A stretch of 64,000 nt of DNA, from contig JABGQM010000003.1 of assembly GCA_018648805.1 (NCBI GenBank), forward strand, positions 1 through 64,000, read 5' to 3'. Below are positions 1-64,000 of the stretch, piece by piece. The notes beneath the pieces were generated by a model. It worked only from the letters and a program-made list of their open reading frames with translations, was not told the origin of the DNA and made no database searches. Source of the stretch: Verrucomicrobiota bacterium (GTDB taxonomy: Bacteria; Verrucomicrobiota; Kiritimatiellia; UBA8416; JABMPJ01). Position 1 is the first letter of the stretch; each line of letters opens with the position of its first letter. Both the position numbers and the translations under genes were made by a program.

Positions 1-322
1 AGATCTTTTGTATCCATGCCCAAAACATACGCGCCCGGAGACTGAAAGTCCAGCTATCTTTTGTGTATAAAAGACAGGGCAAGCCCCGTGGAGTTGTGAT
101 GGGTTTGCTTGACGCGGGGGGCGTGTTGCGCTACAACCCGCTTCATTCAGAAGGCAATCCTGTGGCGCCCCGTCACGAGGAACCTCGCATCCCGTTTTAC
201 TGAATTTCTGCTATACTGTTACAGAGGTGGAACGAATTCTGTGGGGGCGTGATGCGGGAACTGGCCTCAAGAGGTCAGGCATCGCGTCGTGCGCAGAAGC
301 GTATCCGGAGGGCCTGGTCTGT
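1..322. other. Leading intergenic region upstream of the first giant glycosidase
   Basis: No convincing gene is visible. The only regulatory signal I can support is an extended -10 motif (TGcTATACT) about 106 bases before the chosen ATG of the glycosidase gene. A weak hairpin (CAAGCCC/GGGTTTG, 14-base loop) near base 80 lacks a T-tract, so I do not call it a terminator. Confidence 0.4.
209..217 (+). promoter_or_regulatory. Extended -10 promoter for the GH13-GH57 gene
   Basis: TG-n-TATACT matches an extended -10 element, with one mismatch to TATAAT. No good -35 is seen at 16-18 bases, which is tolerated for extended -10 promoters. Initiation near base 224 would give a leader of roughly 100 bases before the ATG at 323. 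Confidence 0.4.
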
Positions 323-3300
323 ATGACGATGGTGTCACAATTGAGCGTTGCGCATTCGTGCCCCCGCTCTGCTTCCTGGCTCTCCCTCCTGCTTTTGCTG
401 GTCTCGGTGGTACTCTGTCAGGCTGAGGTCATCCTCCAGTATTTCAACACCAGTTACCGTGAGCTGGCGCACAAGATGCCTGAGCTGGCCGAGGTGGGGT
501 ACGGCGCCTTGTGGTTGCCTCCGCCCACCAAGGGCAGCGGTGGACTATCGGTCGGGTACGATCTGTGGGATCCGTTTGACTTAGGCGGCAAGGATCAACG
601 CAACACGGTAAGGGTACGCTACGGCACCGAAGCCGAGTTGCTTCACCTCATTCGTGTTGCCCACCGCTTCGGGATCCGTGTCTACTTCGACAACATCATG
701 AACCACCGTGCCTTCGATGTGCCCGGATACAACGAGAATACGTCGATCGGTGTCTATCCCGGCATGCTCCCCGAAGACTTCCATCTGCGTGTGACTGAAG
801 AGGGGTTCTACCGCAAGTGGGATAACATCGCGAATTGGAGCGATACCTGGCAGATCCAGAACCGCAACTTCTCCGACCTGATCGATATAGCCCAAGAATC
901 ACCCGACAATGGCAACTTCGGAACCAGCGAAGGTGACCACATCCCAAAGATCTCCTTTGTGCGTCACCCGAACAACCCCGAGTACTACGATCACCACCCC
1001 ACAAACGGGTGGGTAGGGTTCGGGCATCCGAGCATCACGAAACAGGTCATTGCCGACCATCCCGACTACGAGAAGTATAATGAGGACGTCAACGCCTACC
1101 TGATCCGGGCGGTTCGCTGGTTGGTGGATTACACCAAGGTGGATGGCTTGCGTCTGGATGCGGTGAAGCATGTGCCCGACTATTTCTTCGGCCAGCAGTC
1201 AGGCAACGATAAAGATAACAACGGTGACGGCTATCTGGGGCAGGCGCAGCTACAGTTCAACCGAACGCGCAACTTCAACGATCCCAACCATCGCGACACG
1301 GTTTTCGATACGGAGGCCACCTTCGGTCGCAACGATCTTATGATGTTCGGCGAGCACCTCGGTGAGCCGCCCGGATACAGCGGATACATTGATGCGGGGA
1401 TGCGGCTGGTCGACAGCAAGCTGCACAACTACCTGAACAGCAATCTCGGTTCGATCTGGGGGACGCTGGACGGGCTGCAGTATGCGGGCGGTCAAGGTTT
1501 CAGTGCCGGGGAGGGCGTGCCCTATGCGAAGAGTCATGACGACGACTATGCCACGCGGCCCGAACTGCATTTTGCGCTCAACTTGACGCGTCAGGGGTTG
1601 CCCAACGTCTACACCGACGGCAACTACCAGTCTGAAACACTCGGCGAAAGCGGGGGTGCGTTTCCGCGTCACGCCAACATCAATTTCCTGGGGCAGTGGG
1701 GCGACGGTCGCATCCCCAACCTGATCTACGTCCACGAGCATTTCGCCCGCGGCTGGCAGCAGCCGCGCTGGGGAGATTCCGATGTGTGTGCCTACGAGCG
1801 CGTGGATAAGCGCGAGAACGGGGGCATGTCCGATGCCGATGGCACGGTGCTCTTCTTTGCCATGTGCGACAACTTTTCGAACGGGGAGTATCGTGAGTTC
1901 GATACGAGCTTCCGCCCGGGCGACTATCTCTGGCAGTACTCGACGGGTGGCGGCAACTTCTATTACGAGGTGCCGTGGGACGGCAAGATCAAGGTCACCG
2001 TACCGCCGGGCGGCTATTTCGCCTTCTCGTGGCGCAGCCCCGAGGAGTCGGATCTCTGGAGCGGCGGGGAGTGGAATGCACACCAGGTCGAGATTCGCGA
2101 GAACGGCCAACCCGTGGGCTGGGTCTCCTATGAGCGTCAAGATGGGCCTGATGGCGATCCCGGTTTCAATCCGTACGGCGCGCTTGACCCCGTCTCGACC
2201 GACTTCACGTATCGCTGGTGGGTGCCACGCGTTAGCTCGTCATCAGGTCTGGATTTCATCGTACGCTCCGACGGATCGGCCGAGGATATTCTGCTCAAGC
2301 TCGATGGCGGTGTTGATCTCAACGGCATCGCCCACAGCGGTGGCGACAGGCGCGACCACCCTCCTGGTAACGAGGGGTCAACAGCGGTCTTCGACGGCTA
2401 TGAAAAGATGACCTACAACCAGCGTATCCGCGAGAAATTCGCCGCGGTTGATACGGTGCGTAACATCATCGGTACGCTCGGTGCGGAGACCTACGAGTGC
2501 ACGATCGGATCGTCGGGATTCACAATCACCAACGGTGGCGGTGCGAACAGCAGCGTGGATACGGCAACCACCGTTTACCACGCTCCGGGCACAACCAATG
2601 GACTTGGCTTTGCGCATTTTTACCCGCCGCCCGCGTCGGCTTCCGATGCGCCGATCTACCTCTGGACCGAGATGAAGTACCAGTTCGAGGCCAATAACAT
2701 GTTTGTCTACTATACGACGAACGGCACGAGCTATCCGGAGGGATCAGGCGGCTATGCGCTCACCGATGACACGTTCGTAAGTGAGGTGAACTTCGCTACC
2801 AACGGCACTCATGATGGCACGGGGACGCCCGACTGGTGGACAAATGCCCTTCCTGCGATGCCCTCCGGTACGGTGCTGCGCTACAAGGTCGGCAGCTATC
2901 ATGATGATGCGGGCAGCGTGTTTCCGATTAATGCCGACCAGGTTTACTGGAAGAAGAAGATGGTCACGCAGTTCTCGATCACCAACTTCAACGCGGGCAG
3001 TGTTGAGCTGTACCCCCACATGGACTTCGCGCCGGACACGAAACAGACCGGCCTGGACGAGGGGTTCCACGTCCTGCGGGCTCGTGCTTTTCTGAATCGC
3101 TCCGGCAAGGCGTCGATCTACAACACCTACGTGCAGCCGTTCTACTACGACGCCGTAGCGCCGACGGGTACGGTGGTCTATCCCTCGCAGGGGGACACGC
3201 TGGGTGATAACCAGTATAGCGTGGTGGTTCGCACCGACTGGACCGTGACGGACGTCTACTTCAACATAGAGGATGGACATGCTGCCAATGACGATGGCGC

Positions 3301-6300
3301 AACCGGGCGCGACCTCGGCAACGGCACGAACGCGCTGGGCCAGACGAACTGGGTGGCCGTGTCGGAAGTGGACGCATCCCTCGACCTCAATGGCACCTAT
3401 CCTGATCTCCCGCGCGAGTGGCGCTTCACCTACAGCAACGTCCCGACCCACTCGCCGGCTACGATCCGCGTGAAGCTGGCAGAACTTTCCTCATCGACGA
3501 ACACACTCCTCTCTGACGTCGACGGACGCTTCCGCACACTCGAACGCCAGGTGACGGCCAACGGCCCGGACTTCGGTATGTACGTGGCTTATCCGCAAAA
3601 CGATGGCGATACGGTGGGTGCGGGCTATGTCATGAAGACCTGGTTCAGTCCGGCGTTGTGGACGAGTGAACAGGAGGCCCTTGACCGCTTTCTGATCACG
3701 GTCGACGGCGAAGCGTTGGGGCGGAGTGGCTACGGATTGAATTGGGAGGGCGGTCCCAATGGATGGCATCAGCTAACCAACGCGCTGCCCGATCTCTACA
3801 ATGGTGACGACAACTACCTGCACCATATCGTGGTGACGCACACGAACGCTGTGGGTGCTGGTGTCACCCTCGAAGCCGATCGCTACGTCAAGGCGTGGCC
3901 CACAGTGGTGGGGCCATACATCGATATCGTCACGCCGCCGGAGTTTGACTCAGACGGCAAGAAGTTTGAGATCATTCTGTCCGACAACTGTTCCTCTGGC
4001 TCCACAAGCCGCCAGTACACGGTCAAGGTTGAAACCGACCTCGCCGCGCAGCACGTCTGGCTGGAGTTTCCGAACGATCCTGTCACCGTGACCCCGTATG
4101 GCAGCACCACAAACACGCTCACAGGCACGGTGTCAGTATGGAGCGGGTCGAACCGCGTCGAAGGTGTGGGCATGGCGCTGACAGGAACGGTGTCAGCCGT
4201 CTACAGCAACAGCACGATCACCGGCTCCAACACGTTTTTTACGACCGACCTCGAGGTCGGTAACCGCCTGCTCATCGACAGCAACGTGATGACGGTGGCA
4301 GGCATAACAGACGACACCCACCTCAGGGTCACTCATCCGTATCCGGGGTCCAACACCCACGATGTGGCGACCATGATCCTGCCCGCGTTCGATTCGGAGT
4401 TGAGCGTTGGGTCTATCCTGATGATCGGCTCGCAGGTGATGACGGTCAGAGGTATTCTCTCTTCCTCTAACTGCATCGTCACGCCGACGTACCCGAGCGG
4501 GACGGCGGCAGGGCTGACGGCCTACCGGGTTGATGGCAACCCGCAGACGGTGGGCGATAAGCGTAACTGGCTGTTTCTCTGGGAAGCTATGGAGGCCGGG
4601 AACTACTGGTTCGGCGCCCACAGCAATACCAACGAGGCCAGTGATGCAACGATCACCGCCTCGATCTGGCGCCACACCACCGTGATCTTCCGAGAGAGGG
4701 TCGTAACCAACGCCACGCTCGATTGGGATGATGACGGCCTGTACAACGGGGCCGAGACCATCCCCACCAATCTCCCGCCGACCAACGCGGAGACGTGGGA
4801 GAATGGCGATGTCCATATTTGGCGCGTAAACGGGCGCACCGATCCGCTCCGTCCGGACACCGACGGTGATGGCCTGCCGGATGGACTTGAGAGTGGGTGG
4901 CGTATTGCCGACCTGGGTAAGACCGACACGAACGAGGATACCAATTGCGACGGCTTCGCGAATTTCCTCCCGGACTACGACCCGCCTTTCTTCAACACCG
5001 TGCCGGACAACAATGGGTTGCCGGAGTATGTCTTCCGCGCGTCGCGTACGGATCAGATCCACGGAACCATGACCGACCCGAACAATCCGGACTCGGACTA
5101 CGACGGGTTGCCGGATGGGATCGAGGACGCCAACCGGAACGGGTGGGTGGATGGTGACGGGCTGGCCCTGGCCCCGGGAGCCAACTGGTGGGATGTTCGA
5201 ACGCAGGCGTCTGACTGGCCTGATGGTGAATGGGCTTCGGCCTGGACGGAAACAGATCCCAATAACTCGGACACAGACGGAGACGATGCCGGTGATGGGC
5301 ATGGCGAAGACGTCAACTACAACGGCTGGATCGATGGTGATACAGATTCGAATCGCACGTGGTCGGTGGGAGAGTCCTGGACGGAAACCGACCCTTTGAA
5401 TCCCGATACGGACGGGGATGGATTGCCGGACGGATGGGAGCGTCGCTACCAGTTTGACCCTCTTGACAGTGGCGATACGAACCAGGTGCATATGGAAACC
5501 GGAGCGCCGATCACGGCGCTGGAGCACGGCGCCAGCGGGAATCCTGATGGCGACCTGATCGTGGTAGAGGGCGCGACCAATGCCTACGTGAACTACCTTG
5601 AGCTGCAGAACGGGACGCATCCGCGCCAGGCCGATAGCCTGGATCCGCCGCCCGAGGGCTCCATCATTGTGGGGCCCGGCGCTCCGATCGGTGTGATCAA
5701 CGGGGTCACCAACTACCAGGAGTTCATGGACTGGACCTGGGATGACCTGCTGGTTCTTGACGAGTACGAGGGTGGGGGGAACAACAACCAGCTCGGCGAT
5801 GTTTACAAGGGGTGGGATGGCTGGGATGGGTCGCGCGATATCGTGGCGTTCTATGCCCACGATGGGGGCGACAGCGGTATCCCTACCGGCGACGGAACCT
5901 TCTACTTTCGCGTCGACTTTTACGACCTGCGGGCGCAGGCCGAGGAGGGCAATCTGGATCTCTATATCGTGATCGACACGGGCAACACAGACCAGGGCGA
6001 GAAGGCGCTGCCGGATGATGTGGATGCGGAGACGCGTATGGGATGGGAGGTCGTGGTGGCGGTCTACCAGTCAGGGCAGGGCACCGTCTATGTGGATACG
6101 GATCCATCCAACAACAGCACCACGGTCGCTCAGGATCTTGGCTCATTTGGGGTGGTCGGCCGGGGCCAGGACGCGCCGGACGGCTTCATTGACGCCTACT
6201 ACAATGCCGAGCTCGACGCGATGGAGTGCAGCATCAGCCGCAAGGCGCTGATCGATGCCGGATGGTCGGGCAACGGTGCGAGCAACTTCAGCTACCAGGT

Positions 6301-8992
6301 CTACACCACGAAGGACGGCACGAGCAACAGCCCGGTCGGAGAGGGCGATATCGGTGGCCGCAACGACATCCGGGATTCCATTTATGATGACAAGATTGCC
6401 GAGGACTACTCGTTCGACCAAGGGTCGGTAGAAGATGTGTTCTACGCATGGTTCAAGGGCACCGATCGGACCGGCCGCGCCAAGGTGGCCACGCTGATAC
6501 ATGGCAACCAGGCCATCAAGCCCGGCAACCAGATTCAAGACCTGATCAATACGGGCCAGGGCGCGGGCTATCACCGGCCGGTGGCGGTGCACGCGGTGTT
6601 CCATCAGCCGCTCAACCTGCACATCACGCCCACGCTGGCATCGGCAATCCAGTGGGCCTCAGCCGACCCGGTCGCGGGCAAACCGTGGGCCGATGGCCCG
6701 GCCTTGAATGCGAAGATTGCCGAGCTGATCGACACCAATGTGGTTTATCTCCTCGGCAGTACATTCTCCGATCACATGCTGCCTTACTTCACGTATGACT
6801 ATAACCGTGACAACGAAGCGCTGGCGCGTGAGTACCTCGAGCGGATCTACGACACCACGATCGATACCAGCACGGCGGTGTTTTGGCCGCCCGAGCGGTT
6901 GCTGGACTATGACGTCTTCGCCAAGATCCGCGATATGGGATACCGCTTTACGCTGTGCGACCAGGATACGCATCTCTTCAACTGGATCGGCCGCACCGAG
7001 TCGCTGGTCGAGGGCGCCTACCGCATCAACGAATTCCGCAAGGGTGATGCGCCTGGCGGCTGGGCGGGACGTGCCTTCGTGATCAACAACCTGGCGTCGT
7101 CGTACCGGTTCAACACGACCGACAACGGGCTCGATATCGCGCTGCGTTCCCTGCTGAACCGCAAGGCGCGTAGCGGCGTGAACGACCAGGTGGTGACGCT
7201 GCTGAGTCGCTGGTCCGACTTTACCGACAATGACGATGCCGACGCGTACGACCTGAATATCCGTTGGCTGGCCAACCGGCCATGGACGCCGATCGTGGCG
7301 CTCGAACAGATTACGCGCGGTGAAGTGGAGGCCTCCTGGGGCGCCGAGGGTGGTACGTTCGGTGGCGGATGGTGGGCCGAGTGGCGCGACGAGAACGTGG
7401 CCGTCAGCAATAAGCAGAGCTACAACTGGCTCAACCATGCCACGCAGGAGAACTTCGACAACTGGTACGTCGGGCAGGGCGGCGTTGAGGAAGGCTTGCA
7501 GGATAAGACGTTCGATATACGGTCCGGCACCCCGATGCCGAAGCGTTACGGCATGCTCTATCTCACCAACACCGTTGTGAGGGATGCGTGGGATGCGGTG
7601 GGCAGTATCTCGCAGAGCAACCTCTCAGAGCTGGCGCGTGCCACACTGCACGCCTCCGTGTTCCAGACGGCGTTCCATGACGAGACGAACCACGATACAC
7701 GCCGCTATAGCACAGGCCAGTACCTCTATCCGGCAACGAGTCACAATGGTCTCGCCGCCTTCGCACAGAACGCTCAGTCGCAGAGTCGGTTCGCAGCGGT
7801 ATACAAGCATGTCGACGACTGGAGCGCCCTGGCCGCGTCGGTCACGACACCACAGGCTATGGCGCAGGATGTCGACCTCGATGGCGAGGATGAATACCTC
7901 CTCTACAATGATCGCCTATTTGCCTGTTTCGAGGCCGCTGGCGGCCGTCTGGTTGGTGTCTGGATCAGGGATGTGCTGGATGACTCGATCTATCAGGCAG
8001 TGGGTAACTTTGTCGGGTATTCAGGTACGAATGTCGAGTTTGAGGGTGAGTCCAACGTTTACGATGACGGATCGGTGAAGGCCTATAGGACGTCGGGGTT
8101 GAAAGACTGGTGGGATGGCGGGATGAACTATGTGAATCCTCTCTACACCGTTGCCTCGGTTTCGCAGGGGTGGCAGTTCGCGACCGCGGGCAATGAGATT
8201 ACGAAGGTCGTCACATTGGCCGAGCGATCCCGTAAGCTTGAGGTGGCCTACAGTGTTCCCGGCAAGACTCTGTATGTACGCCACGGCCTCTCTCCTGATC
8301 TGGCCGATCTACTCAAGGATGGGCAGGGCATGCTATCGGTTCAGGACAACGGCGGCGTACTGCGGCTTTCCAACACAAACTACGGGACCACGGTTGAAGC
8401 CCTCATCGGGTATGCCGATGCCGGTCACAGTGCGTCGTGGCAGAGCGGGGCCGAGGACGAAGACACGAACAAGGTTGATTTCCTCACCGTGCCGATGCGC
8501 AACCAGGCCCAGACGCACCAGGTGGAGATCTACGGCAGCAACAGTTTCAGCTTCTCGCTCGGCTTCGATGCGCAGCCCTCCGACTGGGACGGCGACGGCC
8601 TGCCCAACGTCTATGAAGATGGACTCTATTTCCTGAGTTCGTCGAATAGCCTGGACGGTGCCCTGGACAAGGATGGCGATGGGGTGATCAATAGCGATGA
8701 GTGGATCGCGAACACGAGCCCTGATGATATCAACGACTACCTGCATCTGACAGATGCCGAGGGGGTGAGCACCGGCTTTGTAGTGCGTTTCCCGGCCAAG
8801 CCGGATCGCGCCTATGGCATCTCGTATGACAACGATCTGGTCGAGACACCGGGTTGGTCGAACGCCACTCCGGATGCCATCATGGTGCCGACGGCGCAGG
8901 TCTATACCTGGACCGATGACGGCACAACCACCACCCCGCATCCGACCAACACGCCGCAGCGTTTCTACGACGTGCGCGTCAGTTTGCCGTAG
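323..8992 (+). CDS. Giant exported GH13-GH57 alpha-glucan hydrolase
   Basis: Predicted 2,889-residue exported alpha-glucan-degrading enzyme. An N-terminal hydrophobic stretch ending in CQA looks like a signal peptide. Residues about 35-560 form a GH13 alpha-amylase domain with all four conserved regions: FDNIMNH, GLRLDAVKH (nucleophile D279), FGEHL (acid/base E344) and KSHDDD (D406). Beta-rich modules follow, then acidic Ca-binding thrombospondin type 3 repeats (about 1468-1713, DTDGDGLPDG type). Next is a CBM9/glucodextranase-C-like module (about 1787-2033), then a GH57-type domain from about 2040 with HQPL (H2094), a DHMLPYF segment (about 2145) and FWPPER (E2191). A last Ca-binding repeat and a terminal module of about 80 residues end the protein. 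I chose the ATG at 323, preceded by GGAGGG, over an in-frame GTG at 227 because it places the signal peptide at the N terminus. GH13 is certain; GH57 rests on three motifs and domain order. Confidence 0.9.
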   Translation: MTMVSQLSVAHSCPRSASWLSLLLLLVSVVLCQAEVILQYFNTSYRELAHKMPELAEVGYGALWLPPPTKGSGGLSVGYDLWDPFDLGGKDQRNTVRVRYGTEAELLHLIRVAHRFGIRVYFDNIMNHRAFDVPGYNENTSIGVYPGMLPEDFHLRVTEEGFYRKWDNIANWSDTWQIQNRNFSDLIDIAQESPDNGNFGTSEGDHIPKISFVRHPNNPEYYDHHPTNGWVGFGHPSITKQVIADHPDYEKYNEDVNAYLIRAVRWLVDYTKVDGLRLDAVKHVPDYFFGQQSGNDKDNNGDGYLGQAQLQFNRTRNFNDPNHRDTVFDTEATFGRNDLMMFGEHLGEPPGYSGYIDAGMRLVDSKLHNYLNSNLGSIWGTLDGLQYAGGQGFSAGEGVPYAKSHDDDYATRPELHFALNLTRQGLPNVYTDGNYQSETLGESGGAFPRHANINFLGQWGDGRIPNLIYVHEHFARGWQQPRWGDSDVCAYERVDKRENGGMSDADGTVLFFAMCDNFSNGEYREFDTSFRPGDYLWQYSTGGGNFYYEVPWDGKIKVTVPPGGYFAFSWRSPEESDLWSGGEWNAHQVEIRENGQPVGWVSYERQDGPDGDPGFNPYGALDPVSTDFTYRWWVPRVSSSSGLDFIVRSDGSAEDILLKLDGGVDLNGIAHSGGDRRDHPPGNEGSTAVFDGYEKMTYNQRIREKFAAVDTVRNIIGTLGAETYECTIGSSGFTITNGGGANSSVDTATTVYHAPGTTNGLGFAHFYPPPASASDAPIYLWTEMKYQFEANNMFVYYTTNGTSYPEGSGGYALTDDTFVSEVNFATNGTHDGTGTPDWWTNALPAMPSGTVLRYKVGSYHDDAGSVFPINADQVYWKKKMVTQFSITNFNAGSVELYPHMDFAPDTKQTGLDEGFHVLRARAFLNRSGKASIYNTYVQPFYYDAVAPTGTVVYPSQGDTLGDNQYSVVVRTDWTVTDVYFNIEDGHAANDDGATGRDLGNGTNALGQTNWVAVSEVDASLDLNGTYPDLPREWRFTYSNVPTHSPATIRVKLAELSSSTNTLLSDVDGRFRTLERQVTANGPDFGMYVAYPQNDGDTVGAGYVMKTWFSPALWTSEQEALDRFLITVDGEALGRSGYGLNWEGGPNGWHQLTNALPDLYNGDDNYLHHIVVTHTNAVGAGVTLEADRYVKAWPTVVGPYIDIVTPPEFDSDGKKFEIILSDNCSSGSTSRQYTVKVETDLAAQHVWLEFPNDPVTVTPYGSTTNTLTGTVSVWSGSNRVEGVGMALTGTVSAVYSNSTITGSNTFFTTDLEVGNRLLIDSNVMTVAGITDDTHLRVTHPYPGSNTHDVATMILPAFDSELSVGSILMIGSQVMTVRGILSSSNCIVTPTYPSGTAAGLTAYRVDGNPQTVGDKRNWLFLWEAMEAGNYWFGAHSNTNEASDATITASIWRHTTVIFRERVVTNATLDWDDDGLYNGAETIPTNLPPTNAETWENGDVHIWRVNGRTDPLRPDTDGDGLPDGLESGWRIADLGKTDTNEDTNCDGFANFLPDYDPPFFNTVPDNNGLPEYVFRASRTDQIHGTMTDPNNPDSDYDGLPDGIEDANRNGWVDGDGLALAPGANWWDVRTQASDWPDGEWASAWTETDPNNSDTDGDDAGDGHGEDVNYNGWIDGDTDSNRTWSVGESWTETDPLNPDTDGDGLPDGWERRYQFDPLDSGDTNQVHMETGAPITALEHGASGNPDGDLIVVEGATNAYVNYLELQNGTHPRQADSLDPPPEGSIIVGPGAPIGVINGVTNYQEFMDWTWDDLLVLDEYEGGGNNNQLGDVYKGWDGWDGSRDIVAFYAHDGGDSGIPTGDGTFYFRVDFYDLRAQAEEGNLDLYIVIDTGNTDQGEKALPDDVDAETRMGWEVVVAVYQSGQGTVYVDTDPSNNSTTVAQDLGSFGVVGRGQDAPDGFIDAYYNAELDAMECSISRKALIDAGWSGNGASNFSYQVYTTKDGTSNSPVGEGDIGGRNDIRDSIYDDKIAEDYSFDQGSVEDVFYAWFKGTDRTGRAKVATLIHGNQAIKPGNQIQDLINTGQGAGYHRPVAVHAVFHQPLNLHITPTLASAIQWASADPVAGKPWADGPALNAKIAELIDTNVVYLLGSTFSDHMLPYFTYDYNRDNEALAREYLERIYDTTIDTSTAVFWPPERLLDYDVFAKIRDMGYRFTLCDQDTHLFNWIGRTESLVEGAYRINEFRKGDAPGGWAGRAFVINNLASSYRFNTTDNGLDIALRSLLNRKARSGVNDQVVTLLSRWSDFTDNDDADAYDLNIRWLANRPWTPIVALEQITRGEVEASWGAEGGTFGGGWWAEWRDENVAVSNKQSYNWLNHATQENFDNWYVGQGGVEEGLQDKTFDIRSGTPMPKRYGMLYLTNTVVRDAWDAVGSISQSNLSELARATLHASVFQTAFHDETNHDTRRYSTGQYLYPATSHNGLAAFAQNAQSQSRFAAVYKHVDDWSALAASVTTPQAMAQDVDLDGEDEYLLYNDRLFACFEAAGGRLVGVWIRDVLDDSIYQAVGNFVGYSGTNVEFEGESNVYDDGSVKAYRTSGLKDWWDGGMNYVNPLYTVASVSQGWQFATAGNEITKVVTLAERSRKLEVAYSVPGKTLYVRHGLSPDLADLLKDGQGMLSVQDNGGVLRLSNTNYGTTVEALIGYADAGHSASWQSGAEDEDTNKVDFLTVPMRNQAQTHQVEIYGSNSFSFSLGFDAQPSDWDGDGLPNVYEDGLYFLSSSNSLDGALDKDGDGVINSDEWIANTSPDDINDYLHLTDAEGVSTGFVVRFPAKPDRAYGISYDNDLVETPGWSNATPDAIMVPTAQVYTWTDDGTTTTPHPTNTPQRFYDVRVSLP

Positions 8993-9053
8993 CCCTGGCG
9001 AGCCCTCCTCCGGAAAGGATGCTCGCTCCAGGGGGCTTTCTGTTGTTTTTTTA
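8991..9053 (+). terminator. Rho-independent terminator after the GH13-GH57 gene
   Basis: AGCCCTGGCGAGC pairs with GCTCGCTCCAGGGGGCT across a loop of about 17 bases, followed by TTTCTGTTG and a run of eight T. The stem starts inside the stop codon. It separates the glycosidase transcript from nrfHA. Confidence 0.75.
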
Positions 9054-9065
9054 ACGGTTTTGCCT

Positions 9066-9093
9066 TTGGCCATCGAGAGTAGCGTGCTAGGCT
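9066..9093 (+). promoter_or_regulatory. Possible sigma-70-type promoter for nrfHA
   Basis: TTGGCC and TAGGCT are separated by 16 bases, about 50 bases before the nrfH start and just after the preceding terminator. Both hexamers keep the most conserved positions (TTG; TA...T), but the match is modest. Confidence 0.35.
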
Positions 9094-9141
9094 CCCATTC
9101 AGTGAGCTACAGGGCATGCGACAGCCCGCTCGGGGGATGGT

Positions 9142-9624
9142 ATGATGGGCAAAAGGATAACCACGTTGGCGGTGCTTTTCGGCATGGCCATTGGGACGGG
9201 TGCCTTTACCTTCAAGTATGCCGAAGGGTTCTCCTATTTCAGCAAGGCACCCAAGGCCTGCGTCAACTGCCACATCATGACCCCCCAGTACGACTCGTGG
9301 CAGAAGTCGAGTCACCACGGGGCGGCGACCTGCGTCGACTGTCACCTGCCGCATGCGTTTGTCCCCAAGTACATCGCCAAGGCGGAGAACGGCTACCATC
9401 ACTCCAAAGGGTTCACCTTGGAGGATTTTCACGAGCCGATCATGATCAAGGATAAGAATCACCGTATTTTGCAGGAGAACTGTGTCGCCTGTCACGAGGA
9501 CATGGTTTATGAGCTATTTCGCCGGGATATGACCCATCCGGATGCGGTTAGCTGCATGCATTGCCATGCCGGCGTGGGGCACGGGTCACTGCCGACCAGC
9601 ATTGGCGGTCCGGACAAAGAGTAA
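9142..9624 (+). CDS. nrfH: Cytochrome c nitrite reductase small subunit NrfH
   Basis: Membrane-anchored tetraheme quinol dehydrogenase of the NapC/NirT family that passes electrons from menaquinol to NrfA. An N-terminal hydrophobic helix (about residues 7-24) acts as an uncleaved anchor. Four CxxCH heme motifs follow in order: CVNCH, CVDCH, CVACH and CMHCH. The length of 160 residues is normal for NrfH. Two ATG codons lie in tandem after a CGGGGGATGG stretch; either 9142 or 9145 may be used. nrfA begins 20 bases downstream, so the pair forms an operon. Confidence 0.93.
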
Positions 9625-9643
9625 ATAAGCGAGGAGAGTGTGT

Positions 9644-11077
9644 ATGAGCATGTCTAGCAAGAAGTCGGTGGGTGTGGTTGCCTTTGTCGTTACAACCGTT
9701 GCGGTTGCCGCGGGAACCGCTGCTGTATGTGCACTGCTGATCAATATATTCGAGCGCAAGCGTGAGGCCGAGAATACCTACGTCCGCCTGGTGCCGGTTA
9801 CCGAAGATACCACCGATCCTGCTATCTGGGGCAAGAACTGGCCGCGGCAGTATGATTCCTACCAGCGCACGGTCCTCGCCACGCGCACACGCTTTGGTGG
9901 ACACGGCGGCAGTGAAGCGCTTCCGGAAGCGAAGATCGAGCGCGATCCCTGGTTGAAGCGTATGTTCCTGGGGTACGCCTTCTCGATCGACTACCGCGAT
10001 CGGCGCGGCCATGCCTACATGCTGGAGGACCAGGAGCAGACCAAGCGGCAGAATGTGCCGCTCTCGGGATCCTGCCTGCACTGTCACGCCTCGATCATGC
10101 CGCTCTATCGCAAGTTGGGTGACGGGGATGCCGCCAAGGGCATGGATGAGACGCACAAGATGTCCTACAAGGACACCAACAAGATGCTCCATGAAATGGG
10201 GCTTGGCCACCCGGTATCGTGCGTGGACTGCCATGACCCGGAGAGTATGGAAGTGCGTGTGACACGCCCCGGCTTTATCCGCGGAATCCAGGATCTGGCG
10301 GCATCGGACGCCCCGGTTCCCGCCGTTCCTTCTATCGCTATATGGCGTCAGGGCTCCCGCGCTAAACCGTATGATCCGAACAAGGATGCGACACGAGGCG
10401 AGATGCGCTCCTTCGCCTGTGCTCAGTGCCATGTGGAGTACTACTGTGCAGGAGGCTTTCCGCTCACGTTCCCGTGGAAGAACGGTCTGAAGATGGAAGA
10501 CCTGGAGAAGCAGTGGGACGAGACTGTTATGAAGGATGGCTCCCGCTTCTACGACTACAAGCACAAGGAGTCCGGGGCCGAAATTCTCAAGGCCCAGCAT
10601 CCCGAGTTCGAGTTGTGGAGCCAGGGCATTCATGCGCGCAGTGGTGTTTCCTGTTCCGACTGTCACATGCCATACATGCGTGATGGTGCCTCCAAGGTCT
10701 CGGACCACTGGGTTCGCAGCCCGCTGCTGAATGTGAATCGCGCCTGCCAGACCTGTCACCATGTCGCGGAGAAGGAGCTTCTGGCGCGGGTCGATTCGAT
10801 CCAGCAGAAGAACGCCGACCTGCTTCAGGCGGGTGGTGCAGCCCTGATGGATCTGCTGGATGCCGTGGCCGAGGCCAAGGCCGCCGGCGCCACGCAAGCG
10901 CAACTCAAGCCGGCGCTGGAGTTCCAGCGCAAGGCCCAGTGGCGGCTGGACTACATTGCGGCCGAAAACTCGATGGGGTTCCATGCTCCGCAGGAGGCGG
11001 CGCGTATCCTCGCCGAATCGACAGACTATGCCCGTCAGGGGCAGGTGGCAGCGCTCCGAATAGCACATCAGCTCTGA
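9644..11077 (+). CDS. nrfA: Pentaheme ammonia-forming nitrite reductase NrfA, CxxCH type
   Basis: Catalytic subunit reducing nitrite to ammonium in the periplasm. The 477-residue protein starts with a signal-anchor-like helix. It carries five heme sites: CLHCH (C144), CVDCH (C193), CAQCH (C259), CSDCH (C337) and CQTCH (C368). The QCHVEYY and [10 protein letters not shown]...GIHARSG segments match the calcium-site and active-site regions of NrfA. The first heme, normally CxxCK with lysine as axial ligand, is CxxCH here; such variants are known, for example in Campylobacter. The ATG at 9644 follows GAGGAG by seven bases, so I prefer it to the in-frame GTG six bases upstream. Confidence 0.94.
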
Positions 11078-11116
11078 GCGGGGTGCGGCGACAGCACCGC
11101 CGCCTTCTTTTTGGGG

Positions 11117-11146
11117 GTGACATCGCCCGGTCGTTGACCTGATAAT
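11117..11146 (+). promoter_or_regulatory. Possible promoter for malQ
   Basis: GTGACA and GATAAT are separated by 18 bases. Transcription would begin near 11153, only about six bases before the malQ ATG, which has no Shine-Dalgarno sequence in front of it. This suggests a near-leaderless transcript. Confidence 0.4.
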
Positions 11147-11158
11147 GGTCAGCGTACT

Positions 11159-12685
11159 ATGCATCCAAAACGACAAAGCGGAATCCTGATGCACCCGACC
11201 AGTCTGCCGGGGCCGCAGGGCATTGGCGACATCGGGCCGGCGGCACGCGCGTTTGTGGACGACCTCGTCCAGATGGGACAGCATACGTGGCAGATCCTGC
11301 CGCTGGGCCCCACCGGCTATGGTGATTCGCCCTACCAGTCACTCTCGACGTTTGCGGGCAACCCGATCCTGATCAGCTTGGATGACCTGGTGACAGATGG
11401 GCTGCTTGACCACCGGCGCCTGGACTCCCTGGCGGCCTTTGGCGAGGGACCGGTCGACTACGCCTCCGTGATCTCGGCGCGCCTAGCGGTGCTGGAGACG
11501 GTCTGCCGCACCTTCCATCGCCGGGCCTCGGACGAGCTGTATGGCGCCTTTGAGGCCTACTGTATCAAGCAGGGCCGCTGGCTGGATGACTACGCGCTTT
11601 TCGCGGCGATCAAAGAGTCGCATGCCGGCCAGCCATGGGTGCGCTGGGACCGCCGGCTGGCGCAGCGTGAGCCGGATGCACTGTATGAGGCGGAGATGGC
11701 GCTGGCCACGGCGATCCGCAACGTCAAGATCCAGCAGTTTCTCTTCGAGCGCCAGTGGCACGCCTTGCGGGTACGCTGTCACCGCCGGCACATTCAGATC
11801 GTAGGCGACGTGCCGATCTTCGTGGCCCACGACAGCGCGGATGTATGGGCGCACCCGGCCCTGTTTACGCTGGACGAGAGTGGCCACCTCGCCGCGCAGT
11901 CGGGCGTGCCGCCCGACTATTTCAGCAAGACAGGGCAGCTGTGGGGCAATCCGCTCTATCGCTGGGATGTGCATGAAGAGACCGGTTACGCCTGGTGGAT
12001 TGCCCGCATGCGGCGTGCTCTTGAGCTGGCGGATGTGGTGCGGATCGATCATTTCCGCGGGTTTGAAGCGCATTGGGAGGTGCCCCGCCTGGCCCGCACG
12101 GCGGCGGGGGGACGCTGGGTCAAGGGGCCGGGCAAACAGATCTTTGTAGCCCTGATTGCCGACATAGGCACGCTGCCTGTCATTGCCGAGGATCTCGGGG
12201 TGATTACGGATGAAGTCGACGCGCTGCGCGACATGTTCAGCTTCCCCGGCATGTGTATTCTGCAGTTTGCGTTCGGCGAAGATCCCAAGGCGGCGGACTA
12301 CCGGCCCGATCATCTGCCGGTCAACTGTGTGGCCTATACCGGTACGCATGACAACGATACGACTGTCGGCTGGTTCCACGGCGAGCCGGGCAAGGCCGAT
12401 ACGCGCTCGGCCGCTGCGGTGCGCGAGGAGCGTAAAGCCATCCTGAAGTATCTCGATACAGACGGCCGTGAGATTCACTGGGACCTGATCCAGATGGGAC
12501 TGAAGTCGCGCGCGGCGCTGTGCATCGTTCCTATGCAGGATCTGCTGGGACTGGGCTCGGAGGGGCGCATGAATCTACCGGGAACCGACAGCGGCAACTG
12601 GCAGTGGCGGCTGCGTCCGGGCGAGCTAACCCCGGCCATCAAACAGCGCATGCGCCACCTGGTCGAAACGACGCGCCGCCTCTGA
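11159..12685 (+). CDS. malQ: 4-alpha-glucanotransferase (GH77)
   Basis: Cytoplasmic disproportionating enzyme (amylomaltase) that transfers alpha-1,4-glucan segments between maltodextrins and releases glucose. The 508-residue length is typical of the short bacterial and plant type. Family landmarks include the N-terminal GILMHPTSLPG, GDVPIFVAHDSADVWA, RIDHFRGF (nucleophile D297), AEDLG (acid/base E344) and GTHDNDTT (D398 as third acid). No signal peptide is present. The gene lies between nrfA and the second giant amylase and fits intracellular handling of imported maltodextrins. The start is fixed by the conserved N terminus rather than by a ribosome binding site. Confidence 0.95.
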   Translation: MHPKRQSGILMHPTSLPGPQGIGDIGPAARAFVDDLVQMGQHTWQILPLGPTGYGDSPYQSLSTFAGNPILISLDDLVTDGLLDHRRLDSLAAFGEGPVDYASVISARLAVLETVCRTFHRRASDELYGAFEAYCIKQGRWLDDYALFAAIKESHAGQPWVRWDRRLAQREPDALYEAEMALATAIRNVKIQQFLFERQWHALRVRCHRRHIQIVGDVPIFVAHDSADVWAHPALFTLDESGHLAAQSGVPPDYFSKTGQLWGNPLYRWDVHEETGYAWWIARMRRALELADVVRIDHFRGFEAHWEVPRLARTAAGGRWVKGPGKQIFVALIADIGTLPVIAEDLGVITDEVDALRDMFSFPGMCILQFAFGEDPKAADYRPDHLPVNCVAYTGTHDNDTTVGWFHGEPGKADTRSAAAVREERKAILKYLDTDGREIHWDLIQMGLKSRAALCIVPMQDLLGLGSEGRMNLPGTDSGNWQWRLRPGELTPAIKQRMRHLVETTRRL

Positions 12686-12692
12686 TTCTATC

Positions 12693-12719
12693 TTGGCGTG
12701 GGGCGCGGCGTCATATAGA
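12693..12719 (+). promoter_or_regulatory. Weak candidate promoter for the double-GH13 gene
   Basis: TTGGCG and TATAGA are spaced by 15 bases just downstream of the malQ stop. The spacing is short and the call is tentative; read-through from malQ is equally possible. Confidence 0.25.
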
Positions 12720-12750
12720 GGACGTGGCTTGTCCAGTTAGGGGGATGACA

Positions 12751-15700
12751 ATGAGGTATGGCTTCTGTTTTATCGGTGTCCTGCTGCTCGCGCTTACCCT
12801 TGCCATCCTGGCGCCCGTTCCCGCGCCCGCTGAGGTCATGCTTCAGTGGTTCGAGTCGGAGTGGGATGAGGTGTATCGCCGCCTACCTGAGGTAGCCGAG
12901 ATAGGCTATGACTATATGTGGATACCGCCGCCCACAAAAAGTCCCACGGGTAAAGGGACCATCTGGGCCAATGTGGGCTACAACCTCTATGACCGTTTCG
13001 ACATCGGCGATGTTCCGCAGCGTGGTTCACTGGCCACGCGCTATGGAACACGCGGCTCGCTCGAGAATATGGTCAAGAAGGCCCATCAGATGGATGTCAA
13101 GATCATCCCCGATATTGTCATGAACCACAACGGCAATGGGCCGGACTTTCGTGAGTATCCCGGTATGAAGGCCGAGGACTTTCATGTGACGTGGCACGAA
13201 AGCTACGTGAATACGTTGAACTACAATCGCGCCCGCCGCATGGACCAGTGGGACCCCAAGAGCGGCTACGGCGGCACGCTGTGGCAGGAGTTGGCGCAGC
13301 TGATTGATATCCGTACTGAGGACCATGACCTCAACACCGATCGGTACCGTTTTAGCGGTGATAAATGGATTGAGGGTCATAACTTCAATTTCGTTGCAGG
13401 CGGCGCGTACACGCGGCACCCGGGTCAGTACGAGAAGTATCCTGATGCCTATGGTGATGAATTGGCGGCTGACATGCTGTATCGATGGATTGTGTGGCTG
13501 GGCAACGCGATTGACTATGATGGCTTACGCTTGGATGCCGGCAAACATGTGCCGTACGAGTTTTTCGGGTATGAGGGCAGCGGATTCCTGCACGAGGCAC
13601 ACGAGAACTACACCCAGCGCCGCGGCGTTTCGGATGACGGGATAAACCAGCTCTTCGACAACTACCTGTCTGAGCGTGATGACGCGCTCATCTTTGCCGA
13701 GATTCTCAGTCCGTGGAACGACTTCCGCGATGGTGATGAGCAGGGCTGTGCCTGGTGGTTCGATGACAACAATGCCGGCAACGACCGCAACCCGATGCGA
13801 TTTCTCGACTACGCCATGAAGAAGCATGCCGGCGCGAGGTTCAATGGCGACCTCAATGGGCTGGGGGCAGTCGGGTCAGACTTTGGCGCCAATAACGGCA
13901 TCACGTATGTGTGGGGACATGACGAAGGGCCTCCCGGACGAGCCAACCTGGCTTATGCCTATATCCTGACCCATATCGGCATGCCGATGGTCTACTTCAC
14001 GGGCAGCAACATCAAATGGGAGAATTTCGGTCGGAATGCTTATGATCCCAACAACCCGAACTTAAACAAGACCTGGATGATCCCCGGACACGACAGTCAG
14101 GCCCTGGGTGATGTCTATGGCGATATTTCGAATCTGGTTTGGATTCACCAGAACTTCGCATGGGGTGCTGAGCACAAGCTATATGAAAACCACGGCGACT
14201 ATTTTGCGCTCGAACGCTACGACGATGCCGATAGCAACGGTCGTGACGCGGGAGATGCCATTATGGTCATGGCACTCAACGACAGCGGCGGGGATATCGG
14301 GCGTGATGTGGAGACGAGTTTCGAGGAGGGCACGGTCCTGAAGGACTATGCGGGGAACAATCTCAGCGACGCAACCGTTGGTGCGGGTGGCTGGGTCCAT
14401 GTTACGGTTCCGGGAACAGCCGAGCAGCAGAACTGGGTCTGTTATGCGCCCTACAACATCAGCCCTGTCGGCGTCACTTTCTCATCCCCTCTGTCCGGCG
14501 GTGTAACCAACATCGACTGGATTGTTCCCGGCGGTGCGCACGCGGCGGACAAGACCAACAGCTACACCCGCATTGTCGACACCAATTTTGCGGTCACGGT
14601 GACCCTCCCGGGGGGGAAACCTGCTGGCGATGTGTTGCTGAAATGGGGACAGGGAAAAGTTAACCTGGCCGGCAATACACACCACACGAATCGAAACGAT
14701 CACCGGCTCGGGAATTTCGAGCAGCTGGACTACATGAGCGATACCGAGTGGAAGATGGATGTGACCATCACCGATGACAACATCCCCGAGGGGCTGAATG
14801 TCGTCAAAGTGCGGGTGTTCAACTCGCGCGATGACAACCTCTATCCTCAACTTTTCAATACGGTTACGAAGACCGTCTATGTCGACCGCCGCGGGCCGGA
14901 GCTGGAGATCCAGTCGCCAGCCGCAGGCGAGATGATCTACGGTGATGCGGTCATGCTGATTTCAAATCCGGACTACACCGCCTTCGAGATCGACGTGACG
15001 GCCAACGGGGTAACCCATCAGGCGCTTGAGGTGATGAAGGGGCTGTGGAAATGTGAGCTGAAGGGGCTTCCCACAGGCCCGCAGCTGGTTACGGTGACGG
15101 CTCGCGAGGCCGATTGGGACGAGCCACGCAAGATGATCAATCAAAGCGTCTATACCCGCAGCATTACCGTCGGCACGGCGGCCACGATCGGCCTGGTGGT
15201 GGATGGCGGCAACGCGTCCGTAGAGTTGCCTTTCTTTACGAATACCGTTTCGGCGCCGGGAGCTTCGGATGTGCGCCTCTACTGGGACGGGTATCGCCTG
15301 CCGTTCAATGCGGGTAGCCTGACCAACCTATTCAACGGTCAGGTCGTCTTCGACGGTGACCCGCTTCGCGTGGAAACACAGCGACTGTGGGGTGCTTTTG
15401 TCAATGCGGAGCACTTCTTTGAAGCCGTGCGTATTGACGGAGCGATTACCAGTCGTGCGGTCGCGCGCGTCACCTTCAACCTCTATGGCAATAACCATAT
15501 CGACAGCGATGGCGATGGACTGCCCGATACGGTTGAAATGCCATATTTCAATGAGGGGGCGCCGGGGCCGGATCAGGCCTGGCCGGGCGATGACAACGAC
15601 TTCATTCCTGAGCCGTGGGAAACATGGACGCGCCTGAACCCCTACAACCACGCTACGTTCTACACCGGCGAGTGGGATGACCAGGGCGACTTCGATGGCG

Positions 15701-18700
15701 ATGAGGTTACCAATGGTGATGAGGTCCGTGCGGGATACCACGCCACCGGCAACATCTACCAATACAGCATCTACGATCCGAACAGCAAGCCGGCGGGGTC
15801 GGTCACGACGCCTTCAGAGGTCACGTGGGGGCCTCAGGTAGCGGCGCGCGGAGGCATACTGTCGATCACGAACAGGCCCAACCAGGGGCCGCTCGATGGC
15901 GAGTCGCCGATTCACATTCATGTCGGTCACTCCTTCCGGACTCAGCCGGAGTGGCAGGACGTCACCAACTACCTTATGACGGCATCCGGCAACGAGTGGA
16001 TCTATGACCATCTGGTTCCCAGCAATGCGACGTCCGTTGACTTTGTGTTCAGGAATGCCGCCGGCACCTTATGGGACAACAATAATCAGAATAACTGGCA
16101 GGTACTGGTGGCTGGCGATACCAACCGCTATTTCGATATGGATGGCGGATTTGACGGGGCTTTTGATGGGGCCTTCACGGTCTTCCCTGGCGGCACGGGT
16201 CTTATGCGCATTGACGCCGCCGTGCGAGGTGAGAATCTGTACGTGGCCACAGTGGGTGCCGGCGGCAACACGGACGACCACTTTGTCCTGGTGAGTGATG
16301 AACTGGGTGACGCCCATGGCGCCCCGTGGGCTAAGGCTGGCGTGGTATTCTTTGATACCGCCACCAAACCATTCCTGGCCGGTAACGCTGAGAGCAATTA
16401 CCAGGCGTGGCACAACATCGCAGGTGGCTGGAAAGGGAACTTCTATCCGGGCGCTCTGGAGGGCGAGATTAACCTGGTCGATGTTTTTGGGTATGTGCCC
16501 GAGGCGGTCTATGTCGCGGCTCTGGCTTACGGGAAGGAAGACAGCAACGCGCTTAGTCGCCAGGGCCCCTATGCGTGGGATAGCGGAGGCAATGTCGACA
16601 TCATGGAGTTCCTGCGCCTACCTGTTGCCAGTATCACTGACGAGGATGCGGACGGCTATTTCGATGCGGGGAAGCCGCAGCTCTGGACGGCGGTGGGTGG
16701 CGATACGAATGATGCCAACTACGGATTGCGCCGTTTCTTCATCGACGAGACGGCTGGTGAGACGGCGGATTTGACGGTCATTCTGAAACCCCATGTGGGC
16801 CTGAGCAATTCGGTGAGTCATGTGGAGCTGTTCTCGAATATCAACCGTCGTGACTTCGCCGTGATGGAGGAGGACCCCGATACGGTGTATGCCGCCAGCC
16901 TCGACAGGTACTATCGTGCCTACCCGATGACCTACGATGCGGGGAGCGACACGTGGCGTTACACGATCACGATCAAACAGTGTGGTGCCTATCGCCTGTC
17001 GGCACGCTACAAGGTGAACGGAAGCGGTGACTACACCTACTATACGGATAGTGGGCTGCGCCGTGACTGTGCCGTGGTGGTATCTCCGCGCAAGGCTCTC
17101 CAGTTGACCATGTACGAGATGAACCCGATGTTCATTGAGGCCACGAACGATAACTTCTACGGCCGAAGCACTTTTGGCGACCTGCACACGGTCAACGTGG
17201 ATCGCCCCGATCGCGTCAATACGAGCTACTTCAGCGATCTGGGTGTGAACATGATCTGGCTGCAGCCGATGCATCCGATTGGCGCTGATGGCAAGCAGAT
17301 CGACCCTGCCACGGATGACTATTACGATCCGGGCAGTCCCTACGCGGTGCAGAACTACTGGAAAGTGAATTCGGTGTTGGGTGACCCCTCGAACCCTACC
17401 AACGCCATGCAGGAGTTCCTCGCCTTTGTGGCCGCTATGGATAGTTCCGGGGTAGGGGTAATGCTGGACGGCACATTCAACCACAGTGCGTGGGACTGCG
17501 AGATTGGGGTCAAGGGCGTTGAGATGGGCATTACCACGAACGCCACGGACCTGATCAGGGACGTACGTCCCGCATGGTACTCGAAACGGGATGCTTACGG
17601 TGCGCACGCGACCTATTACCAACCCAACGGGGAAAGCGACATTGCCGTGGCCCCTGACCGGATCGACTTCGGAAAATGGACGGATGCCGCCGATTTCAAT
17701 TTCGGCAGGTATGATGCGCTCGTACAGGAAGCTGCAGGCAACACGAACGACGCCTGGAGCAGTTCATGGAACAAGCGCTTCCTACTCGAGGAAGACCGCT
17801 TCGAGGGTCACGATGACGCCACACGAGAGTTGTGGAGCTACTTCGCGGCGTATCCGCTCTACTGGCTTGAGAAGACGGGACACCCTCAGGGGACACCGAA
17901 GTCGGAATCGTACCGAGGCATCGATGGGTTGCGCTGCGATTTTGCGCAGGGACTGCCATCCGCTTTCTGGGAATACTGCATCAACAAGACGCGCCAGACG
18001 AAATGGGATTTCGTGTTCATGGCTGAGTCTCTGGACGGTTACACCGAGGTGGCCGGCAGCAAGCGTCATGGGGTGGGCTATCGGTCGGCGCGCCATTTCG
18101 ATGTGCTCAACGAGAACCTGGTGTTCTATTGGCGCAACGAGTTCTTCAACTACCCGCATGACGGGTGTGCGCCGGGCAAGGTGAATTACGCACCCAAGAC
18201 GAGCGAGACACGCCAGGCCCTGGATGACCGACGCGATGCCTACGACGCATCGCCCGTGCTGCTCAATCTGAGCAGCCACGATGAGGTCTACCCCAGTCAT
18301 GACCCGTGGCGCCTCTTCTATGCCTACGTCCAATTGGCGGCCGTGGATGGGGTGCCGATGATTCTATACGGACAGGAGCTGGGCGCGCAGAACGACCACG
18401 ACCGGTATCACTGCGGCGATGCCTCATCGTGGATTCCAGATGCATCACACAACTTTGCCCACTACGAGCTGAACTTCGGCAAGTCGATCCCCAACTTCAA
18501 GCGCTTCAACCACATGATGAATATCTGGGACAACGCCACAGATGAACTGGTTGAAGCCTACCAGCGTGTCAACAACGCGCGTCTCAGTTCGCCGGCCCTC
18601 AAGAGCCAGGGGGTCTACTTCCTGGAACAGAAGGGCGATGGCTATGATGATGAGATTTTTGCCGTGGCGAAGTTCGAGCAAGCCGGTGTCAGCGCGGCGA

Positions 18701-19434
18701 CACAGGATGTCGTGTTTGCCTTCGCAAACAATCACTATTGGGATCAAGCCTACAGCAATGACGTCTCGGCACTCTTCGAGGTGGATAAGGACTTTGGCTC
18801 TGAGAACTGGTTCGGGATCGATGGGACACACAGCTACAACGTCGTTGACCTGCTCTCCACCAATCCATCGTCCTACCTCTGGGGAACCCCCAAGACCGGG
18901 CAGACGATCTTCGATGATGGCCTGTATGTGCGACTGCAGGAATCCCCCACGATGGGTAGCCAGGCCCAGTACATCAAGCTGGTCGACCTGACGGATGCCG
19001 GTCCCGGCGACAGTGACATGGATGGTTTGAACGACTGGCAGGATCCGGACGACGACAACGACGGTCTGCCCGACAGCTACGAGATCGCCAACGGCCTTAA
19101 TCCGACCAATGCCACCGGGCTATACGGTTGGGACGGCGACAAGGATGGGGACACGATCTCGAACGGCGAAGAGATGATAGCCGGCACCGATCCAGACGAG
19201 ATTGCGGACTATCTCCGACTTACGGGAGTGGCCACGAATCCTGTGGGTGCGACGGTAACGTGGCGCAGTGTTTCGGATATCAACTACACGGTGGAGCATT
19301 CCGACAACCTGCTGGTGTCAAACGGCTGGGTCGCAGACGGGTCGCTTACGGCGGTCTCGTCCAACCAGGTGCTGGACGTCGCATTGCCCTCGCAGGTATC
19401 CAATCGCTTCTGGCGCGTAAAGGTGGTTGAATAG
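12751..19434 (+). CDS. Giant exported protein with two GH13 catalytic domains
   Basis: Predicted 2,227-residue exported alpha-glucan hydrolase or transferase. A signal peptide ends near PAPA/E27. GH13 domain 1 (about 27-500) resembles the N-terminal domain of the first giant (shared PPPTK region) and has PDIVMNH, GLRLDAGKH (D262), FAEIL (E317) and GHDEG (D391). Beta modules and Ca-binding DSDGDGLPD repeats (about 917-1003) follow, then a starch-binding-like region. A second GH13 unit (about 1340-1970) opens with a VELFSNINRRDFA beta module and has DGTFNH, GLRCDFAQG (D1730), MAESL (E1759) and SSHDEV (D1844). Both triads are complete. Ca-binding repeats and a terminal module end the protein. 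The ATG at 12751 is six bases past GGGGG; the in-frame ATG at 12745 abuts that sequence and is less likely. Any open frame upstream of here overlaps malQ out of frame. Confidence 0.92.
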   Translation: MRYGFCFIGVLLLALTLAILAPVPAPAEVMLQWFESEWDEVYRRLPEVAEIGYDYMWIPPPTKSPTGKGTIWANVGYNLYDRFDIGDVPQRGSLATRYGTRGSLENMVKKAHQMDVKIIPDIVMNHNGNGPDFREYPGMKAEDFHVTWHESYVNTLNYNRARRMDQWDPKSGYGGTLWQELAQLIDIRTEDHDLNTDRYRFSGDKWIEGHNFNFVAGGAYTRHPGQYEKYPDAYGDELAADMLYRWIVWLGNAIDYDGLRLDAGKHVPYEFFGYEGSGFLHEAHENYTQRRGVSDDGINQLFDNYLSERDDALIFAEILSPWNDFRDGDEQGCAWWFDDNNAGNDRNPMRFLDYAMKKHAGARFNGDLNGLGAVGSDFGANNGITYVWGHDEGPPGRANLAYAYILTHIGMPMVYFTGSNIKWENFGRNAYDPNNPNLNKTWMIPGHDSQALGDVYGDISNLVWIHQNFAWGAEHKLYENHGDYFALERYDDADSNGRDAGDAIMVMALNDSGGDIGRDVETSFEEGTVLKDYAGNNLSDATVGAGGWVHVTVPGTAEQQNWVCYAPYNISPVGVTFSSPLSGGVTNIDWIVPGGAHAADKTNSYTRIVDTNFAVTVTLPGGKPAGDVLLKWGQGKVNLAGNTHHTNRNDHRLGNFEQLDYMSDTEWKMDVTITDDNIPEGLNVVKVRVFNSRDDNLYPQLFNTVTKTVYVDRRGPELEIQSPAAGEMIYGDAVMLISNPDYTAFEIDVTANGVTHQALEVMKGLWKCELKGLPTGPQLVTVTAREADWDEPRKMINQSVYTRSITVGTAATIGLVVDGGNASVELPFFTNTVSAPGASDVRLYWDGYRLPFNAGSLTNLFNGQVVFDGDPLRVETQRLWGAFVNAEHFFEAVRIDGAITSRAVARVTFNLYGNNHIDSDGDGLPDTVEMPYFNEGAPGPDQAWPGDDNDFIPEPWETWTRLNPYNHATFYTGEWDDQGDFDGDEVTNGDEVRAGYHATGNIYQYSIYDPNSKPAGSVTTPSEVTWGPQVAARGGILSITNRPNQGPLDGESPIHIHVGHSFRTQPEWQDVTNYLMTASGNEWIYDHLVPSNATSVDFVFRNAAGTLWDNNNQNNWQVLVAGDTNRYFDMDGGFDGAFDGAFTVFPGGTGLMRIDAAVRGENLYVATVGAGGNTDDHFVLVSDELGDAHGAPWAKAGVVFFDTATKPFLAGNAESNYQAWHNIAGGWKGNFYPGALEGEINLVDVFGYVPEAVYVAALAYGKEDSNALSRQGPYAWDSGGNVDIMEFLRLPVASITDEDADGYFDAGKPQLWTAVGGDTNDANYGLRRFFIDETAGETADLTVILKPHVGLSNSVSHVELFSNINRRDFAVMEEDPDTVYAASLDRYYRAYPMTYDAGSDTWRYTITIKQCGAYRLSARYKVNGSGDYTYYTDSGLRRDCAVVVSPRKALQLTMYEMNPMFIEATNDNFYGRSTFGDLHTVNVDRPDRVNTSYFSDLGVNMIWLQPMHPIGADGKQIDPATDDYYDPGSPYAVQNYWKVNSVLGDPSNPTNAMQEFLAFVAAMDSSGVGVMLDGTFNHSAWDCEIGVKGVEMGITTNATDLIRDVRPAWYSKRDAYGAHATYYQPNGESDIAVAPDRIDFGKWTDAADFNFGRYDALVQEAAGNTNDAWSSSWNKRFLLEEDRFEGHDDATRELWSYFAAYPLYWLEKTGHPQGTPKSESYRGIDGLRCDFAQGLPSAFWEYCINKTRQTKWDFVFMAESLDGYTEVAGSKRHGVGYRSARHFDVLNENLVFYWRNEFFNYPHDGCAPGKVNYAPKTSETRQALDDRRDAYDASPVLLNLSSHDEVYPSHDPWRLFYAYVQLAAVDGVPMILYGQELGAQNDHDRYHCGDASSWIPDASHNFAHYELNFGKSIPNFKRFNHMMNIWDNATDELVEAYQRVNNARLSSPALKSQGVYFLEQKGDGYDDEIFAVAKFEQAGVSAATQDVVFAFANNHYWDQAYSNDVSALFEVDKDFGSENWFGIDGTHSYNVVDLLSTNPSSYLWGTPKTGQTIFDDGLYVRLQESPTMGSQAQYIKLVDLTDAGPGDSDMDGLNDWQDPDDDNDGLPDSYEIANGLNPTNATGLYGWDGDKDGDTISNGEEMIAGTDPDEIADYLRLTGVATNPVGATVTWRSVSDINYTVEHSDNLLVSNGWVADGSLTAVSSNQVLDVALPSQVSNRFWRVKVVE

Positions 19435-19465
19435 GGCCGCGCTACGAGGGTGGGGTGTAGGAACG

Positions 19466-22432
19466 ATGCGAAAGCAGAAAGAACCGTCCAGGCTAATACC
19501 CGCAGGCGCGCTGTTGCTCTTTGTGGTGACCGTGGGGATGTTCTTGCTCGTCATGCAGGCCCGGCGGCCAGCCGCCCCTGCCGTGACTCCCGCCCCGGGG
19601 CGCGACGCTCCGGCGGCGCCCGGGATCTATCGTCCCGGACGTGAACCGGTCCTGGGCCTCGACGTGCGCGCACAGCCCGGTGTGACCCCCACCACGCTTC
19701 TGCATTACCGGCAACGCGGTGTGACCAACGTCCTCATCGCCGGTTCATGGGATGGGTGGCAGCGCAAGTATCCGCTCACGCGACGGGGTGATCTCTGGGT
19801 CGCCGATGTCACGGTCCTCGGCCTGACTCTGGGCCGCTATGAATACAAGTTCATTCCCGACGGACAGTGGGAGCCGGGGGAGAATCGCCTGCTGTTTGTT
19901 AACAAGGAGGGACGCTTGCAACGACCACGTGATGTTATCTTCGCGGCGCGCATGGAGCGCAGCGATCGGATTGATATCTACTTCAGTAGGCCCCTGCGCG
20001 ATAGCGCCACGGTCCGTGCCCAACTCGTACCCGAGTGCCCCATCCGTGAGATCACCTGGGGGCAGGGCAAGGATGGGCGTGAACTGCTTGGCTATGCCGT
20101 GGCGGGCGACCATGTCACGTTCTGTCTGTCAGAGGAGACTTATGGTGTCCGACTCGAAGCGGGCGATCGGGTCAACGTGGCCGGGAGTTTCAACGGCTGG
20201 ACCTCGACGGCCGAAGGCTGGGCGCTGACACGTGTCAAGGGCACGCGGCTGTGGGAAGGCACGTTCTCCGTGGCAGGAGTGGGGACGCCCCCCGCTAACG
20301 ACCTGCCGACCTTCAAGTTTGTGATCAATGGCGCGCGCTGGCTTGATCCACCTCTCCTGGCCCCCAACGCCGAGTCGGATGGGGAGGGGCATGTCAACAT
20401 GGTGATCGACCCTTCGCTCTCTTCCTGTCCTGTGCTGCATATCCACACGCATGGCCCGCTCGACCTGAGCGCGGGGTACACCGTCGTGGTCGAGAGTGAT
20501 GACGAACGTCCCGCCTACGCCGTGGTCACACCGGGCGCCGCCCTGGATCGCGTCAGTTCCACACGTCCACTCGGGGCTCTGCTGGATCGCACCGGCAAGC
20601 GCACCGGGTTCCGCCTCTTTGCGCCGCGCGCGCAGGAGGTGGCGCTCTGCCTCTACGATGGACCCGAATACGAGGCCCCGGGTCGGGCCGGCGGGTTCCT
20701 CGAACCGGCCGAACGACACGCCATGACCCTCAACGGTGGAGACGGCGTGTGGGAGGTGTGGCTGGACGGGCTGCGTGTGGGCGCCTATTACAGTTATCGC
20801 GTCGACGGTGCCCAAGGCAGCGGCGACGGGTTCAATGCGGCCGTGCCGATCGGCGACCCCTATGCCCGCGCCGTGGCGCACGAAGGGGCCAATAGCATGG
20901 TCATGGATCCGACGGCCGGCCAGGCGTGGTTCAAGGGATGGACCGATAGTGCGTGGCGCACCCCCGCCTGGAGTGAGGCGGTGATTTATGAGACGCACGT
21001 GCGCGACCTGACAAGCCACCGCTCTTCCGGTGTGGCGGCTGGGCTGCGCGGCAGCTATGCCGGCTTGCTGGCATCCGAGGGTACCGGGTGCGGGCTCGAT
21101 CACCTCAAGGCACTCGGCATCAACATGATTGAGCTCATGCCGGTGCATGAGTTTCAGAACGGCACCACCCATCACGGCTGGGGCTACTCGCCCGTCTTCT
21201 TCTTTGCCCCGGAATCGTCGTATGCGCAGGATCCGCTCAAGGGCTCGCAATACTACGAGTTCAAGCACCTGGTCAACCAGCTGCACAACCGCGGCTTCGG
21301 GGTGATCCTGGATGTGGTCTACAACCATGTCGGTGCGCCCAACGTTTTCAGCCTGATTGATAACAAGTACTACTTCCGCATGGATCACAGGTTCCAGTAC
21401 AGCAACTTCAGCGGCTGCGGCAACGACGTGCGCAGTGAAGGACCCATGGTGCGGCGCCTCCTGATCGACAACGTGCTCTACTGGATGAAGGAGCATCACG
21501 TCGACGGATTCCGCTTCGACCTCGCCGAGTTGATCGACATGGACACGCTCATCGCCATTCGTGACGAGGCGCGCAAGGTGAATCCCCATGTGCTGCTCAT
21601 CTCCGAACCGTGGAGTTTCCGCGGCGACCACAAGATGGCCTTGAAAGGCAGGGGCTGGGCCGCCTGGAACAACCAGTTTCGGGATGCCGTGAGGCACTAT
21701 GTCCGCGGCGACGGCGATCGTGAAGAGGTCAAGGCGGCCGTTCGTGGTTCGGTCGATTCTTTCGCCGCCACGCCATTGCAGTCGGTCAACTACGTGGAAA
21801 GCCACGACGACATGTGTCTGGCTGACGAACTGACGACGGATCCAAAGAAAGACGGGCGCAACCTGTCGGAGCTCGATGCGCGCCGCAACCGTTTGGCCGC
21901 GACGGTTCTTTTTACCTCGCTCGGTATCCCCATGATCAGCGAGGGACAGGAATTCATTCGCAGCAAGCGCGGCCTGCACAACACCTATGACAAGGGTGAC
22001 GCCATCAACCAGCTGCGTTGGGACGACCGCAAGCGGCCTGCCGCCGCCCAGACGCTGCGTTACTACCGTGACCTGGTGGCGCTACGGCGCAGTCGGACGG
22101 GCCGCGCCCTGCGCTGGGCCACGGCTGTGCCGGATGACTACATCGACTGGATTGAGCCGGCCAACAGGCAGGCCCTCGGGTACTCGATCAATGTAAACGG
22201 TCGCTATCCCGGCGGGCGGCTCGTCGTTCTGGTGAACGCGGCGAAAAGGGCGGTGAGCTTTGCGGTGCGTTTTCCCAAGACCGACTGGAAGCAGGTCGGG
22301 GATGGCGCGACCATAGAGATGAACGGAATCATGAGCACGACGGGAGGCCCGCGTGTGTTCTCCCCGGGCTCCTACCGGGTTAAGGTGCCCGCCCAGACGG
22401 CGTTTCTGTTTGTGGGGGGGGTGACACCATGA
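19466..22432 (+). CDS. Membrane-anchored pullulanase/glycogen-debranching-type GH13 enzyme with CBM48-like modules
   Basis: Predicted debranching enzyme acting on alpha-1,6 branches in the periplasm. The 988-residue protein has an N-terminal hydrophobic segment (about 14-30) followed by a Pro/Ala-rich linker, so it is anchored rather than cleaved at an obvious site. Two AMPK/CBM48-like glycogen-binding modules are visible (AGSWDGW near 93; AGSFNGW near 240), then an isoamylase-type N domain. The GH13 barrel has VILDVVYNHVG, GFRFDLAEL (D685), ISEPW (E714) and VESHDD (D781). The HHGWGYSP segment stands where pullulanases carry YNWGYDP. The ATG at 19466 lies 31 bases after the preceding stop. 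The stop overlaps the next gene by ATGA, indicating translational coupling. Confidence 0.9.
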   Translation: MRKQKEPSRLIPAGALLLFVVTVGMFLLVMQARRPAAPAVTPAPGRDAPAAPGIYRPGREPVLGLDVRAQPGVTPTTLLHYRQRGVTNVLIAGSWDGWQRKYPLTRRGDLWVADVTVLGLTLGRYEYKFIPDGQWEPGENRLLFVNKEGRLQRPRDVIFAARMERSDRIDIYFSRPLRDSATVRAQLVPECPIREITWGQGKDGRELLGYAVAGDHVTFCLSEETYGVRLEAGDRVNVAGSFNGWTSTAEGWALTRVKGTRLWEGTFSVAGVGTPPANDLPTFKFVINGARWLDPPLLAPNAESDGEGHVNMVIDPSLSSCPVLHIHTHGPLDLSAGYTVVVESDDERPAYAVVTPGAALDRVSSTRPLGALLDRTGKRTGFRLFAPRAQEVALCLYDGPEYEAPGRAGGFLEPAERHAMTLNGGDGVWEVWLDGLRVGAYYSYRVDGAQGSGDGFNAAVPIGDPYARAVAHEGANSMVMDPTAGQAWFKGWTDSAWRTPAWSEAVIYETHVRDLTSHRSSGVAAGLRGSYAGLLASEGTGCGLDHLKALGINMIELMPVHEFQNGTTHHGWGYSPVFFFAPESSYAQDPLKGSQYYEFKHLVNQLHNRGFGVILDVVYNHVGAPNVFSLIDNKYYFRMDHRFQYSNFSGCGNDVRSEGPMVRRLLIDNVLYWMKEHHVDGFRFDLAELIDMDTLIAIRDEARKVNPHVLLISEPWSFRGDHKMALKGRGWAAWNNQFRDAVRHYVRGDGDREEVKAAVRGSVDSFAATPLQSVNYVESHDDMCLADELTTDPKKDGRNLSELDARRNRLAATVLFTSLGIPMISEGQEFIRSKRGLHNTYDKGDAINQLRWDDRKRPAAAQTLRYYRDLVALRRSRTGRALRWATAVPDDYIDWIEPANRQALGYSINVNGRYPGGRLVVLVNAAKRAVSFAVRFPKTDWKQVGDGATIEMNGIMSTTGGPRVFSPGSYRVKVPAQTAFLFVGGVTP

Positions 22433-23934
22433 AGGACTGGATTGCCGATGCCGTGATTTATCAGGTCAACCTGCGGGCGTTCGCCGCGCGCGAGCCGCGC
22501 AACCCGCTGGAGGCACGGGCGGAGATGCAGGCGGGGCAGGGGGCGGTCTCGCCGTTGACATTTCTTGCGCAGCATCTCTCGCATATCAAAGACCTCGGGG
22601 CCAACGTGGTCTACCTGATGCCGCCGTTCCCCATGGGGATTGAGGGCCGCAAGGGCGTCGGGTCGAATTACTCTATTCGCGATTTCCAGGCCATTGATCC
22701 TGAATACGGGGTTCTGGAGGAGTTCGTGGTTCTGGTTGAACGGGTCCACAAAGCTGGCCTGCACATCATTCTGGACCTGACGCCCAACCACACCAGTCGC
22801 GACAACGTCTGGGCCGCCACGCCGGGCATTCACTGTCGCGACGCGGACGGGAGCCTCACCTACGACTTCGATTGGTCCGATACGGCCAAGCTGGATTACA
22901 CCAATCCCAAGACGCGGGAGGCTATGCATGCGGTCCTCTCTTTCTGGCTGGATGTGTGCGGGGGCGATGGTGTGGATGGATTCCGCTTCGACATGGCGCA
23001 CATGATCAACGATCTCTCGTTCTGGGATGAAGTACTGCCCGACTTGCGGAGCCGTCACGCGGAACGTGACCTGCTCTTCCTGGCCGAGTGCTACGGGGTC
23101 GAGCGCAACCGCGACCTCTTCGCACGCGGCATGAACGCGGCCTACGATGATGATTTCTATAAGGTGTGCCAGTATGGCTATGCGCGAGATGATGACGGGG
23201 CGAGTCGGATCTGCTTGAGCAAGGAGGCCTTTGGCAACGCCGATTTCAGTGCCAAGGCCGAAGCCTTCTCCGCACACGGCATCGCGGGGGCCTTTGAGCG
23301 GACCTTGATGGATTACGGGGAAGGCACGGCGTGCGGCGACGGGCCGTGGGTGGCGCGCTATAGTGATAACCATGACGAAGGGCGCGGTCGCTACCGCTTT
23401 GGTGATGGGGCCGTGCAGGCCGTCTCCCGCTTGATCTTTCTCGCGGGGCATAGCCTGCCGTTTCTGCTGTGTGGCCAGGAGTTTGGCGCCATCAACCGTC
23501 CGACCATTCATGACCGCCTCAAGCCGTGCGACAAAGGCTACCGCGTGTGTGGCACCGACTGCGAGCAGTGTGACGCCGTGGCGGGGGTTGAGTTTGAGGG
23601 CAATCTCTTTGCGCGCACGGCCGGCGAACGCGCGCGGTGGTTCAACCTCTACCGCGAGTTGATCGCGCTGCGCGCGGCCCACGCCGCGTTGCGGCGTGGT
23701 ACGACCGTCCTGCTGGATGTCGGCGAGGCGTGTCCGCAGCACCAGCGCACCGTCGTGGCCTTTGAACGCGAGCTGAATGGCATCACGCTCTGTTGTGCGG
23801 TCAACATGGGCCCCCAGGCCCGCACGCTCAAGAACGTGTCAGCGCTGAAGGGCGAGACGCTCTACGGCCGGCTCGACGGCGGCACCCTCAATCCCTTTGA
23901 GGCAGTGGTTACGCAGCTGACTTCTGGTTCCTGA
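22429..23934 (+). CDS. Cytoplasmic GH13 alpha-amylase-family enzyme
   Basis: 501-residue GH13 enzyme without signal peptide, so it probably acts on imported maltodextrins. The barrel begins at once (DAVIYQVNLRAF). Conserved regions are DLTPNHTS, GFRFDMAHM (nucleophile D188), LAECYG (E220) and SDNHDEG (D316). An unusual cysteine cluster, CX6CX3CX2C (C367, C374, C378, C381), lies after the barrel's GQEFGA segment, where related enzymes usually carry a substrate-binding loop. Exact specificity (amylase, maltogenic, glucosyltransferase) cannot be read from the sequence. The start overlaps the stop of the debranching enzyme gene (ATGA). Confidence 0.88.
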   Translation: MKDWIADAVIYQVNLRAFAAREPRNPLEARAEMQAGQGAVSPLTFLAQHLSHIKDLGANVVYLMPPFPMGIEGRKGVGSNYSIRDFQAIDPEYGVLEEFVVLVERVHKAGLHIILDLTPNHTSRDNVWAATPGIHCRDADGSLTYDFDWSDTAKLDYTNPKTREAMHAVLSFWLDVCGGDGVDGFRFDMAHMINDLSFWDEVLPDLRSRHAERDLLFLAECYGVERNRDLFARGMNAAYDDDFYKVCQYGYARDDDGASRICLSKEAFGNADFSAKAEAFSAHGIAGAFERTLMDYGEGTACGDGPWVARYSDNHDEGRGRYRFGDGAVQAVSRLIFLAGHSLPFLLCGQEFGAINRPTIHDRLKPCDKGYRVCGTDCEQCDAVAGVEFEGNLFARTAGERARWFNLYRELIALRAAHAALRRGTTVLLDVGEACPQHQRTVVAFERELNGITLCCAVNMGPQARTLKNVSALKGETLYGRLDGGTLNPFEAVVTQLTSGS

Positions 23935-23953
23935 CTCCTGCCCCCCCAAACAG

Positions 23954-24235
23954 ACCCCATCCGAAAAGGGTCGAGGATACCGAAATGCTCACAACAGGGA
24001 GAATATCCAATATCCAACAAGGCATGTCCAATATCCAAGGTGACCATTCGAGCGATACACACGGGAATTGCAGGAGGTCCTGTGAAGAATGACAAAGGAT
24101 CCCCCCTTGGAAATTGGAGTTGCCGCTTCGCTGCTGCCAGAATACTGGCAGCCCGTCTCCCTTCGGTCGGCTGAGTGTTGGCTGTTGGATATTGAAATCT
24201 CCAGGAGCGCAGATACCTTTTCGGATGCCCCTAAA
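23954..24235. repeat. Inverted copies of an ATATCCAA-type intergenic repeat
   Basis: Between two convergent genes there are two divergent copies of one element. The left copy reads CATCCGAAAAGG then, about 35 bases on, GAATATCCAATATCCAACAA and CATGTCCAATATCCAAGG. The right copy has the same parts in reverse orientation (CCTTTTCGGATG at about 24217-24228; TGTTGGATATTGAAAT near 24181). The right end reaches the 3' end of the phosphate transporter gene. No gene is visible in this stretch. Confidence 0.6.
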
Positions 24236-25970
24236 TATAGTCTTCCATGTGCAGGCGCTGCAGGAAGTCTTTCGAGTCGACCCGGGAGGGGAGATCAACG
24301 TCCTCAGCCGGCGCGGCGGCACGGTCCAACTTGCGGGCCTTGATCCGAAAATCCGGTTTCTGCTGTGAAAGCGCGATGGCGCGGGCGTGCTTCACGATGC
24401 GGTCGAAGCTGGCGAGGTAGTCGCGGTAGAAGAGCGCAGCGATGGGGGCGATGCGGTGCGCGCTGACTTCGTCGCTGAGCAGCTCTTTGGCCGCCTGGCT
24501 GTCGCGGGCATAGCTGTCGCGCGCTTCAATCAGCGTTTGGGCAGCCGCCTGGAAGTCCTTCTCCTTGGTTCGCAGCGACTCCTGCACCAGAAGCAGGATC
24601 GTGGCTGTTTTGCGATAGAGCGCGAAGAGGCTGGCCAGCGTCTCCTCATCCAGCAGGGCCGCCCGTTCGCGCTTACGTCGTACCGAGATGTCGGATATCT
24701 TGTCGAGATGATCACCAATGCGTTCGATATCGCTCATGCAGCGTGACACTTCCTGCATCAGCATGAGCTGGCGGCGGGAGAGCTGGCGGTGGGTCAACTG
24801 GTGCAGGTAGGCCTTCACATGCACCTTGATCTCGTTGACCACCTTCTCGTTCAGTTTGATCTGGCGCAGCGTGGCCGGCGGGGAATTGAGCAGGATGACC
24901 TGTGCCAGGAGACTGTACGTCCGGCGGCAGACATCTATCGCGCGCCGCAGCTCATCGATCGCGGCCATGATGGCCCGCTCAGGGGTCTTGAGCAGTATCG
25001 GGTCGAGATGGCTTGGCTCCGGGGGTTGGCCGCGCGAGGGCACCAGGAAGCGCACCACGATGGCATGCAGCTTCCAGAACGGCAGCACCACCAGGGCGCC
25101 CAGTGTCATGACGAGCGTGTTCATGTTGGCCGTCTGGTGAATCAGGTCACTTGAACTGACGTGGGACAGCTGCAGAATCCAAGGCCGGAGCCCCAGGGCC
25201 AGCGCGACCGTAATGAGCTTGAAGAGGAGGTGCGATACCGCCGTGCGTCGCGCCTCGATATGGGTGCCGATGCTGCTCAGCAGAGCCGTGGCACAGGTGC
25301 CGATGTTGGCGCCCATCACGATCGGGAAGACCTGGTGCAGTTCCGTAAAGACCCCCGCGCTGGTAAGGGCAAAACACATGCCGATCGTGGCGCCGCTGCT
25401 CTGCCACACCGCCGTCAGGGCCGTGGCGACGCCGAGTCCAATCAAGGTGCCCTGCCAGGTGCGTCCATCCACGACGGCCAGAAGGGGCTGCAGGGCATCG
25501 CGATGGGGGCGGATCGCCTCGCTCATAACGTTCATGCCGAGAAAGAGCAGCCCGAATCCGAGCAGGGCACGGCCAATCTGGCGGTTGCGCGGCTGGCGGC
25601 TGACCGCCGAGATGATGAACCCGAGCGCAATGGCGAAATAACAGTAGTCGCCCAGCTTGAGCGAGACCGCCTGCATCGAGATCGTGGTGCCGATGCAGGA
25701 TCCGATCGTAGCGGGCACCGTTTCGGCGAGGGAGAGCAGGCCGGCGTTGACAAAGCCCACCAGCATCACCGTCGCCGCGCTGCTGTGGACCAACGTGCCC
25801 AAAACCGTGCCCAACAGAATGCCGAGCAGGGGCGAGCGGCCGGCACGGGCCAGGACCGTACGCAGGCCGCTGCCGCTGGCCTCGCGCAGGCCATCGGTCA
25901 TCAACCCCATCCCAAAGATAAACAAGGCCAGCCCACCCAGTAGGGCGGCGATCAGAAATGCGTACTCCAT
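24231..25970 (-). CDS. Na/Pi cotransporter family protein with C-terminal PhoU-like domain
   Basis: Inner-membrane sodium-dependent phosphate transporter of the PNaS/NptA family. Residues about 1-310 form the transporter, with the duplicated SSAAT/SSGAT signature (VHSSAATVMLVGF near 62; WQSSGATIG near 190) and many hydrophobic helices. The C-terminal part (about 340-560) is a helical PhoU-like domain, consistent with 579 residues for the long form of this family. AGGAAAGG lies about six bases before the ATG. The gene is monocistronic and convergent with the GH13 gene; its role may be phosphate uptake or efflux. Confidence 0.9.
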   Translation of the reverse strand: MEYAFLIAALLGGLALFIFGMGLMTDGLREASGSGLRTVLARAGRSPLLGILLGTVLGTLVHSSAATVMLVGFVNAGLLSLAETVPATIGSCIGTTISMQAVSLKLGDYCYFAIALGFIISAVSRQPRNRQIGRALLGFGLLFLGMNVMSEAIRPHRDALQPLLAVVDGRTWQGTLIGLGVATALTAVWQSSGATIGMCFALTSAGVFTELHQVFPIVMGANIGTCATALLSSIGTHIEARRTAVSHLLFKLITVALALGLRPWILQLSHVSSSDLIHQTANMNTLVMTLGALVVLPFWKLHAIVVRFLVPSRGQPPEPSHLDPILLKTPERAIMAAIDELRRAIDVCRRTYSLLAQVILLNSPPATLRQIKLNEKVVNEIKVHVKAYLHQLTHRQLSRRQLMLMQEVSRCMSDIERIGDHLDKISDISVRRKRERAALLDEETLASLFALYRKTATILLLVQESLRTKEKDFQAAAQTLIEARDSYARDSQAAKELLSDEVSAHRIAPIAALFYRDYLASFDRIVKHARAIALSQQKPDFRIKARKLDRAAAPAEDVDLPSRVDSKDFLQRLHMEDYI

Positions 25971-26067
25971 CGGTTACCTTTCCTGTATCCATGATGGCAT
26001 GGGATCCTGGAGAGGAAAAGCGCCAAGTCTGTATTGATATAGGCCTATCGCCACTTGTCTTCCGGGG

Positions 26068-26907
26068 CTAACGCACGATGAAGAGGGTGGGGGGGATGCT
26101 GTGCCAAATCTCCATCTTGTTGAAGAAGAAGTTCCCGCCGGTATCCGTGTCGCGATTGAAAAGTGAAATGCTGTCGAGGGTTCCTGACCCCGAGAGTGTT
26201 CCCACGATGTTGGTCAGAGGAGGCCCTCCACTGTTCGTAGCATCATAAATAGCGAAGCTATATGTATCCGCAGCAGTGAGCGTAAACTCCAGATTCAGCC
26301 CTGAATCGCGACTGGAAATGCCCGTGTCGCGCTTTCCGCTGGCGTCAAAAATGCTGTAGTTCAGGTCAACGAGCGGTGCCGCACTGTAGATGCCGAACTG
26401 GAATCGGGCATTCGTATCGAAGTTCGCGGGGCTGTTTGTGCTATTGCCGTTGCGGATAGCAAACCCACTGGAAGTGTCTACCGTCTGAAGAATGGCGTTC
26501 TCGAACGATATCTTGAGCATGTCACCCGCTCGCGCGAGTCGGGTTCCCCAGAACGATCCGTTCCAGCCGAACCCACGATAGGCCGCCACATACTGTTCGC
26601 CCTGTCCTGCCCCGTCATCGGCCCACGTGCCCCACGCGTGGTAGCCGGGAACACTCCAGATGTAGTTCAAATCCCCACGCGGGTTGGGCGAGTTGTCTTC
26701 GGTGCTGGCTAAATAGGTCCCTCCACCACTGGTTCGGAAGACCCACGGGTCGAAGCCGACCCCTTCGTTCAGACCACTGCCATCCCAGTTCGTGTAGTTC
26801 GAGGCATTGTCCCGGGCGACGAGAACGGGGCCGGCGTGCCCGGGCGCAGGCAGCATGATGCCCACAACGGCGGAGACGAGCGCGATCCCTTTGACAAAAC
26901 GTTTCAT
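26068..26907 (-). CDS. Secreted protein of unknown function
   Basis: 279-residue protein that I do not recognise. It begins MKRFVKGIAL and has a clear signal peptide ending near GHA. The rest is Gly/Ser/Asn/Thr-rich, predicted beta structure, with repeated aromatic residues. It looks like a lectin-like or autotransported surface beta-sandwich, but no catalytic motif stands out and the C terminus (PPTLFIVR) is not a PEP-CTERM signal. The start is set by GGGAGG eight bases upstream and by a very good promoter 18 bases before the ATG. The gene is divergent from the polysaccharide export operon. Confidence 0.75.
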   Translation of the reverse strand: MKRFVKGIALVSAVVGIMLPAPGHAGPVLVARDNASNYTNWDGSGLNEGVGFDPWVFRTSGGGTYLASTEDNSPNPRGDLNYIWSVPGYHAWGTWADDGAGQGEQYVAAYRGFGWNGSFWGTRLARAGDMLKISFENAILQTVDTSSGFAIRNGNSTNSPANFDTNARFQFGIYSAAPLVDLNYSIFDASGKRDTGISSRDSGLNLEFTLTAADTYSFAIYDATNSGGPPLTNIVGTLSGSGTLDSISLFNRDTDTGGNFFFNKMEIWHSIPPTLFIVR

Positions 26908-26931
26908 CCCATGCCTCCCATCTGAGCGGAC

Positions 26932-26960
26932 ATTATACACCAGCCTATATCTGGATTCAA
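26932..26960 (-). promoter_or_regulatory. Strong sigma-70-like promoter for the secreted protein gene
   Basis: On the - strand TTGAAT is followed after 17 bases by a perfect TATAAT. Initiation near 26925 would give a leader of about 18 bases carrying GGGAGG before the ATG at 26907. Confidence 0.75.
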
Positions 26961-27042
26961 AGGAACAAAGTCAATGCAGCGGCATCGCCCCTGCCCGCGG
27001 GTCATGCGCACATCCGCCAGCAGTTCCTGTGCCCTTTTTAGT

Positions 27043-27071
27043 TTGACGGGGAGAGGCGGAGAAACAATAAT
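27043..27071 (+). promoter_or_regulatory. Sigma-70-like promoter for the polysaccharide export operon
   Basis: TTGACG and AATAAT are separated by exactly 17 bases; each hexamer differs from consensus at one position. Initiation near 27078 leaves a 5' leader of about 73 bases before the beta-barrel gene. It is divergent from the promoter of the secreted protein gene. Confidence 0.65.
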
Positions 27072-27150
27072 GGACCACAATTAATCAGATCTATGGACCG
27101 GCGACCACGTCGAGGTGGTGTGTCCGGAAATTACAGTGGGAGATACCCGT

Positions 27151-28353
27151 ATGAAGGCCGCTAGATTCGTTCTGTGTTCAGCAATGGTTGTGGCGCTCTC
27201 CGCCGCGCAGGTGATGGCCGAAGAATCACAGGGAGACCGTTTTCGTTTCTCCGTGAATACACGGGCGGATTACACCGATAACCGTGATGCCTGGGAAGCC
27301 GACGAGGAGTCGAACTGGGACTTCTATATTCGCCCGCGGGCCGATGTGCTGTTCGAAACCGAGAGCACACTGTTGGACCTCTACTACGCGCCCTCGTTCC
27401 GCTACCGGACCGATCCCAGCAACGTGCAGAACGACAACGAGATTCATCACGACCTGGGGATTAATGTCAAACATAAGGTCTCGCGTCGCCTGGTCCTGCG
27501 TCTCATGGAGAAGTTTGACCTGACCGATGATGCGGCTGTTTCAGACGATGGCGCCACGGTGCGTGGCGACCGCAGCTACTACCTCAATACCTTCGGGGGC
27601 AGCATCGATATGCTGGCCGCCAAGCGTACCGAGGTGGATATCTATGCGCGTAATACCATCAAACGCTACGACGAAGACGTCGTCGCCAGCACCTCGGATG
27701 AGGATCGTACGGACGTCGGCGCGAAGCTGACGCAACATCTGAGCAACAATATGCGCGTCACCCTTGAAAGCGGCTACTCGATGTTCGGCTACGAATCCCC
27801 GGGTATGATTATGCGTGACTTTGATTCTCTCCTCCTGGCGGCCGGGGGCGAGAAGGTGTTGTCCAAGAACCTGACCGTGGGTGGCCAGGTCGGAGCGCAG
27901 ATGCAGTCGTACGACGATGATGGCATCGATGACTCGACCAACCCCTTCGCCAAGCTGTTCGTGCGCGGCAATACGTCGCCCTCCCTGCGCCTTTCCGGTA
28001 CGCTCACACACGCCGTACGTGATGCGGATGCCTACCCGTTTGCTTCACAGGAATACTCCGAGCTGCGCGGCGTGGTCGATTGGGACACCACCCCGCAAGT
28101 GACGCTGACCCTGTCGGGCATCTATCGCCTTAGCGACTACGAGGACGTCGTGCCGTCGGCGGCAGCCCTGGCTGACTTTCTGGGGCTGACCGAAGGTGAT
28201 GAAACCACGATCGATGTCTACGGACAGGCAGCATACAAGGTGACGGATTCGTGCACCCTCCTGCTGCGTCAGCGTTTCGAGGATGTCGACTCGGACATCT
28301 CGACCTCTTACAACAAAAACACGACCACGCTTGAACTGACCAAATTCTTCTAG
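27151..28353 (+). CDS. Outer-membrane beta-barrel protein of a polysaccharide export operon
   Basis: 400-residue protein with a signal peptide ending near VMA/EE. The mature part alternates polar and hydrophobic residues and ends in Phe (ELTKFF), as outer-membrane barrels do. Spacing of aromatic and acidic strands resembles BBP2/EpsL-type barrels found in exopolysaccharide loci. The ATG at 27151 follows GGGAGA by about seven bases. It is the first gene of an operon with Wzc- and Wza-like genes, so a role in polymer export or outer-membrane assembly of the secretion machine is likely; this is inferred from context. Confidence 0.75.
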   Translation: MKAARFVLCSAMVVALSAAQVMAEESQGDRFRFSVNTRADYTDNRDAWEADEESNWDFYIRPRADVLFETESTLLDLYYAPSFRYRTDPSNVQNDNEIHHDLGINVKHKVSRRLVLRLMEKFDLTDDAAVSDDGATVRGDRSYYLNTFGGSIDMLAAKRTEVDIYARNTIKRYDEDVVASTSDEDRTDVGAKLTQHLSNNMRVTLESGYSMFGYESPGMIMRDFDSLLLAAGGEKVLSKNLTVGGQVGAQMQSYDDDGIDDSTNPFAKLFVRGNTSPSLRLSGTLTHAVRDADAYPFASQEYSELRGVVDWDTTPQVTLTLSGIYRLSDYEDVVPSAAALADFLGLTEGDETTIDVYGQAAYKVTDSCTLLLRQRFEDVDSDISTSYNKNTTTLELTKFF

Positions 28354-28378
28354 GTCGACGTCAACGTGTTGCCGACAG

Positions 28379-28418
28379 ACCCTGCGGAGCGAGCGCTGTG
28401 TTCGACCGCGGGGTTTTC
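28379..28418 (+). terminator. Possible attenuating hairpin between barrel and Wzc genes
   Basis: ACCCTGCGG can pair with CCGCGGGGT (one G-U wobble) around an 18-base loop, followed by TTTTC. It ends 30 bases before the Wzc-like start and could lower expression of downstream genes relative to the barrel gene. Confidence 0.4.
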
Positions 28419-28447
28419 GGTGAACAGTGGTGATGGGGTAACACACT

Positions 28448-30589
28448 ATGCCGGAACAACATCAGCAGGAAAGCCTGCACTTCCTTGATTACTGGCGCGT
28501 GATCGTGGGGCGCAAGGAGATCGTCATTGCGGTGGCCTTGCTGGTCATTCTGGCAGGCGTGCTGGTGACCTATTCGATGTCGAAGGTCTACATGTCCTCC
28601 TGCGTCATCAAGGTCGAGGAGGAGCGTCCGGATGTATCGGTCTTTTCGCCGGAGATGATGCGCTTTGATCCACTCTTCCTGCGCACTCAGTTTGAGATTA
28701 TCCAGTCGGGACCGGTGGTCGAGGAAGTCGTGCGCCGCCTCAACTTGAACGAGACGCTCGGTCGTGCCTACGGCTACTACGACGCTCTCGGCGAAGGCAG
28801 CCTGGAGGCGACCTACAAGATCGTCTCGTCGCGACTCAAGGTGCAGCAGTACCGTGACACCAACCTGATCGAGATCCAGATCTACATGGATGAGCCCAAG
28901 GGCACCGCGCCGCAGATCGCGGCGGATATTGCCAATGAGGTGGCCACGGTCTATCGTGACCTCACCATCCGGCGCACCCGCGAGACGACCGAGAAGGCCC
29001 TCGAGGCCCTCTTCGAGTCGCTCGAGGATCAACGCAATTCCGTCACGGCGGCGGAACAGACCGTGTCGGCGGTCCAGAACAAGTACAAGCTGACCATCGT
29101 CAATAGCTATGGCGGCACCGATAGCGCGTTGACCAAAACGAGTGTCATCTACCTCGAACAGGCGCGTATCCAACAGCGCATGGAAATGGAAGCCAAGAAG
29201 GCCCTTTTTGAGAAAGTGACCTCGCTGCCGCTGGACGAACTTCTGGGCGCCTTCTCCCACCTGGTGTCAGACATCTCTCTCGTTAAACTGGTGGCGGAGA
29301 AGCGCCAGGCAGAGGTGGAGCTGAACCGCATGAAGGATGCCCTCGGCCAGAACCATCCGGACTTGATTCGCGTGCAGGCCACCATCGATGAGCTGAGCGC
29401 TAAGATTAACGATGGCCTGAAGGGACTGCGTACCGGCGTTGAGGCGGAGTATCAGCGCGCCATGGCCCAGACCAAGGCGCTTGAAGAGATGTTGGAGCAG
29501 GCCAAGACGAGTGACCGTACCCAGGGGGGAGAGGGGTACCTGGAGTATGATGTCGCCAAGGCCGACCTGGCGCACCAGCGCCGCATGCTCGAGGCCCTCG
29601 AGATGCGCTATGCCCAGGAGCGAATCGAAATGCGCATTCCGCGCACCACGGTGGAACGTGTCGAACCGGCCAAGCCCCCCAGTGTGCACGAGCAGGTGCG
29701 TCCCAAGCCGGTCCTGAATATTGTCTTGAGTGTACTGGTCGGACTGGCCGCCGGGGTGGCCCTGGCCTACTTCGTTGAGTACCTCGACACCTCGATCAAG
29801 ACGATTGACGATATCGAGCAGTACATGCAGTCAACGGTCCTGGGCGTTATCCCGCAGAAGGTGAAGCCGCTGATGGACCCGACCGCCGAGGCGGCGCATG
29901 CCGAGGCCTACCGCGTCCTGCGTACGAACGTCCGCTTCTCCAAGCATGCCGTGGGCGGCAAGAGCATCTGCGTCACCAGTGCCAGCGTGGGCGAAGGCAA
30001 GTCGTTGACCCTTTTCAACCTGGCCTACATCTCGGCCCAGCTGGGCGATCGGGTCATCATCGTGGACTCCGACTTGCATCGGCCACGCCAGCACAAGATT
30101 CTGGAAGTGACCAACCGTCCCGGCTTGGCCAATATTGTCGTGGGCGATTCGACCCTGGACGACTGCATTCAGCATACGCCTGAGAAGAATCTCGACTTCC
30201 TGCCCAGCGGCAAGCTGTCCACGGGCGTGCATGGGCTGATTGCCACTGAGCAGATGAAGGCGGTCGTGACCGAGCTCAAAGAACGCTACGACTTTGTCTT
30301 CTTCGATTCGCCGCCGATCATCGGTGTCAGCGATGCCTCACTCCTGACGCGTGAGGTCGATGGCGTGCTGCTGGTGATTCAACACCGCAAGTACCCGCGT
30401 GCGCTCTCGGCACGGGCCAAGGATATGGTGGAGAACTTCGGCGGAAACTTGCTGGGTGTTGTGCTCAACAACATCAATATTTCGCGTGATTACGCCTACT
30501 ACTATTACCATCAGAACTACTATTACTACCCGCACGCCAAGGATGAGGACGGTGAGGACGAGCAGGATGTCAAAGTGGAGAAGGCATGA
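28448..30589 (+). CDS. Polysaccharide co-polymerase/tyrosine autokinase (Wzc-like)
   Basis: 713-residue inner-membrane protein controlling polymer length and export. Two transmembrane helices (about 24-44 and about 420-440) flank a long periplasmic coiled coil (about 190-400) of the Wzz/GNVR type. The cytoplasmic BY-kinase domain has Walker A SVGEGKS (about 513-519), Walker A' VIIVDSDLHRP and Walker B FVFFDSPP. A dense C-terminal tyrosine cluster (YAYYYY...YYYYP) is the expected autophosphorylation tail. The next gene overlaps it by ATGA, so the co-polymerase and exporter are translationally coupled. Confidence 0.93.
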   Translation: MPEQHQQESLHFLDYWRVIVGRKEIVIAVALLVILAGVLVTYSMSKVYMSSCVIKVEEERPDVSVFSPEMMRFDPLFLRTQFEIIQSGPVVEEVVRRLNLNETLGRAYGYYDALGEGSLEATYKIVSSRLKVQQYRDTNLIEIQIYMDEPKGTAPQIAADIANEVATVYRDLTIRRTRETTEKALEALFESLEDQRNSVTAAEQTVSAVQNKYKLTIVNSYGGTDSALTKTSVIYLEQARIQQRMEMEAKKALFEKVTSLPLDELLGAFSHLVSDISLVKLVAEKRQAEVELNRMKDALGQNHPDLIRVQATIDELSAKINDGLKGLRTGVEAEYQRAMAQTKALEEMLEQAKTSDRTQGGEGYLEYDVAKADLAHQRRMLEALEMRYAQERIEMRIPRTTVERVEPAKPPSVHEQVRPKPVLNIVLSVLVGLAAGVALAYFVEYLDTSIKTIDDIEQYMQSTVLGVIPQKVKPLMDPTAEAAHAEAYRVLRTNVRFSKHAVGGKSICVTSASVGEGKSLTLFNLAYISAQLGDRVIIVDSDLHRPRQHKILEVTNRPGLANIVVGDSTLDDCIQHTPEKNLDFLPSGKLSTGVHGLIATEQMKAVVTELKERYDFVFFDSPPIIGVSDASLLTREVDGVLLVIQHRKYPRALSARAKDMVENFGGNLLGVVLNNINISRDYAYYYYHQNYYYYPHAKDEDGEDEQDVKVEKA

Positions 30590-31317
30590 GGATGAATCGT
30601 TGGCTGTTTTCGGGAGCCCTGTTGGTCCTGCTGGTCGTGCTGGGTGGCGGCTGTGCCACGAGCGGCACGGGTGATCAACGCCTGGCACGCTACCGCCCGG
30701 ATGGCGCACAGCGCCGCCCGTGGGAGTGGGGCCCCAAGACGGTCGCTCCCGTCGCGGCCGTCACAACCGCGGCCACCAATGGGGCGGTGGTGGCGGTGAC
30801 CCCAACACCTGTTGAGCCCGTACAGAGTGGCTATGACGGCGAGGGGGCCGTGCTGCGCCGTGGCGACAGTATTATCGTCTACCTCAAGAACATTCCGCGG
30901 CCCGAAGATATCCAGGAGGAGGTCGATGCCGTCGGCTTCATTACGCTGCCTTACATCGGCAAGATCCGTGTGGCCGGGATGAGCACATCGCGGGCCGAGG
31001 ACGCTATCAAGGCGGCCTACATCGATGGCGATATTTTCAAGAAGATCGATGTGATCGTCGTGGCCGAGGCCGGCACCTACTACGTCCGTGGGGAGGTGAA
31101 ACGTCCCGGCGTGTACCTCGTCTCGGGTGCCCTGACGCTCGTGCAGGCCGTCACGTCGGCGGGAGGCTACACCGACTTTGCCAAGCCGTCCAAGATCAAG
31201 GTTATTCGCGATCGACAGGACATGACATTCAATGGGGACCGGATTGAGGACGGCAAGGATCCTGACCCGCTGATTAAGGCCAAGGACACGATCATCGTGC
31301 CCCGCCGTTGGATGTAG
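30586..31317 (+). CDS. Outer-membrane polysaccharide export lipoprotein (Wza-like)
   Basis: 243-residue lipoprotein with lipobox LGGGC (Cys near residue 24). A Poly_export domain (about 85-160; VLRRGDSIIVYL, GFITLPYIGKIRVAG) is followed by one SLBB domain (about 165-240; GEVKRPGVYLV). It is shorter than E. coli Wza, so it has one SLBB repeat and no long C-terminal helix for the outer-membrane pore. The upstream beta-barrel may supply that function. It overlaps the Wzc gene and its stop directly abuts the next start codon. Confidence 0.9.
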   Translation: MRMNRWLFSGALLVLLVVLGGGCATSGTGDQRLARYRPDGAQRRPWEWGPKTVAPVAAVTTAATNGAVVAVTPTPVEPVQSGYDGEGAVLRRGDSIIVYLKNIPRPEDIQEEVDAVGFITLPYIGKIRVAGMSTSRAEDAIKAAYIDGDIFKKIDVIVVAEAGTYYVRGEVKRPGVYLVSGALTLVQAVTSAGGYTDFAKPSKIKVIRDRQDMTFNGDRIEDGKDPDPLIKAKDTIIVPRRWM

Positions 31318-31917
31318 ATGCAATCGAAACCCGCTAAAACCTGGCAAACCTGTGGCGGGGCCCTTCTGGTGGCCGTCGGTATCTTTGGGGCCCATTACGG
31401 CTGGAGTGCCACGCGCGCCCACTGGCTCTATCGCGACGCCAAGTACGGCCGTCAGCGCGATGATGTGCCGGCCATCCTGCGCGCCTGCGAAGCGGCCCAT
31501 CGCCTCTATCCGCACAACTACTATTTCTGCATCTGGGCCGCCGAACAAGCCTATCACAGCCGCAACGAGGTCTATGGTGAAGATCGGGCGCGACGCTGTC
31601 GGGCTTCTGAGAACTGGTGCAATGTCGGGCTGTCGCAGAACCACTACAAGAGCCAACTCCAGCTCCTTAAGGCACGTTTGGTTGAGCGCAGAGACCCCGT
31701 CGCCGCCGCGGCCCACTGGGCACGCTATGTGGACTGGCACTTCTGGGAGCCCTACAACCACGCCGTACTGGTCGACCTGTATGCCAGCGCGGGAAATTTC
31801 GATGACGCCGCCGAGTCGCTCGACTGGGTACGCGGCTCGGAGCACTACGAGTGGGCCCTCGGCCGGTTGCAGGATTCCTGGAAGCAGGAGATGCGGCGGC
31901 CGCCTGCGGGGAAGTGA
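31318..31917 (+). CDS. Membrane-anchored TPR-like protein, end of polysaccharide operon
   Basis: 199-residue protein that I cannot assign to a named family. An N-terminal hydrophobic helix (about 11-30) anchors it. The remainder is helical with repeated Ala, Tyr and Trp residues, consistent with TPR-like repeats (for example DVPAILRACEAAHRLYPHN). The start codon follows the preceding stop with no gap (TAGATG). Its position suggests a scaffold in polymer export; no catalytic signature is present. Confidence 0.75.
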   Translation: MQSKPAKTWQTCGGALLVAVGIFGAHYGWSATRAHWLYRDAKYGRQRDDVPAILRACEAAHRLYPHNYYFCIWAAEQAYHSRNEVYGEDRARRCRASENWCNVGLSQNHYKSQLQLLKARLVERRDPVAAAAHWARYVDWHFWEPYNHAVLVDLYASAGNFDDAAESLDWVRGSEHYEWALGRLQDSWKQEMRRPPAGK

Positions 31918-31940
31918 GCAGTGGGCAGTGAGCAGTGGGC
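31912..31940. repeat. GCAGTGAGCAGT-type tandem repeat, copy 1
   Basis: Reads AAGTGAGCAGTGGGCAGTGA followed by GCAGTGGG, overlapping the stop codon of the TPR-like gene. The same sequence recurs in direct orientation near 33.65 kb and inverted near 33.73 kb. Confidence 0.6.
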
Positions 31941-31972
31941 TCGGGCCTGGCGTCACCATACCGACGGGGATG

Positions 31973-33109
31973 CTACGACGAAGAGGGCGGCGCCAGTAAC
32001 TCTCTGCAGCTGGCGAGCACCGACTCGACCGTGATGCGGTGCATGCACTGGATCTCGCGGCAGGGCCGGTGATAGCCGAAGATGAAGCAGGGCGCGCAGG
32101 GCTGCGGCTTGCAGACCACGCGGTGCCGTGCATCCTCGATACCCCATTTCTTGCGGTCGCTGGGACCGAACAGCACGACCGTGGGTGTGCCCGTGGCGCG
32201 CGCCAAGTGGGCCAGCCCCGAGTCCGCACCGATAAAGAGGGTCGCCCCACGGACGAGATCGGCCACCTCGGCCAACGGCCGCCCGTGCATCACCCGTACG
32301 CCGCTACCGCCCTGCGACGTGAGCGTCGCGGCGGCCTGGGCCGCCACCGGACCGTCGGTGCGTCCTCCGGCAAAGACGATGTCGAGACCACACTGACCGT
32401 TCAACCGCAAAGCCACATCCACAAAGTTCTGCAGAGCCCACTGCTTGTAGCGTGTGGTGGCCCCGGGATGCACAACGGCGTAACGCCGGGCCGGCGCGGG
32501 CGCGGCAGGTGCATCGGTCGGGGGCATTCGGAGTGTCTGGGTCGTAAGGACGGCCAGATCGCCATCCGGGGCCTTGATGCCGAGCGGCTCCAGTAGACGC
32601 AGAAACTGGCTCGCCTCGGGGGCATCCAGGCTGTAGTTGACCAAGTGGGTGTAGAGCGGATTGCGGCGTGGATTGATCTTGAAGCCGATCCGCAGCGGCG
32701 AACCGCTCAGGACTGCCATGACGGCCGAGAAATGATGGAACTGCTCCGTGTCGATGGCCAGATCGTAGGCATGCCGGCGCAGGTGGCGCAGCGTACGCAG
32801 GGGACGTTGATCGTAGAGCAGGGGGGTCGCGTGACGCTTGGCCAGCTCAATCACCTCGACATTACGCTGCTCGCAGAGCAGATCAATCACGGCCGCCGGA
32901 TAGCGTGCGTGCAGCGCATCCAGCATGGGGAGCAGCAGGAGCATATCGCCCATACCGCCCGGGCGGAGCACCAGGATACGTTGAACGGAATCGGGTAGGG
33001 GCACATCATGCCCATTAGGCCGTGTCAGCACCCCGCAGAGCAGGGGGCCCAGACCCGCATCCAAGGTTTTTAGACTGCCGCTACCTAGTACCATACGGTG
33101 CTTCCCCAC
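31973..33109 (-). CDS. Glycosyltransferase family 9 (heptosyltransferase-like)
   Basis: 378-residue cytoplasmic GT-B glycosyltransferase of the ADP-heptose:LPS heptosyltransferase family. Landmarks are ILVLRPGGMGDMLLLLP near residue 45, VVHPGA at the centre and the nucleotide-sugar site GADSGLAHLARATGTPTVVLFGPS near 300. A cysteine-rich tail (CKPQPCAPC...C...C) is common in GT9 proteins. It probably builds LPS core or another surface glycan. The gene stands alone on the - strand; an in-frame ATG five codons downstream is an alternative start. Confidence 0.88.
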   Translation of the reverse strand: MGKHRMVLGSGSLKTLDAGLGPLLCGVLTRPNGHDVPLPDSVQRILVLRPGGMGDMLLLLPMLDALHARYPAAVIDLLCEQRNVEVIELAKRHATPLLYDQRPLRTLRHLRRHAYDLAIDTEQFHHFSAVMAVLSGSPLRIGFKINPRRNPLYTHLVNYSLDAPEASQFLRLLEPLGIKAPDGDLAVLTTQTLRMPPTDAPAAPAPARRYAVVHPGATTRYKQWALQNFVDVALRLNGQCGLDIVFAGGRTDGPVAAQAAATLTSQGGSGVRVMHGRPLAEVADLVRGATLFIGADSGLAHLARATGTPTVVLFGPSDRKKWGIEDARHRVVCKPQPCAPCFIFGYHRPCREIQCMHRITVESVLASCRELLAPPSSS

Positions 33110-33161
33110 TATTTCGCCTTCATCTTCTCCCTGGAACCACCCGCAGCATAGCGCAAGCGCA

Positions 33162-33557
33162 TCACCAGTACACTAGATTTTGATATGGCGCCAGCGGCCG
33201 GTCATGAACCAGGCGGGGCGCCCACCAGCACAACCCCACGGCGGCAATCAGCATGACCACGCTATCCTGGCCCGCCACGCGAGAGGCCTCGTCCATCTCA
33301 CCGGCCCCGACATGACGCGACACAATCGCCACGGTGCCTGTCGCCAGACCGAGCACGATCGGAAACAGCAGCATCAGCATGGTACCGCTCATCGAGAGTG
33401 CCGCCACGGCATCGGCTCCCAGCCGGCTGACCCAGAAGAGGTCGATCAGGCTCTGGACGTTCTGCAGCACCGAACTGGCCATCATCGGTCCGGCCAGCAG
33501 CAGCGTGGCCCGAAGAAGGCCGCCCTCAGTGATCTGATTGTGGTCGCTTTGTGTCAT
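33162..33557 (-). pseudogene. Truncated MATE-family efflux transporter
   Basis: The first 110 residues match the N-terminal two or three helices of MATE multidrug transporters (LLLAGPMMASSVLQNVQSLI, then DLFWVSRLGADAVAA). Intact members have about 450 residues; here the frame stops after 131. Just before the stop, the alternative frame encodes AWFMTGRWRHIKI, which resembles a mid-protein loop of MATE proteins. An internal deletion plus frameshift is therefore likely. The remnant ends 52 bases before the GT9 start codon. Confidence 0.75.
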
Positions 33558-33632
33558 GGTGTTTTCGGCGTGAGATGTGTCAATGGTGACAGAGTGAATC
33601 GGTTATGCGAGATATCATGTGACCCCTTGGAA

Positions 33633-33746
33633 GAGAGCAGTAAGCAGTGAGCAGTGAGCAGTTGTCGGCACCAATACACATAGCCATGTCAGAGCATAGG
33701 GGGGCGGAACACCGCAACTGGTCCCCACTGCCCACTGCTCACTACT
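33633..33746. repeat. GCAGTGAGCAGT-type repeats, copies 2 (direct) and 3 (inverted)
   Basis: AGCAGTAAGCAGTGAGCAGT lies near the left end and CCACTGCCCACTGCTCACTA near the right end, forming an inverted pair around about 60 bases. The left member has the same orientation as the copy at 31.9 kb. No gene is visible between 33,558 and 33,814. Confidence 0.6.
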
Positions 33747-33802
33747 TATTCGGATTACCTTACATCAGAAATTGCACCGTGGCATTAGAGGGCAGCGTAG
33801 CA

Positions 33803-33808
33803 TATAAT
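33803..33808 (+). promoter_or_regulatory. Perfect -10 box immediately before amrS
   Basis: TATAAT lies six bases before the ATG of the radical SAM gene. The usual -10 to start-site distance puts transcription initiation at or next to the ATG. No good -35 is present at 16-18 bases and no Shine-Dalgarno precedes the ATG, so the mRNA may be leaderless. Confidence 0.45.
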
Positions 33809-33814
33809 CCGGCT

Positions 33815-34804
33815 ATGCAAACGGCAGAGTATTGGCATAGCGATGATGGGGCACGGGCGCAGTGCGATCTCTGTCCGCACCGCTGCGTGACCGGCGAAGG
33901 CCAGGTAGGGCGCTGTCGGGTACGCGGGGTGCGTGGGGGCCAGCTACGGGCACTTGGCTACGGAGCCCTGGCGTCGGCGCAGATGGACCCGATTGAGAAG
34001 AAGCCGCTCTACCATTTCTACCCCGGTCGTCCCATCTTCAGCGTCGGAGGGTGGGGCTGTAACCTGAGCTGCGCTTTCTGTCAGAACTGGACCCTCTCGC
34101 AGTCCGATCCGGCTGAGGGGCGCCGCTACACGCCGAACGAGCTGGTGGATGCCGCCGCGGACTCGATCGGAATAGCCTACACCTACAACGAGCCCTGTGT
34201 TGGCTTCGAATTCGTGCGTGATGCGGCCACGCTGGCGCAGGAGCGGGGCCTCAAGAACGTGCTGGTGACTAATGGCCATCTCAACCCGGAGCCGGCAGCC
34301 GAACTGCTGCCGCTCGTTTCCGCACTCAATATCGATATCAAGAGCATGGAGGCGTCCTTTTATCGTGACCGGTGCGGCGGGAGCCTCGATGCCGTGCTGG
34401 CCTTTGCGGAACAGGCGCATGCGGCCGGCTGCCATGTCGAGCTGACCCAGCTCGTGATTCCGACCTTGAACGACGGGGACGACCAGTTTCGTCGCCTCGT
34501 GGAGTGGGTCGCCACGCGCCTGGGCACCTCCGTGCCGCTACACCTGAGCGCCTATCGACCGATGTACAAGATGGATATTCCGGCCACGCCGACACACACG
34601 CTGGAGCGGGCCTGGCAGATTGGCACGGAGACGCTCGACTATGTTTATCTCGGGAATGTCAGCTCACGCGTGGGGGCGAACACAGAGTGCCCCGACTGCG
34701 CGTCGGTTCTGATCACGCGCAGCGGGTTTCAGGCCCGTATCGTTGGCATCCGCGATGGGTGCTGCGCGCACTGCGGCCGCGTGGCAGACGTGGTCACTTC
34801 GTGA
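33815..34804 (+). CDS. amrS: AmmeMemoRadiSam system radical SAM enzyme
   Basis: 329-residue radical SAM protein of the AmrS/PflA-like family. N-terminal cysteines (CDLCPHRC) precede the SAM cluster CNLSCAFC (C82, C86, C89), here in the canonical CxxxCxxC form. TYNEP, TNGHLNPEP and DIKSM are typical of the family. A C-terminal CxxC...CxxC pair (CPDC, CAHC) suggests a small zinc knuckle. Its chemistry is not settled; the Memo and AMMECR1 partners are not in this window. I chose the ATG at 33815 because the protein homology begins there and upstream in-frame codons read through repeat DNA. The 3' end overlaps the convergent PpiD-like gene by 11 bases. Confidence 0.9.
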   Translation: MQTAEYWHSDDGARAQCDLCPHRCVTGEGQVGRCRVRGVRGGQLRALGYGALASAQMDPIEKKPLYHFYPGRPIFSVGGWGCNLSCAFCQNWTLSQSDPAEGRRYTPNELVDAAADSIGIAYTYNEPCVGFEFVRDAATLAQERGLKNVLVTNGHLNPEPAAELLPLVSALNIDIKSMEASFYRDRCGGSLDAVLAFAEQAHAAGCHVELTQLVIPTLNDGDDQFRRLVEWVATRLGTSVPLHLSAYRPMYKMDIPATPTHTLERAWQIGTETLDYVYLGNVSSRVGANTECPDCASVLITRSGFQARIVGIRDGCCAHCGRVADVVTS

Positions 34805-36428
34805 GGGGGTGAAAGTCCTCGAAGTCGGCCTCGGCCAGAACCTGGTCGCGCCAGTCCTCGAAGACGGCTGCCGCGCGGTACTGGTCCATGGAACGCAGGT
34901 ACTGCGGACGCAACATCTCGGCGGCGGAAGGATCACCCGCCGTGCGGCTGGCTACGTGTGCAATCAGCATACCATCCGGGGTGTCCACGGCCTCGGTCAC
35001 GCCGCCCTGTTTGGCGTCGATAATCTCGGAGAGGGCGTAGGTGCTGTAGGGGGTATCGTCGGGCAAGCCCTCATAGACCGTGAAAACCGACGTGGTGGCC
35101 GCCATCAGGCCCAGCGCATCGGCTTTGACCATGAAGCTGCTGTTGGTGTCTGCCACGGCGGCGATCAGCTGCTCACGCGCCGCGGCAATGCCGGCCTCGA
35201 AGGCCTCCTCGGCCGCCTTGAGCGTGGCGGCGCCAACGACCTGGTCGCGTACCTCTTCCAGCTGCGGGTCACGTGCCGGACGGCTGTCATGGTCGGCAAT
35301 CACGTAGACGGCATCGTCGCCGGCGATGGCATCGCTGAAATAGCGTTCCGGATCGTTCGGCACCAGCTTGAACGCCGCGTCGGTCAGGTCCTGTCCTGCG
35401 TCCAGGCCGGGGACCGCCTCCTCGGCCGTGAACCATTCAGAGGTCATGACCGTGATGCCGCGTGAGGTCGCAGCGGCACCCATCTCGTAGGCCTGTCCAT
35501 AGCGGTCGGGTGCCAGGGCCATCACGAAGCGGGTGGCCTCATCCTTGGTCTCGAAGCGAGCCTGGCGCTCGGTCACGATCGCCACGATGCTCGCGCGCAC
35601 ATCCTCGAGCGGCTCAACCTGCTCGACACCGTTGGTGTCGCTGCTGCTGTAGTCCTCGATGTTGTCGTTGTAGTAGTCGTCAATGTCGGCATCGCTGATC
35701 TCGATCGAGGCCAGCAGGTTGCTGACAGGAAAGCTAACATAGCGCACGCTGAGCTGCTCGCCGATGCGGAAGGCCTCTTTGTACTCCTCGAAATAGGCTG
35801 TCAGATCCGCTTCGCTGACTTCCACATCGTTGGTCTCGGTCGCGGAAGGGATCAGGACGTATTCCAGTTGCACGGCATCCGTCAGGCGGGCCAGGCGCGG
35901 TCCAACCTCGTAGGGGGCGGTCCACGTCGCGGTGCGCAGCGCGCTCATGAGCTGGCGCAGGGTCAGATCCTGGCGCAGGTAGCGTTCGAAGGTGGCCGCA
36001 TCAACCCGCAGCTGGTTCTGCAGAAAGGCCATGTAGCGCCGCTGGTCGAAGGCGCCGTTCGAGGCAAAGGTGGGGTCGTTGGTGATGACCTCGCGGATGG
36101 CGTCGTCGCTGATCTGGATGCCCATGCGTTCGGCCATGCGCAGAGCGGCCAGGCGACGCCAGGTGCGGTCACGCAGGAGCTTGACGGCCTCCTCTGAGTT
36201 GTCGGTCATGGGGCGCATGCCGAGTTCAAAGTAGCGCGCCACGTAGAAGTCCTCACCGCTTACCTTGTCGCCAAAGAGGGTTCCTTCAGCGGCGCGTTCC
36301 CGGCCCGATGCTCCGTCTCCCATTTTCGACATGACGCCGGCGCCCACAAAGGCGAAGGCGATGGTTACAGCCAGGATGGTCCACAGGATCTTACTGCGAA
36401 TCAGTTTGTTGAACTTGGAAATCAGCAT
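34794..36428 (-). CDS. PpiD/SurA-like periplasmic folding protein without a recognisable parvulin motif
   Basis: 544-residue protein with one N-terminal transmembrane helix (about 13-32; ILWTILAVTIAFAFVGAG) and a large periplasmic part, the layout of PpiD. A SurA-N-like chaperone domain covers about 50-260. The parvulin signature (GGDLG...) is not visible in the middle region, so peptidyl-prolyl isomerase activity is doubtful and a chaperone-only role is more likely. The start MLISKFNKLIR matches PpiD N termini and is preceded by AAGGA at eight bases. It sits just downstream of a terminator-like hairpin that follows the FecR-like gene. Confidence 0.82.
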   Translation of the reverse strand: MLISKFNKLIRSKILWTILAVTIAFAFVGAGVMSKMGDGASGRERAAEGTLFGDKVSGEDFYVARYFELGMRPMTDNSEEAVKLLRDRTWRRLAALRMAERMGIQISDDAIREVITNDPTFASNGAFDQRRYMAFLQNQLRVDAATFERYLRQDLTLRQLMSALRTATWTAPYEVGPRLARLTDAVQLEYVLIPSATETNDVEVSEADLTAYFEEYKEAFRIGEQLSVRYVSFPVSNLLASIEISDADIDDYYNDNIEDYSSSDTNGVEQVEPLEDVRASIVAIVTERQARFETKDEATRFVMALAPDRYGQAYEMGAAATSRGITVMTSEWFTAEEAVPGLDAGQDLTDAAFKLVPNDPERYFSDAIAGDDAVYVIADHDSRPARDPQLEEVRDQVVGAATLKAAEEAFEAGIAAAREQLIAAVADTNSSFMVKADALGLMAATTSVFTVYEGLPDDTPYSTYALSEIIDAKQGGVTEAVDTPDGMLIAHVASRTAGDPSAAEMLRPQYLRSMDQYRAAAVFEDWRDQVLAEADFEDFHPLTK

Positions 36429-36444
36429 GTTTTCGTTCCTTCTT

Positions 36445-36481
36445 AAAAAAAGGTGCATCCCGGTGGTTGTCCGGGATGCAC
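36445..36481 (-). terminator. Rho-independent terminator/attenuator between FecR-like and ppiD-like genes
   Basis: On the - strand a perfect 11-bp stem GTGCATCCCGG/CCGGGATGCAC with a seven-base loop is followed by C and seven T. It terminates the FecR-like transcript. Only 16 bases separate the T-tract from the PpiD-like start codon, so it may also attenuate that gene. Confidence 0.85.
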
Positions 36482-36511
36482 GCACTAGTCCATATCATAG
36501 GGACAATCGAC

Positions 36512-37582
36512 TTACCTGAGACCCGTCGGGGTGACGTCCGGCATCGTGCTCGTGGTGGTGGTCGTGCTGGTCGATGTCGAGGGGAACCAGGAAGGATCAT
36601 CGTCTAAAACGTCTTCCAGCTCCTCTTCCTCGCCTGCATCGTCATCATCGTCATCGTCATCGTCATCATCATCGTCGTCATCATCGTCATCATCATCGTC
36701 ACCAATTACGGGATCGGTCTGGATGGGTGGGGGAACCATCTCGTCGTCGTCGTCATCATCGTCGTCGTCATCATCATCGTCACCGTCAACGACGGTGGGA
36801 CCTTCATCCGGCTCGACGACGGCCACTTTGGGCTCAGGCTCGATGGTGTAGTTGATGGCTTCGCCCAGGGATCCGTCCGGGTCGACGAGGAGGATCGTCA
36901 CAACAACGGCATCAGAGGTGTCGGCCTGGCGGCGCCAGATCTTGACCACGCTGTTCTGCTCCATGGCCTCGCTGCGGGGTGTGCCGGTGTCGTCAGTGAA
37001 GGTGACGTCAAACTTGCCCTTGATATCTTTGAGGCGGATAAAGGACTGATCCTGGGCGCAGGAGACGGAGAGGAAATCATCGGCATCCATAACGGGCACC
37101 GCGAACATGTCGGAGAGGATGGCGATCTGGCCGGCCTTGCATGTGTAGACGGTGATCTTCAACTCGGCTTCGGACTTCAGCTCGACCGTGAAGGCGCCGC
37201 CGACGGTCTGGGCCGAAGAGCAGGGCGTGGTCACCGCGAGAGCGTTTGCCTCTTCAAGCACGACCTCAACCTTGCCGGCATCCAGTAAAATCGAGGCCGC
37301 TTCGACCGTCAGGTTGGCCAGTGGACTCACCTGGCAGGTGTTGTTCTCGGCGTATACCACGATAACGGATGCTCGCTTATCGGTGCGAACCACGGTGCCG
37401 TAAGGATAGCCTTTTCCCTCTTCGGCATCCTTGAATGCGCCCGCGCCGGGGGCCTTGACAGAGACCTCCCCTGTGACCTGCACGAGACGAAATACAGGCT
37501 CGAAGGGAACGGCCTGGACCAAGGCGGCCATCACGCAGCACGCGACAGCCAGTGAGAGTACGGATCGAACATGTAAGCGCAT
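36512..37582 (-). CDS. Exported FecR-like protein with two poly-aspartate tracts
   Basis: 356-residue exported protein with signal peptide ending near VQA/VPF. Residues about 30-160 resemble a FecR-type beta domain (GEVSVKAPGAGAF, then GTVVRTDKRASVIV). The C-terminal third is extremely acidic: runs of 13 and 21 consecutive Asp separated by a short Pro-containing linker, then Glu-rich and Ser/Thr-rich tails. Such tracts would bind calcium or other cations and keep the tail extended. The gene has its own promoter and an AGGAGG site nine bases before the ATG, and ends at a strong terminator. Function is unknown; signal reception is suggested only by the FecR resemblance. Confidence 0.8.
   Translation of the reverse strand: MRLHVRSVLSLAVACCVMAALVQAVPFEPVFRLVQVTGEVSVKAPGAGAFKDAEEGKGYPYGTVVRTDKRASVIVVYAENNTCQVSPLANLTVEAASILLDAGKVEVVLEEANALAVTTPCSSAQTVGGAFTVELKSEAELKITVYTCKAGQIAILSDMFAVPVMDADDFLSVSCAQDQSFIRLKDIKGKFDVTFTDDTGTPRSEAMEQNSVVKIWRRQADTSDAVVVTILLVDPDGSLGEAINYTIEPEPKVAVVEPDEGPTVVDGDDDDDDDDDDDDDEMVPPPIQTDPVIGDDDDDDDDDDDDDDDDDDDDDAGEEEELEDVLDDDPSWFPSTSTSTTTTTSTMPDVTPTGLR
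36638..36781. repeat. GTC/ATC trinucleotide tracts encoding poly-Asp
   Basis: Two imperfect trinucleotide arrays, 21 codons (36638-36700) and 13 codons (36743-36781), mix both Asp codons irregularly. Codon mixing lowers slippage compared with a pure repeat, which suggests selection for the residue rather than simple expansion. Confidence 0.85.
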
Positions 37583-37633
37583 CTGAGGTAACCTCCTGAT
37601 AAGACACCATTTAGTCGTAAGTATTCGGTTAGA

Positions 37634-37663
37634 ATGCTACGCCACCGCCCCTACAATCGTCAA
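37634..37663 (-). promoter_or_regulatory. Promoter of the FecR-like gene
   Basis: On the - strand TTGACG and TAGCAT are separated by 18 bases. Initiation near 37627 leaves a leader of about 45 bases with a strong AGGAGG. Confidence 0.55.
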
Positions 37664-37671
37664 GGAACGAT

Positions 37672-38517
37672 TTAATCCAATACCATGTTCGTGCAGGCCC
37701 CCGAAGTGGCGGGGAAATGATCGCGTGCCGCCTCTACGATCGCATCCACTTCCGGGTCGCGCCGCTTGGGACTATGATGGGTCAGGAGTAGCCGGTCCAC
37801 ATCGGCGGCTTTGGCGAGGGCTACGGCGGCTTGCCAGGTGCTGTGGCCCCAGCCGGCATGCTGGTCGATTTCGGCAGGCGTGAAGTGCGTATCGAAGATC
37901 AGGTGCCCGGTGCCGCGACAGAAATCGACGAACGTGTCCGGTATGGCATTGGCCCTGAACTCAACGTCGGTCGCCACGACCACACTGCAGCCGGGTCCTT
38001 CAAGGCGGTAGGCCATACAACGCTGGGGGTGGGGGACCTCACACCAGGTAATGTGGATGCCGTAGATATCCATGCCGCCGTGGCACTCTGGCAGCGATTC
38101 GTATTCGACCGCCGCGTCGGCCTGGTGAAGTCCGACCGGCCAGTAGGGCTTCCGCATGAAGGCGCGCAAGGCGTGTTGCCAATCGCCTTCGCGGTTCGGA
38201 TCCGCCATGAAGCGGATGTGTGCATTGCCGCTATAGAGAGGGCCGAAGCTCGGCAGACCGATCAGGTGATCCATGTGCAGGTGGGTCAGGAGCACGGTGA
38301 TAGGGGGCGGTACGGCCCGGTCGGCCAGCTCCTGGGTGACATGCCGCAGCCCGGTGCCGGCGTCGATCACGAGCAGTCCCTGCGGCGTTTCCAGACTAAA
38401 GCAGGTGGTGTCGCCCCCATAGCGCAGGAAATCAGCCCCGCACGACGGGAGTGTCCCGCGCGTCCCCCTGATAACAAACCCATTCATGGGGGGGATCATA
38501 ATACGAATATTCGGCAT
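37672..38517 (-). CDS. MBL-fold metallo-hydrolase (RNase Z/phosphodiesterase-like)
   Basis: 281-residue cytoplasmic metallo-beta-lactamase-fold protein. The metal motif HLHMDH is near residue 80, with downstream ligands at VPHP, ATDVEF and the C-terminal TTHHSPKR. The N-terminal GTRGTLPSCGADFLRYGGDT loop is seen in RNase-Z-like and cyclic-nucleotide-phosphodiesterase-like members (GVRGSxPxP class). No signal peptide. The start is uncertain: ATG codons at 38517, 38499 and 38487 all lack a clear ribosome binding site, and homology begins after the third. The substrate cannot be named. Confidence 0.85.
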   Translation of the reverse strand: MPNIRIMIPPMNGFVIRGTRGTLPSCGADFLRYGGDTTCFSLETPQGLLVIDAGTGLRHVTQELADRAVPPPITVLLTHLHMDHLIGLPSFGPLYSGNAHIRFMADPNREGDWQHALRAFMRKPYWPVGLHQADAAVEYESLPECHGGMDIYGIHITWCEVPHPQRCMAYRLEGPGCSVVVATDVEFRANAIPDTFVDFCRGTGHLIFDTHFTPAEIDQHAGWGHSTWQAAVALAKAADVDRLLLTHHSPKRRDPEVDAIVEAARDHFPATSGACTNMVLD

Positions 38518-38608
38518 CCAACAAGTATCTTATTGATAGATCAGCGGCGAAGAATCGCCGCAGTGGCGAGTGGCAGGTGGCGGGTGGTCATCGCGCTACG
38601 CGTCCTGT

Positions 38609-40444
38609 TTAGAGCCGTTGGCGTTTACCGAGGAGCACCACGTCACGCAGGGCTTCGGTGCTGCGCGCCTGGATCCAGCGCTTGTAGAAGTGCAGTGGCT
38701 GGGCCACTTGGGCGATCGCGGCCAGGGCGCGCAGGTGAAAGTTGCGCTCGTCGCGGGTGCCGGCCAGCACGAATACCGCGTGCACATCGGCCGTGTCGTC
38801 CGCCCAGGCGATCCCGGGCTTGCAGCGTGCCAACAGGATGTCGAAGGTGTGTTCGCCTTCGAGCACAAGATGCGGGATGGCCAGTCCACTGGCGATGACG
38901 GTGCTCGTATCTTTCTCGCGCGCATGCAGCAGGCGCACGATCTCGTCGGGCGCGGTCTTGAGTCGCGGGGCCATGACCTCAGCCACCTTGCCGAAGAACG
39001 CATCCAGCGTCAGCTTCTCATCAAGATCCAGAATGGGGCAGGTCTCAATCAACTCGTCGAAACGGTCAGACCCCATGTTGTCACGCTCGCGGATGACCTC
39101 CTTTAGCTCCGATTCCAGGAGGTGTTCGGTCAGGTCTTTCGAGGTCAGGCGTTCGATCAGGTGCAGCAGCGCGTACTCGCGCGTGGTGCGGACCCGTCCG
39201 TAGAACCAGTAGGCGAAGAAGCCGCCACCCACCAGCACGGCACTCGAGAGCAGGGCCGGGGCGCCCATGCCGACCAGAAGTGCGAGGCAGCCGAGGATGC
39301 CGATGACCTGTACCCAGGGGTAGAGCGGCGACTTGAACTGGGGCCGGTAGTTCTGCAGACGGCTCTCACGCATAATAATGACCGAGAGGCAGGAGAAGAG
39401 GAACGTCAGGATCAGCACACTGGAGGCGACCTTGATCAGGATGCTCAGCTTCAGAAAGAGTGCCACGATCATGAAACATCCCGTGACGATGAGTGAAACA
39501 TGCGGCGTGTGGAAGCGCGCGTTGACCCGTCCGAAGATGGCCGGCAGAAGCTGGTCTCGTGCCAGGGCCATCGGGTAGCGCGAGGCCGCCATGATGCCGG
39601 CATTGGCCGTTGAGATAAACGCCAGCACGGCCGCAATACTGAGCAGGATCACGCCGGGCGTTCCCAGAAAAACGCGTGCCCCATCCGAGATGGGCGTCAG
39701 TGACACGTCCAGCTTTTCGCTCCCCAGCGCACCGGAGGTCACCAGAACGACCAGGAAGTAGAGAATCGACACCACCAGCAGCGAAAGCATCATGCCCAGC
39801 GGTACCGTGCGGGCCGGTCGCTTGACCTCCTCGGCGATGGCGGCCACCTTGACCAGGCCACCGAACGAGATGAAGACGAGGCCTGCCGTCGACAGAACGG
39901 GCAGCGCACCGTAGGGCGCAAAGGGTTCAAAATTGGCCACCTGGATGGCCGGCAGCCCGCGCACAATATAGACCCCCAGGATACAGAGCAGGCCCACCAC
40001 CAGCCAGCGCTGCACGAGGGCGGCGCCCTCGATGCCGAAAATGTTGAGCCCGACGAAGCAGCAGCAGAGCACAACCGCCACCAGGCGAATGTCGATGTGT
40101 TGCGCCAGGATACCGGTGAAGGCGGCCATACCCACCAGGGCAAAGGCGCTCTTGAGGGATACCGAGAACCAGGTGATGAGTCCGTCCACAGTTCCCATGG
40201 CGGCGCCCATGCTGCGTGTCACGTAGTAATAGGTGCCGCCGGCCTTGGGCATGGCCGAAACCAATTCACTCTGGCTGAGCAGACCCGTGACGGCCAGCAG
40301 GCCGGCCAGGAGGTAGGAGAGGACCACAGCCGGTCCGGCCTCAGCATGTGCCAGGCCCGGCAGAATGAAGAGTCCTGAACTGATCATGGCACCCGTGGCG
40401 GTGCAGAAGACGTCGAATAATCCGAGCTTGTGTGCGCTTTTCAT
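38609..40444 (-). CDS. APC-family amino-acid permease fused to a PTS EIIA-like domain
   Basis: 611-residue inner-membrane protein. Residues about 1-420 form an APC-superfamily permease with 12 hydrophobic helices; GAMISSGLFILPG near residue 18 is the substrate-binding helix 1 signature, and KAGGTYYYV and FISFGGLVKVAAIAEE are family segments. A linker follows. Residues about 460-605 resemble the fructose/mannitol-type PTS EIIA domain (EIIA-2) with the phosphorylatable His in GLAIPH (H525). This would couple amino-acid transport to phosphorylation state, an inference from domain architecture. A GGGGG site lies about four bases before the ATG, behind a plausible promoter. Confidence 0.88.
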   Translation of the reverse strand: MKSAHKLGLFDVFCTATGAMISSGLFILPGLAHAEAGPAVVLSYLLAGLLAVTGLLSQSELVSAMPKAGGTYYYVTRSMGAAMGTVDGLITWFSVSLKSAFALVGMAAFTGILAQHIDIRLVAVVLCCCFVGLNIFGIEGAALVQRWLVVGLLCILGVYIVRGLPAIQVANFEPFAPYGALPVLSTAGLVFISFGGLVKVAAIAEEVKRPARTVPLGMMLSLLVVSILYFLVVLVTSGALGSEKLDVSLTPISDGARVFLGTPGVILLSIAAVLAFISTANAGIMAASRYPMALARDQLLPAIFGRVNARFHTPHVSLIVTGCFMIVALFLKLSILIKVASSVLILTFLFSCLSVIIMRESRLQNYRPQFKSPLYPWVQVIGILGCLALLVGMGAPALLSSAVLVGGGFFAYWFYGRVRTTREYALLHLIERLTSKDLTEHLLESELKEVIRERDNMGSDRFDELIETCPILDLDEKLTLDAFFGKVAEVMAPRLKTAPDEIVRLLHAREKDTSTVIASGLAIPHLVLEGEHTFDILLARCKPGIAWADDTADVHAVFVLAGTRDERNFHLRALAAIAQVAQPLHFYKRWIQARSTEALRDVVLLGKRQRL

Positions 40445-40464
40445 ATACCCCCAATCTGTGCGGT

Positions 40465-40493
40465 AGTATAGAGCGACAGATGACGGCGTGCCA
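40465..40493 (-). promoter_or_regulatory. Possible promoter of the permease-EIIA gene
   Basis: On the - strand TGGCAC and TATACT are separated by exactly 17 bases, about 21 bases upstream of the ATG. The -10 is good and the -35 is weak. Confidence 0.4.
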
Positions 40494-40515
40494 GCAAAGA
40501 TTCTATACGTGCGGG

Positions 40516-41595
40516 TCAGCCGTCGAAGCGGGTACCCGTCTTGACCTTGCTGATGATCTCCATCACGGCCAGCGACTGTTCCAGCGTGATCGGGAACGGC
40601 TCGCCACGGCGCAGCGACTTGTGGAGGTACTTCCAGATCGAGCTGGTGTTCACCTTGAGGCGTGGCTTGATCGGCAGGGTCTTCTCGATCCAGCGTAGTT
40701 TCTCGCTGCCGCCGAAGCCGGTGCCGAGCGGGGGACTGGCCTTGCGGGGCCGTAGGCGCTTGAGCTTCTGGGAGGGGGAGAGGTAGCGCAGTTTGAAGGT
40801 ATTGCCTTCCGATATGAGTGATCCGCGCGTGCCGTGCAGCGTGTAAACGGGCTCGGAGAGCGCGGTGCCTCCGCTGATCTGAATCTCGACGCTGCGCTCA
40901 TTCTCGCCGGTCAGGATAATACGCACGTGGTCTTCGGCATCCCCCGCCGCCGCCACGAGATTGAGGTGGCTCCACAAATTCTTGATCGGTGCATCAATCA
41001 GGCGCAACGCATGGTCGACCAGGTGCGGTCCCCAGTTGAGCAGCTGGCCGCCCCCGCAGGCGGTGATGGTCTGCCAGTCCTGGCGGCGCTGAAAGCCGTT
41101 GCGGCAGAGCTTGATCGTGTGCACGTCACCCAGCAGGCCGGAGTCGATGATCTCGCGCACATGCTGGAAGCCCGGCTCGAAGCGGCGGTTGTGCCGGATG
41201 AAAAGCTGGCCCTTGGACCGGTTGACGGCCGCCTTGAGCAGGCAGGCCTCCTTGTAGCTGAGCGCAATCGGTTTCTCGAGCAGGACGTGCTTACCGGCCT
41301 TGAGTGCGGCCAGGGCGTGGGGTACATGCTCGGGTGAACGGCTGGCGATATCGACCAACTCCACGGCGGGGTCGGCTATCAACGGTTCAATCGTGCGGTA
41401 GGTGCGGCAGCCTGTTTCCGTGGCGAGCTTCTCGCGGCGCTCCTTGATGGGATCACAGGCGGCCACAATCGTGAACAGTCGACTGTGCTCGCCGATCTCT
41501 CCCCGGTGCATGCCCCAACCGGCCCGGCCGAGGCCGACCAGTCCTACCTTGATTTTGCCGCGCGCTGTCCCGCTCTCTGCTGTCTGCTTACTCAT
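40516..41595 (-). CDS. Gfo/Idh/MocA-family NAD(P)-dependent oxidoreductase
   Basis: 359-residue cytoplasmic dehydrogenase. The Rossmann motif GLVGLGRAGWGMH (about 18-30) binds NAD(P), and EKPIAL near residue 110 contains the conserved lysine of the catalytic region. GPHLVDHAL near 190 matches the catalytic His region. The substrate is probably a sugar or cyclitol, but it cannot be inferred further. It lies 71 bases upstream of the permease gene on the same strand, with its own upstream region. Confidence 0.88.
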   Translation of the reverse strand: MSKQTAESGTARGKIKVGLVGLGRAGWGMHRGEIGEHSRLFTIVAACDPIKERREKLATETGCRTYRTIEPLIADPAVELVDIASRSPEHVPHALAALKAGKHVLLEKPIALSYKEACLLKAAVNRSKGQLFIRHNRRFEPGFQHVREIIDSGLLGDVHTIKLCRNGFQRRQDWQTITACGGGQLLNWGPHLVDHALRLIDAPIKNLWSHLNLVAAAGDAEDHVRIILTGENERSVEIQISGGTALSEPVYTLHGTRGSLISEGNTFKLRYLSPSQKLKRLRPRKASPPLGTGFGGSEKLRWIEKTLPIKPRLKVNTSSIWKYLHKSLRRGEPFPITLEQSLAVMEIISKVKTGTRFDG

Positions 41596-41669
41596 GCGTC
41601 ACTTCTCGCTTTGCTGTGGTTAATAATGCAGCCGACAGGCTAACCCAAGTGGCCCAGCCGTGGCAACCC

Positions 41670-42845
41670 TCATGCGCCGGCGAGGGCGAGGGCGCACAGC
41701 GTGAAAATCCCGTTGGCCAGCGCGTCGTCGTTGAAATTGTAAGCGGGGTTGTGCAGGCTCGGACTCTCCTCGCCCATGCCCAGTCGCAGCATGGCACCCT
41801 CGCGGCCCTCCAGGTAGTAGGCGAAGTCCTCAGAGCTCATGGAGGGCGCCGTCAGCTCATGCCATAGGGCGGAGCCGAGGTGGTGCTGCACCAGCGAGCG
41901 CGCCCGTGCACTGGCGGCCTCGCTGTTGATCGTGGGAAGGGCATAGCGTGACGTATAGTCGAGATCGGCCTGGATGCTTCGCGCGTCACACCTCTGGGTG
42001 ATAACGGCCCGGATGCGCTGCTCTAGCTGCGCACCCCGGGCGGCTTCAAGATAGCGTACCGTACCCTCAATCCGACATCGCTCCGGGATCACATTGGCGC
42101 TCTGTCCGCCGCGCAGCGAACAGACACTGACGACGGACCCATCCTCGGCCTGCACATCGGCGTGCAGCCGTTCCAGCGCTTGCACGATCTCGGCGGCCGC
42201 CGTGAGGGGGCTGTTGCCGCACTCGGGCGTGGACCCGTGGCAGCCGCTGCCGGTGAGCTGAACAGAGAAGAATGCGGCCGCCGCCATCACGGGCCCGCTG
42301 CGGCCGGCCACGACACCCACCGGCAGGCCCGGCCAGCCGTGCAGTGCGTAGGCCGCGCTGACCCCGTCGCAGGCGCCGCGTGCCACCAGGTCGCGACCGG
42401 CGGCCACAATCTCTTCGCCGGGTTGAAAGACGAATCGGACGTTGACCGGCAGAGGTCCCTGCCGTGCGGCCAGTACACGCGCCGCGCCGACCAGCATAGC
42501 CGTGTGGCCGTCGTGCCCGCAGCTGTGCGCCATGCCCGGCGTGGTAGATCGATACGTGCAGTCGGTGGTCTCATCGATCGGGAGGGCATCCATGTCGGCC
42601 CGCAGACAGATGGTGGTGCGGCTGTCGGCCCCCGGCAGCTCCGCAATCACATCGGTATCGAGCAGCGGCGGCCACGGGGCGAGTCCCGCCGCTCTGAGCG
42701 CATCGCGCACGCAGGCCGCCGTGCGTTTCTCGTGCAGCGCGATCTCCGGGTGGGCGTGCAGATCCTGTCGCAGTGCCCGCACGCCGGGCAGCACGCCCTG
42801 AACGGCGCGCTGCAACTCCTCTGCAACTGTGTCTGTGAGTGCCAT
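41670..42845 (-). CDS. M20-family metallo-amidohydrolase (amino-acid N-acyl hydrolase/carboxypeptidase type)
   Basis: 391-residue cytoplasmic peptidase/aminoacylase of the IAL/hippurate-hydrolase branch. DLHAHPE near residue 30, RADMDALP near 83, HSCGHDGH near 107 (Cys and His metal ligands) and QPGEE near 140 are present, and SSEDFAYY with a following His completes the metal site. It probably releases amino acids from N-acyl conjugates or indole-type conjugates. Its start codon shares one base with the preceding stop (TGATG), so it is translationally coupled to the small gene upstream. Confidence 0.92.
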   Translation of the reverse strand: MALTDTVAEELQRAVQGVLPGVRALRQDLHAHPEIALHEKRTAACVRDALRAAGLAPWPPLLDTDVIAELPGADSRTTICLRADMDALPIDETTDCTYRSTTPGMAHSCGHDGHTAMLVGAARVLAARQGPLPVNVRFVFQPGEEIVAAGRDLVARGACDGVSAAYALHGWPGLPVGVVAGRSGPVMAAAAFFSVQLTGSGCHGSTPECGNSPLTAAAEIVQALERLHADVQAEDGSVVSVCSLRGGQSANVIPERCRIEGTVRYLEAARGAQLEQRIRAVITQRCDARSIQADLDYTSRYALPTINSEAASARARSLVQHHLGSALWHELTAPSMSSEDFAYYLEGREGAMLRLGMGEESPSLHNPAYNFNDDALANGIFTLCALALAGA

Positions 42846-43123
42846 CAGCAGCCGTACCAGAAATCGAGGACCGCTTCACGCGATGGCATGGGGGCAGGCC
42901 CACGCATCTGTTGACACAGCATCAGATCGATGTCGTCAAACGCCTCCTGGAGATTGGGTGCCGGCGTGTGTTGCTGCGCATCGGTCAATCCGCACGAGAG
43001 GAACGCCGGCCAGCGGTCCGGCCGCTCGCCACGGAAGACCGCCGCCTGGCGACGCTTGGCCAGCGCGATCCTATCTTCATCTGCCTTGTAAAGGTCGCGC
43101 CATTCCCCGACGTCGAAAGCCAT
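42845..43123 (-). CDS. Small protein of unknown function coupled to the M20 gene
   Basis: 92-residue soluble protein starting MAFDVGEWRDLYKADEDRI. I do not recognise it firmly. The first half (RQAAVFRGERPDRWPAF) and the acidic segment EAFDDIDLMLCQQMRG look like the N terminus of larger uroporphyrinogen-decarboxylase-like proteins, so it may be a truncated relative. The end (FWYGC) is not typical of that family. The stop overlaps the M20 start by one base, which argues that it is translated. Confidence 0.55.
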   Translation of the reverse strand: MAFDVGEWRDLYKADEDRIALAKRRQAAVFRGERPDRWPAFLSCGLTDAQQHTPAPNLQEAFDDIDLMLCQQMRGPAPMPSREAVLDFWYGC

Positions 43124-43212
43124 GCTCTTACCCCTATATGGACTCTGTATTCGAAACGTCAGCAGCATAGCGCCACGTATCTATGGACGCAATGGACGAT
43201 ATCTCCATGGGT

Positions 43213-43372
43213 AAATCACGGACGCATCTGCGATGCATTGCACATGGCGGGGTAGTGGACTGTACGTGCGTATCTCCGAGACGCACGCCCTCTGCACGGG
43301 CACATCTCGGAGATATGTGCCTACTGCGCCGCTCCATGCAATAGGTCGCAGATGCGCCCGTAAGTCACCTGC
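43213..43372. repeat. Large nested inverted repeat (MITE-like or structured element)
   Basis: Outer arms ACGGaCGCATCTGCGA (left) and TCGCAGATGCGCCCGT (right) pair and extend inward through ATTGCA/TGCAAT. Inner arms carry TATCTCCGAGA and TCTCGGAGATA. Each inner arm can also fold alone: GTGCGT/ACGCAC on the left and GGCACAT/ATGTGCC on the right. The whole quasi-palindrome spans about 150 bases with arms of about 65. It fills most of the gap between the small gene and the macroglobulin gene; no gene is seen in it. Confidence 0.75.
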
Positions 43373-43461
43373 TTGCAATTTTTCTTGGAACAAACTCGCA
43401 GGCAGCAGCGTCTTATTGTAAACGGGTTCTAGTTTGTGCGACTGATTTGAAAGGAACATCC

Positions 43462-46400
43462 ATGAAACGTCTCTGCAGTCTGTTGGTTTTGTCTCTCCTC
43501 ATGTTGGCGAGCGCGTTCGCGGTGGAAAAGAGTGGGGGGGCGGTCGCCGACAAGGCTGCGGAGGCGAAATCGCTGCCTGATGCCTGGGCCGAAGTGCATG
43601 CCGCCCAAAAGGCGGGGAAACCTAAGACCGCTATCGAGCTGATCAAGCCGCTGATCAAACAGGCCGTTGAGGCGGGTGACTACCCGTTCGCGGTCAAGGC
43701 GATCGGCTACCGCATCAAGGCGGAGGGCGATATCGAGGGCCATAAGGCCGAGGAGCGCATCACGCGCATGCATGCGGAACTCGCCACGGCACCCGCGGCA
43801 ATGAAGCCGATCATGCAGACACTGCTCGCGCATTGGTATTGGGGCTACTTCCAACAGAACCGCTGGCGCTTTATGCAACGCACCCAGACGGCCGCAGTGC
43901 CGGGCGATGATATCCTGAGCTGGGACCTGACGCGGATCTTTGCCGAGATCGACTCGCATTTCACCACCGCACTGACCGCCAGGGAGACGCTGTCTGCGAT
44001 TCCGATGGCGAGCTGGAGCATGGTCCTGGATAAACCGGGTTACACGACCAGCAAGGGCGAGAAGGGCGGAGTCCGCGACAGCTACCGGCCGACGCTCTAC
44101 GATTTTGTGGCCCACGAGGCGCTCTCCTTCTATCGCAGCGGCGAGCAGGCCGGCGCCAAGAGTCAGGACGCCTTCGAACTGAGCGTCGACAGCCCCGTGT
44201 TTGATACGCCGGCCGCCTTCATGGCGTGGAAAATAGATACATCCGACGAAGACACCAACGTGGTCAAGGCCCTGCGCCTGATGCAGGAGCTGATGCGCTT
44301 CCACGCGAAGGACGAGGATATCGCCGCCTTTATCGACGTGGACCTGCTCCGTCTGAGTTATGGCAAGAACACAGCCGTCGGTCCGGACAAGACCGCGCGC
44401 TACAAGGCGGCGCTGAAGCGCTTCATCAAGGAAAACGCGGATCACCGCATTTCAGCGCGTGCCCTGGCCGCCCTGGCAGACGAGCTCTACAAGGAGGGCG
44501 ACCGGGTCAAGGCGCTCGCATTGGCGCAGCGTGGCACCACACTCTTCTATAATAGTCCCGGCGGAAACCAGTGCTACAACCTGGTCCAGCGCATCACGTC
44601 GAAGTCCTCGCAGATTAAGACCGAGCGGGTATGGAACGCGCCCTGGCCGAAGATCGCGGTGACCTACCGTAATCTGACCAACGTCCACTTCCGCGTCGTG
44701 TCGCAGGACTGGGAGAAACTGATCAAGCGCAAGGGCTGGCAGTGGGAGCAACTCGACCATGCGCAGCGGCAGGCGTTGCTGAAGCGTGACCCTGTTGCCA
44801 GTTGGAGCGCACCCCTGCCGCCCACGACCGACTATCACGACCGGCAAGAGCTGCTGCCGGCACTGGAAGACCTCGCGCCTGGATTCTATATCCTGCTCAG
44901 CAGCCACAAGGCAGATTTCAGTGAAGGCGAGAATGTGGTGAGTCACACGCCGATCTGGGTCAGCGACCTGGCGTTGGTGATGCGTGACCGGCGCGGCAGC
45001 GGCAAGCTGGAAGGCTTTGTACTCGACGCCCGTCTCGGACGTCCCATCGCAGGCGCCACGGTGCGTTCATGGTCTCGTGCGCGGCGAGGGGAAAAGGCGG
45101 CTGGGCCCGAAACCACCACGGATGCCAACGGCTTGTTCCGACTGTCGGTCAACGCGGACCGTGCCTCCCACATCGTGCTGGTCAGTCACGACGGTCAGCA
45201 GGTGTCGTCCACACAGGCGCAGGTCAACTCGTGGCGCGCTGAGACGCCCCGCACGCAGACCCTGTTCTTCACCGACCGCTCACTCTATCGCCCCGGCCAG
45301 ACGGTTCGCTACAAAGGGCTCTGTATCCGCTTCGACCGCGAGGGGGACAACTACGCGGTACTCGGGGGCCAGGATGTGACCGTCAAGTTCCGTGATGCCA
45401 ATGGCAAGGAGATCACCCACCAGAAACACAAGGCCAATGACTACGGCTCGTTTGCCGGCAGTTTCACCGCACCCGCCGACCGCGCCACCGGGCGGATGAC
45501 GATCCTGGTTGATGGCGATCCGCGCGGACGGGCCACTGTTCGTGTCGAGGAGTACAAACGACCTAAGTTCAAGGTGACCCTCGACGCGCCGACCGTGGCG
45601 GCACGACTTGATGGCGAGGTGACACTCGAAGGCCACGCGATGGCCTACACCGGCGCGGCGATCGACGGCGCGCCGGTCAGCTACCGGGTGGTCCGCGAGG
45701 TCCGCTACCCCGACTGGTGGCGCTGGTGCCGCTGGTGGTTCCCGCCACAGCAAGGCGGCAGCCAGGAGATTGCGCATGGCAAGTCAGCGTCGGAGACCGA
45801 TGGTTCCTTCAGCATTACCTTTACCGCCAAGCCGGACCGCAGCGTAGACAAGGCCTCGGAGCCGACGTTCCGCTACACGGTCCATGCTGATGTGACCGAT
45901 GCTACCGGCGAAACGCGCTCATCCCAGCGCTACGTCAATGTGGGCTACACCGCACTGAAGGCAGCCCTGAGCGCCGATGAATGGCAGGACGCCGCGAAAC
46001 CGGTTGAAATTGGAGTGTCCACGCAGACGCTGGACGGCGAGGGCCAGGCGGCTGAGGTCACCGTGAAGGTCCACAAGCTCAAGGCGCCCGAGCGCGTGCA
46101 GCGGGCAAGGCTGCAGGGAGCGCATCCCTACTGGCGCCATGGCGCCGCGGCCACCGTCAAACCGGTGCCGGACCTGTCGGACCCCAACAGTTGGGCGCTG
46201 GGTGAGGTCGTGGATGAGCAGACGCTCAAGACGCTGCCCGACGGCAGCGGTGTGCTGAGCGTGAAACTGAAGCCGGGCCTCTACCGGGCCGTACTGGCCA
46301 CGCAGGACCGGTTCAAGAAAGAGGTCAGCGCATTGCTGCCGATCCGTGTGGTCGATATCAAGGCGCGGACCTGCCGTTTGCGCGTACCCAGCGTCGTGGC

Positions 46401-49400
46401 GGCACCCGCCTGGTCGCTGCAGCCGGGCGATAGCTTTACGGCGCTCTGGGGTTCAGGCTACGAGACGGCGCGCGCCTATATCGAGATTGAGCACCGCGGC
46501 AAGATGTTGCGGGCCTTCTGGAGCGATACCGAGCGCACACAGGAAGTGATCGAACAGACGGTCACCGAGGCGATGCGTGGCGGCTTCACGCTGCATGTGA
46601 CACAGCTGCGCGAGAATCGCGCCTACCTGACCAGTCGCAAGATCGACGTCCCGTGGCGGAACAAGGAGTTGAGCATAACGTGGGAACACATGGTCTCGAA
46701 ACTCGAGCCGGGCCAGACCGAGACCTGGACCGCAGTGATCGAAGGGCCCGATGCGGAATCGGCCGTAGCCGAGATGGTGGCTGGTCTTTACGACAAATCA
46801 CTCGACGCCTTCAATCCCCACAACTGGCAGCAACGTTTCAATGTCTTCCGCCAGGATCGCACGCGGCTGCGCGCCTCCTTCCAGAATAGCATGCGTGGGC
46901 TTGAGCGTATCCAGGGCGGGTGGCGTGTGGACAGCCGGACCGTGAACCTGAACTACTGGCGCTTTCCGCGTGATCTGCTGGCCCAGCATATCCTGGTGAT
47001 ACCGCACCGCCGACGTATGCTGAAGTCTGCCGGCAGGAGCGGGGGCCGAGGAGTGACGATGGCCTACGCCAGTGCTGCGCCGATGGCGGCGTCAATGAGC
47101 ATGAGCGCTACTGAGTCTCTAAGCACCCAAGGGGGGGGGAAGGCTGATTTCTCTAATGCCTCCGGAGGCGATGCCGCTTCCGAAGCGCCTCCAGCCCCCG
47201 ACCTGAGCCAGGTCTCGGCGCGCAAGAATCTGCAGGAGACAGCTTTCTTCTTCCCGCAGCTGGTCAGCGACGGCAGTGGCAAGGTTAAGCTCGAGTTCAC
47301 CATGCCTGAGGCGTTGACCGAATGGAAGTTCATGGCCTTTGCCCATGACAAGGAGCTGCGCTCCGGGTTCCTGCAGGACTCGGTGGTGACGGCCAAGGAT
47401 ATTATGGTGCAGCCGAACCCGCCGCGCTTCCTGCGCGAGTCGGACGTGCTTGAATTCACGGTCAAAGTCAGCAACCTCTCGCCGACGCGGCAGGAGGGCA
47501 AGGTTCGCCTGAGTTTCGCCGATGCACGCACCTTGAAGGCTGTCAATGCACAGCTCGGACTGCAGGGCCTGGACAAGGCCTTCGACGTCCCGGCCAAGGA
47601 GTCGCGCACCTTCTCCTGGCGGGTCACCGTGCCGGATGGTATGGGCTTCTTGCAGTACAAGGCGGTGGGCGCCACCAGCAAGCTCTCCGACGGCGAGGAG
47701 GGCTATCTGCCGGTACTGCCGCGGCGCATCATGGTGACCGAGTCGCTGCCGCTGCCCATCCGCAAGGCGGGCGAGAAGGCGTTCCGTTTCGAGAAGCTGA
47801 TCGAGTCGGCAAAATCCGACACGCTTGCGCACCAGAACCTGGTCGTGCAGATGGTCTCCAATCCCTCCTGGTATGCCGTGATGGCGTTGCCTTACCTGAT
47901 GGAGTATCAGCACCAGTGCAGTGAACAGACCTTCAACCGGCTCTACGCCAACGCCGTGGCGCGGCATATCGCGAAGTCCGACCCCAAGATCCGCCGCATC
48001 TTCGACCTCTGGAAGGGGACCGATGCGCTGAAGAGCCCGATGGAGAAGAACCAGGACCTCAAAGCCGTCATGCTGGAAGAGACGCCATGGCTGGCGCAGG
48101 GCGAGGATGAGAGCGAAGCACGTCGCCGGGTGGGCGTGCTGTTCGATGACAACCGGCTCGACAAGGAGACTGCCGCCAACATGCGCCGCATGGCAGAGCT
48201 ACAGCTCAGCGATGGAGCTTGGCCCTGGTTCCCGGGCGGACGGGGCAGCGACTACATCACGCTCTACATTACGACCGGCTACGGCCGTATTCGTCACCTC
48301 GGGGTCAAGGGCATCCAGATGGCACCGGCCATCAAGTCTCTGAACCGGCTGGATGGCTGGATCGACAAGATCTACCGGGATATCCTCAAGCACAAAACCG
48401 AGGACTCGGACCATCTCAGCTCGACCATCGCGCTCTATCTCTACGGTCGCAGCTTCTTCCTGGAGGATCAGACGATCAGCGCGACGCATCGTGAGGCCGT
48501 CGACTACTTCCTGGATCAGGCTTCCAAGTACTGGCTAAAGCTTCCACGTCAGAGCCAGGCCCATCTCGCGCTGGCCGTGAAGCGGTTTGGTCAGGACAGA
48601 GAGACCCCGGCCGCGATTATGACGTCGCTGCGGGAGTTCTCGAAGACCGACGATGAGATGGGTATGTTCTGGCGTGACGAGGAGTACTCCTGGTGGTGGT
48701 ACCGCGCCCCGATCGAGACGCAGGCCATGATGATCGAGGCGTTCGACGAGGTCGCCGGCGATAAGCAGTCGGTCGAAGACTGCAAGGTCTGGCTGCTCAA
48801 GCAGAAACAGACCCAGGACTGGAAGACGACCAAGGCGACGGCCGATGCGGTTTATGCGCTGTTGCTGCGCGGCTCCGACCTGCTGGCGTCCGACGAGCTG
48901 GTCAAGGTATCGCTGGCCGGCAAGACCATTGAACCCAAGGATGTCGAGCCCGGAACCGGCTTCTACGAGGAGCGTTTCGGTCGCGGCGAGATCAAACCCG
49001 CCATGGGCGAGATCACGCTGACCAAGGTCGACGACGGTGTCGCCTGGGGCAGTCTGCACTGGCAGTACTTCGAGGATATGAGCAAGGTGACGCCTCACGA
49101 AGGCACGCCGCTCAAGCTGGAGAAGGCGTTGTACACCAAGGTCAACACGAAGAAGGGCCCCGTCCTGCAGCCGGTTGAAGGCGCGATCGCTGTCGGCGAT
49201 GAACTGGTGACGCGGATCGTGCTGCGTGTTGACCGCGACATGGAATACGTGCATCTCAAGGATCAGCGCGGCAGCGGCACGGAGCCGGTCAACGTGCTCT
49301 CGAGCTACAAATACCAAGACGGCTTGCGCTACTACGAGTCGACCAAGGACACCGCCAGTCACTTCTTCATCGACTACCTGCCCAAGGGTACCTACGTGTT

Positions 49401-49524
49401 CGAGTACTCATCGCGCGTCCAGCACCGCGGCGCGTACCAGAGCGGCATGGCCTCGGTGCAGTGCATGTACGCCCCGGAATTCAACAGCCACAGCCAGAGC
49501 TTCTCCCTGCGCGTCGAGCAGTAG
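43462..49524 (+). CDS. Alpha-2-macroglobulin family protein with thioester motif
   Basis: 2,020-residue exported protease-trapping protein. The signal peptide ends near ASA/FAV. After an N-terminal helical region (about 20-500, TPR-like), macroglobulin beta domains run to about 1170 (for example TLFFTDRSLYRPGQTVRYKG and VRVEEYKRPKFKV). A low-complexity Ser/Ala/Met/Gly stretch near 1190-1250 may be the bait or a linker. The A2M domain follows, and CSEQ (C1486-Q1489) in the HQCSEQTFNRLYANA context is a CxEQ thioester motif. The alpha/alpha-toroid thioester domain and receptor-binding-like C terminus follow. The ATG is six bases past AAAGGA. No PBP1C gene adjoins, unlike in E. coli. It is a large (YfaS/MagD-like) or Bacteroidetes-type member. 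Confidence 0.92.
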   Translation: MKRLCSLLVLSLLMLASAFAVEKSGGAVADKAAEAKSLPDAWAEVHAAQKAGKPKTAIELIKPLIKQAVEAGDYPFAVKAIGYRIKAEGDIEGHKAEERITRMHAELATAPAAMKPIMQTLLAHWYWGYFQQNRWRFMQRTQTAAVPGDDILSWDLTRIFAEIDSHFTTALTARETLSAIPMASWSMVLDKPGYTTSKGEKGGVRDSYRPTLYDFVAHEALSFYRSGEQAGAKSQDAFELSVDSPVFDTPAAFMAWKIDTSDEDTNVVKALRLMQELMRFHAKDEDIAAFIDVDLLRLSYGKNTAVGPDKTARYKAALKRFIKENADHRISARALAALADELYKEGDRVKALALAQRGTTLFYNSPGGNQCYNLVQRITSKSSQIKTERVWNAPWPKIAVTYRNLTNVHFRVVSQDWEKLIKRKGWQWEQLDHAQRQALLKRDPVASWSAPLPPTTDYHDRQELLPALEDLAPGFYILLSSHKADFSEGENVVSHTPIWVSDLALVMRDRRGSGKLEGFVLDARLGRPIAGATVRSWSRARRGEKAAGPETTTDANGLFRLSVNADRASHIVLVSHDGQQVSSTQAQVNSWRAETPRTQTLFFTDRSLYRPGQTVRYKGLCIRFDREGDNYAVLGGQDVTVKFRDANGKEITHQKHKANDYGSFAGSFTAPADRATGRMTILVDGDPRGRATVRVEEYKRPKFKVTLDAPTVAARLDGEVTLEGHAMAYTGAAIDGAPVSYRVVREVRYPDWWRWCRWWFPPQQGGSQEIAHGKSASETDGSFSITFTAKPDRSVDKASEPTFRYTVHADVTDATGETRSSQRYVNVGYTALKAALSADEWQDAAKPVEIGVSTQTLDGEGQAAEVTVKVHKLKAPERVQRARLQGAHPYWRHGAAATVKPVPDLSDPNSWALGEVVDEQTLKTLPDGSGVLSVKLKPGLYRAVLATQDRFKKEVSALLPIRVVDIKARTCRLRVPSVVAAPAWSLQPGDSFTALWGSGYETARAYIEIEHRGKMLRAFWSDTERTQEVIEQTVTEAMRGGFTLHVTQLRENRAYLTSRKIDVPWRNKELSITWEHMVSKLEPGQTETWTAVIEGPDAESAVAEMVAGLYDKSLDAFNPHNWQQRFNVFRQDRTRLRASFQNSMRGLERIQGGWRVDSRTVNLNYWRFPRDLLAQHILVIPHRRRMLKSAGRSGGRGVTMAYASAAPMAASMSMSATESLSTQGGGKADFSNASGGDAASEAPPAPDLSQVSARKNLQETAFFFPQLVSDGSGKVKLEFTMPEALTEWKFMAFAHDKELRSGFLQDSVVTAKDIMVQPNPPRFLRESDVLEFTVKVSNLSPTRQEGKVRLSFADARTLKAVNAQLGLQGLDKAFDVPAKESRTFSWRVTVPDGMGFLQYKAVGATSKLSDGEEGYLPVLPRRIMVTESLPLPIRKAGEKAFRFEKLIESAKSDTLAHQNLVVQMVSNPSWYAVMALPYLMEYQHQCSEQTFNRLYANAVARHIAKSDPKIRRIFDLWKGTDALKSPMEKNQDLKAVMLEETPWLAQGEDESEARRRVGVLFDDNRLDKETAANMRRMAELQLSDGAWPWFPGGRGSDYITLYITTGYGRIRHLGVKGIQMAPAIKSLNRLDGWIDKIYRDILKHKTEDSDHLSSTIALYLYGRSFFLEDQTISATHREAVDYFLDQASKYWLKLPRQSQAHLALAVKRFGQDRETPAAIMTSLREFSKTDDEMGMFWRDEEYSWWWYRAPIETQAMMIEAFDEVAGDKQSVEDCKVWLLKQKQTQDWKTTKATADAVYALLLRGSDLLASDELVKVSLAGKTIEPKDVEPGTGFYEERFGRGEIKPAMGEITLTKVDDGVAWGSLHWQYFEDMSKVTPHEGTPLKLEKALYTKVNTKKGPVLQPVEGAIAVGDELVTRIVLRVDRDMEYVHLKDQRGSGTEPVNVLSSYKYQDGLRYYESTKDTASHFFIDYLPKGTYVFEYSSRVQHRGAYQSGMASVQCMYAPEFNSHSQSFSLRVEQ

Positions 49525-49634
49525 GGTGGGGGGATGGCAAAGGGCGGGAGCGCGACAATCAGCCGTGAAGAGGCGATGCGAATTGACTTGGAGGTATCAA
49601 GACAGAAGAATTGAGCGGTCAACGAATAGATGAG

Positions 49635-49721
49635 ATGAATGAAGAAGAGATGCACGATTCGGATAGTCTTCTGACCGAAGCGCAATCCTTCACTGACCCG
49701 AGAGTTCTGTCGCCATGCTGA
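49635..49721 (+). CDS. Possible 28-codon leader ORF overlapping the GT2 start
   Basis: An acidic 28-residue frame (MNEEEMHDSD...) ends with TGA two bases past the GT2 ATG, in a different frame. The layout would permit translational coupling. No strong ribosome binding site precedes it and there is no homology basis, so this is weak. Confidence 0.2.
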   Translation: MNEEEMHDSDSLLTEAQSFTDPRVLSPC

Positions 49722-50416
49722 GTATTCTGATTGCCGTCTACAACGAACAAGAGTGCCTTGCCGATGTCATCACTGAACTGTTCACCGTGCTGGCCGGGAT
49801 GGATATGGCCTCTGAGGTGGTGGCGATCAATGATGGGTCGACCGACGGCTCCCTCGATATTCTGAACGGACTGAAGGGGCAGTACCCCACATTGCGTGTC
49901 CTCTCGTTGAACCCGCATTCCGGGCAGAGCGCCGCCTTCGGCGTCGGGTTCAGACGCGCCAAGGGCGACGTCCTAATCACGATCGACGCCGACGGGCAGA
50001 ATGACCCCGCCGATATACCCACGCTCATGGGGCACATGCAAGCATGCGATGCCTGTTGTGGATACCGCGCCGACCGGCAGGACACCTTCAGTCGACGCCT
50101 CGGCGGCAAGCTGGCCAACGGCGTTCGAAATGCGCTGCTGGGTGAAGACATCATTGACACGGGGTGTTCACTGAAAGCGTTCAAGGCCGACTTTGTGCGG
50201 GACGTGACGATGTGGGACGGCATGCACCGCTTTCTGCTCAGCTTTGTCAAGATGAAGGGGGGCGTCATCAAACAGATCCCCGTTAATCATCGGCGGAGGC
50301 AGGCCGGCACCAGCAAGTATACCAACCTTGGCCGATTGAAAACGATCGTATCGGATTTACGGGCCGTGCGCTGGATGCAGAGCCGACACCGCCCCTTCGA
50401 CGTAGAGGAAAGCTGA
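49715..50416 (+). CDS. Glycosyltransferase family 2 (dolichyl-phosphate-mannose-synthase-like)
   Basis: 233-residue cytoplasmic GT-A enzyme. SILIAVYNEQECL at the N terminus, INDGSTDGS near 40 and IDADGQNDP (DxD metal site) near 92 are canonical. It lacks the C-terminal transmembrane helices of many polyprenyl-phosphate glycosyltransferases and ends in an Arg-rich segment, so it is a short soluble form of the DPM1 type. It probably charges a lipid carrier with sugar. No Shine-Dalgarno is visible before the ATG. Confidence 0.88.
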   Translation: MLSILIAVYNEQECLADVITELFTVLAGMDMASEVVAINDGSTDGSLDILNGLKGQYPTLRVLSLNPHSGQSAAFGVGFRRAKGDVLITIDADGQNDPADIPTLMGHMQACDACCGYRADRQDTFSRRLGGKLANGVRNALLGEDIIDTGCSLKAFKADFVRDVTMWDGMHRFLLSFVKMKGGVIKQIPVNHRRRQAGTSKYTNLGRLKTIVSDLRAVRWMQSRHRPFDVEES

Positions 50417-50419
50417 CGG

Positions 50420-51562
50420 TCAGATGTCCAGCCGTGCTCCCCGCTTGCCGTCCGTGCGCAACGCGGCGATACGATCTGCCACCGGCATCAGCGGCGGCAG
50501 GTTGCTCTCCGGACGGTCGAGGTAGAAGTAGGCGCAGCTTGACCAGTCATCGGTGCGCTCGAACAGGCCGCGGCCAGGCTCACTCACATCAATAGGCTCA
50601 TTGGTTCCGGCGCGTAGAACTTCCTGCTTGTTGAACAGCCATTGTGCGTTCTGGGTCGGGCCGTGATAGCCCATCTGTTGGATGGTACCGCGGATGTCGG
50701 TGCGGAAGTAGATGGGATCCGGAATGTGATACCGGTAGAAGCACATGCGGGGTCCGGGCGCTACAAAATGGCATCCCTGATAGCGATTGGCGAACGGCCC
50801 CTGTCCCCATGACGTTCCAATGTAGTCCTCGCATCCCGTGCCGCAAAGCGTGGGGTGCCCGGCGTCGCCATCCACGTAGAGTTTGACTTCGCCCTCGCCC
50901 CACCAGGCCCCGACCCAGCGGGCGTCTGCCTGCATGCCGAAGTTGACCCCCAGGTATCGTCCCGCGCCTTCGATCCGCGGCAGAAATGTGTAGTCTTCGC
51001 ATGGGACTGTCGGGTTCTCACGATTAAACCAGGCATGCAGATAGAGCGCATCATCAACGGCATCATGGATCGTCAGGTCAATCTGCATCCAGTACATGTC
51101 CAGATCACGCTCGGTCTCGTTGGTGACAGTCATCTTGAAACCGCTGCGGAACGGCATCGGCACGTAACTGTTGAAGTTCCGGCCTTCCGGATTCGTGAAG
51201 AGCTCTGACTCGAAGGGCGGCATCTCACCCAGTCCGCACCCGAAGAAATCACCCCACGGTACACTGATCGCCGGCGTACTTGCCCCGTCCCAGAAGAACT
51301 CGACCTTCAGCCCACGCACCATCGTGGGGGAGCGGTCACTGATCGTTGTCCAGATATGCCGGACGATCCCGCTGCTCCCGCTGTAGTCGGCCAGCGTCAT
51401 GGTCGCACCCGCGGCCAGTGCCCCATAACAGGGCGCCCCCTTGCGACCGTTGTTCGTTGTGCCGCCCGCGCCCTTCAGCGCCTGTGGATTCTCCGGACTG
51501 ATCCAACGCGCCTCAACCTTGGGCGGCACCGGACCATAGAGTGGGATATTCGTATCTGGCAT
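50420..51562 (-). CDS. DUF2961-family protein (GH172-type glycosidase)
   Basis: 380-residue protein of the DUF2961 family, now CAZy family GH172, whose characterised members act on fructofuranoside or arabinofuranoside linkages. Characteristic segments are GIVRHIWTTISD, PWGDFFGCG, GEGEVKLYVDGD and GTGCEDYIGTSWG; the acidic residues in the last two are likely catalytic. There is no signal peptide, so it is probably cytoplasmic. The ATG at 51562 follows GAGGAG by about nine bases; upstream in-frame codons are unlikely to be used. The exact substrate is unknown. Confidence 0.88.
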   Translation of the reverse strand: MPDTNIPLYGPVPPKVEARWISPENPQALKGAGGTTNNGRKGAPCYGALAAGATMTLADYSGSSGIVRHIWTTISDRSPTMVRGLKVEFFWDGASTPAISVPWGDFFGCGLGEMPPFESELFTNPEGRNFNSYVPMPFRSGFKMTVTNETERDLDMYWMQIDLTIHDAVDDALYLHAWFNRENPTVPCEDYTFLPRIEGAGRYLGVNFGMQADARWVGAWWGEGEVKLYVDGDAGHPTLCGTGCEDYIGTSWGQGPFANRYQGCHFVAPGPRMCFYRYHIPDPIYFRTDIRGTIQQMGYHGPTQNAQWLFNKQEVLRAGTNEPIDVSEPGRGLFERTDDWSSCAYFYLDRPESNLPPLMPVADRIAALRTDGKRGARLDI

Positions 51563-51680
51563 CGTATCGCTCTCCTCATGAACAGTGGGAACACGGCGCC
51601 ACTGTAACGACATCGCACCCCACAATCGAATCTTTTGCCAATCATCCGAAAATGCACACTATCCAGAGACACATCTCCAT

Positions 51681-51708
51681 TTCCTGAGTGAGGCAGTTTT
51701 GCTAGAGT
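51681..51708 (+). promoter_or_regulatory. Possible promoter of the DUF6288 gene
   Basis: TTCCTG and TAGAGT are separated by 16 bases and end about 31 bases before the ATG. The -10 has the conserved TA...T. The match is modest. Confidence 0.35.
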
Positions 51709-51739
51709 GGCGCGACTGTGAGAGAAAAGGGAGATGACG

Positions 51740-54700
51740 ATGAACGTTTCAGCTAGATCGGGCCTGAGCGCTGTGTTGGCTATGACCTGCATGGTGTCGA
51801 GCGTCGCTATGGCCGATGACTACTATGCCGAACCCCAGGTGTATGGCATGCGGCCGAACCCGGGGGGTGAGATGGCTCTTGGCCAAATAGGCGTAACAGG
51901 GCTGGAGGCGCGGATCTACAAAGGCATGAGGGTCACCGTCGAGAGCACAGCACCCAACACCCCGGCCCATGGCAAGTTCAAGAGAGGCGAGATCATCCTG
52001 GGCATCAATGGAACACTGCTGAAGGGCAAGAACCCCTTGGTCATACTGGGTAAGGCCTTGACCCAGGCAGAGGCGACGGACGGCGTGTTGACCTTTGACG
52101 TCAAGCCGTTGAAGGGCGACACGACCAAGAACGTCACCCTCAAGATCCCTATACTGGGACGCTATGCCAAAACGTTCCCTCTGAACTGCGAGAAATCCCA
52201 AAAGATCATCAAGACGACCGCCGATTTCTATGCAGGCAGGGATAGACTTAAGGAACACGATCTGTGGAATGCCATGGCATGCCTGTTTCTTCTCTCGACG
52301 GGTGATGATGCGTACGTGCCGCGGGTAAAGCAGTACTTCGCGCAGTATCTGGAACCGGATGGCACCGTCACAGGCCTCGGCGAGCACTCCTGGTTCAATG
52401 GCTACAATGGAGTCGCATGCGCCGAGTATTACCTGCGGACGGGGGACAAATCGGTTCTCCCCATACTGCAATACTATTGCGACGATGCCCGGAAACGTCA
52501 GAAGTACGGCGTCGGCTGGGGGCATTGGGGTTACAGTGTGTTTCCGTCCTACGAATCCGGTGGTGGTATGCAGCATGCCGCTGGCAATCAGATACTGGCT
52601 ACGCTGGTATTGGGCAAGGTGTGCGGCGTTAAGGTTGACGAGAAGACCTTGCAGGGCGCGCTCAAGCACTGGTATCGCTTTGTGGGGCACGGTGCGATTC
52701 CCATTGCCGATCAACGTTACTGGCATATCATGCGATCCGCCGGTAGAGATGGTGCCACGGCCGCTGTGATGCAGATCGCCAGCGGAGCCAAGAGCGACGT
52801 CACTATCTACAAAAAGGCCAAGGAATATCTGGTCATGTCAGCGCTGACCAGTTGGCCGGCCCGCCATTACGATTGGGAAACCTATTGGCACAGTTTGTCC
52901 GGTGCAATGATGAAGGACTATGACCCAGACCTCTATCGTCGAACCATGACACGTTTCCAATGGCGGTATGACTTGGGCCGGCAGGCGTCAGGCGCCTTTG
53001 CGTGGCCCCATAACGCCGGTACCAAGGGCGACGGCAAAGCGGGCATCTGCCTGGCCCTGGCCTACACCGCGCCGCTGAAGAACCTGCAGATCAACGGAGC
53101 TCCGCGCTCCAAGTATGCCCACGATTTCACCTTGCCTGAACAGCTCTGGGGCAACAAGGCGGACCAGGCGTTCCTGACGTCCAAACACCACAAGAATTTC
53201 TACAAGTACGGCGACGAGGACGAGATGGATGTTCTGCAACGCTCCTTGCCGCTCGAGCTGCGTTACGACCCGAGCATGGCCAAGAAGGTGGACCACGAGA
53301 TGTTGCTTAAGAACGTGCGGCATGCGCGTTGCTCTATCCGCATGGCCGCCGCTAAATGCCTCGTTATGAACAAGCGCTTCGACGTAATCGAAGACCTGCT
53401 GCGTGATCCCGATCCTCGTCTGCGTCGCGCCGCTTTGGATGGTATCATCGACTGTCGTCCGTGGTTCACGGGGCCAGTCGTTGGGAAGCTGGCCCTCAAG
53501 GCGGATCAATACACGCCGGCTATGGTGTCGTCCATCACGAAGATGCTGAACGATACCGAGGAGGCCTGGTTCGTCATTGATGCGGCGCTGCAGGCGTTGA
53601 ACCAGGCGCCGATCGAAACCATTGAAAAGAACCTTCCCCACATTATTCGATGGTCGACCGTAGACGACTGGTGGATGCGTGAGTCCGCGTTCGTGGCCTT
53701 GATGGGCTTCGAGCGGGACGAGACGTTGTTCGTCAAACATCTGCCAACCATCATCGACATTATGATCAAGGAGTACAACTACAACCCCCGCCACAAGATG
53801 GTCAAAACGTTGCAGGAGGTCCTGGCCACGTGCAGCGACGACAGCCCCGTGCGGGAGCTTATCGTGGACGGTTTTTCCCGTGCCGCCCTGCACAGCACCG
53901 TGCTGCCGGACATGGGCAAGTACAAGCAGTCGATTGAAGGTACGTGCAATATTGTCGAGGTCGCTCTGGCCTCCATTGATCTCGCACCCGAATTCTCAGC
54001 GGACATGGCCGCGACGCTCTCGGGAGACGGGCGACTGAAGAGGTTGGATACCGGCAACCTGATGAAAGTGGTACACGGTAACGTCCATGGCCATCCTGTC
54101 GGGCTCTTGGTTGCACTTCAGGAACTGTCCGGTAAGGAGAAGGACCGTCTTACTGATATCCTATACAACGTCTATCGACCCGAATTGATATCCCGCTACA
54201 CGTCGGCGGATAAGGCGGACAATCGGCTCCTCAACATAATCCTCGAGCTGACCCAGTTGAAGAACGAGGGCTCCGGCTGGAAGTCCATCGGCACTCCGGC
54301 ACATGCCAACCGCATCTGGCGTTACCGGTCGTTTGACCCGGTGAACAAGGAAGATAGACTCCACCCTCGAGAGGGCAAACGTATGCGGACCATCACGCTA
54401 CCGGCTGACATGGAGGGGTGGCACAAGCCGGGGTTTGATGACAGCACGTGGGAAAGCGGCAAGGCACCGGTGGGTACAGGCATCTACAAACCCTTTGGAC
54501 ATGGCGCCGCCGGACACGACCCCACGTTCTTCTACCCCAACAACTCTGACTGGGGCAAGGGCGAGTTTATTGCCATGCGAACGACCTTCACACTGACCGA
54601 AGAGGACCTGAAGAAGGACTTCTATCGCATTCGAATCCTTACCCCTATGGGCTTCACGCTCTACCTGAATGGGATCGCGATTCACAACTACGTATGGTGG

Positions 54701-54892
54701 TACGGTGCACCGGCCTATAACGAACTCCTGCTCGACCCGAGCAAGATCAAGCATTTCAAGAAGGGCGCGAACACCCTATCCGTTATCAGCGTGGTGCGAT
54801 ACAAGCACGACATCAAAGCCGAGACCTACACACCCTTCGGTCAGATGGACGTTTACTTCGATGCCCTAAAGAAGTCCGATCTGGGTCTGTAG
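51740..54892 (+). CDS. Exported DUF6288-type protein with PDZ-like, alpha-toroid, HEAT-like and C-terminal beta domains
   Basis: 1,050-residue exported protein. The signal peptide ends near AMA/DD. Residues about 40-145 form a PDZ-like domain (GQIGVTGLEARI, RGEIILGINGTLL). A terpenoid-cyclase-like helical toroid (about 155-450; GLGEHSWFNGYNGVACAEYY, YESGGGMQHAAGNQ) matches DUF6288. HEAT-like repeats follow (about 500-750; DPDPRLRRAALDGI). The last 200 residues form a beta-sandwich shared with the next gene's product (WHKPxFDDxTW, LYLNG...YVWW). The ATG at 51740 is eight bases past GGGAG, better than the ATG at 51734. Biochemical function is not established. Confidence 0.82.
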   Translation: MNVSARSGLSAVLAMTCMVSSVAMADDYYAEPQVYGMRPNPGGEMALGQIGVTGLEARIYKGMRVTVESTAPNTPAHGKFKRGEIILGINGTLLKGKNPLVILGKALTQAEATDGVLTFDVKPLKGDTTKNVTLKIPILGRYAKTFPLNCEKSQKIIKTTADFYAGRDRLKEHDLWNAMACLFLLSTGDDAYVPRVKQYFAQYLEPDGTVTGLGEHSWFNGYNGVACAEYYLRTGDKSVLPILQYYCDDARKRQKYGVGWGHWGYSVFPSYESGGGMQHAAGNQILATLVLGKVCGVKVDEKTLQGALKHWYRFVGHGAIPIADQRYWHIMRSAGRDGATAAVMQIASGAKSDVTIYKKAKEYLVMSALTSWPARHYDWETYWHSLSGAMMKDYDPDLYRRTMTRFQWRYDLGRQASGAFAWPHNAGTKGDGKAGICLALAYTAPLKNLQINGAPRSKYAHDFTLPEQLWGNKADQAFLTSKHHKNFYKYGDEDEMDVLQRSLPLELRYDPSMAKKVDHEMLLKNVRHARCSIRMAAAKCLVMNKRFDVIEDLLRDPDPRLRRAALDGIIDCRPWFTGPVVGKLALKADQYTPAMVSSITKMLNDTEEAWFVIDAALQALNQAPIETIEKNLPHIIRWSTVDDWWMRESAFVALMGFERDETLFVKHLPTIIDIMIKEYNYNPRHKMVKTLQEVLATCSDDSPVRELIVDGFSRAALHSTVLPDMGKYKQSIEGTCNIVEVALASIDLAPEFSADMAATLSGDGRLKRLDTGNLMKVVHGNVHGHPVGLLVALQELSGKEKDRLTDILYNVYRPELISRYTSADKADNRLLNIILELTQLKNEGSGWKSIGTPAHANRIWRYRSFDPVNKEDRLHPREGKRMRTITLPADMEGWHKPGFDDSTWESGKAPVGTGIYKPFGHGAAGHDPTFFYPNNSDWGKGEFIAMRTTFTLTEEDLKKDFYRIRILTPMGFTLYLNGIAIHNYVWWYGAPAYNELLLDPSKIKHFKKGANTLSVISVVRYKHDIKAETYTPFGQMDVYFDALKKSDLGL

Positions 54893-55234
54893 TTCTTTTT
54901 TGAGGCGCTTCAGGGATTAGCGGGGGATTTTCTATTGATGAATCGCATTCTGGACGGAGGCAGGTAGGGATCGTGTAAGTTGATCGATTAAGGGTAACCG
55001 GGTAAGGGTGGCGGTTAAGGAAGCGGTTAAGTGTCCGAGAAAGTGTATGGAGAGCGCAGCGCACACACTTAAGCGTACACGTCGTCGCACTCTTAACCGC
55101 AACACTTACTTGGATACGCTTAATCGCCTGACTTAACCGGCCCAGCAGAGCATGTGCAGGGCATAGGCCAATGAAGAAACACCCGGAAAACCCGGAAGCA
55201 CCATATTTCAGGACTATCCAAGAGGAGTATTCAT
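54893..55234. other. Non-coding gap with TTAAG-unit quasi-palindrome
   Basis: About 160 of these bases (54,981-55,141) are an array of NGRTTAAG units, four on the + strand and five inverted, meeting at a central AAGTGT...ACACTT hairpin. The flanks hold no gene. An AGGAG site precedes the esterase ATG. Confidence 0.7.
54981..55141. repeat. Converging array of TTAAG units
   Basis: Left half on the + strand: CGATTAAGGG, CGGGTAAGGG, GCGGTTAAGG, GCGGTTAAGTG. Right half on the - strand: CCGGTTAAGTC, GCGATTAAGCG, CAAGTAAGTG, GCGGTTAAGAG, GCTTAAGTG. Units are spaced about 12-20 bases. The halves can pair with each other as a long imperfect stem. Confidence 0.65.
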
Positions 55235-57019
55235 ATGAACAACGCATCTATCGCTAGTGTCCTAGCGTGCCTATCAGCCCTTCTGCTGGGTGCTGCAACA
55301 GCCGCCGAGAAGCCTCTTAAGATCTACATTCTCGTGGGCCAGTCCAACATGGAAGGCCATGGGGCCATCAGCACGCTGGACTACATGGGCGAAGATCCCA
55401 CAACCGTGCCTATGCTCAAGGAAATCAAGACTCCCGGCGGTGAGCTGCGTGAGTGCGAGAAGGTCTGGATCAGCTACAATGGCACCCGCAAGGGCAACCT
55501 CAAAGCCGGCTATGGCGCTACGCCGGCGAAGATAGGTCCGGAGTTGACGTTTGGTATCGTCATGCAGAAACACGTCGACGAGCCCATTCTGATCATTAAG
55601 AACGCGTGGGGCGGTAAATCGCTGCATACGGATTTCCGGTCGCCCAGTGCCGGTCGCTACGAGCTCTCCAAGGAGACAACGGAGCAGTGGGCAAAGCGTC
55701 CCGATGGAGCCCATGGCATACCCAAGGAAGCGGATCGTCCGAAATGGTGGGCCGATAAGGACGCAGCAACGGGCCACTACTACCGTTTGATGATGACCCA
55801 GACCAAGGAGGTCCTGAAGGATATCCAGAGCGTCTATCCCGGTTACGATCCGAAACAAGGCTATGAACTGGCCGGATTCGTCTGGTTCCAGGGCTGGAAC
55901 GATATGTGCGCCGGGGAAACGTATTATAACGGTGGTCAGAATCCTGATGCCTACAAGCTCTACACTCAACTGATGGCTCACTTTATCCGTGATGTACGCC
56001 TGGAACTGAAGGCACCCGCTATGCCATTCGTGATCGGCACCATCGGAGTGGGCGGAGACAAGGCCACGGGCGGGATCGCCAATCTGCGCAAGGCCATGGC
56101 CGCAACGGCGGATATTCCCGCATTCCAGGGCAACGTGGTCGCCGTGGACACGGGACAGTTCTGGGACTTCCGTATGGCGGCCCTGGCGGGTCTGAAGGGC
56201 AAGGTCGATCAACGGTTGAGGCCCGGCTACATGATTGGCGAGGACGGTCGGATAGAACCGCGTGAAAGCAACGTGCCGGGCTGGGAGTCGATCGGTCTGC
56301 CCGTAGCGCAGCAGGTGTGGCGCTATGCTTCCGTTGAACCAAATGCGACCAAGGACGTTCGCGCCAGGAAGGAGAAGAGACGTTTTCGCCAGATCACATT
56401 GCCGGAAGCGCTCAAGGAGTGGCATAAGCCCGAGTTCGACGACGGCACGTGGCAGAGCGGCAAGGGCCCCGTCGGCAAGGGCGTCTGGAAGCATCGCGAC
56501 TTCCCGCTGGTCAGATCCAACTCAACATGGGGTGACGGTGAGTTCCTGCTCATGCGGACCACGTTCGACGCCAAGAACCTTGACTACGCGAAGTTCCGCA
56601 TCAGCATTATGGCTGCACAAGGCTTCGAGGTGTATCTCAATGGGCACAAGATCCACACCTATGTCTGGTGGCGTGACAACCCGGAGTACCGCGCCATCGA
56701 GCTTGGCAATGAGCACGTCAAACATCTGAAGACGGGCACCAACCTGTTGGCCGTGTACGCCGGTTGCGAATACAATCGCAAGACCGAGGAAGCCTTTGGG
56801 GCCGTTGACGTGATGATCGAAGGCATCACTACGAAAAACTTGGCATACGTTAACAGCACCGCAAACAAACTCAGGCTCATGGACAAAGTGTGTTCCCGCG
56901 AGGAAGGCAAGATCATCCTGGGTTGCTCAAATGCAGGCTACCATTACCTGGGCAGCGCAAAGATGTTGGGGCAGATCGGTAAGGCCTTTGCTGACGCCCT
57001 GGCACGCCGTAGCCCCTAG
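55235..57019 (+). CDS. Exported SASA/SGNH-type carbohydrate esterase with C-terminal beta domain
   Basis: 594-residue exported enzyme, signal peptide ending near ATA/AEK. The SGNH block I motif GQSNMEG gives the catalytic Ser (S37), and the GFVWFQGWNDMCAG segment supplies the conserved Gln/Asn block. This is the sialate-O-acetylesterase (SASA) superfamily, removing O-acetyl groups from glycans. Residues about 370-530 repeat the beta-sandwich found at the C terminus of the DUF6288 protein (VWRYxSxxP, WHKPEFDDGTW, VYLNGHKIHTYVWW). A short tail (CSREEGKIILGC...) ends the protein. It is preceded by AGAGGAG. The partner domain suggests a common ligand. Confidence 0.9.
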   Translation: MNNASIASVLACLSALLLGAATAAEKPLKIYILVGQSNMEGHGAISTLDYMGEDPTTVPMLKEIKTPGGELRECEKVWISYNGTRKGNLKAGYGATPAKIGPELTFGIVMQKHVDEPILIIKNAWGGKSLHTDFRSPSAGRYELSKETTEQWAKRPDGAHGIPKEADRPKWWADKDAATGHYYRLMMTQTKEVLKDIQSVYPGYDPKQGYELAGFVWFQGWNDMCAGETYYNGGQNPDAYKLYTQLMAHFIRDVRLELKAPAMPFVIGTIGVGGDKATGGIANLRKAMAATADIPAFQGNVVAVDTGQFWDFRMAALAGLKGKVDQRLRPGYMIGEDGRIEPRESNVPGWESIGLPVAQQVWRYASVEPNATKDVRARKEKRRFRQITLPEALKEWHKPEFDDGTWQSGKGPVGKGVWKHRDFPLVRSNSTWGDGEFLLMRTTFDAKNLDYAKFRISIMAAQGFEVYLNGHKIHTYVWWRDNPEYRAIELGNEHVKHLKTGTNLLAVYAGCEYNRKTEEAFGAVDVMIEGITTKNLAYVNSTANKLRLMDKVCSREEGKIILGCSNAGYHYLGSAKMLGQIGKAFADALARRSP

Positions 57020-57063
57020 GCGAAGGCGGCTCCGTAGTGAGTCCCTCTTCTCTATAAGGGGCG

Positions 57064-58338
57064 CTAGTGATCCCTTCTTTGGGTCTTCATCACCGCAAAC
57101 AGCAAATAGGCCATAAGGCCCAGGCCGGTCCCGGTGATCACGACAGACATCGCGAAACCCGCCCGGTAGGCATCCAACTGGGTCGATCCGAAGTGTATCA
57201 GTGCGTCGATCATTGGCGCAATCACGACGGTCCCGCCGATCCCCCAACTCATAAAATAGGTGGCGTTGAACCATCCGAAATAGCGACCGCGTTTACGTGC
57301 GGGAATAAGTATGGATGCCAACGCGTAAGAGGAGGCCACGATGATGCTCTCCGAGGCACCGGCCAAGACGTTTCCCGTACACGCGACGTAGATATTCCCG
57401 GCAAAGCCGAATACCAGCAACGAGGTCATCGCAGTGATCGTACCGATCAGAAGCGTCTTCGCATTGCCCATCCGCCGGACCACAGTGCCGATCAGGGCTC
57501 CCATGACGATCATCGTCACGGACTGCACGTTGACGACCCACTGAATCCTGACCGGGGACAGTGCCAGGCCCGGATCCAAACTGAGAAACGGAGCGCGCAG
57601 TACGGCCATAGCGTTGCGGCCGAAGTTGATCAGTGCGATGGCCGTCAGAAAAAACACGAACGCCCGGAAGGGATACCGCGCCGACGGCGTAGTGCCTGCT
57701 GAAGAGGGGGGCTCCGCCGCACCCCCTCCCTCCGGCACGAAGAGCATGGGGACGGTGGACAGCATCATGGCGCCTGCCGCGACAAAGAAGAGTGATCCCT
57801 CGTGGAACCCCCAGCCTTTGTAGTAAGCACCGAGTCCGTCATAGAGGGCGCTACCGATATAGACGCCAATGATCCGCCCTACGGCCCCGATGCTCAACAG
57901 TTGGCCCTGTACCTTCGAGCGATCCTCTTCGGCATAGATATCGGAGATGAGAGCACTCCAGGAGACGTTCGACATCGACCAGAATATTTCTATGATTCCA
58001 AGCCCGACGATGATGGTGTATCCGGACATCCGCTTGGTTTCGGGCATCAGATGGACATACCACAATGCAATAGTCCCGATCGCCGCCATCACTTCACCGA
58101 CGATGATCATAGTTCGCCGCACCTGTAGTCGGTCCGACACGGCGCCCCACACGAACATCTGGCACAGCGAGCTTGCGACCATGGGGACGGTTGCGAAGAG
58201 CGTGGTTTCCGTGACGCTTAGCCCAAGGAATTCACGTATATATAGAGAGAGGAAGGTGTAGAACAGCCCGCGCCGGAACATGGCCAGGATCTGAAACGAC
58301 GACAGGCCCGTAAAAACGTAATAGCTACTGCTTTTCAT
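57064..58338 (-). CDS. Major facilitator superfamily transporter
   Basis: 424-residue inner-membrane protein with 12 predicted helices split into two halves of six by a Pro/Ser-rich cytoplasmic loop (near residues 210-225). The loop between helices 2 and 3 carries GAVSDRLQVRR, the MFS motif A, and the matching loop in the second half has GTVVRRMGN. It converges with the esterase gene 44 bases away and probably moves a glycan breakdown product. The substrate is not readable from the sequence. Confidence 0.88.
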   Translation of the reverse strand: MKSSSYYVFTGLSSFQILAMFRRGLFYTFLSLYIREFLGLSVTETTLFATVPMVASSLCQMFVWGAVSDRLQVRRTMIIVGEVMAAIGTIALWYVHLMPETKRMSGYTIIVGLGIIEIFWSMSNVSWSALISDIYAEEDRSKVQGQLLSIGAVGRIIGVYIGSALYDGLGAYYKGWGFHEGSLFFVAAGAMMLSTVPMLFVPEGGGAAEPPSSAGTTPSARYPFRAFVFFLTAIALINFGRNAMAVLRAPFLSLDPGLALSPVRIQWVVNVQSVTMIVMGALIGTVVRRMGNAKTLLIGTITAMTSLLVFGFAGNIYVACTGNVLAGASESIIVASSYALASILIPARKRGRYFGWFNATYFMSWGIGGTVVIAPMIDALIHFGSTQLDAYRAGFAMSVVITGTGLGLMAYLLFAVMKTQRRDH

Positions 58339-58379
58339 AACACGCTCTGAGCGTAAAGAGGTTCCTTATACCAACCGGA

Positions 58380-58565
58380 AGCGGCCATTGCACTCTTGAA
58401 CTCGACCCCGTGCGTGCCTACCGCACCGCCATCCCCCTGTTCCTCGGCCTGATCCTCGGCGAAGTGTTTGCCAACGTGATATGGACGCTTGTACCCGTGC
58501 TTCAAATCCTCTTCGGCGCGGACCCGGGAACCGTCGAGCATATCGTCATTTTCCAGTACACCTGA
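58380..58565 (+). pseudogene. C-terminal remnant of a multi-spanning membrane protein gene
   Basis: A frame without a start codon encodes about 60 residues, including LDPVRAYRTAIPLFLGLILG and then EVFANVIWTLVPVL, before TGA. The FLGLILGE segment resembles the last helix of large membrane proteins of the DUF6785 type common in PVC genomes; this identification is from memory and moderate. The rest of the gene is absent; upstream lies the MFS gene in opposite orientation. Confidence 0.45.
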
Positions 58566-58943
58566 TCGCGTGGGTGCGGGGCCGGTGGGGCGGGGTGGGG
58601 GACAGAGCACCAGAGCCGTCGGACTTAGCCCCGCAGTTCCACGTTGCCGTAAGTCATCGGTGTACTCTTGGCCAGTGCGCAAAGTCATCCGTAAGCCCCC
58701 AGCCACCGACATCGCTTGCATCCGTGCCGCATACAGCGCTATCCTATGGCTGGATTAGCGGTGCATTCCGTACTATAGCGTTCCGGTTCACGCTGGCGAA
58801 TGGTGGGAGGCCTGACCTGAGGGCACGTCTTCCGAAGTGTTGCAATGTGAGGTGGCCTGCTAGTCGCGTCCCTGGACTGATCGACCCCGGCCGACCGTTA
58901 GGGTGGCGAGTGTCATAGCGACAGATAGACGAGGATAATGGCG
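58566..58943. other. Intergenic region before the secreted-protein/ABC operon
   Basis: No gene or convincing promoter is visible apart from a GAGGA ribosome site at the right end. It may be decayed sequence, since it follows a gene remnant. Confidence 0.4.
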
Positions 58944-59873
58944 ATGATGAAGCTCATGGTTACGTTCTGTTTGCTGGCCTTCCAGTTGGCGGCATCAGCG
59001 TGCAGTGTGCCGGTCTTTCGGTATGCGCTCGAACGCTGGCCGGTTTCCCCCTATTTTGCTGTGGTGGTCGCGGATGCCCCTCTGACGGCCGAGGAACAGG
59101 CGGCCGTGACGCTGCTCAAAAAAGCCTCCGATGGGGTGTCGGGCAGCCTGAACCTGATGGTGCGGCAGTTGACAACCGAGGAACTGGCCAAGAGCCGGCG
59201 GACCGAAGCGCTGCCTGCTTCCAAAGGCTCTGGCACGCGCATGCATCTACTTTATCCCTCTGCTGAGGACATAGAAGTGCCGATTTGGTCAGGACCGCTG
59301 ACCAGGGAATCGGCCAGGAAGATGATAGATACTCCCTTCCGGAAGGCGCTAGCCAAGAAGATCGTGGAGGGCAACTGCGGCGTCTTTATCCTTCTTGAGT
59401 CCGGCAACAAGGCGCGCGACGACGCGGCCGCCAAAGCGATGGACGGCTACATAGCCGAGGTTGCCAAAACTCTGAAACTTCCCGACGGTGTGGTAGAGGC
59501 CGATGGGAATGTGACCGGCGGCGGACCAATCGGATATGATCCCATAGACCGACTGCAGTCAGCGATTCCGCTGAAGGTGGCATTCACCTCCCTGCGGCTT
59601 CCCCGCAAGGGCACGGATGATCTGATGGTCGCCCTGCTGACGCACCTCGAGGCAGATCTCAAGACGTACAGTGATCAACCGATGGTGTTTGCCGTCTACG
59701 GCCGGGGGAGGGCGTTGCCCCCACTCGTCGGTGCGGGCATCACGCTTGACAATATCGGGGCGATCACGTCCTTCCTGACCGGCGCTTGCTCGTGCCAGGT
59801 CAAGTCGATGAACCCCGGTGTCGACCTGCTGCTGGACTACGATTGGGATCGCGCTGTTTTTGGTCAGGATTAG
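58944..59873 (+). CDS. Exported protein of unknown function, first gene of an ABC operon
   Basis: 309-residue protein that belongs to no named family I can identify. The signal sequence ends near ASA, followed by Cys in ACSVPVFRYALERWP. This Cys could be lipid-modified, but the context is a poor lipobox. A second conserved-looking block, GACSCQVKSMNPGVDLLLDYD, lies at the C terminus. The two Cys-containing blocks frame a mixed alpha/beta region. The start at 58944 is nine bases past GAGG; the ATG at 58938 is too close. The next gene begins eight bases after its stop, and the pair with a FtsX-like permease suggests a periplasmic partner of the transporter. Confidence 0.7.
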   Translation: MMKLMVTFCLLAFQLAASACSVPVFRYALERWPVSPYFAVVVADAPLTAEEQAAVTLLKKASDGVSGSLNLMVRQLTTEELAKSRRTEALPASKGSGTRMHLLYPSAEDIEVPIWSGPLTRESARKMIDTPFRKALAKKIVEGNCGVFILLESGNKARDDAAAKAMDGYIAEVAKTLKLPDGVVEADGNVTGGGPIGYDPIDRLQSAIPLKVAFTSLRLPRKGTDDLMVALLTHLEADLKTYSDQPMVFAVYGRGRALPPLVGAGITLDNIGAITSFLTGACSCQVKSMNPGVDLLLDYDWDRAVFGQD

Positions 59874-59880
59874 GATCACG

Positions 59881-61146
59881 ATGAATGGTCGACACCTTTT
59901 CTTCAATGAGCTGAAGTATCGATGGCAGGGCAGCCTGCTCGCGGCCGCGGCAGTGGCGGTGGCGGTGCTGTCGGTGACGGCATCATTGCATCTGTTGTCC
60001 GAGTTCGATCGCCAGACCCAACAGGACGTCCACGCGCTGCAGCAGCGCAGCCAGGAGCGGATGGATGCTCTTGAGAACGAGGCACGGATTTTCGCGAAAT
60101 CGCTCGGATTCAATATCCTGATCTATAATGGCGCGCAACGGCTCGAGACGTTCCACGCCAATGACGTTAACACGCACTACCTGACGACGGAGCAAGCCGG
60201 AACATTGGCGGCCTCGGACTTCGGTCTCCTGAACCACCACCTGCCTTTTCTTCGCCATCGCTACCCGTTGCCGGCCTTCGATGGTGAGGTCATCATCGCA
60301 GGACTGGAAGGGGAGATCTATATCAAGCGTCGTTTTCAGCAACCGCTCGAAGTGCGGATCGAGCCGGGCGAGGTGCAGCTCGGAGACAGCGTGGCTGAAC
60401 GTCTAAACCTGAAGGCGGGGGATTCGATTGCCATTGGGGGTGCATCCTACAAGGTAACGCTCTGCCGCAAGCCACTCGGGACGAAAGATGATATCGTCAT
60501 CTTTATGAATCTTGCCGATGCCCAGAATATGCTCGGTCTGGAGGGTCGAATCAGTGGCATTCTGGCGCTCAGCTGCAACTGCTCAGCCGGGAATATTGCG
60601 CCGATCCGCGCCGGCGTGCAGAAGATCATTCCAGAGGCGGAGGTGGTGGAGTTTGCCGTCCGTGCGAAGGCGCGTCAAAGTGCTCGCGCGGCGATCCAGA
60701 GGGCCGCCGAGGCAGAGGTGGCCGATATCACCCGGTCTCGCCGGACGCTGCGCGTTCAGCTCGAGCGCTTCTCTGCCCTCTTTGCGGGGCTCATGGTCGT
60801 AGCGGCCGCGGTACTGCTTTTCTTCCTCTATGGCCACAATGTAAAGGAGCGCCGTCACGAAATTGCGATCCTGCGTACGCTCGGGGTGGGTGGCGGACAG
60901 ATCTATCGACTCTTCGCCGCAAAGGCGGCACTGCTGGCTGTGACCGGGTCCATCGTCGGGTATCTTGGAGCACTTCTGTTGGTTCAATCTCTTACCGATG
61001 GCGCCACGTTCTGTGGGTTGTGGACGACCTCGATGCTGCTGGTGCTGCTCGTGGGAGCCAACGTGGTCAGCCTGTCCGCCAGCCTGATTCCGGCCATGAT
61101 CGCGGCACGGCGGGCGCCTGGCATCGTACTCAACGAGGAGGCGTGA
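59881..61146 (+). CDS. FtsX/LolC-like ABC transporter permease
   Basis: 421-residue inner-membrane permease of the MacB/FtsX/LolC class. One N-terminal helix (about 18-38), a large periplasmic domain (about 40-300) and three C-terminal helices match this class. The C-terminal part has KERRHEIAILRTLGVGGGQIYRLF, the usual FtsX coupling-helix region, cut here to its core RHEIAILRTLG. The periplasmic domain contains an unusual CNCS segment near 241. It follows the secreted protein gene and ends one base before the ATPase gene, so the three form an operon. Confidence 0.86.
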   Translation: MNGRHLFFNELKYRWQGSLLAAAAVAVAVLSVTASLHLLSEFDRQTQQDVHALQQRSQERMDALENEARIFAKSLGFNILIYNGAQRLETFHANDVNTHYLTTEQAGTLAASDFGLLNHHLPFLRHRYPLPAFDGEVIIAGLEGEIYIKRRFQQPLEVRIEPGEVQLGDSVAERLNLKAGDSIAIGGASYKVTLCRKPLGTKDDIVIFMNLADAQNMLGLEGRISGILALSCNCSAGNIAPIRAGVQKIIPEAEVVEFAVRAKARQSARAAIQRAAEAEVADITRSRRTLRVQLERFSALFAGLMVVAAAVLLFFLYGHNVKERRHEIAILRTLGVGGGQIYRLFAAKAALLAVTGSIVGYLGALLLVQSLTDGATFCGLWTTSMLLVLLVGANVVSLSASLIPAMIAARRAPGIVLNEEA

Positions 61147-61147
61147 G

Positions 61148-61819
61148 ATGAGCTTTCTTTCCATTCAGGGCATCAGCAAAGCCTACGTCGGTTCGGAGGG
61201 AAAGATTCAAGTGCTCAAGGACCTCACACTCGACCTTGATGCCGGTCGTATTCACGCCATAGCCGGTGCCAGCGGATGCGGCAAGACGACGCTGTTGATG
61301 CTCTGTGGCGGATTGATTTTCCCCGACAGTGGAACCATCATCCTTGACGGCGAAGACCTGCTGGCCCTCAGTCCCGGTGCGCGGGCGGTACGCCGAGCCA
61401 GCCTGGTAGGCTTTGTTTTTCAGCGTTTCCATCTGATTCCTTACCTGAACGTTGAGCAGAACATCATGGCCTCCTGTGTAGCACGCCCCGTGGCCAATGC
61501 CCACCAGCGTTGTGATGAATTGATGCAGCGCCTGCAGCTGGAGCACCGGCGCGGGCATATCCCGGCCCGGTTGAGCGCCGGCGAGCAGCAGCGCGTGGCG
61601 CTGGGACGAGCTCTGATGAACCGCCCCTCCCTCCTGGTCGCCGATGAACCAACCGGCAATCTGGATGAGGAGAACACCGCGTTGCTACTGGCCCTACTGC
61701 GTGACTTCACAGAAGATGGCGGTATGGTCCTGATGGCCACACACGACAGTGCCGTGGCCGCTGTTGCCGACCATAGATATATCTATCATGACGGGCGCTT
61801 TGGAGTGGTGCCGGAGTGA
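61148..61819 (+). CDS. LolD/MacB-like ABC transporter ATPase
   Basis: 223-residue cytoplasmic ATPase with Walker A GASGCGKTT (about 40-48), Q-loop FVFQRFHLIPYL, signature LSAGEQQRVALGRALM (LSGGQ variant), Walker B LLVADEPTGNLD and switch His in ATHD. Such ATPases pair with FtsX-like permeases in mechanotransmission rather than transport through the membrane. It is the last gene of the operon. Confidence 0.92.
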   Translation: MSFLSIQGISKAYVGSEGKIQVLKDLTLDLDAGRIHAIAGASGCGKTTLLMLCGGLIFPDSGTIILDGEDLLALSPGARAVRRASLVGFVFQRFHLIPYLNVEQNIMASCVARPVANAHQRCDELMQRLQLEHRRGHIPARLSAGEQQRVALGRALMNRPSLLVADEPTGNLDEENTALLLALLRDFTEDGGMVLMATHDSAVAAVADHRYIYHDGRFGVVPE

Positions 61820-61897
61820 TATGCGTCGGGTATGCTTAACCGTCGTGGGCTACCGATTTGGGTTTCTACAGTGCGGGTCCGGGTTCGTATCGCGAGA

Positions 61898-62356
61898 TCA
61901 TGGTGCGCGGTCTATGTCGTCGTGGGGAAGGGGGTCGTTCAAGGCGGCCGCAGGCAGGGGCCTCTTCGCGCGCGTCGGCAGCATCATCCGCACGGCGACA
62001 ATCAGGAGGAACGCGGCAAAAATGCGACGCAGGACAATGCCCGGCACACGGGCGGCAATGGCCGCCCCGATCAATGCCCCGACAATCGCACCTGCTGACA
62101 GCAGCGCCACACGCATAAAGCTGATGTCGATGTTGGGGTTCGCGGCATAGCGGGCCGCCCCAACGAGCGCCATCGGCACCATGACGGCAAGTGCGGTTCC
62201 CTGGGCCGATTTCTGCGGCAACCCAATGATGAGGACCAGAGCGGGGACCAACAGAATGCCGCTCCCCACACCAAGCATGGCGCTCAGTAGACCTGCCGCA
62301 AGCCCCAGTGCAATCAATGACCAACTGAACTCCGGTAACGCGGCAACGATACTCAT
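61898..62356 (-). CDS. Half-size TauE/SafE-family permease
   Basis: 152-residue inner-membrane protein with about four helices, one half of the usual TauE/SafE transporter (about 250 residues). LIALGLAAGLLSAMLGVGSG is the conserved N-terminal helix region, and GTALAVMVP follows. It would have to dimerise to make a full transporter; half-size forms are known. The C terminus is Pro/Asp-rich. It starts two bases after the MoeB-rhodanese stop, suggesting a sulfur-metabolism unit, possibly sulfite or sulfonate export. Confidence 0.8.
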   Translation of the reverse strand: MSIVAALPEFSWSLIALGLAAGLLSAMLGVGSGILLVPALVLIIGLPQKSAQGTALAVMVPMALVGAARYAANPNIDISFMRVALLSAGAIVGALIGAAIAARVPGIVLRRIFAAFLLIVAVRMMLPTRAKRPLPAAALNDPLPHDDIDRAP

Positions 62357-62358
62357 TC

Positions 62359-63486
62359 CTATTCTCCTTTATGCGCTTGTCGCTCGTTGGTGAGCCAGGC
62401 GAGATAGCCGCCTTCCAAATTGGCCACGCGTCGAAATCCGTTGCGCCGGAGCAAATCCGCGGCCTTACGACTGCGAATGCCGGCCTGACACAGGCAGACA
62501 ATCAAGGCGTCCTGTTGTCCACCCAATTCAGAGAGCCGGGCGTTCAACTCGCCTAGCGGAATAGTGATGCATCCTTCAATGTAACCGGCATCGATCTCCC
62601 TGGTTTCGCGGACATCCAGCAGGACATGTGGTTCTGCACCTTCACGCAGCGTGCGATAGTCGGCGGCCCCGAGTGACAGGATGTCAGGGTCCCCCACATC
62701 GCACTGCCAGTCAATGGCCCGGGCCTCCGTTATCGATGGCGTGTCGCCGCACAGTGCACAGTCGCATCGCCGCTTCACCTGAAGTGTGCGAAACGCCATG
62801 CTCAGTGCATCGTAGGAGAGGAGTCGCCCCACGAGCGGATCACCCAGACCGGTCAACAGCTTGAGCGCCTCGGTAGCCTGCAACACCCCGATGACGCCGG
62901 GCAGGACGCCCAGAACACCCGCCTCAGCACAGGATGGGACCGTACCGGGAGCAGGCGGCTGCGGGAACAGGCAGCGGTAGCAGGGCCCTGCGGGCGGATC
63001 AAGGACGGTCACCTGACCTTCGTACAGGTAGACCGACCCATGTACAACGCGGCAACCCTCGAGTACGGCGGCATCGTTGACGAGGTAGCGTGTGGGGAAA
63101 TTGTCGGCCGCATCGAGCACGAGGTCATAGTCCCGCAGCAGCGCCCGCGCATTGGATTCATCGAAACGTGCCGCCATGGGCACCACTTCGACCTCGGGGT
63201 TGCGCTCCGTCAAGGTCTGCTGGGCCGAGTCGGTCTTGGCAATGCCCACATCAGCGGTGCGGTGCAGAATCTGTCGCTGCAAATTCGTCAGGTCAACCAC
63301 ATCATCGTCCACGATGCCAATGCGTCCGACACCCGCCGCCGCGAGGTAGAGTGCGGCGGGAGACCCCAACCCACCCGCGCCCACGATGAGAACGGAGCTA
63401 TCCATGAGGCGGCGCTGTCCTTCAGCACCGAATCCCGGCAACGTCACATGCCGTGCATAGCGTAATTGCTGATCAACAGTGAACAT
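62359..63486 (-). CDS. MoeB/ThiF-type adenylyltransferase fused to a rhodanese domain (MoeZ-like)
   Basis: 375-residue cytoplasmic enzyme. The E1-like domain (1-260) has the Rossmann motif GAGGLGS, RQILHRT, and two zinc CxxC pairs (CYRC and CALC). The rhodanese domain (about 275-370) has DVRETREI and the loop CQAGIRSRKAA with the catalytic Cys. It adenylates the C terminus of a ubiquitin-like sulfur carrier and supplies persulfide sulfur, as in molybdopterin, thiamine or thiouridine synthesis. The ATG at 63486 has GGAG seven bases upstream and overlaps the preceding gene by 14 bases; a GTG 12 bases further upstream is less likely. Confidence 0.92.
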   Translation of the reverse strand: MFTVDQQLRYARHVTLPGFGAEGQRRLMDSSVLIVGAGGLGSPAALYLAAAGVGRIGIVDDDVVDLTNLQRQILHRTADVGIAKTDSAQQTLTERNPEVEVVPMAARFDESNARALLRDYDLVLDAADNFPTRYLVNDAAVLEGCRVVHGSVYLYEGQVTVLDPPAGPCYRCLFPQPPAPGTVPSCAEAGVLGVLPGVIGVLQATEALKLLTGLGDPLVGRLLSYDALSMAFRTLQVKRRCDCALCGDTPSITEARAIDWQCDVGDPDILSLGAADYRTLREGAEPHVLLDVRETREIDAGYIEGCITIPLGELNARLSELGGQQDALIVCLCQAGIRSRKAADLLRRNGFRRVANLEGGYLAWLTNERQAHKGE

Positions 63487-64000
63487 CGGCGTCTCCACAA
63501 ACGAGGCAGTCCGGCCGTTGCTTAATCGTCATGGTTCGGAATTGCATATCGCGAAGATCCATGGTCAGTAAGCGCCCCGCCAGGGGCTCGCCCAGTCCAG
63601 ACAGCACCTTAATCGCTTCCATGGCGCCCAGACAACCAATGGTCCCGGATACCGCGCCGAACACAGGGAAACGGCGTTTCCACGCTGGCGGGGGCTCTGG
63701 ATGCAGACACGCCACGCAGGGCGTCCTGCCGGGAAACACGGTAGTGATCTGTGCCTGAAGTTCGTACATAGCACATTCAACCAGCGGCTTGCCTTGTTGG
63801 ACTGCCGCTTGATTCATGGCGAAACGCTCCTCAAACAGCGGCGAGCAGTCAACGACCAGATCAGCCTCTCCCACCAGCTGTGCCGCATTGCCGGCACAGA
63901 CATTCTCAGGCACGGCATCGATCACAAGGCGCGGGTTCAGTTCCTTCAGTCGCTTCTCTGCCGAATGCACCCGCGACGTGCCCAAGGCTTCGTGTGTCAT
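63473..64000 (-). CDS. Second ThiF/HesA-type E1-like enzyme (partial, cut by window end)
   Basis: The visible 175 residues are the C-terminal part of an E1-like adenylyltransferase; the nucleotide-binding N terminus lies beyond base 64000. Residues DLVVDCSPLFEERFAMNQAA match the E1-like core (family DNF-xR-xN), and CxxC pairs CVAC and CLVC form the zinc site. It overlaps the MoeB-rhodanese gene, so two E1-like enzymes are expressed together. Whether the first visible ATG is internal cannot be decided here. Confidence 0.85.
   Translation of the reverse strand: MTHEALGTSRVHSAEKRLKELNPRLVIDAVPENVCAGNAAQLVGEADLVVDCSPLFEERFAMNQAAVQQGKPLVECAMYELQAQITTVFPGRTPCVACLHPEPPPAWKRRFPVFGAVSGTIGCLGAMEAIKVLSGLGEPLAGRLLTMDLRDMQFRTMTIKQRPDCLVCGDADVHC

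Follow-up and report, generated by a model that had tools for sequence, protein, structure and literature searches.

The gene at 323-8992 of the window (the whole 64,000-nucleotide stretch of DNA that was analysed) encodes a 2,889-residue protein, P0001, which is best explained as a GH13 amylase carrying a probably non-hydrolytic, GH57-like barrel that probably binds glucan, within a cluster of alpha-glucan genes (probability about 0.6). Sequence and structure model together suggest that the barrel keeps its GH57 shape and is without one of the two catalytic residues. It is taken to be non-hydrolytic, and likely to bind glucan, because the aspartate of CSR-4 is lost although the fold and the nucleophile are kept.

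The open frame of P0001 reaches back beyond the start codon listed in Table 1 to a GTG at 227, and 227/323-8992 contains no internal stop. The first-pass annotation had described a single secreted chain with GH13 and GH57 domains, and this is borne out by the one open frame, the hydrophobic N-terminus and Pfam matches above cut-off for both families. From its sequence, P0001 would be a secreted multidomain starch-digesting protein with an alpha-glucan as substrate.

Table 1. Features of P0001 and of the neighbouring genes (positions are those of the window; fractions are aligned proteins or domains with the same residue).
Feature	Residues	Position	Strand	Basis or remark
Whole gene, P0001	1-2889	323..8992	+	Stop codon included; ATG at 323, GGAG-type sequence upstream
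Signal-peptide-like N-terminus	1-34	323..424	+	Sequence; relatives have hydrophobic N-termini ahead of AEV/AEAMLQ.F start
GH13 domain (GH13_5 / liquefying alpha-amylase type)	34-580	422..2062	+	Pfam, NCBIfam and PDB profile matches
GH13 nucleophile (RLDA)	D279	1157..1159	+	32/32
GH13 acid/base (FGEH)	E344	1352..1354	+	32/32
GH13 transition-state stabiliser (SHD)	D406	1538..1540	+	32/32
Tandem beta-sandwich (Ig-like) modules	580-1255	2060..4087	+	Kept in relatives; no CBM family recognised
Poorly conserved insert	about 1280-1400	4160..4522	+	Missing in most relatives; gap fraction about 0.5-0.7
Acidic DxDxDG stretches, calcium-binding TSP3-repeat-like	about 1516-1760	4868..5602	+	Sequence; PF18884 21.2 bits, below cut-off of 25
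Beta-sandwich module ahead of barrel	1766-2040	5618..6442	+	Structure model; no family matched
GH57-fold barrel domain	2050-2480	6470..7762	+	Pfam, profile, structure model, Foldseek
CSR-1 counterpart, HGNQ	2060-2063	6500..6511	+	End of beta-1; H 37/37, N 36/37, Q 32/37
HQP of the first-pass annotation	2094-2096	6602..6610	+	Unconserved
Nucleophile counterpart, CSR-3 (WPPER), beta-4	E2191	6893..6895	+	37/37; aligned stretch in T. litoralis WLTERVW
Position of general acid/base Asp of CSR-4	R2296	7208..7210	+	Last residue of beta-7; alignments, model
Beta-rich domain after barrel	about 2510-2740	7850..8542	+	Glucanotransferase C-terminal-domain-like (DVDLDGE.EYLLYNDR); model strands
C-terminal module	about 2745-2889	8555..8989	+	Common to many other proteins of the phylum; many partial matches to query 860-1010
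NrfH and NrfA (ammonia-forming nitrite reductase)		9142-11077		Downstream of P0001 gene
MalQ, GH77 4-alpha-glucanotransferase		11159..12685	+	
P0002, second giant, 2,304 aa		12520..19434	+	GH13_5-type domain and second GH13-like domain near C-terminus
Type I pullulanase-like (PulA-like) GH13 with CBM48		19427..22432	+	
GH13 enzyme with DUF3459 C-terminal domain		22429..23934	+	

Starch-binding modules were considered for the middle region of P0001 and rejected, as only generic Ig-like folds and sub-threshold matches were found there; no recognised starch-binding module was detected in the protein. The CBM9/glucodextranase-like module reported earlier ahead of the GH57 region was not recovered either. 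Pfam gave no such match at that place even at E ≤ 10, the only hit being a sub-threshold Laminin_G_3, though a beta-sandwich is predicted there.

The fusion is widespread in the phylum. When the C-terminal 1,010 residues of P0001 were searched against 388 genomes of the phylum, 37 genomes gave a strong match (E below 1e-150), seven of these being outside its own class. GH13 and GH57 stood in one frame, in the same order, at 34 loci, with lengths of 2,593-3,383 residues (one of the 34, L069, is partly masked in its N-terminal region, which makes the length of its frame uninformative). End-to-end alignment showed conservation over nearly the whole length except for the leader and the insert at about residues 1280-1400. 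Pairwise distances for the GH13 and GH57 parts are correlated (Mantel r 0.75; none of 2000 permutations as high), as expected if the fusion has been inherited as one unit. P0001 comes from a 138-contig draft, which could raise the thought that the joined frame is an artefact of assembly or gene fusion in a single genome, but with the same architecture at 34 loci, similar lengths, near-complete conservation and strong matches in 37 genomes this was ruled out and its probability is negligible. Outside the phylum, a plasmid search for relatives gave no match, and a genome scan with short peptide patterns returned close relatives only.

Several other proteins were encountered in these searches. 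One locus (L048, G265:C56) encodes two GH13-GH57 giants in tandem, of 3,228 and 2,882 residues, which are 45-49% identical to the C-terminal region of P0001. Standalone relatives of the GH57-type region, 1.1-1.2 kaa long and without GH13, occur at four loci (L065:5117-8572, L066:1-3309, L067:6128-9832 and L068:5716-9135). Genomes with a GH13-GH57 giant commonly also encode members of another, distinct family (L109-L119, L121 and L124; for example, L110:935-4828:-), 1.1-1.6 kaa long, which has secreted-type N-termini and motifs of the HxHQP and FWPPE types and in which no CSR-4 was located. A candidate GH57 on contig C98 of the source genome (19.8 bits, under cut-off) was rejected, since by eye the frame resembles a polysaccharide deacetylase. 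An apparent open frame of 26,627 residues in G163:C61 results from masking, 72 kb of N having been taken for open sequence.

The GH13 half of P0001 should be an active alpha-amylase, judging from its sequence. PF00128 matches residues 50-348 (E 1.3e-12; 48.2 bits against a cut-off of 22), and the nearest NCBIfam group is the PRK09441 alpha-amylases (E 8.7e-34), at a score far below the equivalog cut-off (117 against 516 bits). A profile of the family compared with PDB identified the liquefying alpha-amylases 3bc9 (E 2e-37), 4uzu and 1bli. The full catalytic set claimed previously (D279, E344 and D406) is present and is invariant across the 32 aligned domains.

For the C-terminal part, PF03065 matches residues 2130-2222 at 22.5-24.8 bits, barely above its cut-off of 21.2, and the GH57 profile matched 34 of the 37 family members at E ≤ 0.1. 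An AlphaFold model of residues 1766-2660, built with 37 sequences (mean pLDDT 86, pTM 0.87), has seven barrel strands: beta-1 (2054-2061), beta-2 (2097-2101), beta-3 (2141-2143), beta-4 (2186-2187, followed by E2191), beta-5 (2209-2213), beta-6 (2249-2254) and beta-7 (2290-2296). The incomplete (beta/alpha)7 barrel of the GH57 type is thus present in the model, and Foldseek matches to GH57 structures agree with it. The best solved match is the 4-alpha-glucanotransferase of T. litoralis (1k1x, E 2e-17); others are the S. marinus amylopullulanase, the Thermus branching enzyme and the Aquifex amylopullulanase. By sequence profile, the match to the T. litoralis enzyme is weak (E 0.027) and lies at the nucleophile stretch and the C-terminal domain. 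Similarly, the domain after the barrel matches 1k1w 380-419 weakly, and AmyA-gluTrfs_C under cut-off (E 0.15).

The conserved motifs of the barrel are only partly those proposed earlier. The WPPE-type motif is real and its glutamate never varies. The HQP at 2094-2096, cited as a GH57 motif, is among the least conserved places in the domain (of 37 sequences, one has the H, six the Q and 27 the P) and was rejected as CSR-1. The canonical CSR-1 HQP is absent from the barrel, where HGNQ stands at the end of beta-1 instead.

Catalysis in GH57 depends on a glutamate at beta-4 and an aspartate at beta-7 (PMC6037648). It had been expected that the (beta/alpha)7 barrel of P0001 would hold both acidic residues; the barrel itself is supported by the model and by matches to solved GH57 structures, but the acid pair is broken, E2191 being kept and R2296 standing in place of the aspartate. 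The CSR-4 aspartate is replaced in 30 of the 37 fused proteins, the column reading N in 13, D in seven, M in seven, R in three, G in two and H, A, S, Q and L in one each. This column ranks at the 85th percentile for variability within the domain, where E2191, H2060, D2213, H2217 and H2452 are all invariant. R2192 is also invariant (37/37) and forms a Glu-Arg pair with E2191. P0001 additionally lacks the glutamate two residues on from R2296, having S2298; D2299 lies in a column that is D or E in 34 of 37.

The CSR-4 column was set from ordinary GH57 amylases (FMDYETFG against LLSRWSDF in P0001) and from the standalone relatives (FDDWEAF). As the profile comparison with the ordinary amylases was global, had a probability of 36% and used an amylase alignment that contained two unrelated frames, the assignment also leans on the standalone relatives and on the placing of R2296 at the end of beta-7 by the model. 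All four standalone relatives have Asp at the acid/base column, yet Pfam does not call them GH57. In a pattern search, where rows with no match are not evidence of loss, DYETFG or DAELFG was intact in amylases and branching enzymes of the ordinary GH57 kind from the same class. The fused proteins that bear Asp, among them those of L050 and L051, fall in a single subtree of ten; their distribution needs no more than three state changes in a quick tree whose root and direction are unsettled.

Whether the barrel is an enzyme at all has to be weighed against these residues. If both domains were catalytic, GH13 acting on alpha-1,4 bonds and GH57, like an amylopullulanase, on alpha-1,4/1,6 bonds, P0001 would be one bifunctional chain. 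The Pfam match above cut-off, found again through most of the family, the invariant nucleophile and the amylopullulanases among the solved-structure matches all speak for such an enzyme, but it is quite unlikely, given an arginine rather than an acid/base aspartate at the end of beta-7, in a column under no constraint, an HQP that is not a motif, a nearest solved fold that is a glucanotransferase and not an amylopullulanase, and a dedicated PulA-like gene in the cluster. The earlier suggestion of a single chain acting on linear as well as branch linkages is unwarranted, because one of the two acidic residues of GH57 is missing; the GH57 half is probably non-hydrolytic and nothing in it specifies activity on branch linkages.

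Rather unlikely, too, is catalysis by a changed mechanism, in which an acid at another position (D2150 of the beta-3 loop, D2299, or E2298 in those proteins that have it) would assist E2191, or the barrel would be a slow glucan transferase using activated chains. Such a mechanism would suit the invariance of E2191, R2192, H2060, D2213, H2217 and H2452 in all 37 proteins, the acidic residue at 2299 in 34 of them and the Asp at 2296 in one subtree, but no single alternative acid is established in position, and 2298 is Ser in P0001. It is doubtful that across much of the phylum a GH57 barrel fused to GH13 works without the canonical Asp, by relocated acid or as a transferase; if it did, each such chain would contain two retaining active sites, the one in the Asp-less barrel having unusual chemistry. 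The preferred reading, a barrel that binds glucan and does not hydrolyse it, has its own difficulties: the E2191-R2192 pair is more strictly kept than pure binding needs, seven fused proteins of one subtree have Asp at 2296, no starch-binding module was recognised in P0001, and D2299 could serve as an acid, although as part of a strand it should point away.

The genes downstream of P0001 fit extracellular use of starch or glycogen. They include malQ, a pullulanase-like gene and a further GH13 gene, together with P0002, which resembles P0001 in its secreted-type start, GH13_5-type first domain, long beta-rich middle and second glycosidase domain near the C-terminus. Unlike that of P0001, this second domain is GH13-like and not GH57, with the D/E/HD set kept at 1807, 1837 and 1920-1921. 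A P0002-like gene starts 4-8 bp downstream of the GH13-GH57 gene at two other loci (L053 and L054) and 1.3 kb after it at a third (L052); at four more (L050, L051, L055 and L059) it adjoins on the same strand, the stop-to-stop frames overlapping slightly. A pullulanase-like gene is nearby on the same strand at L043 (upstream) and at L063 and L071 (downstream), and on the opposite strand at the standalone-GH57 locus L065. For debranching in the cluster, the PulA-like GH13 encoded by its own gene (19427-22432) is a better candidate than P0001. The genes for NrfH and NrfA interrupt the series of alpha-glucan genes, separating malQ from the GH13-GH57 gene.

With the barrel as a binding domain, the N-terminal GH13_5-type barrel would cleave alpha-1,4-glucan internally, through the standard retaining mechanism with its D/E/D triad. 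The beta-sandwich and TSP3-like spacers would carry the C-terminal GH57-fold barrel, which, with its nucleophile Glu and pocket residues kept, most likely binds glucan chains and presents or threads them to the GH13 site. Malto-oligosaccharides would next be processed by MalQ, the pullulanase-like GH13 and the other GH13 enzymes encoded nearby.

Literature on GH13-GH57 fusions, on multicatalytic GH13/GH57 proteins and on GH57 in Kiritimatiellota, mostly from outside subscription journals, gave no description of this fusion. Here two unrelated amylase families have been fused and kept together over a long divergence, and one of them seems to have changed from an enzyme into an accessory domain. 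An annotation pipeline would label P0001 as bifunctional GH13+GH57, and a check of CSR-4 indicates that this may be wrong for a phylum-wide group. The natural series of residues at one site (D, N, M, R and others) offers a way to test which functions such a barrel retains once its general acid is gone.

Among known systems, the GH13 half is closest to the GH13_5-type liquefying amylases (the PRK09441 group; AmyB 3bc9, Geobacillus 4uzu and B. licheniformis 1bli), with which it shares the triad and the N-terminal barrel half; unlike them, it sits inside a giant protein with added modules. GH57 amylopullulanases carry both catalytic residues. Those of S. marinus (SmApu, 7e1y) and Aquifex (9jlq) have the same barrel fold as P0001, in which the catalytic pair is absent; the Aquifex entries among the Foldseek matches include E256 and D352 mutants. 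Both catalytic residues together with the CSR fingerprint, the mark of an amylopullulanase, are not found in P0001, which lacks the acid/base and has a glucanotransferase as its best fold match.

The T. litoralis 4-alpha-glucanotransferase (1k1w, 1k1x) has the barrel and the C-terminal beta domain in common with P0001; its WLTERVW aligns with FWPPERLL and its DVDFDGRAE with DVDLDGEDE. P0001 differs in having no acid/base Asp, in being fused and, as predicted, secreted, and in sharing only about 12% identity with it. GH57 'like' proteins, such as the 4-alpha-glucanotransferase-like group, have the family fold but lack one catalytic residue or both; they are described as very unlikely to be typical GH57 enzymes and, in the groups listed, are 443-728 residues long (Martinovicova and Janecek 2018, PMC6037648). 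With its missing catalytic residue and nearest fold in the T. litoralis enzyme, the barrel of P0001 would belong with these 'like' proteins; it differs from them in being the C-terminal part of a putatively secreted protein of 2.9 kaa, fused behind a GH13 amylase.
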